Source: Anastrepha obliqua (taxonomy: Eukaryota > Arthropoda > Insecta > Diptera > Tephritidae). Taken from it: DNA of 64,000 bases. The position numbers and the translations under genes are program-made. The notes under the pieces were generated by a model. It was not told the origin of the DNA, did no database searches, and saw only the letters and a list, made by a program, of their open reading frames with translations. This document shows, in pieces, positions 1-64,000 of the stretch; within the stretch, counting starts at the first letter, position 1, and every line of letters begins with the position of its first letter. The DNA lies in contig NC_072893.1 of assembly GCF_027943255.1 (NCBI RefSeq), forward strand, positions 117,179,784-117,243,783. Reading direction: 5' to 3'.

Positions 1-1000
1 ATGAAATCAAATAAAGAAAACTATTTTTTCCATTACTACTTTCCAAAATTTCCGTAAAGCCCTCGAGCTTAAAAATAATGAATTAGAAAGAAAACAAAAA
101 ATGTAATAAAAATAAAATGAAATAAAATAAAGAAAACTATTTTTTCCATTACATCTTACCAAATTTTCATTAGGTCCTCTGCGCATGAGTAAAAAGCTTT
201 TGTTTTCTCTTTTTTATTAAATCTTTATTTATTTCACCTTTTTTCTCATTGTAATAATAATAAATGTCATAATTTTTATATTAATATAATTCAATAATAA
301 TTTTAATTATACCATTCTCTTGCGTAAATACAATTTTCATCTTAATTAATTATTCTAAATGCTATGCTTTGCTTTTTTATTAACTTTATTTATTTTTTAT
401 TTCCTTTGCAATCATTTCTTATTTGCTTATAACTTACAATCTTAATGTGCCAGTAATGCATTACAACTTTTATTATTTTCTGCTACATATTTTTTAAATA
501 TTTTTTTATGTGTGTAAACCTTATGCGCCTTATGCCCACCATAATATAATATATAAATATTTTCGTTAAAAATTAATTGTTTTTTTTTTTTACTTATTTC
601 CTTTTTTTCTTATAAATGTGTCTGTGTGTTTATTTTTTATGCATGTATTTATTTATTTATGTATTTTTTTGTGTTTTGTATTTTTATTGATATTCAACAT
701 TTAATCATATTTCTTTGTTTGAGATTTTATAATTGCTGATATAAATTTTAATATCATTATAAATATTTCGTGTTTACTTGATTAAAATCTTGTATGCATT
801 TTACACTTAATAAATTTGAATTCTTAAATAAGCATAATAAATAAGTTTACTAAAATCTGATTTAATGTCTACTTTTTGGAAAATTTGAACATTTTTTGGT
901 TCATACTTTAAAAATAAAATTACAATTTACAATTCCTCCATAAATGTTTAAGAGTTATTTTTACGTTTTTTATGTTTTTTTTTTGGGGGGGGGATTTCAT
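1..1000. other. AT-rich intergenic DNA
   Basis: No gene, RNA or mobile element is visible. The sequence is poly-T/poly-A rich, with a short G run near 985. Confidence 0.7.
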
Positions 1001-3720
1001 TTTATAATAAATTTGTTATGTTGTGTTAAGTTATGTTACGTTTTGCTATGTCGTATTATGTTGTAGTCGGTTATCTTATATCATTTTATTTAAATTTTAT
1101 TTTACTTTACTGTTTAATGTTATGTTCTGTTAGTTATACTACATTTTTTAAGTTAGATTATTTTAATTTATTTTATTTTATTTCATTTGAATTATAAAAT
1201 TAATTTATTTTTATTTTATTGCACTTCGTTTCATTTTATTTCAATTTAATTTCATTATGTTATGTTATATTGTGTTATGCTATGTCATGCTATGTTAAGA
1301 CGAGCTATGCTAGCCATGTGGTATGTTATGTTATGTCATGTTATGTTAAGCTTTTCTAGTCATGTGTTCTTTTTATATTTCATTTGTATTTTTTTCCTGT
1401 TTTATTTTCTTTTATATGAATTTTTGGTTTTATTTTATTTTAATTCAATTTTATTTATTTTAGTTTATTATGTTTTTTTTTTATTTTGACGGAGGTTTAA
1501 ATCAAAATGTCAGAAACATCTCAAAGGTGCCGCCACACCAATGGTATTTCGGCACGCTCTAACAATCCTCCCACCTTGGCTAATTCTACCCTGGAGCCCC
1601 AAAAGTATAACATCTGGGTAGAGCCGCGTTTATGTCCGAAAACAGAACAGGTATCTGCGTCTTTGTTCCTCTTCTGCAGGCATATGAAGGCTACACACCG
1701 TCGATAGTCCCAATTTCTCCCCATTGTGTTTATAGGTGGTTCTACAGTAAAGGTAACACCGGAAAAGTTGCAATAGTGTTATATTCATTTTATTATGTTG
1801 TATTAAGTTCGTTATGTCAAGCTATGTTTGTCATGCGCCCTTGCGTTTTTTAAATTCTTTCATTTAATTTTCGTTTATTTAAATATTATTTCATTTTGTT
1901 ATGTTCTGCTGTGTTATGTTATGTCTCGTTATGTCAATTTATGTTAGTTATGTGTTTATTCTGATTTAGTTTGTTCTACTTCATTAATTTTTATTTTATT
2001 TTTCCTATTTTTATTTTCTTTTATTTGAGTTTTGATTTCAGTTTTTTGTTTTTGTTTTAATTCAATTTAATTTAAATGTTTTGAATTTTATTATGTTATG
2101 CTATACCGTGTTATGTCAAGCTATGTTGGTCTTTTGTTTATTTTGGTTTAGTTTGTTCTACTTTATTTTATTTATTTTAATCGAATTTAACTTATTTTGT
2201 TTAAGTTTTATTTCATTTTATTATCTTGCGTTATGCTATGCTATGTTATGTTGTGTTATGTATTTGCTTTTATTTAATTTTTATTTTGTGTTCTTATATT
2301 TTCTTTTCTTTTATTTGAGTTTTTCATTTTATTTTATTGTTATTTATTTTATACTTTAATTCAAATTAATTTATTTTATATTATTTTGTTATGTTGTGTT
2401 ATGCTATGCTATGTTATGTTGAGTTATGAATTTGTTTTTATTTAATTTTTATTTTGCTTATTTTAATTCAACTTAATTTAATTTATTTCCTTTTATTATG
2501 TTTGCTTCGTCAAGCTATGTTTGTTATGTGCTATTTTTATATATTATTTCATTTTATTTAAGTTTTATGGCATTACGTTGTGCTATGTTACGTTTTGTCA
2601 CTTCATGTCAATTTATGTTAGTTATGTGCTTATTTTGGTTTAGTTTGTTCTGTTTAACTTAATTTTTATTTTACTTATTTATTTTTATACTTTTTTTAGT
2701 TTCTTTTATTTAATTTTTTATTTTAATCCAATTTAACTTGTTTTGTTCAAATTTTATTTAATTTTATTAGGTTGGGCTATGTTATGTTATGCCATGTTAT
2801 GCTAAGTTTTGTTAGTCATGAATTTGATTTTATTTAATTTTTATTTTATTTTTAATTCAATTCAATTCATTTGTTGCGTCATGTTTGCTATGTCAAGCAT
2901 TTTTTTATTTTTTATTTCATTTTATTTAATTTTTTATTTTAATCCAATTTAACTTGTTTTGTTCAAATTTTATTTAATTTTGCTAAGTTATGTTAGTCAT
3001 GAATTTGACTTTATTTAATTTTTATTTTATTTTTAATTCAGTTTAATTCATTTAATTTCATTTGTTGTGTTATGTTTGCTATGTCAAGCTATGTTTGTTA
3101 TGTTTTTTATATTCTTTGATTTTGTTTTCGTTTTTTAATTTTATTTAATTGTATTATATTGTGTTATGTTTGCTATGTTTATTATGTGCTATTGTTTTGA
3201 TCTTATTCTCCTGTTTTTTAATTTTACTTCATTTTATTGTGTTGTATTGTGTTATATTTGCTATGTAAAGTTATGTTTGTTATGTGCTACAGTTTTCCTT
3301 TGTATTCTTTAATGTGTTTCTTTTTTTTAGTTTTATTTCATTTTATTATGTTCTGTTATGTTTGTTATGTCAGGCTATGTTTGTTATGTGCTACCGTTTT
3401 TCTTTGATTTATTTTTTTTTAATTTTATTTCACTCTATTATGTTGTATTATGTTTGTTATGTGTCCTATGCCAAACTATGTTTGCTATGCCCTATAGCTA
3501 TTCTGTATATTCTGTGATTTTATTTTCTTTTTTTTTTTGATTTATTTCATTTTATTATGTTCTGTTATGATCTGTCATGTTTGTTATGTCAAGCTATGTT
3601 TGTTATGCGCTATTGTATTCTTTTATATTCTTTGATTTTATTTTCTTTTATTTAAATTTTATTGAGTTATGTTTTTTATGCGTTATTATATTTTATTTTA
3701 CACTTTTATTCCCCCTTTTT
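1001..3720. repeat. Degenerate TTATG / TTTTA satellite
   Basis: Dense, imperfect (T)GTTATG, GCTATG and ATTTTATTT pentamer variants. In the right half they form a higher-order unit containing GTCAAGCTATGTTTGTTATG, seen near 1816, 2116, 2510, 3083, 3370 and 3586. The short frames translated from it (MLCYVMLCHAM-like) are repeat artefacts. Confidence 0.85.
1490..1775. other. Unique, GC-richer island inside the satellite
   Basis: About 285 nt with no TTATG character interrupt the array. They contain a 66-codon frame (MSETSQRCRHTNG...) that I do not recognise. It may be a small insertion or an old transposon remnant; nothing supports it as a gene. Confidence 0.5.
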
Positions 3721-4985
3721 CTTAATTGAAATTTTCAAATTGTAAATAAAACGGGCACACTCATCCTAATATATTTTTACCAACTTCCAATAAAAAATGT
3801 TGCTTCTAGAGAGTACTTGTAAAGTAAATTTTGCAGATACTCAATTTTTTCTTTGCACTAAAAGGGTTTCGAATACACACGAATTTATTCTCAATATATA
3901 AAAAATCTGATGCTCCAACAATTAAAAATTATTTCAACAAATTCACAAGTACTTCAAGTTTCGAATTTATTTAATTCTTGTAAATAAGTTTGTGTATATT
4001 TTATATCAACTGTAAGTAAATGCACTGCTTATGTAGATTCTTATTCATTTTTTATTTTTGCAGTTATTTAAGTATTTCAAAATCCAAAATGAATTTACTT
4101 AAATTTCATAAATATTTCGACTATTCTTTTCGTTTTCGCAAATTTTTCACCTGTTACGTGTTTCAAGTAAGTACTTTTTTTCATAAAATTCAGTTTTCCG
4201 CATTTATTTACAAGTCGTTTGTTTACTGAATATTATTAAATACATACACATACGTAGGTGCTCGTACCATTCCATTTTTTTAATTACTCCATTAATAGTC
4301 GTACTTAGAAATTTAATACAATATTTAAATGCTTCGTGGTAGTGTCAAGTGATGCGAACAATTGCGTGAACTCTTTTTCTTCAGTGTAGTGCACTTTTTA
4401 CAGAACTTGCCTTATATGTTTTTTATGTGTGTAGCTTATACTCGTGTTCCATATGTAGACTATAAACTATGTATATGCAGCGTACATATCGCCAATGTAT
4501 CAGCCATATGAGTGATTTCCTTTATTTCCATGTACTTTGAGTAGCTACAATAAAATGCGATAGTTGCATAATATTTAAATTATAAATTATATAATTAATT
4601 TTCTTACTGCTTTTTATTTTGTAAACGATGTTGTTTTTTGTTCCCTTTTTTAGTTTGTTACAATAAATTCTACACTTAATACATTTTCTATTGATTTTGA
4701 GTAAATGTTAACTGAGTATATGAATATTTACAGAATTTCTTTTTTTATTTTAAAATAGCCTTCGTGAACTATTTCTGGAAAAAGGACTAATTAAAAAACA
4801 AAAAACATTAATTATATATTTCTATGCACTTTTTAACCTCAGCCTGCAGTCTGGTGGGTGTGTGTCTATGCTAATTGCGCTAAGGTGAGTGAGAGTGGGC
4901 TTCACTGAACACACAAGGTGAAGTCTAAAATAAAAATATTTTTGATGGCGCCATCTTTTTAATGAGTTAGTGCGTTGGAAGTTAC
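3721..4985. other. Intergenic, nothing recognised
   Basis: AT-rich unique sequence with no convincing frame or repeat structure. Confidence 0.6.
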
Positions 4986-4989
4986 ATCG

Positions 4990-6015
4990 CTAGCTGACTT
5001 CCAGTGAAAGCTTGATGACATTCGGTTCACTGGAAGCGAAGTTATTGCGTCTAAAGTGTAAGTATGTTTGTGCCATCGGTACAAAAATGAGTGTTGAACA
5101 AAGATCTAATATCAAATTTTATTTTAAAATCGGTAAAACATTTACCGAAACATTTGAATTGAAGAAAAAAGTTTATAGCGATGATTGTCTATCTCGTGCC
5201 AGAGTTCATGAGTGGTGTATCCGTTTGAAAGGTGGTTGTGAGGACATAAATGACAGTGAACCGCCCAAAATCAGTAATTACCGAAAACTCCACTAAAATT
5301 GTTCCTAAATTTATCAAAAATGAACCGAAATCATTATTTAAATTCATGGAATGGGAGTTGAATATCTCCAAAACATCGATTTATCTCATTTTAACTAATC
5401 ATTTCGGCTTACGAAAGATCTGTGCACGTTTCATTCCGCACAAGGTAACTGAGTGCCAAAAATTACTCAGAATTCAACATTCGAAAGACCTCATTAAAGA
5501 GGAGAGAAAGACGAGAACTTCCTTTACAACATTGTAACTGGTGATGAAACGTGGCGTTTCCAATATGAACCTGAATCACAGTGCCGAAGGGAAGGCCCCA
5601 GACGAGTCACCACCTAAAAGATTTTGTTTGGAGAAGTCAAAAATCAAGTCGATGCTCATTTGTTTTTACGATTCCAAGGGAATTGTCCACCAGGGGTTTA
5701 TGCCAACGGGCCAAACCGTCAATGCAATTTTCTATCTTGACGCTTTGAAGCGTTTGTTGCATCGCATTCGTTGAACTTGCCCTGAAGGAAGCGGGAAGGA
5801 GCAAGCTGGCGCTTATTGCATGATAATGCACCATCTTATCGATCTGCTTTTGTGACTGATTTTTTCACTAAAAATCACATTTTAACCATCAATCACTCAC
5901 CGTATTCGCCTGATATGGCTCCCTGTGACTTCTACGTAATCTTAATATTGCATTTGGCCATGAAAGGAAAACGTTTTGCGTCCGTAGAGGCAATCCGAAA
6001 GGTTTCGTAATTTAA
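4990..6015 (+). mobile_element. Broken mariner element (D34D transposase relic)
   Basis: Fragments in several plus frames cover most of a mariner transposase. The N-terminal HTH region is MSVEQRSNIKFYFKIGKTF near 5087, then VCARFIPHK-type DNA-binding sequence, IVTGDETW near 5530, HDNAPSYR near 5817 and YSPDMAPCDFY near 5905. All three catalytic Asp codons survive, and the second and third are separated by 34 residues, which is the mariner signature. The reading frame is broken by at least three frameshifts or stops (for example after EDINDSEP and after LYNIV), so it cannot encode an active enzyme. Terminal inverted repeats were not found, and the 3' end merges into unrelated sequence. Confidence 0.88.
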
Positions 6016-6184
6016 TTTTGTGCTGATTTCCGGTGAAAGAAACCAAAAAAAAAAACATCTGCTGGTCTACTACTACCACCTTTAATGAATTCGCGTTTAT
6101 TCATTGTGCTGGTAAATATTACACACATTTTCTTCTAATTGATGGAATTAACCATCATTATCATAGAAAAATGTACAAAATATT

Positions 6185-6530
6185 CTGGTCAAGTATCATC
6201 TCGAATGCTGATTTATGGGCCACAACCCAGCAGAAGTCAATACTATTAAAGATCCGAAAAGAAAGTGGGTCTGGATTGGCCATGTTCTACGCAAAGGAAA
6301 TGATGACTTAACAAAGGCCACCATTTACTGAAACCCCCAAAGAAGCCGCTGGCGTGGAGGACCAGCGAGTACCCGAATATTACTACTGGAGTCAGAAACC
6401 CGCGCCATGCAGCTTAGTTGGAATGAAGTTAAGAGATTTGCGGAAACCAGACCCGAATGGAAGAAATTCGTTGTGGCCCTATGTTCCACACTGGAATTCT
6501 AGGAATTTATGATGGTAATGATCATAGTAA
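6185..6530 (+). mobile_element. C-terminal tail of a non-LTR retrotransposon
   Basis: One frame reads KRKWVWIGHVLRKGNDDLTK, then NPQRSRWRGGPAS and NEVKRFAETRPEWKKFV to a stop near 6501. This is the characteristic C-terminus (WIGH-LRK...NPQ--R-RGRP...W) of LINE-type reverse transcriptase polyproteins. One in-frame stop (Y* before NPQ) and a missing 5' part mark it as a dead, 5'-truncated copy. Confidence 0.8.
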
Positions 6531-8105
6531 AAAGAGAAATTTGATCATGCGGGATTATGGTTTAAGGTGTTTTGGTGAGTAGTGGTGGGATTAAACTGAC
6601 CACAGATTTTTACCCAGCGACTACAAAATCATGCAACATACATAGTCAGACCCTCAGGCCGGAAACTTTTTTGTGTGTCTGCGTAAACTGATCAGGTGAT
6701 GAGTGGCTTCTAAATTTAAACTTCGCAGCTTATCCATTAAGAAAAATTTAACGTGAGGTCACACGCTATAAAAAGGAATATTTGTGGCAAAATAGCTTTT
6801 CATTTGTGCATCGCGATAAGACACCGTCTTAAAATGCATTAATTGCATGTGACTCATCGGAATATTTATAATTTTTGCAAATGGCGTCCTTTTTTTTTTG
6901 TTTTGGTGCTTAGGGTTCAAAATGTCTTCGCACTTACAGTGACCGTCGTCTACTGCGTTGAGTATTGCGGCCAATAAAACCACCCCCTCCTCCCTTTTTC
7001 CGGGAGACACCCGTACCTCAATCATATTTGACATTTGAAAACGAGGCAGCTGTAGTATACACAAACACAGGCGCAAACGAACGCCTGAAGGTCTTAATGA
7101 AGATTTTCATCACTCAAAATAGTTTTATTTTTGTAAGTAAAAAAATTATTCAAAAACACAATTGGATGACTAATCTTGTTTATATATGTGGAACTACTAC
7201 CAACGTATTTATCTAATTTTTTTCGTGTGTCTGCTCCCTATTTACATTGAAAAGGCCTCTCTGGACACTGGAAAGTACCTACTAAAAGCACTTTAAAGCG
7301 ATTCGGTGTTTCGAGCTTCAGCTTCAATAATTACAACTGCGTTTGGTTGGATAAGTTTGAGGTCAGTGGGCCGTCTCAAATCAGCAAAGCACCTCTTTGT
7401 GCTGCCACCAGCAGCAGCATGAAATATTATACCTATTTTCAGTGTTAGAGGGTTTGAGACGTGCCTCAAACGAAAAAATAGTAAAATGCGGCAGAAAGTT
7501 TAGTTTCAATTATTTAGAGAAAAAATTAAGACACAGGAAGAGTGGAGGAGAAGCTCAGCCGAGATCTATTAAGGTTCCTCACGTATTTTAAATTCAGTTA
7601 AGAAAAGATTTTCACACTTTACACCTTCCTCAGGCCAAATAAATGGGTGTGAGAGAAAAAAACGCGCAGTGGCCCGAGCAGGACCATTTTCTACTTTATT
7701 TGTGCTTCATACGCTCAAATTTTCAAGCAATGTTTCCTTCCATATCCAGCACATTCCAACACATTTTTTACCAGCGCACTCAAGTTTTTGCAAATTGCCC
7801 ACAAGTTTGTATAAAATTTTTCTGAAAAGACGATAGTTAATTTTTTCGTTAAATTGAAGCAGCTGCGTACAGTTTTGAAAAGCAAAACTTTGAGGGCAGC
7901 AAGAATTAGCTTATTTTATCGACTATGGCATTTATAAAATAACCTTTTATTACCTATTACATTGCCTGCAGCCTGCGCCACAGTTGTAAGTTCAAGTGTG
8001 AAAATTCATAGACAATTTGAATGTTTAAACGCACAGTTAGTTAGTTAGTGTCTGGGCTTAGTAACTCCGAAAAGTAGTGCCAAGGATGCAGCGCTTGATG
8101 TCAAT
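6531..8105. other. Intergenic, nothing recognised
   Basis: Moderate-AT unique sequence. The 105-codon minus frame at 6759-7076 and the shorter plus frames have no recognisable domains and I do not call them genes. Confidence 0.5.
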
Positions 8106-8114
8106 GCTATAATG

Positions 8115-8385
8115 ATAATTTTCGCAGTATCTCACAGGTGCGAATCTCGGTGAAAGATCAAAATGCATACATGTTTTTTCTAATAGCGGTCGCCCCTCGG
8201 CAGGCAATGGCAAACCTCAGAGTGTATTTCTGCCATGAAAAGGCTCCTCATAAAAAATATCTGCCGTTCGGAGTCGGCTTGAAACTGGAACATTTGTGGA
8301 ACAACATCAAGATGCACACCACACATAGAAGGAGGAGCTCGGCCAAACACCCAAAAAAGGGTGTGCCAATAAAAATCTAATAAAT
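8115..8385 (+). mobile_element. SINE copy 1 (head-truncated)
   Basis: It shares its body with the copy at 41848: TAGCGGTCGCCCCTCGGCAG, ATGGCAAACCTC, TTTCTGCCATGAAAA, CGGAGTCGGCTTGAAACT and a tail AACACCCAAAAAAGGGTGTG. Only the B-box remnant (GTGCGAATCTCGGTGAAA) of the tRNA-like head remains. Confidence 0.85.
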
Positions 8386-10889
8386 AGAAAATAAAATCTG
8401 CTATGCGTATAAATCAGTAAATAATTTTATAGGGAAATCTTTTGCTTTTTCTTTGTTTGGGTTTGTTTTAATGGGTATGGAAATATTTTTCTGGTACTCA
8501 TATGACTTTTTTTGGGTCTCTTTTAATGGGTGTTAGTTTGATTTTAACTAATTGGCTAAGACTTTTTTATATTATATTATATAAAAATCTATGTGTGTGT
8601 GTGTATTTGCTTCAGTCCTATGCAGAGTGCTTAGTATTTAGCTGATTATAAATATTTATATATATTCTTTTAGTTTTACTCTAGATATTTCTTTTTGTTC
8701 TAATATTCAAGCACCAATTTGTTTATTCATTTAAACCTACAAGTAAACTTATAACCGAGCTTTTTTGAATGCATTTATTTGCTACTTATTTTTTTATTTT
8801 TTTTTTGTTTTTTGGTGTTAACTTATTTTTACAGGCTTAAATTTAATTTTATTTTTTTATTTTTTTTTTCTATTTTATTATTTATTTCATACCTTTTATT
8901 AACAAAATTGTTATGTTAAAATTTTGCTAGCTAATTTGTTTTAATTTAAATGATTTATTTATTTATTTACTTATTTTTTATTTATTTTATTATTTTATTG
9001 AAGTTTTTTTTTTTTGAATTTTTATTATTTTTTTTTACTTGTGTTTTTGCTCAATATTAAATATTTAAAACAACTAAAATTAGCCTTGTTGATGGCCAAT
9101 TTCTTTGCTTGCATATTTTCGTAATTGTTTTTTTAATCTTATATTAATTTTCCACAACTTTTTTACATACATGCAAATATTTTTATTTCCAGTTAAAATA
9201 AAGAATATATTCTTATAGCATTTTTTATACATTTTATTATTAACTTCAATAACATTTGACGCACTTTTTGGTGGTTCTGCAGTACTTTTATAGTAAGAAA
9301 ATGTATATAATACAAAACCCAAAACAGAAAAAAAATATATTTAAAAATCACTTATTAAGTTCAAGAAACTTTAAATTTGCTGTTACTTCAAAAATGACTT
9401 CTTACTTAAGCTAAACATAAATCTTATATTATAGCATCCTTTACTACAGTAATTTTTTTCAATGTACTTAGCGCTCAAGCGCCTTTAGTGGGTTCTTGTC
9501 TATGCTAATACGTGAAACAGGAACTTAAACGTTTTTTGTTTTATTTTTCAGAGCGTGAGAGAGTGTTGGAGTAGTAAGAAGAGAAGTTGAGAGTTTGATA
9601 AAATTTGTTTGCCGCATTTTTAAACCAAATCTTGTCAACTACCATTTCCTAACCTGCAAGGAACTTAAAATTTTACAAGTAAAAACAAAAACAGAGTTAA
9701 CACTTAACGAATAGCTTAAATTTAGTAATTATCTAGACAGAAAAGTATACTATTGACTTACTTACAATACTTGATTTTATTAACCTCTGAATTATGCTAA
9801 ATTTTTTATTATTATTTTAACGCAAATTTTTTATTATTTTATTGCAAATTTTTGTTCTTCAACTGCGTTTATAACTACTCTCATACAATATTTTATGTAC
9901 AAATATATTTATAAATTCTTATTTATATACAAATTTGTCTGACACTTTTCATTAGTGCCTCGTTTTTTCTTCATTCGTAATTCATATTCAGTAAATATGT
10001 CGAATTACTTTATTAAATTCAACTTTTTCATCATGACTTATTCTCAGTGTATTTTATTATAATTCTTAGAGTATTGAAATTTTTTATTTCTTTTTTTCTT
10101 GCTTTTGTTTTGTTTGGTGCTTGTATTTAAAAACTTGTCAAGGCATTTATATATCAGACTCTTGCTTTTACTGTGTTCTTATACCTACATAAACCATATA
10201 TTTTATGTTATATTTACTGACATAGATCTGGCTTAACTTCCTACCTTAAGCTCTAAATTCTGACTAATAATAAAATTTTATTTTATTTTCATTTTATTTC
10301 ATTCTATTATTTGCTAATTACGTGCTTGCATTCACCTTTGAAAAAAAAAAAAAATATATATAAATTAAATATTCAATGTAAGGCGGTGGTAACTATTGTG
10401 ATTTTGTGTCTAATGCATTTACTATGGGTGGCTGTCTGTGCTAAATTAGTGTAGACTTGTGTAACATGAGGAGAGTGAAAGAGAAATGAGAGAGAAAAGT
10501 TTTGCGCTAGTGTCTCAATGTTGATAATGAAGTATGAGCAAAAAATGCTGATGAGAAATATTGAAAATAACATTTAAAGTAATGACGAAGCCACTTTTCA
10601 ATTAAAACATGAAAAAAAACACGGAATAGAGGAAAAAAACGAAACGAATGAACCGAATTTAATAGAACTTTCAATGGATAGAACTTTTCTGTACAGCTTA
10701 TAAACTATTGATTTTGTAAAATGTAAGAAATAAAAAAATAAAATATTAATTCAGTTTTCGAGTGTGGTTTAAAATAAAAATTTATAGATTTCGGCGCCAG
10801 TAAAAAAGCTTTGTTAAGACTAATTTTATTTCACTTAAATTTTTTAAAATTATTACGACAATATTTATAGTCTGGGTGCTTTTTAAACT
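8386..10889. other. AT-rich intergenic DNA
   Basis: Long T- and A-rich runs, several TTTAT-type simple stretches near 8950-9060 and no supported gene. Confidence 0.6.
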
Positions 10890-11430
10890 CATAACAAGAA
10901 ATGTACATAATATTAATGAACTTTTTAGTAAATTTTTCTTTGGAAATCATTTCATAAAAAATATAATATTAATGAACCTTTTGATAAAAATTTCATAAAA
11001 AATATAATTGTAATGAAGTTTTTAATAAATTTTTTTTTTTCGAAATCATTTCATAAAACTTATAATAATAATATTAATGGACTTTTTCATAAAATACTTT
11101 AAATTTTTAAATCATTTAATAAAAAATGTTATATAATGGGCCGTTTAATAAAAAAAAAATAATAATATTAATCCCGTTTTTATAAAACTTTTTGTTTGAA
11201 ACTCATATCATCAAAAATATAGAATTAATGGACTATTTTATAAAAGTTTTTTTGGAAATCATTTAATAAAAAATATAATACTAATGGACCTTTTAATATA
11301 ATTTTCAGTGGAAATCATTTCTTAAAAAATAAAATATTAATGAACTTTTTAATAATGTTGTTTTTGGTAATCATTTCATAAAAAAATTTAGAATTGATGT
11401 ACCTTCTAAATAAATTTGGAAATCATTTCC
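10890..11430. repeat. Degenerate tandem array, unit about 60-75 bp
   Basis: Nine or so diverged copies of a unit containing GGAAATCATTTCATAAAAAA, then ATAATATTAATG(G/A)ACC/CTTTT and AATAAAATTTTT. Confidence 0.8.
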
Positions 11431-11619
11431 TATTATTTCGATTCCAATAAAAAGCATACAATTCTGAAGAAAATTAGTAAAAAAAATTTATAAAACAAAA
11501 GTTTGTTTTGTGTGGCTAAAACTTACATTCGTGCAAAAAATATAATGGCGGCGAGGAAACAGGAAATTTGTAGCCCTGGCACTAAATTTTTAAAATATAA
11601 ATAATAAAAAGCAGTATTT

Positions 11620-12085
11620 AAAGATTGAAATAATTAATTAAAGTTTCTAAAGAAAAAAATTAGTTTTGAAGGAAAACCAAAAAAAATTTTTTAAAATCAA
11701 AAAAATGTTATTTAAAATTGCAATTGGTAAAAATAAATATTTTGTAATTTGTTGTAATAATAATAGTAATAAAACATATATTAAAATTTCTAAAGAAAAA
11801 ATGTACTCTTGAAACAAAAGAAAAATTTATTATTTAAAATAAAGATATTTTATTTAAAATTACAATTAGCAAAAAAAATGTTTCTATACTTTTTTGAAAG
11901 AATAATAATAATATAGTAAAAAAATATTACTATGTAAAGGAAAATGTTTCATTTGAAGGAAAACAAAAAAGAAAGCATTATTTAAAATAAAAATGTTTTA
12001 TTTAAAATAAAATAAAAATATTATTTAAAATTAAATAAAAATATCATTTAAAATTACAATTGGCAAAAATAAGTATTTTATACTT
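11620..12085. repeat. Second A-rich degenerate array
   Basis: Three or four loose copies of TTTCTAAAGAAAAAA, then GAAGGAAAACAAAAA, TATTTAAAAT and TACAATTGGCAAAAATAA. The unit differs from the neighbouring array. Confidence 0.65.
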
Positions 12086-14569
12086 TTTTGTAGTTTTAAC
12101 CATAATAGATGGCAAGAGCGATGACAGTTGTTTATTTCAAATATTTCTTTCCTTTATACTTCATTTAAATTAAAAAAAAAACGAAAAAAAAGTTTATAAA
12201 AAATGTAAACATGAAAACTTTTATTAACATTTTTTATTAAAATAAAAAATTTTTTTAACATTTTTCATAAAAATTTTTTTTCCCAAAAATTAATTTATTA
12301 AAATACTTTATAAAAATCTAATTTATATTTATTAACATTTTTGTAATAACATAGGCTATTCAGTTTTTCCACTCAGTAATTCTATCGATGGGGGCACTAA
12401 AATACAAAATATGGCAATAGAAATGCACGCTACTGAATTCCCTTTCTAGTTTATTAGTTAAATGAAAACACTGAATTCCTTCAAATTTGTTCGTCTTTCA
12501 TATCAGAAAACTGAAAATATTTCCTAAGTAAAGCATATTCATACGGGATATGTCCCAATAAAAATTTGCTGTCAACATGTCACTAACAATGACAATACCA
12601 ACATATTGCAGAATAATGCTGCTCACAATATATCTCAATACAATATCAATAGCAACATGTTGAAGAACAATGTTGGCAACATCGCGCTAACAGCATCGCG
12701 TCTTTTGAATTCTGACTTCAGACTCAAATACTGCGTAGCAATATGTTGCGGGACGAAATTGCTGGTTTCAAGTATTCGACAAATAATGCTGCAGGTGGAT
12801 ATAAAAGATCTGTCAAAGCTCTCTGTAGCGCAAGTGAAATTGAGAGAGTTGAACAACAATGCCAATATGTATATATGTATATGTACATATGTCGATCTCT
12901 TCCTACTGCTTGTAATTACGTGCTTGCAAGATACTTAGACACAAATCGCTGCCTATATTCAGGCGCCGTATTCAAGTAGTGCTACTGATATGCAACGCAA
13001 ATCATTTTTGGAATATTTTGTATATTTCAGTTTTTTTTTAATTTTAAATTCCAACTTAAAGCAATTGAAATGTTTCAATATTTTTTTGCTATTTCTATCA
13101 TTGTTATTCAGTGCTACTAACAGATATTTGCCAGCGTGCAATTCTAGTGTCGGGTTATTAGACTCGCGATCAAATAAATTGAAATAATGGTGTTGTAGGC
13201 ACTCACACATTTTTAATTGCTTCAAGCGCAAATTTCGAAGAGAGTTGCTTACTTTTACAGATTTAAAAGATGGCGAAAAATGTAAACATTTTTTTTATAA
13301 TATAATATTGGTTTTCATTTATGTCTTTTGGTGTCATTAGTACCTTTTAATTTAGTCACCAGCGAAATAATCGAACATTTTTTTTTCTTTTTTTATATTC
13401 AAATATTAAGAAACACAAATTCTCCTAAATTAAAACTATTCCGCTGTACATACAGCTAAGGATCCCAAAAAATAGGCCAATCAGTTCAGTCGTCAATTTC
13501 AAAAATAAAAACACACAGCAAATAAACTTTGTAAAAAGTACATTTATTATTTTTTCATTTCATTTTTTGTTGTGGTTGTTTTTGTTGTTTTGTAAAATTG
13601 TAAAAATTATGGAAAATAAAATACATACACACAAGAAGTTGAGGAAACATAATAATGATATTTAATAATAATTAGATTAACATTAAAAAATGTAGTAAAA
13701 TCAAAAAATAAGCGACAAAAAGGAATGCCGAAACATAAGTTACAATACAAAATTACGGATACTTCTCCCATCCTGCATTACAATGAAATAAGAATAAAAA
13801 AAAAAAACTAAATGGTAAAAGGAGAAAACAAACTCAACAAATTACTACAAATCATTATCAGCAAAAACACTCCTAATAAACTGCATTTCCTTTTAAACAT
13901 AATTTTTTATATTTATTTATTCATTTATTTCCTTTTTTTCAAATATAAACACGTACAACTACAACGATAGTTAATTAATATACTTAGTTTGTAATGCCAA
14001 AAAATCTAGTTCAGTTTTTTGTGTTAAAGTAAAATAGTTTAATAGTAGATAAGTGCCGTTTGCTTTGGTGCGCTGGGTGGTAATGGGTAAAGGTGAAGGT
14101 GATGATGAAGACTCTAACTGTTCTCTACGGACTAGTATGGAGAGTGGAGATGAACTTTGTTGTGGTTAGAAAATGAGCTCCCATAGAAGAGAGAAGAGAA
14201 TGATTTGTTTCTTAAATTAGCAAATATCACCGGAGTGGTGGATATGGCCAGCAGTTCAAAGGTTGTGACATTGAATAATTGAGAGTATTTGAGCGCTGAG
14301 TGTATGGAAAGTTGAGAAGAGTTTAGCAAGTAGACTAATTTATTTTTTAAGTGGAATAAATAAAATATATAAATGGAATTGAAGATAGTTTTCGAAAATA
14401 TACAATAACAAAAGCAACAAGAAGAAAACTAGCGAGTAGAGTAGGAAAGTAGCGTGCGCGAGGCATAGTTTGATAGACAGACTTTGATGAATGGATAGTA
14501 AGAGTTTATAGTTCGAAAATGTAGCAAAAGATGAATTAAGCCATTTTATGAGCTTCACAGAGAAAAGAA
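12086..14569. other. Intergenic, nothing recognised
   Basis: AT-rich sequence. Overlapping 60-110-codon frames at 12606-13231 lie on both strands, share no domain with known proteins and are not called. Several AACATGTTG/AACAATGTTG words near 12590-12690 look like simple repeats. Confidence 0.5.
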
Positions 14570-16330
14570 AATCTTTGGAAATTGTTAAGAAATACGAAAT
14601 GTTTTTTTTTATAAAAAGTGAAGTTAATTTGGATTTTAAAGTGAAAAAAAAAATTGTTAATGCTACTTAATTTGAAAAAAAGAAAAAAAATATTGTATTT
14701 ACAGAAAAGTGGACTAATTTTGAGAGAAAAGTGACTTATTTTGTATTTTAGAGTGAAAATAAATTTTAAGAACTTGTTAAGAAAATTAATTTTTTTTATG
14801 GAAAAGTAAAGAATATTTTTTGATTTTAGAGTGAAGAAATATGTATAGCAAATATTTATATTTAAAATTCGTGCTGAGGAAATGAATGAATTTGTTGAGG
14901 CTTAAGTCAAAATAAATTTTTAGAAGCCGTTAGGAAGTTTACATTTTTTTCTTTATAGAAAAGCGACGTAATTTTGAAGAAGTTTAGAAGTTTACATTTT
15001 TTTCTTTATACAAAACCGTCGTAATTTTGAATTTTGGAGTGAAAATAAATTTTTGAATTTGTTAAAACGAAATTTTTTTTATGGAAATGTACAGCAGATA
15101 TTTAGATTTACTATTAATTTGAAGAAATAGAAAAATATATTGGGGTTCGGAGTGGAAAAAAAGTTTGGAATTTGTTAAGATGAAATTTTTGTGAAAAGAA
15201 AAGTCAAAAATATTTTTGAATTTTAGAGCAACAATAAATTTTTACTATTCATTTCAAGAAATAGAAAAATATATTGGGATTCGTAAAGGAAAACAATTTT
15301 TGAAATTTTGGTTAAGATTTTTTTTAAGAAAAGTCAAAAATATTTTTCAATTCTAGAATGAAAATAAATTTTTTGCTATTAATTTCAAGAAATAGAAAAA
15401 TATATTGGGTTTCGGAGTGGAACAAAATTTTTGGAATTTGTTGAGATGAAATTTTTTTTAAAGAAAAAATCAAAAATATTTTTCAATTTTAGAGCGAAAA
15501 TAAATTTTTAGAAGTTGTCGAAAAGTGTAAATTTTTTTCATAGAATAGTGACTTAATTTTGAGTTTCAGAGTGTAAATAAATTTTTAGAATTTCTCAAGA
15601 AGATGAATATTTTTTTTATCGAAATTTGAGTTAAAATAAATTTTTAGAAACTTTTAAGAAGTTTAAAGAAACTTTTATAGAAAAGAGGCATATTTCGAAT
15701 TTTAGAATGCAAAGAAATTATTTTTTTTTTGTTTTTGTTAAGAAGAAAATATTTTAATTAAAAATTTACATATTTCGAACTTTAGTGTGAAAATAAATTT
15801 TTTAGAATTTGCTAGCAAAATGAAAATTTGTATATGGAAAAGTGAGGAAATTATTTGGATTTTAGAGTGAAAATAAATTTATAGAAAATATTTCGATTAA
15901 CTATTCTTTTCAAGGAAGTGAAAGAAATATTTAGATTTAGAGTGATAATAAATTTTTAAAATTTGCCAGAAAATGAAAATTTTTTTATAGAAAAGTGAAG
16001 AAAATACACTATTTGTATTTATGACAGAAAATAAATTCTAAGAAATTACTACTATTTTCAAGGAAATTAAAAAATATATTGGGGTTTGGAGTGTAAATAA
16101 GTTTTTGAATATTGATAATGGGTTAAACATTTTTTTCGTCAAAAACTCAAGAGATTTTAAACTGAAAATTGGAATAATTTATAGGAAATGTTAGAAAACT
16201 CAACATTTAATTCCAAAAAGTTCGGGTGCTAGAGTGAAAATTCATAGCAATTAAATATTTAGAACATTTAAGGTTTGTATAGAAAAGTTGAAAAATATTT
16301 TCTAGTTTTAGAGTGAAAGTAAAAGAAAAT
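14570..16330. repeat. Degenerate tandem array, unit about 90-110 bp
   Basis: A repeating order of TTTTAGAGTGAAAATAAATTTTT, GAA(T/G)TTGTTAAGAA, TGAAAATTTTTTT, ATAGAAAAGTGA and ATATTTTG runs through the stretch with heavy divergence. Stops occur in every frame. Confidence 0.82.
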
Positions 16331-17560
16331 AGTAGGTCTTCGCAAGTTGGCAAAGCTTCCGCTGAAACTTTAGAAACGCTTCCAAGTGCCTGGTATTTCT
16401 TGCTTTGAGCTTTCAGATGTGGTAAAACTGCCGCTATACTTATTGGTTTTTAAAATTAAAAAAATGTTAGCTTTAACATCTGCATATTTAGACTTTCATG
16501 AGATTAAACGTGGCTTAAAGTAAATCAATTATAGGAAATTATGGGTTCAAAAGCTTCCGGAAAGCAGTGAGAACTCTACAACATGAAAAGTTCCCCAAGA
16601 GGCTGAAATGAAGAAATTTCTGCAATCAAAATTAAAGTAAACGATTTTTTGTTTAATCTGCAGTGCGGAAAGAGGCCAAAAAAGGCCGTTGAAAGGTAAA
16701 GAAAAGCTGCAAGTATCGGTATTTTTTTGGTACTTTACAGCTCACAAGTATCAAATGCAAGGTAAAACAGCTCGCTAGTTTCTTGGCACAGATTTCAGTT
16801 ATTTTATAACACAATGGAGAAGAAGGCTTAAGTGCAAAAAGCCAGAAGATCTGGTCAATTTAAAAAAAAAAATAATAATAATAAAAAAAATTAAAAAAAA
16901 AAATTGTTTATTTGTTTCCATAATATTTAAGTAGTATATCCGAATACTACAATAATTTGTTTTATGTAAACTAGTAACCAGTCACCTTGAAAACTCAATA
17001 AAATAATTAAAAAAAATAAAACTCAAAATCTCGAAAGCACATGAAAGTCTATGAAAGCTCAAAGACTTAAAGTGAAATATAAATAAATTTATTAACAGCT
17101 CGCTAATTTCTTGGTATTTAAAAGCAGTACCAATTTGGGTTAATTGAAAGCTCAAAGTCTTGAAAGCACATGAACATCTATGAAAGCTCAAAAGCTTAAA
17201 GTAAAATATAAATAAATTTATTAACAGCTCGCTAGGTGATAGGTGTTTAAGGGCAGTACAGACTGAATTATGTTAAATTGGATTACATTAAATATGAAAA
17301 GTTCCAAAGCACCCGAAAGTCTAGTGAAAGCTCGAAGACTCTAATAGTATTATACTATTCGTGTGAAAGCGCTAAAAGCTCGCTAGTTTATAGGCATTTA
17401 CAAGCAGTACAGTTTAAATCAGCTTAAAGCGCTAAGTCTTCAAAAGTACCACATGAGCGCCAAAAGCGCCCTCGTTTATAGGAATTTGAGGGTGGAACCT
17501 AAGAGCACACAGGGGCAGTTATACACTTGCTGCGATAGATAGGAAAGTTTGGTTGCTAGA
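16331..17560. repeat. Tandem array built on AACAGCTCGCTAG
   Basis: Units of about 130-150 bp carry GAAAGCTCAAAGTCTT, GAAAGCACATGAA, TAACAGCTCGCTA and AAGCAGTAC. They are clearest at 17013-17130, 17145-17260 and 17300-17410, with decayed relatives at 16740 and 17430. Confidence 0.75.
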
Positions 17561-19270
17561 AATGCACGCTTCAAGGGGATAAACAGAAAAAAGACACTTA
17601 GGACATTTATATAGGACATTCGCCTACTGTAGATATGTACATATGTAAGCACATACAGACTAAGGGTGTGAGGAGTAAGCAGTTATACTTGTGTGTGCGT
17701 ATAGGAAACTGATAGTGACACAAAAACGCTAGTATGCAATTTTGTTTTTTAATAAATGTATGTATGTGTGTATTTAGTATGCTTGCATGTATATATGTAT
17801 GTAAGTAATGACAGACATTTAAACAATTGAGGAATCGAAAAAAAGCCTATAATATTAATAATTAATTATTACATAAAAACACAAACTAAAGCAAACACTT
17901 AACAGACTACAACACTTTACACAGAATACAACATAGGCGGCATTTCATCAGCTTAAATTTGTTACGCTTACACTTAATCGAAGGTAAATGGTAATTATAC
18001 TTATATATATAGGTATATATATATCTATGTATACATGTATATGTGTGTTTGTTTATAGTATAACATGTTCATATGTATGTATGTATGTATGTATGCTAAC
18101 ATTCACAATTACGCGCTAGTGTAAATATGTAAAACTAATATTACAAAAAAAAAAAAACAAAAAAATCGAAGTGTGTATGTAAATGTACTATGCGCACTTT
18201 CTATGCGTGCATATGTATAGTATGCATATGTATGTATGCACATAATTTATTTCACATTTATAGATATTAATTTATTTACTCATTAACTCACTTCTTAGCA
18301 AATTATGCTTGCTAGTGTGCACTAACACACATGCAATTGTAGGTGTTTTTGCTTTTGTTTTTCTCTACAAACTAATTTCTGTTATAAGCTAGTCAGTATG
18401 TATGTATGTATGTATGTAATTAGGTATGCAGGTTCACTTAACGGTATATGCGCTCATTGCATGGGTGCTTACATGTACTTGTATATGTATATATATATAT
18501 ATATATGTATCTATGTATGTGTGTCAGCTATTTACACTAAATGCGTAAGTATATGTGTATATGAATGCACACACACACAAATATATGCGTGTTGGTGTAT
18601 AAGTATATGCATGTATGTGTGTGTGTGTGTACATTTAGTAAATAGGATCAAACGCGCTTAAACTAAATTCCATGATCAATTACGAGTAATCAAGTATGTG
18701 TATGTATGCGTATGCATGTGTGTGTTTGTGTGTGTATTAGCTATACAGTTACAATTGGCATATATACAGCTACATACATACATTTGTATAGCGGTAAATA
18801 TAGCATATATATGCTTTTGTATACACACACTTATGTACACATACATACATATATATATATATATGTATCTATGCATGTATGTGCATGCAACGAATGGCAT
18901 GTGTATGTATACGTTATAGGCATGTGGGCGTGGTTTAGCTGGTTTTCGCTTACTGCGCTGCTCCTTCTACTCCCCTTAATGATAGAGAAAACAAAACAAA
19001 AAAATAAAACAAAAAGAAAAAACGCTCCATAAGTATTGTACAAATGCTTAGTTTACAACTACAACTTTGCTTAGTAATTTATTTTCCTCTTCATAATTTT
19101 TGTTTTTTTTGCATATATATTTATTATAGTATTTAGTCTGTGTATGTGGGTATGCATATATGGGTGTAATGCTTACTGGCTAAGATCTACGCTTGCTCCT
19201 CACATACATACAAATAACATATACATATGTAAAACATAACATGTACAGTACTTAATTGCATACACTTTGC
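17561..19270. repeat. Microsatellite-rich stretch (TATG/TGTA, TA, TG)
   Basis: Short runs of TATG near 18074-18100 and 18398-18416, TA near 18490 and 18850, and TG near 18614 and 18720. The MYVCVCMCV-like frames on both strands are microsatellite artefacts. Confidence 0.8.
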
Positions 19271-20866
19271 TTGCAGTTTATAATTGTTTTTGTTTTTTTA
19301 CTTATAATAAATTTTTGTAATAATTTGTTTTTCTTGCGACTTTTAAGCATAAAACATTATCATACATACAATTTTTTGTTTATGATTTTTAAATATTTTT
19401 ATTTGTTTATTTGCAAATTTTTTGTTGCTTAATTTAACTTTTTTTAATTACACTTTTTTACTTACAATATTTTCTTACAATTTTTTTCTTACAATTTTTT
19501 TCTCAATTTTTTTCTTAATTTCTTTCACTCACAAATTTTCAGTATTAGAATATTTTTTATTTTTATTTTTTACGCATAATTTTTAATTTACATTTTTTTA
19601 CTCATAACTCTTAATACACAATTTTTTACTTACAATTTTTACCTAACAATTTTTAAGCTAATTATATTTTAATTATAATTTTTTTTCTTATAACTTTCAC
19701 TTACAATATTTTTCTTAAAATTTTGCTTAATTTCCAATGCACATTTTTTCCACATAGCTGTATGCATGCATGTATTTATATAATTACTTGTTTCACATAT
19801 TTCAAGAACGTTTCTTACGCGTTCTTCTAGTTTGCTACTACATTTAAATATTTGCATTTTTTCTAAAATTTTTTTTCTTATACTCTAACTCCGCTTTTGC
19901 AACAAAATTTCTTAATTAATTTTTTACTTTATAGTACTTAACAACATTTTTAACTTATTTTATAACTTTTAAAACTAAATTCGCATAATTTGCTTGCTAC
20001 ACTTACGACGCTTTGTTTGCTTTCTTAATTTCTATTATATTGTATATTTCTTTAATATTTCTAATTTTCAACTAATCCAAGTGGAAATCGTTTAAAAATT
20101 GTCATAACCTGCGTCAAATTTTTATAGAATTTTTTACATTTTAAAATTTCTCAAATTTTTCTGAATAATTTTCTTCTACGATTTCCACTACTCCTTCATG
20201 CATCTCCACTTATTTGCTCAAATACTTCTAGAATTACATATATATCTGTATGTATATATAACTATATTTGTTATTTAGTATAAAAATTACGCGCTAATTT
20301 ATTTTTTTATTTAACATTAAAAAGTCCATCTGTCCAACACCACAAAGCCTTTTAGGCAGCTTGGCCGCTGCATTGAGGCTGGCGGCTGCCATGACTTTGC
20401 GGCTTTTTGTTTTATACTTAAATATTAAATACAAGTAAAATAGAAGTTACACTGAAAAGTCCATACATTGTAAGTTTTGTAAAAAAAAGCATTATTATAT
20501 TTACTAAAAAAAGTCTGAAATTGCGTTAACGTGCCTGCTGGCGTAAAGGATTATGCGTAAGTAATTTTCAAAAACAAATAAAAATTGCAACATTTAAAAT
20601 AAAAAAAAATTATATTTAAAAATTTTTAATTTAAAAAAAATGGTTAAATTTAACTGTTTTTCTTTTTAATTTAATTCAAATTTTTTTAATAAAAAAATAT
20701 TTTTTTTTTGTTCTTGAAAAATACCTAAACACAGGCACACATGAACTGCCCTCTTATTATTATTTTTATTTTTTGCTTGATACAACAGCACAGGCTTAGG
20801 TGAAGACATGCGGGAAATGCGTGTGGAAAAGTTTAAGAAGATCTCTTTTGGCATTTTAAGCTTTGA
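19271..20866. other. AT-rich intergenic DNA with CTTACAATTTTT words
   Basis: From 19440 to 19720 the word (C)TTACAATTTTTTT recurs about eight times at irregular spacing. No gene is supported. Confidence 0.55.
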
Positions 20867-21105
20867 GCTAATTTCAATGGAGTTCGGAAACTAGTTTTGA
20901 AATTTTGAATAAATAAAAAATCTCGAAAGTTCCCTTATTTTTAACGGCTTAGGTTGCTTATGAAATCTGCGGACGAAATTTTGAGGAAATTTCGATGGCG
21001 TTCGGAAACTTATTTTGAAAGCTGGTAGTCGAGTTACTAGAAAGCCTAAATCCCTAATTTTTGGCGACTTAAGTGGCTTATAAAATTTGCAAATGAAAAA
21101 ATTTC
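20867..21105. repeat. Two-copy tandem duplication, 118-bp period
   Basis: TTCGGAAACTAGTTTTGAAA at 20883 and TTCGGAAACTTATTTTGAAA at 21001 anchor two diverged copies, each ending in a CTTA(G/A)GT(T/G)GCTTAT(G/A) block. Confidence 0.8.
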
Positions 21106-21199
21106 GACTCATGAAAATATGAATGACAATTTTACTTATTTACAAAAAAAAAAAAATTAAAAAAAAACAAATTCACGATTTAAGATTTTAATCTTTAAC

Positions 21200-21960
21200 C
21201 CACATGATTTGAGTACCAATTTTAATAATGAAAAAAAAAAAATTGTTTTAAATTTTTAAAAATAAAAGTTTTCACGGTTTAGAGCATGAAAGCAAAACAT
21301 AAAACTTTATATGGAATATTGGTCAATTAAAAAATTTTGAAAAAATATTTTAATAAAAATTTTAAAAATTTAAATTTTTGGTGTTTTGGAACGTAAATAC
21401 AGAGAAAATTTTCAATATTTTGAACAATAAGAGTTTTAATGATATCTTTAATAAAATATTAATAAAAGATTTTATTTTAAATTTTAATATTAAAATTTTT
21501 GGCGTCTTGAAAATTTTAGTGACATTTTCAATAATTGAAAAAAAATTAAAAAAAATTATTTCAGATTTAAAAATTTAAAAATTTTTTTTAGAGCATAAAA
21601 GGAAGACATAAAAATTTAAATAAAATTTTAGTTAATTAAAAAAAATTAAAAAAAAAAATTTATTTTATATTTTTAAAATTCTTTTGGAACGTAAATACAG
21701 AGGAAATTTTTAAAATTTTGAACAAGAGTTTTAATGACATTTTTAATAATTAACAAAAGACTGTATCTTAAATTTTAAAATTAAAATTTTGACGGTTCAG
21801 AGCATAAAGCAAGACACAAAAATTTAAATAAAAAAAAGTGAATTAAAAAAAAAAAATATTTTATTTTATATTAAAATTTTTAAAATTTAAATGTTTGGTG
21901 TTTTGGAACGTATGTAAATACATAGAATACATAGAAAACATTTAAATTCTCAACTCATTA
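21200..21960. repeat. Degenerate tandem array, period about 200-310 bp
   Basis: TTTTGGAACGTAAATACAGA recurs at about 21385 and 21692, with a variant at 21902. TTAGAGCATAAAAG-like blocks recur at about 21280, 21588 and 21795. Confidence 0.75.
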
Positions 21961-22893
21961 CTGAAGCCACTTCAATACTAAAATTTTCAGTTATTTTATT
22001 TAAAGCGTGGGAGAAAAATTAAATTTTAAACTAAAAATTTGTATTAATATAATATTTTTATGTATAAATTAGAGCTTAACGCTAAATGCAGTAAAATCTT
22101 TTCTGAAGCTTTGCATTTGAAATTCTTACAGTCTGGTAAATGTCAAATTGATTAGTATAATCGGGCATCTGCGGGCGAGCTTAGGTTTATATTGAAATTT
22201 TAAATAATTAGATACAAAACGAGAAATTGAAAAAAGATAAGAATTATGCAAAAAATATATATAAACATTTAAAAAAATATATAAAAAAAATTCTAAATTA
22301 AGAAAAAAACTTTCAAAAAATAAAAAAAAAAATAAAAAAAGCTTAAAATAACATTAAAAATTAAGTAAGTGCTCTTGTGGTAAAAAAACAAGTTTACTGA
22401 ATCTTGTAACGAAAAAAATATTATATTATAAAATAAAATAAAAATACTTAAACAAAACTGAACAAATAATAAAAAAAGTTTATGTAAAATCGCCAGATTG
22501 TCATTCACAGAGCTTTCGGCTAAGCTTTCCTCAAGCCACCTTATTATGTTGCATAGCTAAAACGCATCATTCACGGGCCCATAATTTCACTTGAAAGGCC
22601 AAAAAATAAATAATCGCTCAAAAAACGCTATCAATTGAGAAAACTTTTTTGATTTGTGTTAGCCAAGCAGAAGAAAAGGGCTTTCACACCAGGACAAGTG
22701 CATAGTTTAGTAAAGGTGCGACACTTAAATGCTACAACAAAAACGAATGCCTATAATTGTATAAAACAAAACAGCTAACATGGAGTTTCGAGTGGAAACT
22801 TCTCTTGTAGACTCACACCGTAGTAAGCTTTCTGCCAAAGCTCATATTTTTGTTAGCATTTCTTGCTTTGTTAACAATTAAAAATTATTTAAT
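21961..22893. other. Downstream flank of Hr4, possible 3' UTR
   Basis: AT-rich sequence beginning exactly where the extended Hr4 frame ends. A minus-strand AATAAA (plus TTTATT) occurs near 21996; whether it is used cannot be judged. The 71-codon frame at 22293-22508 is low complexity. Confidence 0.45.
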
Positions 22894-24897
22894 TCAGTCA
22901 TCAGGTAACAATGTTTTAAAAACAACAACAGTAACAGCTGTGGAGGTCGGGGCAGCGGTGGCTGTGGCTGTGACAGTGGTTGTGGGCGGAGCGACACTCG
23001 CAGTGGCCGCATTCGTTGTGGCAGTGACTAATGTGGCAGTGGTTTGGCGTTGAGGCGAGGGACGGCGTGCCATATTGGACTGTTGGAGCGGCAGCGAAAG
23101 TAATGTTGCGGACGTATTGGTGGCCGCAGTGGCAGCATGTTGGCGCTGCTGTTGCAAGGCGGTGCTGAGCTTACGCGCAATTACATGGCTACTAGCAGAT
23201 ATGGCCGCGTACGGTCTCTGTTGTTGTTGCGCGTGCTGTTCGCCACTTGAAGTTGCTGTTGCCGCTGTTGATTGCATTTCATCCGTTTGCGTTTGCGTCG
23301 TTACTGTGGCGGTGCGCACCGTTGGTATTTTAATTGTTTGCGTGGCTATCGCTTGACAGCTATTCGCCGCGCTGATATTGCAGGCAACATTTTTTGAAGT
23401 GCTAGCAAAATTTCTGGCACTGTTGTGCTCAGCAGTGGATGAGCCTCTAATGCTGGCCACCTTGCTGCCGCTTACCGCCGCTGTGGTTGAGCGTAGGTTG
23501 CTGAGGCACGAGACTGTTGTGCGAGCGCTTGTAGTTGTTGTTGTTGACGTTGCGGCAGTAGACGCTGTTGTCGTCGCACCGCAGCGCAATACGCTGGCTC
23601 CACCCGCGTTCGCTATCACATTATTGAACACGATTTTTGTTGTCGGGATGGTTGTTGCAGCCGACATGGCAGTGTTGGTTTTGTTGTTGGCTCCAATTGG
23701 CAGTATGGTAATGGTATTTTGTTGCTGTTGTGGCAGTGCTGCATGTGGGGGCAGCTGCTGTTGCTGCAATATCGTTGCTGCTGTTGTCAGCATGTTGCAT
23801 GTTGCTGTTAACTTTTGCTGCAGAAAACTTTTCTTCTTCTTCAATGGCAGTGTTTGTTGTAATAATAAATGCTGTTGTTGTTGCTGTTGCTGTTGCTCGC
23901 GCAAAAGGCGCTCTTCCTCCTCCTGTTGCTGCCGCGCGGCAGCAATTTCACTCAAACTCGCCAGTGTCACAGCCGTTTTCAGCACGTGAGGCGGTGGCGG
24001 CGTGGGTGTTGGTTGCACACCGGTAGCTCGCACAATAATTGGCGCCGAAGCAGCCGGCGATAATGGTGGAGTTTGTGGTCTCGACGGTCGCTCGCCCATA
24101 AGCGCTGTCTGCAATATCGATTTGTATGTCATTGCGGGCGCGGAATGTTCACGGGGGTCTTGCTGTTGTGTTTGTTGTTGATTTGTTTGCAGTCTTTTAC
24201 TCTCTATCAGACTATTGCCCGCCGTTGGCGAACGGTGCCCGGAAATCGCGCCCGCACCCGCTGCTGATCGGTCGCTTTGCGCTTGTGGTGACAGCGACGT
24301 TCGGCTGACCTGTTCCGCAGCTGCTGTCAGCGTCGCCAATGTTGCTGCAGCGCCGGCCAGCAATGAAGTCTTCAATATCGAAGTGGTCGGTTCTATAAGG
24401 CGTACCATCGATCGCGTAGTCGACTCCTCCACGGATTTGTGCTCCTGCTGCTGCTGTTTTTGGTTTTCCTCAATGTTTCGCAACTCTTCTTCCTCTTCGT
24501 CATCGTCGTCCTCATCCATTGAGTAGCGCTGATGTTGCTGCTCGGTTTCCACTTTGATTCTCGGCAGCTCCAGCATTGGTAAACTAAATCTTGCCTGTTG
24601 CTGCTGCTGTTGGGGTTCATGTTGTTGTGGCTGGTTTTGCTGTTGCTGCTGCTTTTGCTGCTTTTCTGTTGCCTCTCTTTGCCGCTGCAGGCGTTCTGCC
24701 ATTTCCGTGGCTGTACGTCGTCGTGCTTTCATTAGATTGCTTTGTTGTTGTTGCTCTACCTCTTGCTCTTGCTCATCTTCATCGTCATGTTTCGGCTGCT
24801 GCTGCTGTGGTTGCTGTTGCTGCTGCATCTGCTTTATCATCATACACCCCTTGGGTGGATCATCATCGATCGGCAGTAGTCCACGTTCAAGCATTTG
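22894..24897 (-). CDS. Hr4: In-frame 667-codon extension of Hr4 behind the TAG (readthrough or alternative-splice candidate)
   Basis: Directly after the Hr4 TAG the same frame continues CAA ATG CTT and stays open for 667 codons to a TGA at 22896-22894. The encoded segment is Q-rich but patterned. It has an acidic run near 126-138, an RIKVE motif near 112, a charged stretch ERLQRQREATEKQQ that could form a coiled coil, a basic LKKKKSF near 351, and repeated motifs ILKTSL (173), ILQTAL (260), VLKTAV (304) and a terminal VFKTLLPDD. The hinge of canonical Hr4 has the same motif (ILKTAL). Base composition is GC-rich like the Hr4 exons and falls to AT-rich DNA right at the TGA. A read-through product would be about 2272 residues. 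Alternatives are a splice form using the AG of the TAG as acceptor, a second cistron from the ATG at 24894, or an unusual 3' UTR. That it is a selected protein frame I consider likely; how it is expressed is open. Confidence 0.72.
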   Translation of the reverse strand, partial: QMLERGLLPIDDDPPKGCMMIKQMQQQQQPQQQQPKHDDEDEQEQEVEQQQQSNLMKARRRTATEMAERLQRQREATEKQQKQQQQQNQPQQHEPQQQQQQARFSLPMLELPRIKVETEQQHQRYSMDEDDDDEEEEELRNIEENQKQQQQEHKSVEESTTRSMVRLIEPTTSILKTSLLAGAAATLATLTAAAEQVSRTSLSPQAQSDRSAAGAGAISGHRSPTAGNSLIESKRLQTNQQQTQQQDPREHSAPAMTYKSILQTALMGERPSRPQTPPLSPAASAPIIVRATGVQPTPTPPPPHVLKTAVTLASLSEIAAARQQQEEEERLLREQQQQQQQQHLLLQQTLPLKKKKSFLQQKLTATCNMLTTAATILQQQQLPPHAALPQQQQNTITILPIGANNKTNTAMSAATTIPTTKIVFNNVIANAGGASVLRCGATTTASTAATSTTTTTSARTTVSCLSNLRSTTAAVSGSKVASIRGSSTAEHNSARNFASTSKNVACNISAANSCQAIATQTIKIPTVRTATVTTQTQTDEMQSTAATATSSGEQHAQQQQRPYAAISASSHVIARKLSTALQQQRQHAATAATNTSATLLSLPLQQSNMARRPSPQRQTTATLVTATTNAATASVAPPTTTVTATATAAPTSTAVTVVVFKTLLPDD

Positions 24898-24978
24898 CTA
24901 CCTTATGCTGGCCGAATTCAAAACGAAGGGAACGTAGAACATTTTACTTTCGAGCAATAGACTAGCAGCAGCTTGGAT
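24898..24978 (-). CDS. Hr4: Hr4 coding exon 5: final ligand-binding-domain helix and leaky-looking TAG
   Basis: The exon starts after CCCCATCAG and encodes [20 protein letters not shown] followed by NSASIR, then TAG at 24900-24898. The terminal segment has no acidic AF-2 core of the usual form (two hydrophobics, x, Glu, two hydrophobics), which fits a receptor that acts mainly as a repressor. The stop is followed by CAA: TAG-C contexts are known to terminate weakly, and TAG CAA is the start of the classic plant-virus leaky context. The open frame continues past it. Confidence 0.9.
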   Translation of the reverse strand: MQAAASLLLESKMFYVPFVLNSASIR

Positions 24979-27900
24979 CTGATGGGGTAGAGAGAAAATA
25001 TTTTAAAATTGTTTCAATACCAAACGCAGAGTTGAACACCAGTCCCATTCCATTTTCAAAAGTCGACCTTAGTTATCAAGGAAGGGCCAAAAACTCGCAA
25101 TTAACAGCGTGATTAAAGTACTCGCAGAGCTGATCCGTGTCCTTAACAGCTTCTCTTTTAGAAGACACTCAGCGCTCCTCTGCGATAGAAAAACACGTGG
25201 AATGTTTTAGGGTCCTTAACAAGTTTTCTTGGAGGAGCATTAAAAAACAAGACAAAATTATCAAGTTAGAGTTTGTTCCGAATGTCCCCCAACACTCTTT
25301 GTAGAGTCTTTGAAAGCAATATAGAAATAATCAGGTAACAGTGTAATGGAATTGCATGCGGGGTGACTCCGAGCGCCTCACAAAGCCCTTGATAGAAGCT
25401 TTAAAAATTAAATAGAGGCACAAACTATTTGGCCGCAGGGTTATAAGAAGACCCGCGGAATGGATTGTAGATGCATCCGCGCATCTACTCTTTGTCTGTA
25501 GAGAAACTACGAGTACAGCCTGCGACAAATGATAGCAAATCAACATTTTGACCTCTTTTGACTGAAACCTTGCTAGAAGCTCATGATTTGGAGTTATTTC
25601 TTAAGGTAGTACAAAGATGGATACAGTTTAGTACTAAAACACAGCACAGCTCTTCTAATCAGAATGGGACACTTAGTAGAAGGCAGGTGTTCGAAGTAAC
25701 CCAGGGCCCCTCACAACCACTTTTGTGATTAGCATTCGAGCGAAGAAAGGTCAAAAACTATTAGACCACAGTTTGATTGAAAGGTGCTTAGAACATCTCA
25801 TAGTTCTCTACAAATACCACCATAGAAACTGTAACAACCACGCAGAACCAGAAACTATTAAGTCACAATACGATCGAGGAACACGCGGAACAACTCAGTT
25901 CCTTCCCTTTGGTAGACCTTCTTCAGTGCAATCGAAGGACGAGGGAAATAGTGCAGAACTCTTCTCTAGGCGTTTTATGAACAAGAAGGAGATTCAATAA
26001 TTATTAAAATCAATCTGATCGGAAGACACGCAGTGCTTTTCACAAAAAAATTTTGTAGCTGATTTCGATCGTAGGAGGACCAAAAACTATTAAACTGGAT
26101 TGTGAGTGAGAGAAAGAATGGATTAAAATGGCTTGGTCTTCTTCATAACAACTTTGTAGGATCTATAGAAACTAAACAGAACCAGAAACGCTCCGAAAAA
26201 TTTAGGGGCGAAAAATTGTCAGATCTTGAAAGCCCACAGTATGATAAAAATATGTGGCGTATCGCTCTCATAAGACGAAGACTCGCAAACCCAGGAGGCT
26301 CGCAGTTAAGGGCAATGGACTACAATAGAGGTATCAGTTAACAATGACCTAATAATAATAGTAATGTTAAGAGATTTACTCACAAATATCTTTTTATAAT
26401 CAGTAAGAACAAGGCAGAGCCAGAAATTATAACTTTACATAGTTACTGAAAGTCTCACGAAACATCTGAGGGTTCATCCTAAAGTACTTTACCGAAACTT
26501 TGCTAAAAAAAGAGCCAATAACTATATCTTTTAAGCCCTCCGCTTTAGTGGAGGAAGTAGATATCTACGGCTTCATAAACCGCCCAACCGTATCACTAGG
26601 TGTGCCGGCAGAGATGTCTACAATATTATCGACTTAATCTTCTCAAGGCGAGAGCTCCCGAAAATCATATTTATCCAACGCTTTATGACGCAACCTACCT
26701 CCGGTATGTGTGACAGCAATTCAGTTAGTCGCGCTTGCGGATTCTGCGGCGAGGAGTGTTGCAAATAGGTACGTAACACCTGCACATATCGCTCCTGTAT
26801 GCTCTCCAGTTCCACTTCTGCTAAAAATGGAAAATATCCAATGCAAGCAAAAGAAACAAATGAGATTAGTTGTTATTGTAGTGGAGTAAACTCGTCACTT
26901 CTTGCTCTTATACTACTCACCTTTGTTCAACAAAATATACACCTTCAAACAAACGTATTCCTCCATTTTGAGTTTGATGCGTCGAAACATGATTGTTATT
27001 TGCGTCATCTTATCCACCATATGACCTACGTCCAACTTCAGCTGTTCCATGGCAATGGGCTGACCCATCAGCGTGGTGAGGCACGTTTGCAACGTATTAA
27101 GGTGAGCATTCACCTCGTCCACAAACTCGGGATCGTCCTTTTGTAGTGGCGGTGGTGTGGCGGCTGAGTGCATTTGATGATGGTGATGATGCTGGTGTGG
27201 CAAACTCAGACTGCTGCTCGCCGCATGTGGTGAACTACTCATATGATGCGTATGATGGTGATTGTGATGATGATTCGCAGAGGCAGGCGAATGTGGTGAC
27301 GCACCAACGCTGGAGCGCCCACTGGAGCTGGTGGTGGACGAAGCATGCGCCGTTGTGGCACCACCACTGCCTGGTGTCGCGGTACGGGGCGTGGTGCGTT
27401 TGCCGTGCAACGCCTGGTACGCAGCTGTCGTCAGTATGAGTATCTCATGCCATTTATCCGTCAGCAGCTTCGTATGTATCTCGACGGGTATCTCCAAGTA
27501 GAAGGGCAGCTTCTTTGTCCACGACACCAGTTTATGCACAATGGAGTCGCCAATATTGCAGAGCTTTTCGCTGATCTCCGATTTGTCTTCGAGAAATTCG
27601 GAGAAATGTGGCAATGTGGCAATGTCTTCCATGGCGTCACAGTCGATTAACGTTTGGATCATGGCGAGCGCATGCTCATACGAGATCTGCCGATCCTTCG
27701 ACGAGCTGACAGCCGAATCGAGCCGATTACGTAAATGCACGATTTCGCTGGGATTCGTGAGTGCAGTCTTAAGTATTGTACCGTTAACCAAATGCGAGGG
27801 CAGTTTGATGGCAGTTTCCTGCAGCTGCGTCGGCTGTTGATGCTGTTGCTGCTGCTGCTGCTGTTGTTGATGCAATTGTTGTGTTGTATGCGGCGGATGT

Positions 27901-30900
27901 GGCGCATTCGATTGCAAATGATGCGTATGCGTGAGCGTATGATGCGGCGAGTGGAGCGCATGATGTGACGATGGCTGTTGAGAGGCACTACTGCCACCCG
28001 AAGACGCCGACGATGAGGACGAGGATGAGGAGGAAGTGTGTGCCGGCATTGAGGGTGGTCCATGTGAGAGCGGACTATGCAACGTACCAGCTGATGAATG
28101 TGGCGGTAGCGCGCCATGCGGCGAGCCGTGTAGCGTGTGGTGAGGTGAGAGTAGCTGCTGCTGGTGAGGCGAATGCAGTTGCGCTGCCTGTTGTTGCTGT
28201 TGCTGATGTTGCTGGTGTTGCTGCTGCTGCTGCTGCTGTTGCAGATGCTCTTGCTTGATGGAGGGACCGAAGAACATTGGCTTCACTTCACTCTGCGCCA
28301 ACGTGGCGCTCAACAACTTTGAATGCTGATGTTGCGCCGCTGCAGCGACAGCAGCTGCTGCCGCTAATTGTTGTTGATGTTGATGCAGATGCTGTTGTGG
28401 CGAGAGCAGATGCTGCTGATGATGCGGGGAGAGTGGCGACTGATGGTGTGGTGAATGCATGTGTTGTTGCTGCGATTGTTGTTGTTGTTGTTGCTGCTGC
28501 TGTTGCTTTGACTTTTTGTGTTTCTTATACTTGACCTTGTAGAGATTGTAGACGGCGCCACTGTTGCGACCGCCCGGCATGCGATCCTCTCGAACGGCTG
28601 GCAAGACGGATGATGAGACAAAATTAATTAATAAAATAAAATAAAATAAAATAAAATAAAATAAAATAAAATAAAATAAAATAAAATAAAATAAAATAAA
28701 ATAAAATAAAATAAAATAAAATAAAATAAAATAAAATAAAATAAAATAAAATAAAATAAAATAAAATAAAATAAAATAAAATAAAATAAAATAAAATAAA
28801 ATAAAATAAAATAAAATAAAATAAAATAAAATAAAATAAAATAAAATAAAATAAAATAAAATAAAATAAAATAAAATAAAATAAAATAAAATAAAATAAA
28901 ATAAAATAAAATAAAATAAAATAAAATAAAATAAAATAAAATAAAATAAAAAAACTGAAAATGAAGAACTCGAGTTGTACTATTCAACGGAGAAACGTCT
29001 TAGTGCTTGCGCTTGTGCTTCGCTGCTAGTCTCCAAATAAAAATCCAAATGTATTGTCAGTGAAAGCTGTATAGTCCCTGGCTGAAATTGGTCCCCAAAC
29101 CCTATTTCGTCTATAATTCGTATTAAATCTATCCCTGTCTAAGAGGCCATTTGATGCTCTCCGAATCAAAGTCAGTCCTCACATCTTCCTACCTACATTT
29201 TATGAAGGACGAACCTCTATAGTCTGTGAAAAAAGATACCATATCAACATTTTTATCAATTTTGACTTCGTGCGCTTGAAGCAAGTCGCTGCCCAGTTCG
29301 GAGTCCTACTCCTAAAAAGGCAACTATCACCTAATTAGGTGCTTCTTCATACTTTAAACCGACCTTCAGTACCACGTGTCTTCTATCTAAGATTGTCTCT
29401 TAACATTTTTAAGTTTTGATCCGAGTCATCAGCTTCCAACTCCTACTCGTTCTGAGCTTACCTCTTCCTCCTATACATGACACTAACTAATCTAATCAGT
29501 CCTTCAACTCACCTTGCAGCACCATGCCCTGCTCGATACACTTCTTAAATCGACAATACTGACACCGGTTCCGCTGTGCTTTGGTTATTTCACAAGTGCC
29601 ATCGGCCACACAGGTGTAGACGCGCCGGTTCTGCACGGTTCGCTTAAAGAATCCCTTGCAACTGTAACAAAAAGGAAATGCATTTAATAACATAATCTTT
29701 CATTTGAAAACCTACTCCTCTTACCCTTCGCACGTGATGATTCCGTAATGCAATCCAGTGGCTTTATCCTCGCAGATCATACAAACAAGCGGCTGATCAT
29801 CCTCGTCAGTGGGCTCATGCGGTACATCCAATCCACGATTCAGACCCGTCGCATTCGAGCTACCCCATTGCTGTTGTGCACTCAAGTTCAGCGCATGAAT
29901 CTGGCCGGGCGGCAACTGCGACAAATCGCCTTCCCAGAGACGTGCCATGTTGAGCGCGTGGGGTGTACGAAATTGGTGTGGTCGTGGTCGCACATCCTGT
30001 ATGCGCGTCTGGCCAAGTGAGAGCAACAGTTGTGCCGCCTCCTCGTTGTTCTGCGGCGACGGACCAGGTGTGTGTGTAGGCGTAATTGAACCCGCCGAAG
30101 GCGAAGAGGCCGACTGCAGTGATGACTGTGATGAGTGATGCGACTGTTGCGACAGCGATGACATAGAGGAGGGTGGTTGGTGCTGCAATTGCTGATGCAT
30201 ATGGTGATGCTGTGGCGTTGAGGGTGGCGTCTGGTGTAGACCACCACTGCCGCTACTGTTGCCACCACCATGCGTAGGTGATGGCCCTGCAGTAGGCGGC
30301 GCTGGCTCATAGCCCCAGACCATTGTGCGCACGCCACAACTTTCGCCCATGATGACGGTAGGCGTACCACGCGGCGGCGTTTGCGAAGGTGTCTGCGGCG
30401 ATAGCTGTGACGAAGAGGAGGATGAAGAGTGATGTGGCGAAGGTGATTGCGGCGGACCGCCTGGTCGCAAATTACCCAAAGGACCGCCTATTACCTCCGG
30501 CTTGACACCGTTAATGCGCGCATTCGACACCCAAACCATGCGTTGTGCGGCCGCGGCGGCTGCTGCAGCTGCACCAGGCTGCATAAGCTGCGCTGCCGCC
30601 ACCTGCTGATGTACTTCGTTCTTCACGCGAAATAGTATGGCTGCATCGCGATTGGGATGGCGCAACGACTGCAGTGACGCCGGATGTATGAGCTGTGCAA
30701 TATTACCCAGCGCTTGTGGTGGCAGTTGCGGTGGCTGCTGTTGTTGTTGTTGCGGCGATGACGGGTGGTGGTGAAGTGGCGAGTGTAGATGCCTTTGCGC
30801 AGCACCAGTGCTACCCAACAAGCTGCCAGCGGCGGCAGAAAGTAACTGCGCGGGCTCTTTCTTGATCCGTAAATGTTGCTGTTGTTGTTGCTGCAGGAGA

Positions 30901-32510
30901 TGCTGATGTGGTGATGTGGCGCTAGACTGATGTCGCGCGCTCGGCGACGAACTAATTGCATTAGGCGACATTTGGGTCGGACGTTGCGACATTGCCGCAG
31001 CCTGCTGGAGCAACTGCAGTTGTTGCTGTTGCGTCAAATGCTGCATAGATTGGTTGAGTAAATGTTGCTGCGGCAGCCCTAGCCCTGACGGCGGACTACT
31101 CTTGCGCAATTGCGGTTGTGTGAGCTGCTGATGCAAGTGATGCGTCTGCACAATGGGCGGTGGCGGGTGATGTAAATGTTGATGATGCGCCGCTGCTGCG
31201 GCAGCCGCGGATGTGGGTAATGGCGTAGGCGAAGGTGAGCTGGCGTGCAGTGATGACGTGCTCGCGCTGCTTGTTGTGGTCACCGTGGCGGAGGATGATA
31301 TAGCTGAGGCGGTCGCAGTAGAGACAGATGTAGAGTAGGCTGGGTGGTGTGTGAAATGTTGCAGCGACGTCGGCGGCATTTGTTGCTGCTGCTGTTGCTG
31401 TTGAGGCGACAATTCAGACTTTATGCGCGACGGCGTCACCAGCACTGTGACATGCTGTTGCGACTGCGTAAGACCTTTGGACTGTGTTGGTGGGGGCGCA
31501 GACTGCGCGTGTTGCTGATATTGCATTTGTTGTTGCTGCTGCTGTTGTTGATGTTGCTGATAGGATAGCATTTTTGTGGGCGAGGCAGCGATGCGCTCTT
31601 CTTTCACTGAGCGTATGACACTTAAATTGCTAACACCACATTCGGCACTCACTGAACCTGGCATACACTCACCACCAGCGCTGTTCGTCGCATGACCGAT
31701 AACGGCGCCTGCTCCATGCACACCATTTGTGGACATCTGTGTGCCACCCGCTGTTGTAGTAGTTGTAGACGGACGTTCATCCATTGAATCCGGCGACGCG
31801 CGACTACTACCGCCACCATTACTCGTGCCACAACTGCTGCTCGCATTGCCATTATTATGTGGCGGTGTTGGTGTGGCGCGTGTAGGTGTGACATTGCTGG
31901 GCGTGCGCCGCCCTGCTGGTAAGCTTAGATCAGTCGCCGGTGCAGGTGACATGCGCACAGTTGTGGTTGGAGGTGGTGACATCACAGACGAGGCGGCCGC
32001 TGCGCTAACAGTGCCGCTGGACGAGTGAATTTCAGTCTGTTGTTGTTGCTGCTGCTGCTGCTGCTGCTGAATATGCTTTTGCTCAGCTTTCACAGCTGCT
32101 GCTGCTTTGCCGGCGGACACAACCACCGTAGTGGTGGCGCTTGGTGGCATTGGCGCGCATACATTGTGACCGACAGTGCTGCTGGTGCCAGTTGACACGC
32201 TGCTGCTGCTGCTTGAGCAAGCTGAGACGGGTGCAATGGTGGAGGTGGCCGTCAAAGTGACGACGGCGGTGGGCAACGGCAACGAGGAGAGCGCACCGCC
32301 GCCCCCATGGCCGCCGCCTGCACCAGCACCGCCCGTATCGCACATTTTCGGCGACATCGGTGCGAGTAGATCGGGCGAGGAGGTGGAGGTGTCGGCTACT
32401 GATTCGCCATCACTGCTGCATCTTGAATCGATTTTTCGTCGTTTCAGTTTTAGATCCTGAAAAAGGCTCATTTTATCGAGCTCGCTGTACGGGCCACGGC
32501 TCAGTGTCAT
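24898..32510 (-). CDS. Hr4: Hormone receptor 4 (orphan nuclear receptor, NR6A/GCNF group), 5 coding exons
   Basis: Joined coding exons on the minus strand are 32510-29725, 29661-29513, 28597-26921, 26820-26699 and 24978-24898. Every intron is GT-AG and the phases close exactly, giving 1604 codons and a TAG at 24900-24898. Residues 1-905 are a low-complexity Q/S/T/P/H-rich region with a basic KLKRRKID stretch at 21-28. The two-zinc-finger DNA-binding domain is about 910-975 (CMICEDK, P-box CEGCKG, C-VADGT-C), followed by a C-terminal extension beginning [17 protein letters not shown]-rich hinge leads to a ligand-binding domain at about 1265-1604. In Drosophila, DHR4 is an ecdysone-induced nuclear repressor that shapes steroid pulses in the prothoracic gland and promotes FTZ-F1 expression in prepupae (established knowledge). 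The start is chosen because the N-terminus [13 protein letters not shown] matches the fly protein as I remember it. The gene identity is secure; the upstream non-coding exon is not found. Confidence 0.95.
24979..26698 (-). other. Hr4 intron 4 (1.7 kb) with a degenerate dispersed motif
   Basis: A GT-AG intron between exons 4 and 5. It has no convincing exon. It contains at least seven variants of a (GA)CCAAAAACTATTA-like motif at about 25085, 25749, 25847, 26078, 26179, 26417 and 26512, together with recurrent ACACGCGGAA-like words. This suggests a decayed tandem array. Confidence 0.7.
26699..26820 (-). CDS. Hr4: Hr4 coding exon 4: late ligand-binding-domain helices
   Basis: This 122-nt exon encodes residues 1538-1578, reading [20 protein letters not shown] and ending LLSHIPE, with an acceptor TTTTTAG|CAG and a donor GAG|GTAGGT. 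The codon split with exon 3 gives Ala (G+CA). The ESIQ-RY and HIPE blocks correspond to the helix 9-11 region of nuclear receptors. The exon ends in phase 0, which matters for the downstream extension: any acceptor placed in phase 0 would keep the frame. Confidence 0.94.
26821..26920 (-). other. Hr4 intron 3 (100 nt)
   Basis: A short intron running from GTGAGTAGTA to CATTTTTAG between exons 3 and 4, in phase 1. Its size is typical of fly introns. Confidence 0.92.
26921..28597 (-). CDS. Hr4: Hr4 coding exon 3: DNA-binding extension, hinge and most of the ligand-binding domain
   Basis: The exon runs from an acceptor CTTGCCAG to a donor AACAAAG|GTGAGT and encodes residues 979-1537. It opens with the C-terminal extension [14 protein letters not shown] and a basic KYKKHKKSK run, then poly-Q, His-Gln and Ser-rich hinge sequence with an IKQE motif near 1092. 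An ILKTAL motif sits at 1253-1258. The ligand-binding domain follows: [17 protein letters not shown] and the KWHEILIL segment are recognisable core helices near 1322-1367. The domain is split by about 85 low-complexity residues (1380-1466: Thr, Ser, His) and resumes with [16 protein letters not shown]. The exon starts only 34 nt beyond a 320-nt pentanucleotide array. Confidence 0.94.
28598..29512 (-). other. Hr4 intron 2 (915 nt) containing a long pentanucleotide array
   Basis: A GT-AG intron in phase 1. About a third of it is the perfect (ATAAA)n array described separately; the rest is unique AT-moderate sequence with no recognised element. Confidence 0.92.
28631..28950. repeat. Perfect (ATAAA)64 microsatellite
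   Basis: There are 320 nt of uninterrupted ATAAA on the plus strand, read as (TTTAT)n on the Hr4 sense strand. The array ends about 33 nt before the exon 3 acceptor, so it is the U-rich environment of that splice site. The long YFILF-type frame across it is an artefact of the repeat. Confidence 0.97.
29513..29661 (-). CDS. Hr4: Hr4 coding exon 2: second zinc finger of the DNA-binding domain
   Basis: This 149-nt exon encodes residues 930-978 between a TTTTTGTTACAG acceptor and a CAAG|GTGAGT donor. It starts [17 protein letters not shown], completing the P-box CEGCKG, and continues with the D-box cysteines (C-VADGT-C) and CQYCRFKKC, the last zinc-binding cysteines. All eight DNA-binding-domain cysteines are present across exons 1 and 2, so the DNA-binding domain is intact. 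The P-box class is the one that reads AGGTCA-type half-sites (family knowledge). Confidence 0.96.
29662..29724 (-). other. Hr4 intron 1 (63 nt) inside the DNA-binding domain
   Basis: A minimal GTAAGA...TTACAG intron that splits codon 929 between the first and second zinc fingers. The position is within the P-box CEG|CKG, and skipping would destroy the DNA-binding domain. Confidence 0.94.
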
Positions 32511-32515
32511 AATTC
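29725..32515 (-). CDS. Hr4: Hr4 coding exon 1: N-terminal region and first zinc finger
   Basis: The exon begins at 32515 after a strong polypyrimidine-AG acceptor. Five untranslated bases (GAATT) precede the ATG at 32510. It encodes residues 1-928 plus two bases of codon 929 and ends at a GAAGG|GTAAGA donor. It carries many homopolymer tracts (Q at about 148-158 and 321-328, with Ala, Ser, Gly and His runs) and six psi-K-x-E sumoylation-type motifs: VKAE at 140 and VKEE at 302, then IKSE at 363, IKKE, VKNE and VKPE. The last 20 residues are the first zinc finger from CMICEDK to CEG. The intron interrupts the DNA-binding domain inside the P-box. Q codons mix CAA and CAG, which argues for selection on the protein rather than a simple repeat. 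Confidence 0.95.
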
Positions 32516-32565
32516 CTGTAGAGAGAGAGAGAGAGGGGAAGGGAAGGAGAGAAGAGCGAATTAGT
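32516..32565 (-). promoter_or_regulatory. 3' splice site of the first Hr4 coding exon, with (CT)n tract
   Basis: On the sense strand a long CTTCCC / CTCTCTCTCT pyrimidine tract ends in TACAG|GAATTATG. It shows that an upstream exon, presumably 5' UTR, is spliced to the ATG-bearing exon. No donor partner could be identified in the window. Confidence 0.85.
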
Positions 32566-32684
32566 TGAAGTTTATTGAAGTATATTTGAAATGTTCATAG
32601 TTAATTACAAGTAGAGCTTAAAGATAGTGGAATTATTAAAATATAAAATCCTTGTGTTTAGATTAATAGATTAATTTTATTCTT

Positions 32685-33000
32685 CTCTTCTTCTTGATTG
32701 GTGCGACAACGGCTTAGGCGATTTTAGTTTAACAAAGTGCGCCATCCGTTTCTTTCTCGTGTTAAGCGGTGCCAGTTGGGCACACCAAGTGAAGCCAAGA
32801 CCTTCTCCACCTGATCTTTCCAACGCAGAGGCGGACTTCCTTTTTCTCCACCACAACCAGTTGGTACCGCATTGAATATTTTCAGAGCCGGAGCGTTTTT
32901 TTAGGTTCGTACGACATGGCCCAGCCAATGGAGCCGCTGGATCTCTATTCGCTATGTCGTCATAAAGCTCATACAGTTCATAGAAAAACGGTTCCATATA
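32685..33000 (-). mobile_element. C-terminal fragment of a LINE-type polyprotein
   Basis: On the minus strand, words such as ELYELYDDIA and later GLGFTWCAQLAP, split over two frames, correspond to the common insect LINE C-terminus with a WxGH-type segment followed by RGRP and a WKDQVE-like stretch. Frameshifts are evident. It sits 170 bp upstream of the first Hr4 coding exon, in the same orientation. Confidence 0.65.
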
Positions 33001-33079
33001 TAGAAGTCCACGTAAGTGGGTAAAATGGCTAGTGGCCAGGCCGATTCTTCTGCATATGGTCCAAGCAACTCCAAAATTC

Positions 33080-33245
33080 CGGGCTTAGCTCAAGCACCCT
33101 ATGGGTAGCTCGCAAACAACCGTTCCAAAGCGAGCTAATGTGAGGAGGCGAAACAACCCAGGATAGCTGGTTGTGCACTGGATTTGGGACCCGCCATGAA
33201 AAATTCCGCCCAATAAAAACGAAGCCTCAGATAAAAATTCAGCGG
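33080..33245. repeat. Dispersed repeat, copy A
   Basis: It contains AGCGAGCTAATGTGAGGAGG, GGATTTGGGACCCGCC and CCTCAGATAAAAATTC and matches the copy at 33665-33840. It is probably a non-coding part of the LINE just to its left. Confidence 0.7.
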
Positions 33246-33373
33246 CTACATTGCATGGGTCATGTCGAATGGAATTCATTTTATTATTTGGTGAAAACAC
33301 GATTTGGAGAAAGTACGAGATAAGTTTTCTAATATAAATGTTTTGGCTTAAAAGTGCAAATGCACGATTTTTG

Positions 33374-33545
33374 GTTATATTTGAGGTTATGTAACATTAC
33401 GATTTTGTTTTTTCTTCTTTTGTTAATTTTTGTTATATTTGAGGTTATGTAACATTACGATTTTGTTTTTTCTTCTTTTGTTAATTTTTGTTATATTTGA
33501 GGTTATGTAACATTACGATTTTGTTTTTTCTTTTTTTGTTAATTC
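33374..33545. repeat. Tandem triplication, exact 58-bp period
   Basis: GTTATATTTGAGGTTATGTA starts at 33374, 33432 and 33490. The copies are nearly identical and end in TTTTGTTAATT. Confidence 0.95.
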
Positions 33546-33664
33546 GCAACAAAATCTCGAACTTTCGCTTTAAAACACATTTTCATGCGTAAAAAGATCT
33601 TTACTTGATACTCTGTTGAATTTACCTGACACGCTGATTTCTGAATTCTGAGTTCAGATACGTA

Positions 33665-33840
33665 TTCTTGTCTTTTTGATTGGTGCCATAACCATTTACA
33701 CGATTTGGGGTAACTTTCGAACATCCGTTCAAGAGCGAGCTAATGTAACAAAGCGAGACAGGATATCTGCTTATGCGTTGGGTTTGGGACCAGCCGCGTA
33801 AAAATCCGCCCCAACGAAAACGAAAACAAAACCTCAGATA
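33665..33840. repeat. Dispersed repeat, copy B
   Basis: AGCGAGCTAATGTAACAAAG, GGTTTGGGACCAGCC and CCTCAGATACGTCTTC parallel copy A. It is preceded by TTTTTGATTGGTGCCATAAC, a relative of the sequence at 32685-32710, as if the coding part had been deleted. Confidence 0.7.
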
Positions 33841-33854
33841 CGTCTTCAGTACGT

Positions 33855-34028
33855 GAAAAGCCTTTGGAAAAGCTTAATCTGATTTTTGACTCGAAATTTC
33901 TGTCGGCAAGTGTAACTGATATCAAATAAGAAACCTCTCTTCAAAAGCCTTTGGAAAAGCTTAATCTGATTTTTGACTCGAAATTTCTGTCGGCAAGTGT
34001 AACTGATAAAAAATAAGAAACCTCTCTT
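33855..34028. repeat. Tandem duplication, 87-bp period
   Basis: GCCTTTGGAAAAGCTTAATC occurs at 33860 and 33947, and the unit is nearly identical through CAAGTGTAACTGAT and AGAAACCTCTCTTC. The period is a multiple of three, so a minus-strand frame stays open across it by arithmetic alone. Confidence 0.93.
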
Positions 34029-35327
34029 CACAATCGACTTCTGCAACATGTTGCTAAGTGCGCTCCAGACTCAAACGCGCTCAACTTGTGCACAAAAGAA
34101 GTCGCAGCCTGATATTTGTAAATAAAAAAATACTTGTTTATTGCCCCACGCTCTAGTAGAAGCTAACCGGCAGCATAAACTTTCTTCAAGGATACTTTGG
34201 CAGGCACAGCTCAATTTTCGCAATGCACTTGAACCTTTAAGACCTGAAGAAAACAAGAAAGATGACTGGTTGAGTATTCTCTGAAGGCACCGCTGCACTT
34301 AAAACACTTCTTTACCCTGCGCTTTTAGCGCAATTGAAGAATCGCAAAAACTAAACAAAAAAAACAATACTTAATTTTTCAAAAAGTGCTAAAAATCAAG
34401 CCTAAAAAGCGCACAGCTATCATTTCATGCATAAGAAAGTATTGCAAGGTAGGCAACGCCGTCTTCACACCGCCCAAGTGGTTTTGTGCAGCAAATGAAA
34501 TTTTAGCTACTTGACATTGACAACTGTTGTCCAAACATACATATATACAGATGCATGAGAGGCTAAAATACATTTTTTTCATGTGTCCTTTTTTAGCGCA
34601 ATTCTTTCACTATTTAGTTTCCTTTCATATATACTTTGCTTCGTTCATGCATGCAGCTGCATACATACATACTATACATACATAATTCCCTTTGTTGTTG
34701 TTGTAATATGTAATAACTGGCGCCAACTGTTACACCATTATGTTGGTGGTATCAAATTACGAGGCGTCCGTCCAATATGTTTAACACCTTATTTTGTGGT
34801 AATGAATTTCTTTACAAAAAAAAAAAAAGAATGATTTATAGAGTGGAAGCTCCTTAGTCCGTCCATCGTATATGTATACGCGTACACTTGTGCGCACAAA
34901 ATAAAGTCCCTTCAATTTTTTACAATAACAATGTGGCGGCCTCAGTAAATATTTTTCAGATTTTCAAGAAAAAAACTGAAAATTCATTGTTTAAAAAAAT
35001 AGAAATTAAAAAAAAAATTCTCCGATCAGGCAAGAGTTTTTTTATATTTTTCAAAAGCAGTATACATTTTATTGAAATCTACCAAGCGATTTTTAAGTTA
35101 CAATGATCAGCAGTTCAAAAAACATAGTTTTGAGAAAAACGCATTTGAAGTTTTGCTTCGAGCGCCCTTTGTTAGTTGTTGAATAACTCGAAAAGTATTT
35201 GTCGGATTCACTTCAAATTTTCACACAATATTTTCAAGATATAATATCATATTTTAAGAAAATGCGAAAAAAAACCAATTTTTTGAAAATTCTGACTACA
35301 TCTAACCCCTTAATGAAGACCACCAGA
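34029..35327. other. Probable Hr4 upstream intron, nothing recognised
   Basis: Unique sequence with no supported gene or element. Confidence 0.5.
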
Positions 35328-35956
35328 TACAGGGTCCGCCATATAACTTTACGGAATTAAAAATGCTATAAAAAAGAAACTACTCAATATTTTTCCAAAC
35401 TGTTTTTTTATTTTGAAGTACAATCCTTCCGGTTAATGATGGAACACAACTTCATTCATATGGCTGCCTCGGCTAGCAATTGGACTTTGTACGGCGTCAT
35501 ACCAAGGTCTTTACGCAAAATTCATCTCAATGATGTCTCCGAAATGTCCAATTGTTGAGAACGACGGTGAACTGATGTTTCTGGTGATTCACGAACACTC
35601 TCGGCCACAGCAGCAATATTTTTGGGTGTACGCACGGTTTTTGGTCTGTCGCGTTGGTTTGTCAATAAGCAACCCAGTTTCTCTTACTTTTTTCGCAAAG
35701 TAACGCACATACGCTTCATTCGGTGCTTTTCTTCTTCCCATTGCCGTACGTAATTTTCGTACACATTCTGCAACATTACCATGATTTTCAAAGTAATGTC
35801 GCAATATTTCCCAGCGTTCTTTGAGCGTATACACAACCATTTTCGTTCAGCGGAAGAATGAAACTAATTTTCTGTCAAATCAGATGACAGCTAAGTGTTA
35901 CCATTCTTCAAATAATACCTAGCTCAAATCCGTAACGATAGATGGCGGGCCCTATA
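35328..35956 (-). mobile_element. Internally deleted Tc1/mariner-type element with 28-bp inverted ends
   Basis: The left end TACAGGGTCCGCCATATAAC (35328-35355) pairs with the right end (35929-35956) at 23 of 28 positions, and both lie at TA. Inside on the minus strand from 35840 is a transposase N-terminus of the DUF4817 helix-turn-helix type: MVVYTLKERWEILRHYF, then GRRKAPNEAYVRYFAKKVRE. A frameshift follows after KNRAYTQK, and a second frame keeps IAAVAESVRESPE-like sequence. The DDE catalytic domain is absent, so the copy is non-autonomous. Confidence 0.85.
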
Positions 35957-36033
35957 GAAGCCAAGAAAAGTCGTTTGAAAAAGCCAAAGATAATGCGAAT
36001 TTTTTTTAACTAATACGAAAGAAAATATGTGGG

Positions 36034-36100
36034 GCAGCATCAATCCACGCCACAAATAGGAGGAAGAGCTCGACCAAAGAGCTAACAAAAATATACCCGC
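36034..36100 (+). mobile_element. SINE 3'-end fragment (copy 2)
   Basis: CATCAATCCACGCCACAAAT and AGGAGGAAGAGCTCGACCAA match the 3' part of the SINE at 41848-42155. Confidence 0.65.
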
Positions 36101-36240
36101 GAATTATTTATTTTTATTTAAAGAAAATATTCATAAAGAATTTAGCAGAACTGTAGCCTCATACTTTTTTGTTGCTTATTGACTAAATAAATAAATAAAA
36201 AACAAAAGCAACGAGAAATTAACAGATCCTTTGCGCGCAA

Positions 36241-36797
36241 TACCCTATGACCAGAAAGTACCAGGAATGTTTAATTTAAACGAACTGCGCACGTGGGAGC
36301 CGGTCCATATTTTTCTCTTATGTTGGTAACACATACATCTGTCACTTTTTAGCGCCATCGGATCATTAGTGTCTACCTGGCCGGCCGGAAATGTGGGCAG
36401 AAATTCTTGGATTTTACATGATTACAACCGGCCCTCGCAGCGAGCCCAAATTCTGCCGGATTATTTGACCAAACACCAAGTAAATACCATCGTGCAAGCA
36501 CCGTATTCACCTAATATGGCCCGTGCGGCTTCTTTTTGTTTACCAAGTTGAGGTTACCATTTCGTGGAAGGAAATTTCAGTCGATAGAGGAGATCAAAAA
36601 GAATGCGACGAAGGAGCTGAAGGCCATCCCTTCGTCGGCCTACCAGAGGTGCATGGAGGACTAAGTTAAAAGTTGGCACATGTGTGTTGCTTCAGACGGG
36701 TTATATATTATTTTGTAGGAGATAAAATAAATTTGCCTGAAATTTAACTCTGTTTTGTTTTATTTAAACATTTCCGGTACTTTCAGATCATAGGGTA
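36241..36797 (+). mobile_element. Deleted mariner copy with both inverted ends
   Basis: The 29-bp ends starting TACCCTATGACCAGAAAG (36241-36269) and its complement at 36769-36797 match at 25 of 29 positions. The interior keeps only the C-terminal half of a mariner transposase: ILHDYNRPSQRAQILPDYLT, then KHQVNTIVQAPYSPNMA. A frameshift follows and the third catalytic Asp codon is changed (GAC to GGC). It is the sister of the copy at 41323. Confidence 0.9.
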
Positions 36798-38394
36798 TAC
36801 CATCTCATCGGTCAAGAGTTGTGCGTGAACTTCAGACAAAAAGGCAAAACATGTATTTTGTTGCACCTGATTGGGCAGCTCGCCACTATTTTTCATTGCC
36901 GAAATGTCACTTGGCGTTGAAAGGAAAAAACACAAGAATGAGTTGAGCACAGCCAAGTCACTGTGAAAAATAACCTAAGCAAAATTTATGGAATGGGTAA
37001 ATGTAAAGTAGACAGCTCTTGTGATGCTTTGAAAAAGCGTGCGAAATTGTGTAATACGCAGAAGGCAAATATTTATATTGATTAATAAAAAAATATACAC
37101 AAGTTGCTTCTACTTGCAAAAAGTTCGAATGTACAGCTGAAAATCGCGCCACAATAAATATTTTTATGTTGCTACTAATTGAGTGAGCACATCCCAAAGC
37201 ATAATTCTTCTAAGACAACTGCAAATACTTGCATTTTAAATGAATAGCAACATACACACTCACAGTGCATAAATGCATACATGAAGTACATGAAGTACAT
37301 AAAGTATATAAATACATACATACATGCATGCAGTATATACATAAATACACAAACATACATACATATTTACACATCATATTTCTCACATACCTAAAAGTAA
37401 TCACCGACACCCACTAAAATGTTCAACTTGAACCTGATATTTAATATAGGAAAATGCATAAATTTTACTCAGGTATTTGCATAGGCATAAACAAATATGT
37501 ACTTCGTGTGAATGTAAGTCATTGTATGCATTTATGTGCTTATATTTCCTTAATGAATACTTAAAAGTTTATTAACTTATTTGTCACATTCTTAGTGGGC
37601 ATTTCTGTGAAACATAAGCATTGCAATATGCGTAGATTTGCATGGAATGGAATGGTGAGTTTACATATAATATAAAGTGAGTTTCATGACCAGTTTTGAC
37701 AATTTATTTGTTTCTTATTTTGTTGTTTTAATTTTTAATTTTTAATTTTTAATTTTTTTTTAATTTTTATTTATTTTGGTCTTTTTTTGTTTTAAGAAAA
37801 TATAATTCATTTCACTACAAAATCTACATAAATTAAATTTTCGCGCTTGGTGTTTACTCAAAAAAAAAAAAAAAATTTCAGCAAAATTTCATATTTTTTA
37901 ATCAGAATTTTTAGAAAAATGTGGCATACGCAGAGTTATAACTCATCAAAATTTCACGTTTTGCTCAAATTAAAAAAGAAGTTACAACTTCTCATCAAAA
38001 TGTTTAATAACTTAATTAGAATTCGTGAAGTTAAAACAAAAATCAACAAATCTGCATCAAAATTTTTCATTTTTTACATAGAATTGTTTAGAAAAATGTC
38101 GAGTACGCAGAGTTAAAGCCCATTGAATTTCAATATAAAAAATCGCAATTTCGAAGTAGCTCGCGTTAATTTTTTAGAATTTTTTTTACTGATGGTCCTG
38201 TGCATTTGCTCCATATAAAGAATGCTGGACATAAATTATTGAAAATTTAAGAAAAATTCCTTCCAACCTATAACGGTATAAGTTAGATATTATAAAAACC
38301 TCAACGAATTCTTGCGCTAACTTTAAGAAAATTTCGAGCGAGTTTTATTAAAGAATTTTTTGGTATTACGTCTGCATAAACAAAGAAAAAAAGA
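36798..38394. other. Probable Hr4 upstream intron, nothing recognised
   Basis: AT-rich with a (CATA)n-like microsatellite at 37250-37370; the short frames there are repeat artefacts. At 37858-38116 two loose copies of a block ending AGAAAAATGT(G/C)G and ACGCAGAGTTA occur. Confidence 0.5.
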
Positions 38395-38490
38395 CGCTAC
38401 ACGCAGTAGTACACATAACAGAAGTGAAACTTTCAAGGCAGACAAAGAAAGAAAGTTTCACTTCTGTTATGTGTACTACTGCGTGTAGCG
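38395..38490. repeat. Perfect 40-bp inverted repeat with 16-nt loop
   Basis: The left arm 38395-38434 begins CGCTACACGCAGTAGTACAC and is matched 40 of 40 by the complement at 38451-38490. The loop is AAGGCAGACAAAGAAA. It is immediately followed by a (GA)n run at about 38503-38526. No transposon is recognised around it. Confidence 0.96.
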
Positions 38491-38554
38491 ACCTGAGAGA
38501 GCATGAGAGAGAGAGAGAGAGAGAGAAAGAATATATATCTAAATAAATTTACAA

Positions 38555-38945
38555 CATTTGCAGAGAATACAAATAGACAAAATTTACAGGAAAGGAAAAG
38601 GGTCGTCCGGTGTAGGTAAAACCCGGACACAAACCGTAGCAACAACGCGCACTACTCCGAGCGCAACGATTCCAGGACCACAGCAACGGCACAAATTACC
38701 GCAAGGCAATACCAATAAATCCGACGCCGGAATGGATAGCACTTTACAGTACGCACAAGCACTACCAAGGAAACGGAAATAAGCGCCAAAAAGCAGGCAC
38801 CAAAAAAAAAAAAAACGCCAAAAAACTGGAACCAAAAAACGCCCCAACCAGTAGGCACCAAGGAAATATAACGCCAAAAATAGGCACCAAAAATATATTT
38901 CCTACAAGTTTGCACCAACAAACAAGCGCCAAAAAGTAGGCAGTG
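38555..38945. other. Unusual compositional island ending in a GCGCCAAAAA/GGCACCAAA mini-repeat
   Basis: Positions 38558-38782 carry a 74-codon plus frame with a GC content above its surroundings (MQRIQIDKIYRKGKGSSGVG...) that I do not recognise. From 38783 to 38943, variants of (G/A)CGCCAAAAA and GGCACCAA alternate about six times. It may be a transposon remnant or leader region; no function is assigned. Confidence 0.5.
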
Positions 38946-39119
38946 TTATTTCTCGCTACAAATTAGCAACCACAAGAAAAAGCTCAGGAAAAATAGCCTA
39001 AAGTGTATTTAATTTATATATAAATAAATATATTTATAAAATATATATAAATAATATATATAATATTAAGTTCATTGTGTTGCACTATGGTTCCCTTTTC
39101 AATTTTCTTTAAATCTACT

Positions 39120-39405
39120 CGACCTCCGAAGAAATCTTAGTAGAACTTGTGGCGGCAAGGAGTCAAAATTGTCGCTTCAGTGCCAAAGAGCTTAAGCTTG
39201 ATTCGAGTGAAGGCTGGTCAAAAGCACAGAAAGTGGTCCGTCGTCTCATCCTCCTCTCCGCGCAGCTGGGCAGAGTGCACTGTCTGAGATGCCTACCTTT
39301 TCCATGTGCTTCGCCCATTGAAAGCGGCCCGTCATCAGTCCAACCAGCTGCCAACAGTCCCTTCTGCTTAATGACAGGAGGATTTGCGTCAGTCGGTCGG
39401 ACATG
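39120..39405 (-). mobile_element. RNase H-terminal fragment of an R1/I-type LINE
   Basis: Minus-strand translation spread over frames gives CWQLVGLMTGRFQWAKHMEK, SALCP and TTDHFLCF*PAF. This is the TGH...H...C..C...HxLC.CPA zinc-knuckle-like tail of LINE ORF2 proteins. Stops and a frameshift are present and the 5' part is missing. Confidence 0.7.
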
Positions 39406-39744
39406 ATAGTTAGTGAAAATGGTTACTAATTATGATAATTATTTTTTACTATTTCATCAAACAAAAATAGTGTTCAAAGAATTTTGTGGGTTCCGATGAG
39501 AAAATATCAAAAGAGAAATTTCAAAATAAAGCAGGAGAAATTTGAAATCGTTTGAGACAAGATCACAAAAAATTGTGCAAAATATATGTTTGTAAGCTAT
39601 ATTGTATTTCAAACCATCGATGGACTTTTGACAAAAAAACGTATATGTCTTTAATTGCTATTGCTTTTAGCTTAAAAATTTTTAACTTTCATAAAAAACA
39701 TAAAAAATAAATATTTAATTGGCGCGTACTCTTCTTTTAGGTAT
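39406..39744. other. Nothing recognised
   Basis: AT-rich spacer between two retroelement fragments. Confidence 0.6.
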
Positions 39745-40022
39745 TTGACTGATCTGCTTCTCCTATTTGCGGCGTGCATCTTGATGTTTCACAAATGGAA
39801 GGATCCACAGTTTCGTGCCGACTCCGAACAGCAAATTTTTTTTTTATGAGGGGCTTTTTCATGACACAAATACACTCAGAGGTTTACCATTGCTTGCCGG
39901 CAGACGATCGCTATTGGAAAACACTTTTTTTCTATAATTTTCTTGCTGTATCATGCACGGAAATTCGATTCTATGCACGCCCGAATGGTAGTCACGCATC
40001 AACCCATTCGACTACGGTGTCC
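39745..40022 (-). mobile_element. SINE copy 3, minus strand
   Basis: The complement shows a tRNA-like head with A-box-like TAGTCGAATGGGTTGATGCG and B-box-like GAATCGAATTTCC. The family body follows (GCAATGGTAAACCTCTGAGT, TGTCATGAAAAAGCCCCTCA, GTTCGGAGTCGGCACGAAAC). Confidence 0.85.
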
Positions 40023-41322
40023 GTCCTCTCATAAAACAATCAAATATTTGAGTTCTACTTCTATTAAAGAAACTCTTAAGTTAGAGCTTGCAGCATTCAG
40101 TTAGTTCATATTTTTCATTAAAATTCAGCAATTTAATACTTCACAGGCAGAAAGTGGTAAGTCAACTTAAGTCGTTTTCTCAAAACTCCATAGAGATATG
40201 CTGAGTAACAACCAAAAATCGTTGTGCGTAATTCGCAAAATTTGTAATGCTGCATAGAAAATTTGTGCAACAACAATAAGAAAACAACAAATTAGCTAAG
40301 AGAGATACAAATTAGCTAAGAGAGACACAAAACAGCCTAGCAACAACAGTAAAGACGACTATAACAAAACTAGCAGTGGGTGCGCGTGTGTGTATGTGTG
40401 TGTACGTTTGGTATGAAGCTTCTAGACATTCGCGCAAATTTAGTTAAACTCATTAGACAAGTTCTACAGTTTTCCTGTTGACCTTAAAAATAAAATAATA
40501 TTATTGCCCATTGAAATACAGCATAAATTTGTGTATATGTATGCGTATATGTATAAATATTTATGGGTATATATGTATATGCATGTTCTTATACAGGCAA
40601 GTTCATTTATATAGCCGCATATTTAGAGAATAAAAATTTGTATGATTTTTGCTTTTAATTATTCTTACTATTTGCATTATCTGGTAGCATATTTGATTTC
40701 TATGCATACATTTCGCACACACGCACACATGCGTACTTAAAAATATACAGGTGTGCCGTATATAAATAAATGTATGCATATTCGTACGTCTGTGCCTATA
40801 TAGAACTATATTTGAAAGCCTGTAACATTAATTTAGTGCTTTGTTTGCAAAAATTAATGGAACTAAAAACGACCAAAAATTTTAACGAAATATGCAGGAA
40901 ATAAAAATTATGCGCATTGTGTGTATTGATATGTATGTATATTTTTTTACTATTATATAGGTAAATTTATAAAAAAAATAAAAAAAATTTCTAAGAGTTC
41001 TAAGAGCTCTTTCACAGTTTCATATTAAATTTAATTTAATTCGGGGTTTGTGTATTATACTATGTTTTATTTTTCTGTTTTTATTTAAAATTCTAAAGCC
41101 AAGTGAAGTTGTTGAAAGTATATTTTAACGAGAGCAGTTAACCGAATTTAACCCACTTTGTTCTGAAAACGAAATGCTGACTATGATAAACTCACCAAGC
41201 TTAGCGCCAATTGATTACTTCTACAGAACAGTACTTTATTTCTTATAAAAAGGGAGGGAAATCTTGCTCTCTGAGAGATTTAGCTCAAAAGAAAGAGTCT
41301 GAGGCTTGGCAAGCTGCGCATG
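40023..41322. other. Probable Hr4 upstream intron, nothing recognised
   Basis: AT-rich, with a short doubled word ACAAATTAGCTAAGAGAGA near 40288-40326 and dispersed TATG microsatellites. Confidence 0.5.
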
Positions 41323-41835
41323 TACCCTATGACCAAAAAGTACCGGGAAGGTGATGTTGACTGTTTCTTTTTTCGATTGCCAAGGCGTAGTGCACCATGA
41401 GTAGCTTCCATCGGGCCAGACAGTCAATAAAGAATATTATTTATCAGTTTTGAAGCGTTTGAGAGATGCTGTATGTCGTAAACGGCCGGAAATGTGGGCA
41501 AACAATTCTTGAATTTTGCATGATGATAACGCGCCATCGCACCGAGTCCAAATTGTGCTGGATTATTTGACCAAACACCAAGTAAATACCATCGTACAAG
41601 CACCGTGCGACTTCTTTTTATTTCCCAAGTTGAAGTTACCACTTCGTGGAAGGAGATTTCAGTCGATAGAGGAGATCAAAAAGAATGCGACGAAGGAGCT
41701 GAAGGCCATCCCCTCGTCGGCTTACAAGGGGTGCATCGAGGACTGGATTAAACGTTGGCACATGTGTGTTACTTCAGACGGGTCATATTTTGAAGGAGAT
41801 AAAATAAATTTGCCTGAAATTTTATTTTGTATATA
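41323..41835 (+). mobile_element. Deleted mariner copy lacking its right end
   Basis: The left inverted end TACCCTATGACCAAAAAG (41323-41350) is fused straight to mid-transposase sequence (VMLTVSFFDCQGVVHHE). The C-terminal half follows: HDDNAPSHRVQIVLDYLTKH, QAPCDFFLFPKLKLPLRG and WHMCVTSDGSYFEGDKINL. A 21-bp in-frame deletion removed seven residues (PYSPDMA-type) between the second and third Asp, leaving 27 instead of 34 between them. The right inverted end is missing and a SINE starts about 13 bp further on. Confidence 0.88.
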
Positions 41836-41847
41836 TGCACATGTATG

Positions 41848-42155
41848 GCGGCTGCCGTAGCCGAATGGGTTGGTGCGTGGTTACCATTCGGAATTCACAG
41901 AGAGAACGTCGGTTCGAGTCTCGGTGAAACCAAAATTAAGAAAAACATTTTTCTAATAGCGGTCGCCCCTCAGCAGGCAATGGCAAACCTCCGAGTGTAT
42001 TTCTGCCATGAAAAAGCTCCTCATAAAAAATATCTGCCGTGCGGAGTCGGCTTGAAACTGTAGCTCCCTCCATTTGTGGAACAACATCAAGACGCACACC
42101 ACAAATAGGAAGAAGAGCTCGGCCAAACACCCAAAAAAGGGTGTACGTGCAAATT
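41848..42155 (+). mobile_element. SINE copy 4, complete tRNA-like head
   Basis: This is the best copy. The tRNA-related promoter head has an A box TAGCCGAATGGGTTGGTGCG (41858-41877) and a B box GGTTCGAGTCTC (41911-41922). A conserved body of about 200 bp follows, ending CAAACACCCAAAAAAGGGTG and an AT-rich tail. Split-promoter spacing and orientation fit RNA polymerase III transcription (family knowledge). No protein is encoded; the 78-codon frame across it is incidental. Confidence 0.88.
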
Positions 42156-43027
42156 ATATAATATATGGTATGTACATGAAATGACTGTATTCTTCGATTC
42201 TCCCAAGAAAAAATGTTAATTTTCTATTAAAAATATATTTTGAATACAACGCTGGCTACCATTTTCAAGTAGTAAGCTGGTATTAATTTATTGAAAAATT
42301 CCGGTTTCATGGGTATATACTTGTTATTCACATACTACGTATCTTTGAACTGAATTCAATAAGTTTTTTTTTACGCAAATCTTAATTTTCTACCATTTCG
42401 AACATTTTTGGAAAGATTTTCTTCTGACTTTTCGAGAAATAATGGATATTTTTTATTAAAAACTGGCTGAATGAATTATATTCACCCATTTTTGGTTTTA
42501 TTTGACGAAAATTTAGGTATAAGAAAAAATTTAGCTATAGAAAAATGAGGTTCGAGAAAGTTTGGGTGTTTTGTGCCTATTTTGAGAAGTGAAAGTTTTT
42601 ATTTCAAAATTTTGTTAAAAAAGAGGTTGTCTGTAAAGTCGGTTTACTGACGATAGTTTAACGTGACAACATCATAAGAAAATATTGATGGAATGGTTGC
42701 AATTTTCAAAACAAAATTTTAATTTTATTTGTTTGATAGATATTTTGTATGGATATAGAGGAGGAGGTAAATGGAATTGCAATGGAATAGGTCAAGTTAC
42801 ATTTATACAAACGTGAAAAATGACGAAACATTTATCAAATTCTTGAAAGATATCTTCAATTTCGATTGTGCATCAGACGTTAATAAGTCAACAACACTAA
42901 GAGGCACCATCATCAATTTGCCTTTTTCAAGACACTTTACACTCGAAACACTCCCTTTCATTTCCTACTTTTTCTATCATCGTCCTATTCTCAACAGAGA
43001 AATGGTTCATTACCATGGACACAGGAA
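42156..43027. other. Probable Hr4 upstream intron, AT-rich
   Basis: It contains the first copy of the TTCCGGTTTCATAGGTATA word (42299). No gene is seen. Confidence 0.5.
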
Positions 43028-43200
43028 GAAGGCATATGCAAATACAAGTATGTGAATTTATATACTTACATATGCGTATATACATACATACATATACACT
43101 CAAGTAGGACAGAGCCAGATGTCGAACGTTGGCGAACGCGGGGGCCAATTGTGCTCTTTGTCGTTCGTTCCGCGCTCTCGCTTGCAGTTCAAGCACATTA
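43028..43200. repeat. Direct repeat, copy A
   Basis: It runs from GAAGGCATATGCAAATACAA through AGCCAGATGTCGAACGTTGG to CGTTCGTTCCGCGCTCTCGC and TTGCAGTTCA. It matches 43507-43662. Confidence 0.85.
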
Positions 43201-43506
43201 GCTTACATTTGCTTGCGTACGGAATAGATTCGTATATTTGATATGTCCATATGACTTGTATGCATCTTTACATATAGATTTGTTCTTTTTGAAAATTGCG
43301 CGAAATTGTATATGTATATGCATGTTTATATACATATATTAGTATACAACATATCTTATAAGGTATATGGTAAATATTACCATACATTTTTTCCTTCATA
43401 TATAATAAAAGAATTAATAATAATAACATTAAAACAACAGGTATTATTAACAAACTTGGTTTTATTTTAAATTCTTCAAGTAAATCAAATTAATAATAAT
43501 CAATAA

Positions 43507-43662
43507 GAAGGCATATGCAAGTACAAATACGTGAATTTATATATGTACATATGCGCATATACATACATATATACGCTCACTTAAGTAGGGGAGAGCAAGA
43601 TGTCGAACGTTGCCGTTCGTTTGCTTTGTTCGTTCCGCGCTTTCGCTTGCAGTTCATTCAAG
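43507..43662. repeat. Direct repeat, copy B
   Basis: It has the same order of blocks as copy A about 479 bp away, with small deletions. It is followed by three copies of AATGAGCAAGGTAAC at 43671, 43690 and 43708. Confidence 0.85.
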
Positions 43663-43859
43663 GTAACGGCAATGAGCAAGGTAACGACTAATGAGCAAGG
43701 TAACACTAATGAGCAAGGTAACGACACATTTTTTCGTGCGTGCAGCCTGTCAAATCGAATTATAAGACGTTATCACGTCAAAAAAATATTTTGGTATTTT
43801 TTAATACTAATATATTTCTATTAGGAAATTGCTGAAAAAAAATATTTTCACCCATATTT

Positions 43860-44535
43860 CTCTTCATAGCGAAAAAATCCGGTTTCATAGGTATAGGACT
43901 GTTGTGCTTGTTATCTCATCTCGAGTGGTTTCATTTGACGCTTTTACCAATTTTGAGCATTGAAAGGGCATTTTTATTTTAAAATAATATTTTGAATAAA
44001 ATATTTTTAGCCATATTCGAATAGTAGTATATTTTTTACAATATATTAGAAAATTACTTTTAAAATATGTTCACCCATTTTCATATAATAGTCGCGCGTT
44101 TAAAAAGATTTTTCGAAATGTTTTTTTTTTGCATTTTCGAATTATAATGAACCTACTTTTTTTAATAAATTATTGAATGAATTATTTTCAACCATTTTCT
44201 AAAATAATAGCCGCATATTTTTCCATTAGAAACAATTCCGGTTTCATAGGTATACGACGGCTCTGCTTGATATATCATTCCTGCTGAGTTTTCTACGATT
44301 TAGGAACAATCGTGAAAACCACCAGTTTTTGTATAATAATGTGCCTTTTTTTATTAATAAAACGATTAAGTAGAATATTTTCACCCATTTTCTTACAAGA
44401 GTAGAGTATTACGCCTTCTAAAAAAAAGTTCCGGTTTCATAGGTATACCTACATCTGTTGTGATTGTTACCTAATTCTGAAAAGTTTCTTTAGTTGGACA
44501 GCTACAGTTTTTGAGTCGGTTTCATAGGTATATAT
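43860..44535. repeat. Degenerate array carrying TTCCGGTTTCATAGGTATA
   Basis: The 19-nt word or close variants occur at 43878, 44236, 44429 and 44516, and also at 42299. Each lies near ATTTTCACCCATTTTC-like sequence. The conserved word stands out from diverged surroundings. Confidence 0.75.
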
Positions 44536-44884
44536 CTGTTTTAAAGCATAGCTAAATTTTCTATCGCTTTTGTGTACTGCACGTTTGCTTCTCCTTTAAA
44601 TCTTACTTTGGAGAAAACATTCTTTTGCAATTTTTTAACCTCTTTTAAAACCTTGGCTTGTGCACCCAAGTCTGGCATTTTTTCGTCCTATTCGACGATC
44701 CTTTCTAAAAGTTTTTTTTTTAAATGGAAGTACTTTATTTGCAATCTATCTTAGAATACAGATATTCAGCAAAAGAGATCTTATTACCTAATGACAGCAT
44801 AGTATTTACACTGGTGCAAAACTATGTGTATGTGTGTGGCTTCGTTTGTGATAAACCAAGGTGCATTAACAAGTGTTCGTAAGG

Positions 44885-45125
44885 TTCAAAGAAAGGAAAT
44901 GGCGTTGGATTGGGCACACCTTGCGCAAAGAAGGCAACGACATCGCAAAGATGGCCCTAGAATGGAATCCACAAGGCTCCAGAAGAAGAGGACGACCACG
45001 AACAACTTGGATGCGATAAACACACGCGGAATACCAATCAAGATGTTCCTGGCATGAAATTCGAAAAATTGCACAAGATCGCTCACGTTGGTCTGAGTTT
45101 GTTTCCGCCCTATTCTCTGATTAAG
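44885..45125 (+). mobile_element. C-terminal tail of a non-LTR retrotransposon, second copy
   Basis: It reads RKWRWIGHTLRKEGNDIAKM, ALEWNPQGSRRRGRPRTTWM and then, across a stop and a shift, WHEIRKIAQDRSRWSEFVSA to a terminal stop near 45122. It is the same family type as the fragment at 6185-6530. Confidence 0.82.
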
Positions 45126-46585
45126 AGCGGTATTTCCTCATATAACTATATAAATAATTTCATGTACAAACTATTTATTGTTAATTTGATAAGAGATATC
45201 AAGGAATAAAAAAAAACAAAATATCCATAAATCAATAGAAAAATAAATTTTAGAAAGCTACTTGGAAGATCAAGTCGTTAGCTATAAGGCAAATATGTTA
45301 AACCCACGTCCAAAGTCGAAGAAGCTCTGGTCAGACCTGGGTGCGCAAAGGAAGGTTAATAATAAATTATATTTTTTATTAAAAAATTCCGTGCTTTTGA
45401 ATATGCGTGTGGTATATTGCTTCCCAAATATTTATATTTTTTTTTTATTCCATACTCCTTTAGGAGCTTAAGGATTGAAAAAAAGTTTTCCAAACATTTC
45501 TATTTCTAGACATAAATCTCAGATCATTAAATGATTTTCCAGTTTCATTGCCGGTAGTCCTTCGCCAAGTCATCAATAGTCTGCCTCCTCTTCTCGTTCC
45601 TTGCGGATTCCAAGTCAAGGCGGCATGCGGTATTTATATTTAGCTCAATAAAATAAGTAAAAAGTTTTTTTTTTTTTGCTTTCAATCTTTTTATGAAATG
45701 CTAAATTTGGTACTCTTCGATTGCTTATTTTATTATTTTATTCAGTTTGATAGCAGTTGATGGCAAACGAAGATGTAAAAAACTTAATTGGTTTTTAATT
45801 TGTCACTAATTTCTATTTATCTCGTTTTTTATGGCAGACTTATTTCATTAAAGGAACTCAAGCAGTTTTTCAGTGAATATTTCATTCGTCATCAATTAAA
45901 TACTTATTTCATTTTCACTCATTTAATTTTTGCATTTCTGCAGTAAATTTTTGTTAATTTATTTTATTAAGTACTTGAACGTCTTTTTTATACATTTTTA
46001 TTTTTAAGCTTTACATTATTATTTTGTTTCATTATTATCATAAAATTACATATTTTTATCATTTTCTCCATCACCTAATGAAATACAAATAATTTCCAAG
46101 TTCCGCGAAGTGAGCAACACGGAAGAAATGCGTTGTAAGAAAACAGTATAAAGACAATAGCACAACAACAATATAAATGTAATAAAAAATGAAAACAACA
46201 AAAAAAACAAAACACTTTGTACATTCCTAATTTAGAGAAAGACTTTCACTCGTAAGTTTTCGTAGAAAAGAAAGAAAAAAAGAAAGATAAATTAACAAAT
46301 TTTATTCATAAAAGAAAAGACAAAGCGTAGATAAAGTGGAGAGAAAATTAACGCACGATTTAACTGGCTTGAGTTGTAAAAACAGAAATTATAAAAATAA
46401 TGCCTTAAGAGGTTTTAAACGGAAGAAAATTTGAATTAAATTTTTTTTTTTTGGTAGAAGTTCATTACATTGAGAAACTCATAGCTATTTGCACTCGGCA
46501 AGCGGCTTGCCCTATTTCAGTTGAACGGCAAATTTTGCTATAATTTCTGAATTTGAATTTGTGAGAAGTTGAGGTGGATCGTTTA
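45126..46585. other. Probable Hr4 upstream intron, nothing secure
   Basis: A 69-codon frame at 45262-45471 starts with a non-random-looking stretch (EDQVVSYKANMLNPRPKSKK) but degenerates into AT-rich sequence. It could be a scrap of a coding element. The rest is AT-rich. Confidence 0.45.
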
Positions 46586-46886
46586 TCTTTATATATAATG
46601 TTTGTCTGTATATCCTCGATGAACTCAAAAAGCTATTATAAAAATTGGTATATATTATATATGTATGTATTTTTCCACGGAGAAGGTTTGTAGAATATTC
46701 TTACTAGCCACCAGGTGGCGCTGAAGAGTAGCAACTTCTGCCCCTTTCAACCGATTTTTTCGAAATAAACAAAATCAATGAAATGGTTTAGAATGAATTG
46801 AATATTTGTGTACTGATTTTTCTTTAAAGTTATATTTTTTTTTTATTTTAGTTGTTGGCGTAGCAACGCGCGCCGGGTACAGCTAG
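46586..46886 (+). mobile_element. Small non-autonomous Helitron
   Basis: It begins TCTTTATATATAATG after an A and ends GGGTACAGCTAG before a T, the A^T target and TC...CTAG ends of insect Helitrons. Just inside the 3' end a GGCG...CGCC stem spans TAGCAACGCG. At 301 bp there is no coding capacity. Confidence 0.75.
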
Positions 46887-48419
46887 TTTTTCATATAAGA
46901 AGTGCAATTTATAAAAACTGGTTTAGATTTTTTTTGAATTTTTTTTTGCAAAGAGTATTGTGCATTTTCTTTCACGTAGCCAGCAAGTAAAAAAATTCAG
47001 AAAACTATTAAAAAAATAACGCGATTTCTTTTCATTTTCCACTTGTCTTACTAGAATCTCATGCACCGGGAATCTAATACCCAAAAACTTTCTAAAAATT
47101 CTAGTATTTTTCTAGTATGACAATTTTAATATTTAGGTGAAAAGTTTTGAATTTTTCAAAATTATGAACAAGGTGGCGCAAAATTAATCATGAATTTTAA
47201 TTTTGAATAATTTTTTACCAAACAAAAAAAACGTGATTTTCAGTGATGAAAATCTATATTTTAACATTTACGCGCTTCATTACTTGTCTATTTGTATACT
47301 GCAGCTGTCTAGTTCACAAATGTCAAATGTCAATCTGAGCACAATACCATTGGCAAAAATTATAAATCTTTCGATGGGTTGATTAATATTATTCATTCTA
47401 CGTCACCCTCTATAGAGTGTGAAGGTTAGTTTTATAAGAATTTGGTTGAAGCATGAATATTATTGAAAAATTAAAATAAATTTACAAAAATTGCAAAATA
47501 AAAATTTAACTCGAAAAATATTAATTTATTAACTTAATATTTAAAAAACAAAATCTCCATGCACCCAGTTATGCTCGCATGTGCATGTCGACTTAGCACT
47601 TTCTACCTGTTAAGCACTGAATTGCTGAGTTCTAAGGCAATATTGAAACCATTAGTCATTCATTGTCTTAGCTCAGGAACCCACTTTAGTTAGAACTTGA
47701 ATACAAATATTATATTTTTCTATTAAAGGTCGTGATTTATTAACCTAAAATCAAACCCTGCTAAAGTCAGATAAGTTGTTTTGTCAAAAGTCAGCAGTTG
47801 GGTATGTGTGTACGCGACTATAATGAATTGAATGAGTCGGAAGTGTCTGTTTAAACTGTGATGCCATAACTAGCTATAATTTTTCAATGAATGAACACAT
47901 AATAAACGTATTTGCAATATGCCATCGATTAATTAACGAAATATAAAGAGACAGACATAAAACGAGAAGCAAAAGTAGTTATTCTTCTTATTTCATACAT
48001 GAAAACAAGTTGCGTATACGCACATATAAGTATGAGGATATTTATCGTATTTAGTTCTTATCTGAATTACGAATTTTTTTTTAATATGCAGAAATGCTTT
48101 AAAGGCTCTAAGTTGCTTTCAGCATTTGCAAGAATTTCAGTTAACTGATGATTTGGAGTGAGAGCAAGAAAACCCCTTTTTTTCTGCCGCGCGTTAGAGT
48201 TTTAATTTTATTATTTTTTATTAACGATTTATGGACTTTCTTAAGAGTGCAATTGCACCTAAAGTAACTAGCGTAGAGTAGAGCACCGAGAGTAAAGTTT
48301 TAAATAAAAATGCAATGTTATCTATTTTATTTAATAGAAATATAATAAAAGTGTTACAAATAAATTTTTCTTGAATGTAAATTATTTGCAATTTTCTTCA
48401 AAATAATATAAAAGAAAAT
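46887..48419. other. Probable Hr4 upstream intron, nothing recognised
   Basis: AT-rich unique sequence. Confidence 0.5.
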
Positions 48420-49860
48420 AAGGGCACAGTATATTTTTTGGTACATCGGTTTTTGCAAAAAGCAAGGTGAAAATTAAAATAAAAACACAATTAAAAAACT
48501 TTAAAATTAAATTAAAACAGTTAAAATTAAAAAACCTAAACAAAATGTTTTGAAAACAAAAAAAATTCCATTTTATTTTAAAATAAATTATAAAATTAAA
48601 AAAAAAAATAAAAAAAAATTTTTCAAAAACAAAAAGTTCCAAATTTACAAAAAAAAGTTTAGAAAAAAAAAAAACAAGTTTCGAAAGTAAAAAACAAGCT
48701 CAAAATTTCGAAAAAATTCAAAATTAAACAAAAGAGTTCCCAATTTACAAAAAAAAGTTTGGAAATTAAAAAAACAAGTTTGGACATCAAAAAAGAAGAT
48801 CAAAATTAGTCAAGTTTGGAAATTAAAAAAGTTCGAAATTCCCGAAACAAAAACCCAAATTTAAAAATCAAAAAGTTCCATATTTACAAGAAAAAGTTGG
48901 GAAATTATAAAACAAATTTGGTAATTAAAAAAACAAGTTTAAAATTAAGAATTTAACATTAAAAAAATTTAAAATTAAAAAAAAAAAATTTTTGGAAATT
49001 AAAAACATTCATGTTAAAAAAAATCTAAATTAAACAAAAAAGTTTTCAAAAACGAAAAGTTCCTAATTTACAAAACAAAGTTTCGAAATTAAAAAAAGTT
49101 TGCAACTGAAACAAAGTTCAAATTAAAAACAAGTTTTCAAAAACAAAAAGTTCCCTATAAAAAAACTTTAGAAATTAAAAAATAAGTTTGGAAATTAAAA
49201 AACAAGTTTAAAATTGAAAAAGTTCAAAGTTTCAAAAAAAAAAATTATAAAACAGATTTGGTAATTAAAAAATAAATTTAATTTAAGAGTTTGACATTAA
49301 AAAAATTTAAAATTAACAAAAAATGTTCAAAAAAAAATTTTTGGAAATTAAAAACGTTCAGGTTTTAAAAAAAAATTCAAAATTAAACAAAAAAGTTTTC
49401 AAAAACGAAAAGTTCCCAATTTACAAAACAAAGTTTCGAAATTAAAAAAAATTTGGAACTGAAACAAAGTTCAAATTAAAAAAAAGTTTTCAAAAACAAA
49501 AAGTTCCCAATTAAAAAAAACTTTAGAAAGTAAAAAATAAGTTTGGAAATTAAAAAACAAGTTTAAAATTAAAAAAGTTTAAAATTTCCAAAAAAAAAAA
49601 ACACAATAAAAAAAAATTTCTAAAACCAAAAAGTTGAATATTTACAAAAAAATTAAAAACAAATTTGGTAATTAAAAAACAAGTTTAAAATTAAGAGTCC
49701 AAAATTTTCAAAAAAAAAAATTTTTTCAGTAAACCAAAGGGTTTTCAAAAACAAAATACTCACTATTTTCAGAAAAAAAGTCCAAAATTGAAAAATAAGG
49801 AAGGTTCAAATTAAAAAAATATTAATATTAAAAAAAAAGAAAACCTTCGAAAATTGTATA
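48420..49860. repeat. A-rich degenerate tandem array
   Basis: Blocks such as AGTTTGGAAATTAAAAAACA, AGTTTAAAATTAA, TTTTCAAAAACAAAAAGTTC and CCAATTTACAAAA recur dozens of times in shuffled order. Two larger sections (about 49000-49240 and 49350-49600) are clear duplicates of each other. Confidence 0.82.
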
Positions 49861-50870
49861 TCCAGAAAAATATGTAATAAATCCTCCAAAAAATGATCCG
49901 TGACACCATGCAGAGTGTAGGCATTTCCTTAATTAACTTCATGCCATTGATTTCATTTCTGTATTATTTAGCCTTCAGAATTTTTTATTTAATCTACCTG
50001 CTAGTCAAAAATAATGAATGACAGACTTCATATAGCATAGATGGTGTTTTTTTTATATGAGACTACGCTCCTGCTTTTGGATGGGTTTACTAGGGATTCT
50101 ATGAAATTTCTCGTGCAATATGAAATGAATCGAAAAAACCAAAAAAATTGATAAAGTGTCTTTTAAAATAAATTTTTGAAAACAATATTCTATGAAGGAA
50201 AATATTTCATTTATAAAATAAAAAATTATTTCATTTTGCTGTATTTCAATTTTATTTTATTATCCAAAAAAAAAAAAAATCTAAATCATGTTTTTAGGGA
50301 CAAGTTGGTAATTTTTCAAATAAATTTGTTATTTAGTTTGTTTTTACTTTATTTGGTTTTTATATTTTTCCTACAAGCTGTGTTTTCAAAGCATATTCTG
50401 TTTTAAAACAAATAGGTAATTTTTAAAAGAAATTTATTTAATTTTATTTTAGTTTCTTATTTGGTGAAAAACAAATCGAAAAAAAATTTCCAAAACGGTT
50501 TTTCAAATTATTCTTTAAGGTGCATTTGTTTAAAAAACAGAGCTGATTTTTATTTTTTTATTTTATTTAAATTTATTTTGTTTTATTTTTTTATTTCTTG
50601 TGAAAAAGAGAAGTGATAAAAGTGTTTTGAAAAATGTATTTTAAATTATTTTATTTTAAGTTCCTATTTATTAAGTTTCCTAAACCGGTTTTGCAAATTA
50701 TTCTTTGAAGTACATTTTTTCAAAAAGGTTTTTGAAACTAATACATTATTTTTATTTTTATTTTTATTTATTTTATTTTATTTTGTTTTATGTTATTTTA
50801 TTTTATTTTTTTATATTTTTTTTTAATTTTATTTTACTTTACTTTATTTTACAATACTTTATTTTACCTT
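49861..50870. other. AT-rich flank of the ATTTT array
   Basis: Loose TTTATTTTATTT sequence leading into the perfect array; no gene. Confidence 0.6.
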
Positions 50871-51180
50871 ATTTTATTTTATTTTATTTTATTTTATTTT
50901 ATTTTATTTTATTTTATTTTATTTTATTTTATTTTATTTTATTTTATTTTATTTTATTTTATTTTATTTTATTTTATTTTATTTTATTTTATTTTATTTT
51001 ATTTTATTTTATTTTATTTTATTTTATTTTATTTTATTTTATTTTATTTTATTTTATTTTATTTTATTTTATTTTATTTTATTTTATTTTATTTTATTTT
51101 ATTTTATTTTATTTTATTTTATTTTATTTTATTTTATTTTATTTTATTTTATTTTATTTTATTTTATTTTATTTTATTTT
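50871..51180. repeat. Perfect (ATTTT)62 microsatellite
   Basis: There are 310 nt of uninterrupted ATTTT on the plus strand. It is the reverse complement type of the (ATAAA)64 array at 28631-28950. The YFILF frames here are artefacts. Confidence 0.97.
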
Positions 51181-53474
51181 ATTTTATTACATTATATATT
51201 ATTTGTTTGATAGTTTTTTATTTAATTAATTTTTTTCACTTTATTTTACTCCACTTATTTTTTTCTATATTTTCTTTTATTTATTTTTTTTATATTTTCT
51301 TCAACGTCTTCATTTTTTCAAAATAATGTTTTTATTATATTTTTTCATTATTTTCGCCACTCCTCGACATTTGTAACATAAAAATTAGTTTTGTGAATCA
51401 TAATCAATTCTGTGAATTTTCTAGTTGTTGCAGATCTGGCAGAAATTGCTCGATTGCAGTCTTGTTGTCTTTGCAGAAGGCACTCCGCAAATTACTGACT
51501 CACGCGTCAACGCGTGCTTATTAATTCATTAATAATAACAGTAAAAAATGAATGGCATTTACATATACTACACACACATATTTCTGAAAATACCGACTAA
51601 CTAAAATTTTTGAATATTTTAAACCGTTTGTTGTATGAACTTCGCAGAACCACGCAACTCCACTCCACACTACCCACATCTGCCATCTCACTCCCACTAA
51701 CTACGCAAATATTTCCTTTGCATACCGTTTGAGTTAAACATATTTTGTCTGACTTATTTGGCAACTTTGAAGTTAGTATCTATAGTTTGCGTTGTTTTTG
51801 TTTATATTTTTTTTGTTTATGATTTTTGTGCCGTTGGCAGTTGACGAATTTGCTCATTGTCAAGGTTTTGCTGGCCACTTTTGCATATTTCAAGCACTTT
51901 GTTGCTGCAAATAGCTTTAAAAAAAATTCGAAAAAATTTCGACAGTTTACTAGCTGATTTTTTTTCGTTTTGCAATTCAATTTTGACTAATCATTAATGT
52001 TAAATGCAAATGGGCATGAAAAAATGCGCGCAAAACGAGTTTGTTGTTTGAGTCTTTTGTTGTGCGCCAATTGACTTTGTTTGGTGTTGTGCTATTTTTT
52101 GTTGTTGTTGTTTTGTGTGTTTTTGCAAACAATATAGTAAAACAGCTGTTACTTTTATAGCGAGGGTTTTGATTATTTTAATTTATTTCGCTATTTTTAT
52201 TTTTATTTTTTGTTTTTCTGCTGTTTATTAGATTTATACTCTTAGACATTTGCACGCTTGCCCCAATCAGCGGCGCACGCGTCTTTGACGAATTTGCACG
52301 TTGCGGAAGACGTTACTGATTTTGAAGGTAAATTTTGTTTTTGGTTATACTTCTTGTGTTTTGTTCTTTTTCTAAGCTGAAGTAAATAAAGGAAATAAAT
52401 GAATTAGTATTTGTTTTTTTCAAGGTGCACGCTGACGTGATGTGCGTCGGTTAGTTAGGCCTTTGACGAAATAAATTTAAAAGAAGTTTGTGAAAAATAA
52501 AAATAAAAACTAATTAAAATAAATAGTGAGGTGGAGTTTTAGTTAGACTAAGCATTTAAGGTTGAGGTAGCGTAAATGGGAAAGCCCATATTCTCACGCT
52601 GATTAATTGATTGCTGATTGTGAGAGGACAGGATAGGATGTGTGAGTCTCAGAAGGAGGCACATCGGCCTGATCTATAATTCACCATTTACTATCCTAAG
52701 TATAGATGAAATAGAAAATTTTCTCCCAACTTTTACCCCAATTATCTCTGGTATCTGCACAAATTAAAGGCGTTGCTACAAATAGTTAAGTACCCGCACT
52801 CGTTGCTCTCGCTTTTCGCAGAGGAACTGACAAATCGAGAAAGAGTGCTTAATTGGGTTGTAACCAATGTTGCCAGATTCACTGTTTTAACTATGAATTA
52901 CAGTTTTTCGACAAATTTACAATTTTCTTCAATTACCTCATAGCCCAAATTACATTTTCGGTAAATATCAGATTTGATGGAATAAATGAAAATATCTTTC
53001 ACCGATAGACGTTTAACAAATTCATTCAACAAAAAAAATTGCAGGCAGTTGATAATGTATCACACGAATTAAGTCAATTGAAATTTGCTAAAGTAGAGTT
53101 AACTTCTGATATTGACATTCAGATATTTTTAGAGTAAATTTTCGTTTTCGCTCTTTCACTCTTTCGAAGCCGAATGGTTTCAGCTATGCTGTGGATTCAG
53201 TTGCCATAGCAATTGTGGCGAGAAATTTTTTTTTCAAATCAATTTTATTTACTTATTTATTTATTAGTGTCTAACAAAATTCAGAATAGACATTTAAGAT
53301 ATAAATTCAGTATAAATACAAATTTCCAATATTTAATATTAAAGAGTGTAGTAAAATTAGATTATCAACATAAGAAACCATTAAATTGCTAAAAATATAT
53401 ACAAGTTATAATTGAATTTTAACGAAATTAATAATTATAAAACTAAAATAAGGAGGTACTATTTTGATTTCTTA
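51181..53474. other. Probable Hr4 upstream intron, nothing recognised
   Basis: Mostly unique AT-rich sequence. A CCAATGTTGCCAGATT word at 52864-52879 is noted in the findings. Confidence 0.5.
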
Positions 53475-54570
53475 CACAGAAAATAATTTTTTAATTGCAT
53501 TTGGAATACTTGTTTGACCTAGAAAGGTCCAAATCCAAAAAGGTTGAGAAACAATTAAGGTCAGACAACGTTCAAACGAGTGGCGCATTGGCACTATATA
53601 ATGTCCTACCAAAGCCAACGCGAAAAATCTTGCAACGGCGAAAATTTCTGCAAGGAACATTAAACTGTAGAGGACCGGGCAGTCAATTTTGCCGTTAATG
53701 AGATCAAAGATAAATGATACTGCCTGAAAAGCTTCTCTGTCACTTAATGGAAAGAGACTAATGAAACGACAGCGGGATTCGTATGATGATTTCGGGTCTG
53801 AGAAATTGAGTGAATATAGTGCGAAACGCACACAAATTTTGTAACCCTCTCCACTCGGTTTTTGCGGACTGCATGAATAGGTCTCCAAATAAAAGCAGCA
53901 TAATCTTAATTGGACCGAACAAACGCAGAATATATAATCTTAAGAGTATATGTGGGCCAGGGAAGTGCGCTGAGTGACGAAGCGAGCATAGCAAGTAAAT
54001 TGAAAACGGCATAATTTAAATGCGTGATAAAATTAGGCTTTGTATCAAAGAAAACCCCTAAGTCTTTTATCACATCGGACGATACAAGATATGTATAATT
54101 AATATGATAAGAGGTGTTAAGGGGGTTTTGAAGCTTAGAAAAAGTGATTTTATGACATTTTTCACTATTAAGAAATGATGATTTATAAGGCAACAGGAAA
54201 ATAAATTATTCAACGCGGACTGTAGGACGGCTGAATAACGAGAATTTTTTATTTCAGCATACACTTTTAGGTCATCAGCATAGAGAAGAAAATTAGCAAA
54301 GTAAAAACACGAACAAATATCATTAATAAACAAAACAAATAACAAAGGTCCTAAAATACTACCCTGAGATACACCAGAGGTAACGATGAACTGTTTCAAA
54401 TAAACTCCATCGATAACTACAGTACTGCATCTCTTTATTAAGTAGGATCGAATTCAATCAAGAAAAGTTGAATGAAACCCGAGACAAGCCAATTTAGTTA
54501 CTAAAATCGTTTGGGAGATTTTATCAAAGGCTTTAGATAAATCCGTCTCAGTTTTGGAAACCATTCTGGA
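53475..54570 (-). mobile_element. Jockey-like LINE fragment, reverse transcriptase domain
   Basis: Minus-strand pieces in order are TDLSKAFDKISQTIL, SGVSQGSILGPLLF, the catalytic FLLYADDLKVY, YTLKIIYSAFVRSN and, near the end, LINGKIDCPVL and IPNAIKKLF. This is the reverse-transcriptase core and C-terminus of a jockey/CR1-type element. The frame is interrupted by at least three shifts or stops and the endonuclease part is missing. It lies in the same orientation as Hr4. Confidence 0.88.
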
Positions 54571-54758
54571 AGCCATTCTGCGTGGCAATCTTCAGAAAAA
54601 ACGGATAAGTTAGATAATGTAGATTTTACCACACAAAAAAAATATCCTTAAAATTATGCTTGAAATTACACTTAATTTGAGGTAGCGACTTAAACGTATG
54701 AAAAAATTAACAACGCAATTTAGAAAAAATAACGAAACTGAATTTTATTAAAAGAGAA

Positions 54759-55392
54759 TGTGAGGTAAATGTTTCAGTTTATAAAAACTGTTTGGTTTAC
54801 AACTTAAGCTGTTGTTTTTATTCTATTTTAAATAATTTTTTTTTATTAAAAAATTTAAAATTTAAAATTTTAAATAAAAAAAATAAATGTTTAAACTAAA
54901 TTAAATTTTTTTTATTAGAATAATTTAAATTTTTTATTTGAAATTTTTAAATTTAAATTTTTTATTAATTTTTTTTATTAGAATAATTTAAATTTTTTAT
55001 TTGAAATTTTTAAATTTAAATTTTTTATTAATTTTTTTTTATTAGAATAATTTAAATTTTTTATTTAAAATTTTTAAATTTAAATTTTTTATTAGAATAA
55101 TTTGAATTTTTTATTTAAAATTTTTAAATTTAAATTTTTTATTAAAAAATTTTATTAAAAAATTATTATTATTTTTTTTTTATTAAAAAATTTAAATTTA
55201 AAAATTTTAAATAAAAAATTAAAATTATTCTAATAAAAAAATTTAATTTAGTTTAAACATTTATTTTTTTTATTTAAAGTTTTAAAATTTAAAAAAAAAT
55301 TTATTTAAAATTTATTTATTTAAAATAAAATAAAAACAACAGCTTAAGTTGTAAACCAAACAGTTTTTATAAACTGAAACATTTACCTCACA
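54759..55392. repeat. 634-bp foldback element
   Basis: The outer 64 bp (starting TGTGAGGTAAATGTTTCAG) are perfectly matched by the complement at the other end. Near-perfect pairing continues for most of about 300 bp per arm. The middle (about 54900-55140) is a tandem AT repeat built on TTATTAGAATAATTTAAATT. No target duplication was seen. Confidence 0.92.
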
Positions 55393-56574
55393 AATACAAA
55401 TAACAAAAATTAAAATAAATTTTTTTTTATTAGAAAATGTAAATTTTATAATAATTTTTTTTTTTTCATTTTAAAGGTAACAGCTCATTCGTCAAAAATA
55501 CAGTTTGTTTTGCAATTCACAATTTTCGACAAACAAAATAATTTAAATCTGGCAACACTGGTTTGAAATTCATATTAGGGGTGCGTTTGTTTATTTTTTA
55601 TGGCTTTTTATTATTCGGCTGGTGCCCAGTTCGATTTCCACTCTGGCTAAGAAACAGTAATGAGAGAACAGATTTTTTCTACTACTAAATACCTCTCGTG
55701 AAGCAGAAGCTATCCTCCAACCATGAAAAAGTTTATCTTAGAAACCATTTCCAGCATAACTAGACTTACTATGTAACTCACGAAAGCAGATATGTATATC
55801 AGTGATTTCAATAGTGTGGTCGATTAAAATTTCCATTAAGAAATAGTCTTTATTTGACTTTACTTTTAATTTTTTATACAGAGGAGAAGTTGAAAATGCC
55901 GCTGAGAAGGTACTAGAACCAAAAATTATCAAATGCCGAGCGATATATAAAATATCGTGAAACTGTAGAAAAGAATGAAACAGTAATAAAGAATCATCTA
56001 CTTATACTCGAAGTAAAAAAATATCATGAAACTGTTGCAATTAATACCCCTCAAACTGATAGTACGTCACCCACTACTAATTGAAGTAAAATATATCACG
56101 AGAAATTAAATAAAAGCATAGGAAAGATGGTGTTTAGCGTCGAATGAACAAAAACATGTATAATCATCAAAAGATCGGTTGAAAGTAAATGAAAAGAAGT
56201 TATAAATTTTACTTGCTTCAAAATAATGACAAATGGGACTTTTTTTTGGATTTATCTCTGAATTTCTTATGTATCTGATATTTGAGAATGTTCAACTATC
56301 AAAAAAAAATTGAAAACTTTTAATGACGATTAAAGCAGTGACGATTAAAGCGATAACGAAAATACGAATATAAGTTTTAAAACATTCAAACATATTGTAA
56401 CACCCTTCAGATTTTATAATAAAAATTAAATAAAATAAGACAAATTTCTCAGTCTTCGAAGTCTTTTAAAATTTATGGAATAATAGCATGCAAAATCGTT
56501 TTCAATGATAAGGTTTATTGTGTGTTCGTAGAGACTGTAGAGTTTTTCGTACTAAAATTGAATAGAGTGTAAAG
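55393..56574. other. Probable Hr4 upstream intron, nothing recognised
   Basis: AT-rich. It includes an inverted match (AAATCTGGCAACACTGG, 55545-55561) to the word at 52864. Confidence 0.5.
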
Positions 56575-57115
56575 CTGGTTGGTTGGTTGGTTGGTTTAAG
56601 GGTGACCCCGCATCGGAGTACCACATAGACCGCAAGTTGGGTCCGTTGTGTTGCCCTAGAGCACATTATTTTAAATGATTTCCCCACCTAACCGAGATTT
56701 TTATTGTGGATTTTGATCAAAGATATTAATTCGTTTCGAAAATTTGATGAGAGATTCGATTTTCAGGTCCGAGAGTACTGAAAGATTGTCAATTGTTGGA
56801 GAGCCTAGAAGAGCGAGTCGACTTCTGGCTAGACCCGGACAACTGCACAGCAAATGTCTGCTCGATACTTCCTCATCTTCGTCCTCGCAGTATCTGCACA
56901 GGTCGTTCTGAGGAACCCCGAGCCGACGTGCGTGAGTGCCCAAAAGGCAGTGGCCGGTGATAAGAGATATTATATGCCTTAGCTCGTGTTTCGAAAGACT
57001 TATAAGGGTTTTGTCTGTTTCAGATTGTAGGATGGCCAGATTTGTCTGGTCGTAACGCAAGTAGTTTCCACTCGCCACCTCCGATCAGCAATGCTGTGAC
57101 TCAGCAAGCTGGTTA
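56575..57115 (-). mobile_element. 3' end of an R1/I-type LINE with RNase H-terminal domain
   Basis: A 125-codon open frame (57078-56701) reads HELRHIISLITGHCLLGTHA, RRLGVPQNDLCRYCEDEDEE and RHLLCSCPGLARSRLALLGS, the canonical TGH-H-C-C-H-C tail of LINE ORF2. It is followed by a short 3' UTR that ends in (AACC)n on the element strand (plus 56578-56596, GGTT repeats). The copy is 5'-truncated but unbroken over this part, so it is younger than its neighbours. Confidence 0.85.
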
Positions 57116-60100
57116 CTCAGAACTTTTTAGATTTGAATATATTTGTGAGTGTTGTGCAGGGATTGAAACTAGGATTTGTCTAGTTTTTCTTATTCAATGA
57201 ACTAAGTTTTGATACAACTTTAACGAAAAAAAGATCACTTTATTATTTTTATTAGAAAAATAGCATTATCCTGAGATACAATTTTTATGTTACATAAAAT
57301 ATTTACGTATGAGAAGAATTTTTATTTTTATATGGAAAATTATTTTATGGTATAAATTTCGTAAACTTTGGTTCCATCAAATACATATAATTCTCTTCCA
57401 TTCTGTTGTTTCAGTGGCAGTATTAAGGTGTAAATTCGAGTTTTGAAAACTTGAACATAAACATAATAAAGCGCAGTTTCAAACGTACACCGTCTACAAC
57501 TCGGAGTTCATCCAAATCGACCTCAGTCAATTCATTATCTAGTAAATCTCTATTTCTCCTATAGGGAACTCAAAAAATATTTCTCTAAGAACGCATAAAC
57601 TGGGTACTAAAAGTTTGATTCAAGCAACGTTCATTCATTTTGTATTTTATAATTTTTTCATACGAAGAAAATATCCGTATACCCAGGCAGCTAAGCATTG
57701 TTGGCGCCAGGAAAGAAAGCATAACGAGGCGGTGGCATGGAAGAGACGAGAACAAAAAATATAGTCTACAAAAAGAAATACAATAAAAATATACACAACA
57801 AAAACAACAAAGCTTGCTACAACAACAAAGTTTGCTACAACAAAAAAAAAGAAACACTGAATAAAAAATGCTACAACAACTCAAATGCGCCGACTGTGCA
57901 CACTGCACTCGTTCGAGTTAAACGCTCGCAAAAGTCAACTTTTGTTTTTTTTTTGTTTTCAGTGTTTTTTTTTGTGCTTTACATTCCTCGGCCGCACATT
58001 CGTATCGAATATGCACAATTGCTGCCGTCGTCAGTCAGGCAGTGGGACACTGCACTTTGCAAACTTCGGCGGCGGCTTTGCACTCGAATGCACTGCCAGG
58101 GTTGCATATGCAATAAAAGAGTGCAGCCCAGACATACATACATACACACTATCAAGGGATAGAGCACTAGGGGCCAACCAACCCAGTGTTGGCGCACAGC
58201 TCTGCATGTTTTAATCCTCTAGCACTTTTTTGTTGTTGTGCTTCTCAATCATCCCATTATACGCGCTTCTGAGTTTCGGCTGTGGGTTTTCACTTCAACT
58301 AAAACATGCCGCAATCTGAGGGTGGTCCGTGCCCGTGTGCACAACTTACTGCAAAGTTCAAACAAAATGTAGAGAGTTCAAAAGGGTAAAAAGGGCGATG
58401 TTGAGGGTTTTGTTGCATGACTGCAGAGTTAAATGTGGCACAGACAGGTTGGTTGATTGACTGTCTACCTACACGACTGACTGGCTGACTGACTGGGTGG
58501 TTGACTGGCACTTGAGGTGAAACGCAAAGGCAGTGTGGAGTCAGTAGTTAGAGTAGTTGCAATGGAAGGGTTATAAAAGCGCGCTGCCGCTACCGCTGCT
58601 GCTGTTGCTGCTGTTGGTGAAGTGCGCTCGAAAGTATGCATTGCTGTTTGCATAAGCACAAATCGTAGTGCGACTAGCAGGGGTAGGTGCGCGATAAGGG
58701 CGGTTAAATGCACATAGTTCAATGTTCGGCAAAAAGGTGAAGGAAACTTTACTCCACTTATTTGTGGCATTTATATTTAAAACGCTTGGCTTAATGGCGC
58801 TGTGAGTGCTAAGCAGACACACACACATATACATATGCTTGCGTACATAGTTATGCACAGTTATTTGCATTACTGTTTGTTGTGTGCTCAGGTATTTACA
58901 TATGGACATTTTAAGCACGTGTATGTGCTTGGCTTTTCGACGCCTTTGACGGTAGTCGCAAGTTGTTGGCACTTCAAATGACAGGTAAATACACATGAAG
59001 AGGAAGGAAGGGTGACATGTAACCATGCGAGTGTGTGTGTGTGTGTATATACGTGTGAGGAGAAAAGTTGCATACAAGTAGTTTCGCGTAGGTTTTTAAT
59101 ATATTTTTTTTAATTTTTACTGAGGAAAAAATATACCAAAAGTAAAAGAGCCAGCAAAAAGTGCTCGTTTATCTCTTTCTAATATGAAATTCATAATTCA
59201 TATATACATATAAGTATGTTGCATATTAAAGTGTTCGTGTACATACGGATGTAAAAATATTTGAGGGATTCCAGCGTCATTTTCCCACTTTGCACTAAGG
59301 TGTGATAACTTTGTTCTCCTAACTATTGCGCAGGTTTACAAACAATTAATGATTTTTTTTTTTTACCCAATTACCTGACCGTCCAATTTCTATGTGAAAT
59401 TGGTCACTGAGTCCGAAATGGATGGTTGTAAGCCAACAACTACGTCTACTTTCCATATAATGGTAGTGTTTAAGGGTGCCAAATTTGTTAAAATTTATTA
59501 CGAGCAATGTCAATCATAGAAAATAATTCTATTACAACAACAATTTCGAAAACTTGAGAAAACGGCTTCGTTGAAAATTATAAAGTAGAGCTTTTTAAAG
59601 TGAATGGTGATGGGTTCTTTTTTAAAAATTAAAAAAAAAAATTTTTTGCTTTTTTTGGCATACAATTTACTTAATGCTATTACAACAACAATTTGGAAAA
59701 CTTGAGAAAACGGCTTCGTTGAAATTTTAAATTGGAGCTTCTCAAAGTGAAATATTATATCATAGGTTCTTTTAAAAAAATTTATATATTTTTTTAATTG
59801 TTTTGGCATAAAATTCACTTAAAAAATATTATGTAAAAAAAGTTTAATTTTTTATTCAAACTTTTAAGAAAAATTTGTTTGGGAAATTTTTCAAATATAT
59901 TCCCTTTAAATTCTTTAGTTGTTTAAGGTTGAAAAAGTAATAGAGTTGAATACGAATACGATGCTGTAAAACGCCCACAGTTCCAAATCTTTAAAAACTC
60001 GTAAAGGCGGGGGTTAACATTAATAATTCTAGCACCAAAGGTAGTCAGACCCTGTAAATTGTATAAGCGCTAACACAAGCCAAAATCAGCACATATCACT

Positions 60101-60369
60101 TTAAGAAATTTTGATTAAATAAATTCCCATTAGGTAATAGAAACTTCCAGCTAAGCTAAAATTATAATTTTATTTTCTTCACATTGAAATTTTTTTGAAA
60201 TTTGAAAAGTCGAGCCGAGAAGTACCGAAATATTTGGTAACTCCTAAAAGACGCAGGCTAAAAACGCTTATTGCATTTGAAGCTCTGGAAAGTGAAAGGG
60301 TAGATAGTGAAGAAGGAAAGGAGATAAGTAACAGAAGGAAAAATGTAGGATAGAATAGAGAAATAAAAG
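57116..60369. other. Probable upstream intron or 5' region, nothing secure
   Basis: Positions 57880-58770 are GC-richer than the surroundings and hold several overlapping frames on both strands without recognisable domains. A non-coding Hr4 exon or regulatory region could lie here, but no donor or start can be defended. Positions 59529-59825 are a two-copy tandem repeat (period about 148 bp) anchored by GAGAAAACGGCTTCGTTGAA. Confidence 0.4.
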
Positions 60370-60680
60370 TAGTTAGACCTGTGAAACTTTTCCATTTACT
60401 GTGGTAAATCTGAAAATATCCACCAGTTTGAGAGAACGAATTTTACTCGTTCTCATAACATTGGAACCCAAAATCCGCAGCCTTGCTCTAGCAAATGCAG
60501 GACACTCACAGAGAAAATGTTCAGTGCTATTCATCTTCTCTAAGCAAAGCGGGAAAAACGGGTGCTCAATGATTTCACTGGCTGACGCCATGGGGATGTG
60601 TCCTGTATTAAAATCACCGATCATAAACCAAATGTGTTTTCTACCAAGTTTTAGAAGAAAGTTCGACAGTTCCTTTACAT
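60370..60680 (-). mobile_element. RNase H-terminal fragment of another LINE
   Basis: The minus frame 60624-60373 reads IEHPFFPLCLEKMNSTEHFL, then CECPAFARARLRILGSNV, ending at a stop. The family's HFLC.CPAFARAR-LG block is intact while the N-terminal TGH is degenerate. 5'-truncated. Confidence 0.8.
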
Positions 60681-61374
60681 TACTCTTGGAAGTATTCTAT
60701 TGTGTCCAGCCTGGAATTGCCCCTGTGGCAAAGCTACGTTTAACCGCTTGCTTCAACACCTTTCTGCAAACGCGCCTACATATTCAAATGCTTATGTATT
60801 TACATACATGCACGCATACACAGGTCAATTCAAATAACTATAGCTGACTGTGCACACGCATACATGCACACGTGTGTGAATATGTAAGAGTAGACCAAAG
60901 AGCATTTGAATGCGGAAGCATTAATGTCATGTCCTAAAAGTAGGCCAACAATTTTTTCCCAGCACTTTTACCAGACTTTATTTTTGTATTTTTTCATTCT
61001 CTGGCATTTTTTATTTCCTATTTCATTATTTGTTTTTATTCTTAAAGCTTTTCTCTCAACACGCTTCTTCCACTTCAACTCTACTCCTTTATAGAAATGA
61101 AAAAAATATATGTATTTTCCACTACAGATTTATGTATGTACGCAACCTTTTCTATGAGCCGCCTGTTTTTACTCTGTAAGGAAAACGTGAATATTTCTAG
61201 TTCAGGACTAGTACGAATTTCGCCAATTGCAAACTGATTAGGTGGCTATGCTGTAGATAGGGACCACTGTCTCAAGAGTGTGAGAGAGATAAAACAAGAA
61301 AATAGAAGCGTGTAGTGGCTTTTTTAAAAGGAGTGTAAAAGTTTTATATTAAAAAAAAAAGACAAATAAAAGTT
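60681..61374. other. Nothing recognised
   Basis: Unique sequence with short microsatellite patches. Confidence 0.5.
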
Positions 61375-62345
61375 TTATAACTTACACTTACGCAAAATTA
61401 AACTCAAGAAAAGAAATTTCATGGTAATTTAATGCACCGAAACGTCTCCCAATGAGCTGTGATAAAATTCAAAATAAAATTAGGTATCAAAAAAATTTTT
61501 TTAAAACTGAAAAGTTGGTTTCGTTAAATTCATATTCAGCTTTTGATACTTCAAAACAAAAAAGAAAAAATTTTAATTAAATTGAAAAGTTGCTGTTGTT
61601 AAATTAAAAATCAGTAAACTGAATTATCAATAAAAAAGGAAGATAAAAAAGTTTTACTTTCGTTAAATGAAAAATAGTTTAACTTAAAATTTACTTTCGT
61701 TAAATGCAAATCATTTAACTTAAAATTTACTTTCGCTAAATGAAAAATCATTAAACTGAAGTACCAAAAAAACCTTTTTATAAAACTGAAGATTCACTTA
61801 CGTTAAATTAAAATTCATTAAACTGAAGTATCAATAAAAATAATTAGATAAAAAAATTATTTACTCTCGTTAAACCAAAAATAATTAAACTAAAGTATTA
61901 AAAAAATTGTGAAGATGTACTCTCGTTAAATTAAAAATCATTAAACAGAAGAAGCAAAAAAAAACAAAAAAATTTAATAAAACTGAAGATTTGCTTTCGT
62001 TAAATTAAAAATCATTGAACTAAAGTATCAAAAAACAAAAAAAAAAAATTTAATCAAACTAAAACAAAAAAATTAATAAAACTGAAGATTTAAATTAAAA
62101 ATCATTAACTGAAGTATTAAAAATAAAGATTTTACTAAAATTGAAAATTTGCTTTCATTTAATTAAAAATCATTAAACTGGAGTATCAAAAAAAAAAAAA
62201 TAATAATAATAAAAATTAATAGAACTAAAGAATTACTTTCATTAAATTAAAAACCATTAAACTGAAATATCAAAAAAAAAAAAAAAAATTTTATGCAACT
62301 GAAGATTTACTTTCATTAAAATGAAATGCATTAAACTGAAGTATA
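61375..62345. repeat. Degenerate tandem array, unit about 65-80 bp
   Basis: TTTACTTTCGTTAAATTAAA, AATCATTAAACTGAAGTATC and a poly-A run recur about twelve times. Confidence 0.85.
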
Positions 62346-64000
62346 ATGGGTATGAATGTACGCTTATTAAGACATCATTTTGCAAAATTCAAAATTTTGT
62401 GAAAAGAAACTAACAGAAGCTGGAATTAGTCATGGTTCTAAGTTCACTAAAACAAATCAGTTTCATACCAATAGATTTCCCAGCTGGGTAACTTTTCTGC
62501 TGATCATTATTCTGCTGGTCTACACATGGGATGCACATACATATGTGTACCCACGTTTTGCTTCCAGTTGATGAAAAGTTAAAAGTACTTGAAGTTTCTT
62601 TGACATTTGTTAGGCAGAGCGAGTCCTGGAAAACTTATTGTAAAAAAAAGCAAAAATACTCAGAAAGAATATATAACTAAAAAACTTGTAGAGAAATGCC
62701 TGGAGGTGTGATAACCTGACGAGCACAACTAATATCTACAACCGGCATGCATTAGAGACAATATCGCGCATTTATTTCAATAGTATCCTACGCAAAAAAA
62801 ATCCATTAAAAAAAGGGTTCCATTAAAAAAAATTTATTTCAATTAAATTAAAAAATTTAATATAAATTTAAATTTAAAATTTTTTTTTTAAATTACATTA
62901 AAAAAATTAAAATAAATTTTTTTTTAGATAAGTCTACAAAAGTTACCATTTCCTGTATAAAATGTTAAATGGGTTAAAAGTTCTATGGAAATATTACCCC
63001 CAAATTTTATTACAAGTTTCCCAACTATTTATTTCGCTCAGATATGTATATTATTTCAATCGTTTTTTGCAATTTTTCAGTAAACATTTTCGTAAATAAT
63101 TTACAGCTTGTTAAATCATAAAAAATTACCTAAATAAGCAAAAAAAAAACATTTCAACCGTTTTTTTCTTCAATTTTTCATTAAACGTTTAGGTACATAA
63201 TTCTTAAGTTTTTGAGCATAAAAAATTTACCTAGAATAGCAAAAAAGGATTGGTGATGTAGGTGTTACTATGTAGGTATATTAATGTCAGAAAGTGACAC
63301 TGAGTTGGAATTACTGCACTCCCAAAATGATCGTCACCCTGTGCAATAAACAAATAAAACACAATTGGAATTTTTCTTACATTAATCATTAATCACTCAT
63401 ACGCTCTGTTGTCCCTTACTGCATTTTCAGCTAACGCCCAGCAACATTTCTTTTAACAGGTAAAGAAAAAATTGCGCTGAAGACTTCAAGTAAAATTTAA
63501 AAAAAATTACTTTTATCAGCCATCTAGAGTGCAATAGCGGCAAATGTTAAGCTGCATGAAAAATAAAATGCACAAAATGAAGCTTCTCTACACTCTGGCC
63601 GCCTACAGAGCATATACTAACTCACAAAAGTCCATATGTACATGTAAGTATACGAGCATTTATGTATATGTGTACGTACTTGCTATACCAGCGCGTACTC
63701 AGAGCGCCAAGTACTCACTTCATGTTGAGTGCGCTTGGCTTTTATTCAATATATCCATACATTTGTATGTATGCCTTGTTTATGTGTTTGCCAAAAACAT
63801 CCCTGTTTACGAGGAGCATAGCTCAATTCAACTAAAGTTGCGGTAGGTCGTGTGCGCTTGGCGAGCGTACAGACGCACTTAGAACAACAAAAGGCAGCAA
63901 AAGCAATAATAAATACTGCGAATACTTGGCTGAGAACAATCAAAAGCGACTACAGTGGAAGAGACTTACAGATTCTGTTAGAAAAAAACAAACAGAAAAA
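62346..64000. other. Nothing recognised
   Basis: AT-rich with short frames of 60-100 codons (for example 63544-63846) that lack domains and overlap frames on the other strand. Confidence 0.5.

Follow-up and report, generated by a model that had tools for sequence, protein, structure and literature searches.

The Hr4 locus and the open frame beyond its stop codon

The window analysed, a stretch of 64 kb from Anastrepha obliqua, carries on its minus strand an Hr4 gene of five coding exons that together amount to 1603 codons once spliced (Table 1). Four matches to Hr4 of Bactrocera oleae span the coding exons, with identities of 81% (exons 1-2), 83%, 75%, and 93%, and the body of the protein is 76% identical to Hr4 of Musca vetustissima across 1391 aligned residues. 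The zf-C4 domain, scored on a partial exon, lies above its cut-off; Hormone_recep, scored on a single exon, reaches 18.2 bits and thus stays under its cut-off of 23.5. Zinc fingers and ligand-binding domain identify the gene, as judged from sequence, as the Hr4 orthologue, which we take to belong to the NR6A class of nuclear receptors. Isoform X2 of B. oleae Hr4 begins with 381 residues that precede the matching part and have no match in the window (32510-64000, E up to 1e-4); the upstream exons are therefore either located elsewhere or diverged. The intron preceding coding exon 3 holds an AATAA tandem repeat of 64 copies with 100% match (28630-28951).

Table 1. Positions of the Hr4 coding exons, the candidate extension and its conserved blocks in the window, with the POU control locus found elsewhere in the genome.
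Feature	Positions	Strand	Evidence
Hr4 coding exon 1, start ATG to zinc-finger domain start	29725..32510	-	spliced assembly, B. oleae match, zf-C4 start
Hr4 coding exon 2, zinc fingers	29513..29661	-	spliced assembly, B. oleae match
Hr4 coding exon 3, hinge and most of ligand-binding domain	26921..28597	-	assembly, B. oleae match, Hormone_recep below curated cut-off
Hr4 coding exon 4	26699..26817	-	spliced assembly, B. oleae match
Hr4 final coding exon (26 residues) and stop	24898..24978	-	assembly; 8/8 matched Hr4 proteins share end
Hr4 TAG, candidate readthrough stop	24898..24900	-	context AGG TAG CAA ATG; same TAG CAA at vvl/drifter-like L010
Second ORF, 667 codons and TGA (C-terminal extension)	22894..24897	-	open frame, shuffles, codon usage
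Block 1, ML(E/Q)RGLL	24874..24894	-	4/4 sequences; near expected helix 12 place
Block 2, LPMLELPRIK	24553..24582	-	alignment; VE next gives psi-K-x-E pattern
Block 3, LIEPTTSILKTSLLAGAAATLATLTAAAEQ	24310..24399	-	alignment; predicted helix 172-198, low confidence
Block 4, TYKSILQTALMGERP	24085..24129	-	alignment
Block 5, VLKTAVTLASLSEIAA	23938..23985	-	alignment
Block 7, KIPTVRTATVTTQTQT	23284..23331	-	alignment
C-terminal block 8, VTVVVFKTLLPDD, FxxLL	22897..22935	-	alignment, motif scan
vvl/drifter-like POU gene (L010)	C3 of the same genome, around 88375072	+	POU match, UAG-C, Q/N/H-rich extension

All eight Hr4 proteins matched (Bactrocera, Musca, and six mosquitoes, two of the eight without an Hr4 name) have NSA(S/N)(I/V)R as their C-terminal end, and the Hr4 region compared is 97-98% identical to that of Bactrocera and Musca. 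Since all of them end at the same residue, the Hr4 TAG is probably an old stop, and a sequencing error or a fresh nonsense change at this position is unlikely. By this comparison, the short form of Hr4 appears to be real, and its end is conserved. When Hr4 with the downstream frame attached served as query (last 792 residues scored, 7942 candidates), the matches covered the ligand-binding domain only, and in none of the eight did they reach the tail.

The initial annotation had described the sequence NSASIR-TAG, then CAA ATG, followed by 667 open codons to a TGA at 22894. This arrangement was reproduced on the minus strand, with CAA at 24897-24895, ATG at 24894-24892, and TGA at 22896-22894; the count of 667 takes in the CAA and becomes 666 when made from the ATG. 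The extended product, put there at about 2272 residues, is of that size, the computed value being 2271. Five stop-to-stop frames of at least 200 codons occur in the window, and the three that exceed 600 (957, 688, and 667 aa) are all part of Hr4. Across the tail stretch there are no stops in frame, compared with 25 and 28 in the other forward frames and 22, 6, and 23 on the opposite strand. Across 500 dinucleotide shuffles of the tail, in-frame stops never numbered fewer than 10 (mean 21) and the longest open run reached 284 codons; the same result (0/500) was obtained after removal of 60 residues in Q-runs. Scored by Hr4 codon usage, frame 0 gives +0.11 per codon and the other five frames -0.32 to -0.40; with the Q-runs left out, these values are +0.03 and -0.29 to -0.42, respectively. 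The shuffles and the codon usage, which favours frame 0 alone, thus bear out the protein-coding composition originally ascribed to the frame, and they rule out a chance or low-complexity ORF. The AT-rich background was said to resume exactly at the TGA. A sharp fall in GC does occur there, but it takes two 200-base steps: values of 0.44-0.61 within the tail give way to 0.33 and 0.39 directly past the TGA and then to 0.13-0.24. On the plus strand, a 210-aa open frame lies antisense to the tail (23357-23989) and is probably a side effect of codon patterning on the opposite strand.

Conservation and composition of the candidate extension

A search of 5.8 billion proteins (7978 candidates scored) returned three relatives of the tail, with E-values of 1.2e-20, 3.9e-19, and 3.0e-13. 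One is a protein of Calliphora vicina named "mucin-5AC-like" (568 aa), and the other two are unnamed (582 and 590 aa). Each of the three aligns end to end, from the first ATG past the Hr4 stop through the final residue, at 33-35% identity; the alignments to the window sequence cover 498-508 residues and are broken by 24-34 gap runs. Conservation in the window sets in one codon past the Hr4 stop. These relatives were compared as protein models, which begin at start codons, and the shared starting Met is thus partly built in. Despite the gap runs, seven clear blocks follow one another in a single frame from the first residue to the last, and the gap runs imply many insertions and deletions without loss of frame. 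The consensus of the N-terminal blocks reads ML(E/Q)RGLL; LP(M/I)(L/I)E(L/M)P.IK; EP(T)TSILKTSLL.GAA.TLATLTAAAEQ; and TY.SILQTALM..RP. That of the C-terminal blocks reads VLKTAVTLA.L.EI; KIP......VT.QTQT; and VTVVVF(E/K)TLLP(E/D)D. Block 6, between the VLKTAV block 5 and the KIP block 7, is weak.

A protein search with the masked block profile (E up to 10, 7994 candidates) recovered the same three relatives and nothing more, and three protein searches found no version of the tail from Drosophila or from a further tephritid. The identity of 33-35% in the tail compares with the 76% of the Hr4 body against M. vetustissima; faster divergence than in first ORFs is reported for readthrough regions (PMC5100048). 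The tail had no match in Pfam, in the Protein Data Bank, or in phage records. Within its own genome (836 Mb), it was the sole match at E 0.001 (29 candidates scored), and a duplicated gene was rejected on these grounds. The three end-to-end relatives support the proposal of a downstream frame that encodes protein and is under selection; on the evidence of alignment and composition, Hr4 is followed in frame by a genuine, conserved coding stretch.

Structure prediction of the tail with AlphaFold, run with four sequences, gave a mean pLDDT of 45, as for disordered activation-type sequence. Confident helices were predicted only in Q/E/R-rich stretches (about residues 40-85 and 312-378), which for the most part belong to the window sequence alone. 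In the tail, the pattern [ILVM]L[KRQ]T[AS][LVI], picked after the blocks had been seen, is found at three places; each of the three relatives has it at the corresponding positions, and a fourth copy is present in two of them. It also appears once in the receptor's own domain, at residue 1253 (exon 3). Among 20000 shuffles of the tail none held three copies, and 246 of 20000 shuffles of Hr4 held one or more. When all 14-residue stretches of the tail and the Hr4 body were compared, the ILKTAL likeness was outside the ten best. No LXXLL or CoRNR-type motif was found in the window tail. The C-terminal F(E/K)TLLP(E/D)D is similar to activation motifs of the FxxLL/acidic kind. Both the ILKTAL-like repeats and the FxxLL-acidic end are hints of function that should be treated as leads and not as results.

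Possible routes of translation into the candidate extension

Programmed readthrough of the UAG is the best-supported route into the tail, and we consider it the likely one. As proposed in the initial annotation, it remains the best reading of a second ORF that lies in the same exon and frame as Hr4, behind a UAG-CAA stop with a poor splice acceptor; we infer the route itself, together with how often and in which tissue it would be taken, which residue would be placed at the UAG, and how the receptor would be affected. One Hr4 mRNA would yield two proteins. The majority of ribosomes would halt at the UAG to give the receptor of 1603 residues, and a fraction would decode the UAG, probably as Gln by the precedent of dfr, pass CAA AUG, and append 667 residues that are predicted to be largely disordered, Q/T/A-rich, and furnished with conserved hydrophobic blocks.

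The stop has the C at the following position (TAG CAA) that makes for a leaky context. A positive control is present in the same genome: the POU locus L010 has TAG CAATCA followed by 257 open codons in which Q, N, and H abound. Its POU match, coupled with agreement with the published features of the gene, suggests that it is vvl/drifter-like. At this locus, a second TAG-C is followed by an 18-codon stretch. As a negative control, the second ORFs of five clear nuclear-receptor last exons in the genome have 13, 1, 32, 2, and 69 codons; this control began with eight loci, two of which were dropped, and the sixth (L004, 16 codons) is doubtful as its stop may be untrue. At another POU locus, L011, 74 open codons follow a TGA that is possibly intronic, and so second ORFs of moderate length do occur. 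Locus L008 (C4:87862094-87865516, minus strand), presumably EcR-like, has a last exon that ends ...GGGDNNTAA-TAG-CAG with 69 further open codons that are acidic and coding-like; it is possibly another UAG-CAR readthrough receptor.

Other features around the stop were also inspected. The tail contains nine CAGCAGCA 8-mers, a word reported to be enriched in fly readthrough genes (PMC5100048), the weight of which is limited because any poly-Q stretch is expected to yield such words. A published rule distinguishes readthrough from a separate start by how strongly the segment from stop to ATG scores as coding (PMC5100048); at Hr4 this segment is a single codon, too short for the rule. No stable RNA structure was found 3' of the Hr4 stop (z +0.46). 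Two of 60 windows in an RNA-fold scan fell below z -1.5, and the one of these two that covers the stop folds ordinarily, 169 of 1000 synonymous resamples folding as well; a stimulating stem-loop of the headcase type is thus unsupported. Between the Hr4 TAG and the TGA there is no AATAAA, the first one being at 22000, beyond the TGA. An ATTAAA at 23334 and minor variants at 24838, 24201, and 23835 lie within the tail ORF, and hence a shorter 3' end is possible.

The main rival to readthrough, and a serious one, is a separate downstream transcript. Given a promoter of its own within the last intron, or a 5' exon without coding sequence, such a transcript would allow the ATG at 24894 to initiate an independent protein of 666 residues. 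NCBI models the Calliphora vicina homologue as just such a stand-alone protein of 568 residues, and the other two relatives are likewise protein records starting at this Met; these records are weak evidence because gene models must begin at a start codon, and prediction software would also make stand-alone gene calls from a readthrough ORF. An acceptor-like AG at 24907, which would leave the ATG at 24894 as the first, scores 5.2 on an approximate acceptor matrix, near the 6.1 of the real exon-5 acceptor. Against a separate gene, its frame would match that of Hr4 by luck alone (1 in 3), and a start 3 nt beyond the Hr4 stop would likewise be luck. An intron-started transcript that retained exon 5 would, moreover, meet at least the ATG at 24942 earlier, and the ATG at 24894 has the context GCAAATGC, with C at -3. 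We consider this alternative unlikely overall, though the least so of the rivals.

Alternative splicing would need a 3' splice site at TAG|CAA that joins exon 4 to the tail in place of the 26 residues that close the ligand-binding domain. Such a junction would be in frame, as exon 4 ends in phase 0; it would account for the onset of conservation right past the TAG and would suit an AF-2 swap. The acceptor itself is poor: on the same approximate matrix TAG|CAA scores -3.3, at the 14th percentile of the 2957 AGs on the strand, whereas the four real Hr4 acceptors score 5.7-11.8 (87th-99.6th percentile). Its pyrimidine content is 0.44 as opposed to 0.75-0.88 at the real acceptors, competing AGs lie 4 and 10 nt upstream, and the tail is absent from all eight Hr4 proteins found. 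Splicing into the tail is, accordingly, quite improbable.

Two further routes have very little probability. Termination at the UAG could be followed by reinitiation at the AUG 3 nt on, and both the UAG CAA AUG spacing and the Met that leads all four aligned sequences (partly built in by gene models) are in keeping with it. The C at -3 of the ATG speaks against it, and reinitiation following an ORF of 1603 codons is very inefficient in animals. A-to-I editing, equally improbable, would convert the UAG to UGG (Trp). UAG is a favoured editing triplet, and the Hr4 stop can sit in a hairpin; this hairpin is, however, unremarkable for such a sequence, and within 300 nt of context the stop pairs only about half the time and with other partners. 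The dfr study reports that a check for editing near the dfr stop detected none (PMC8417969). A mini-intron that excises the TAG was rejected, as conserved block 1 would be removed as well.

Possible effect on the receptor and known readthrough systems

When the Hr4 ligand-binding domain was aligned with USP (1g2n), the alignment extended to residue 265 of 275 in the query and 236 of 264 in the chain. Past the last aligned residue there are 10 residues in Hr4 versus 28 in the USP chain, and Hr4 therefore ends about where helix 12 would begin. In three receptors of this genome that have a recognisable FF motif in helix 11 (loci L001, L006, and L007), 21, 25, and 22 residues follow that motif, compared with 11 after MFY in Hr4. 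Block 1 would roughly occupy the place of helix 12, which we offer as a lead. Given how soon Hr4 ends beyond the USP alignment, it is plausible that the tail interferes with or replaces AF-2. In the long form, recruitment of co-regulators would probably be altered through the activation-type disorder, the three ILKTAL-like motifs, and the FxxLL-acidic end.

Hr4 (DHR4) is reported to time ecdysone pulses in the Drosophila prothoracic gland, where PTTH signalling governs its movement between nucleus and cytoplasm (PMC3181225). A more ambitious proposal, and a rather doubtful one, is that the helix-12/AF-2 function of Hr4 is added by translation and not by ligand: the stop would precede helix 12, and UAG-CAA readthrough, co-regulated with that of dfr in the prothoracic gland, would add ML(E/Q)RGLL and the FxxLL-ending tail, switching an AF-2-less receptor during ecdysone pulses.

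No report that links Hr4 with readthrough was found among article texts in the open-licence literature; Hr4 may still figure in supplementary gene lists. Three texts name both without a link in their available portions: PMC7244557 (DHR4 in a reference only), PMC8863297 (vvl), and PMC5788525 (readthrough for another gene's mutant). If readthrough is correct, the developmental regulator Hr4 gains a second, much longer form, and work with the 1603-residue form alone has missed an isoform about 40% longer. Two regulators in one steroid gland, dfr and Hr4, would then come under one translational switch. A long readthrough extension on a nuclear receptor, conserved between fly families, would also make the role of translation in receptor activity testable.

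Several known systems can be set beside Hr4. The kelch stop is UGA, unlike the UAG of Hr4. Both kelch and headcase are described as having, as here, an in-frame extension past a single stop; headcase differs in that an RNA stem-loop is needed (PMC8417969), none being seen past the Hr4 stop. Among nuclear receptors, the human VDRx is the nearest likeness, with the end of its ligand-binding domain extended by stop readthrough into a largely disordered segment (PMC5868278). That segment comprises 67 residues behind UGA_CUAG, and the authors see no strong selection on it beyond Old World monkeys (PMC5868278). The Hr4 tail has about ten times that length and stands behind UAG-CAA, and relatives of it occur in another fly family. 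With vvl/dfr, Hr4 shares the nature of a transcription factor of the steroidogenic gland, a UAG-C stop, and an extension that is long, Q-rich, disordered, and conserved among flies (PMC8417969). The Drosophila dfr extension is reported to have 286 residues with Q, N, and H/P stretches; about 50% readthrough is given for the prothoracic gland, and an expressed construct carried Gln at the position of the UAG (PMC8417969). The dfr-like gene of the present genome has a UAG CAA identical to that of Hr4. The two differ in that vvl/dfr is an intronless POU gene with proven readthrough into 286 residues (257 codons here), whereas Hr4 is a spliced nuclear receptor whose 667 codons are known from sequence. 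By stop context and tissue Hr4 would thus stand close to dfr, and by gene family close to VDRx, with an extension of unusual length.
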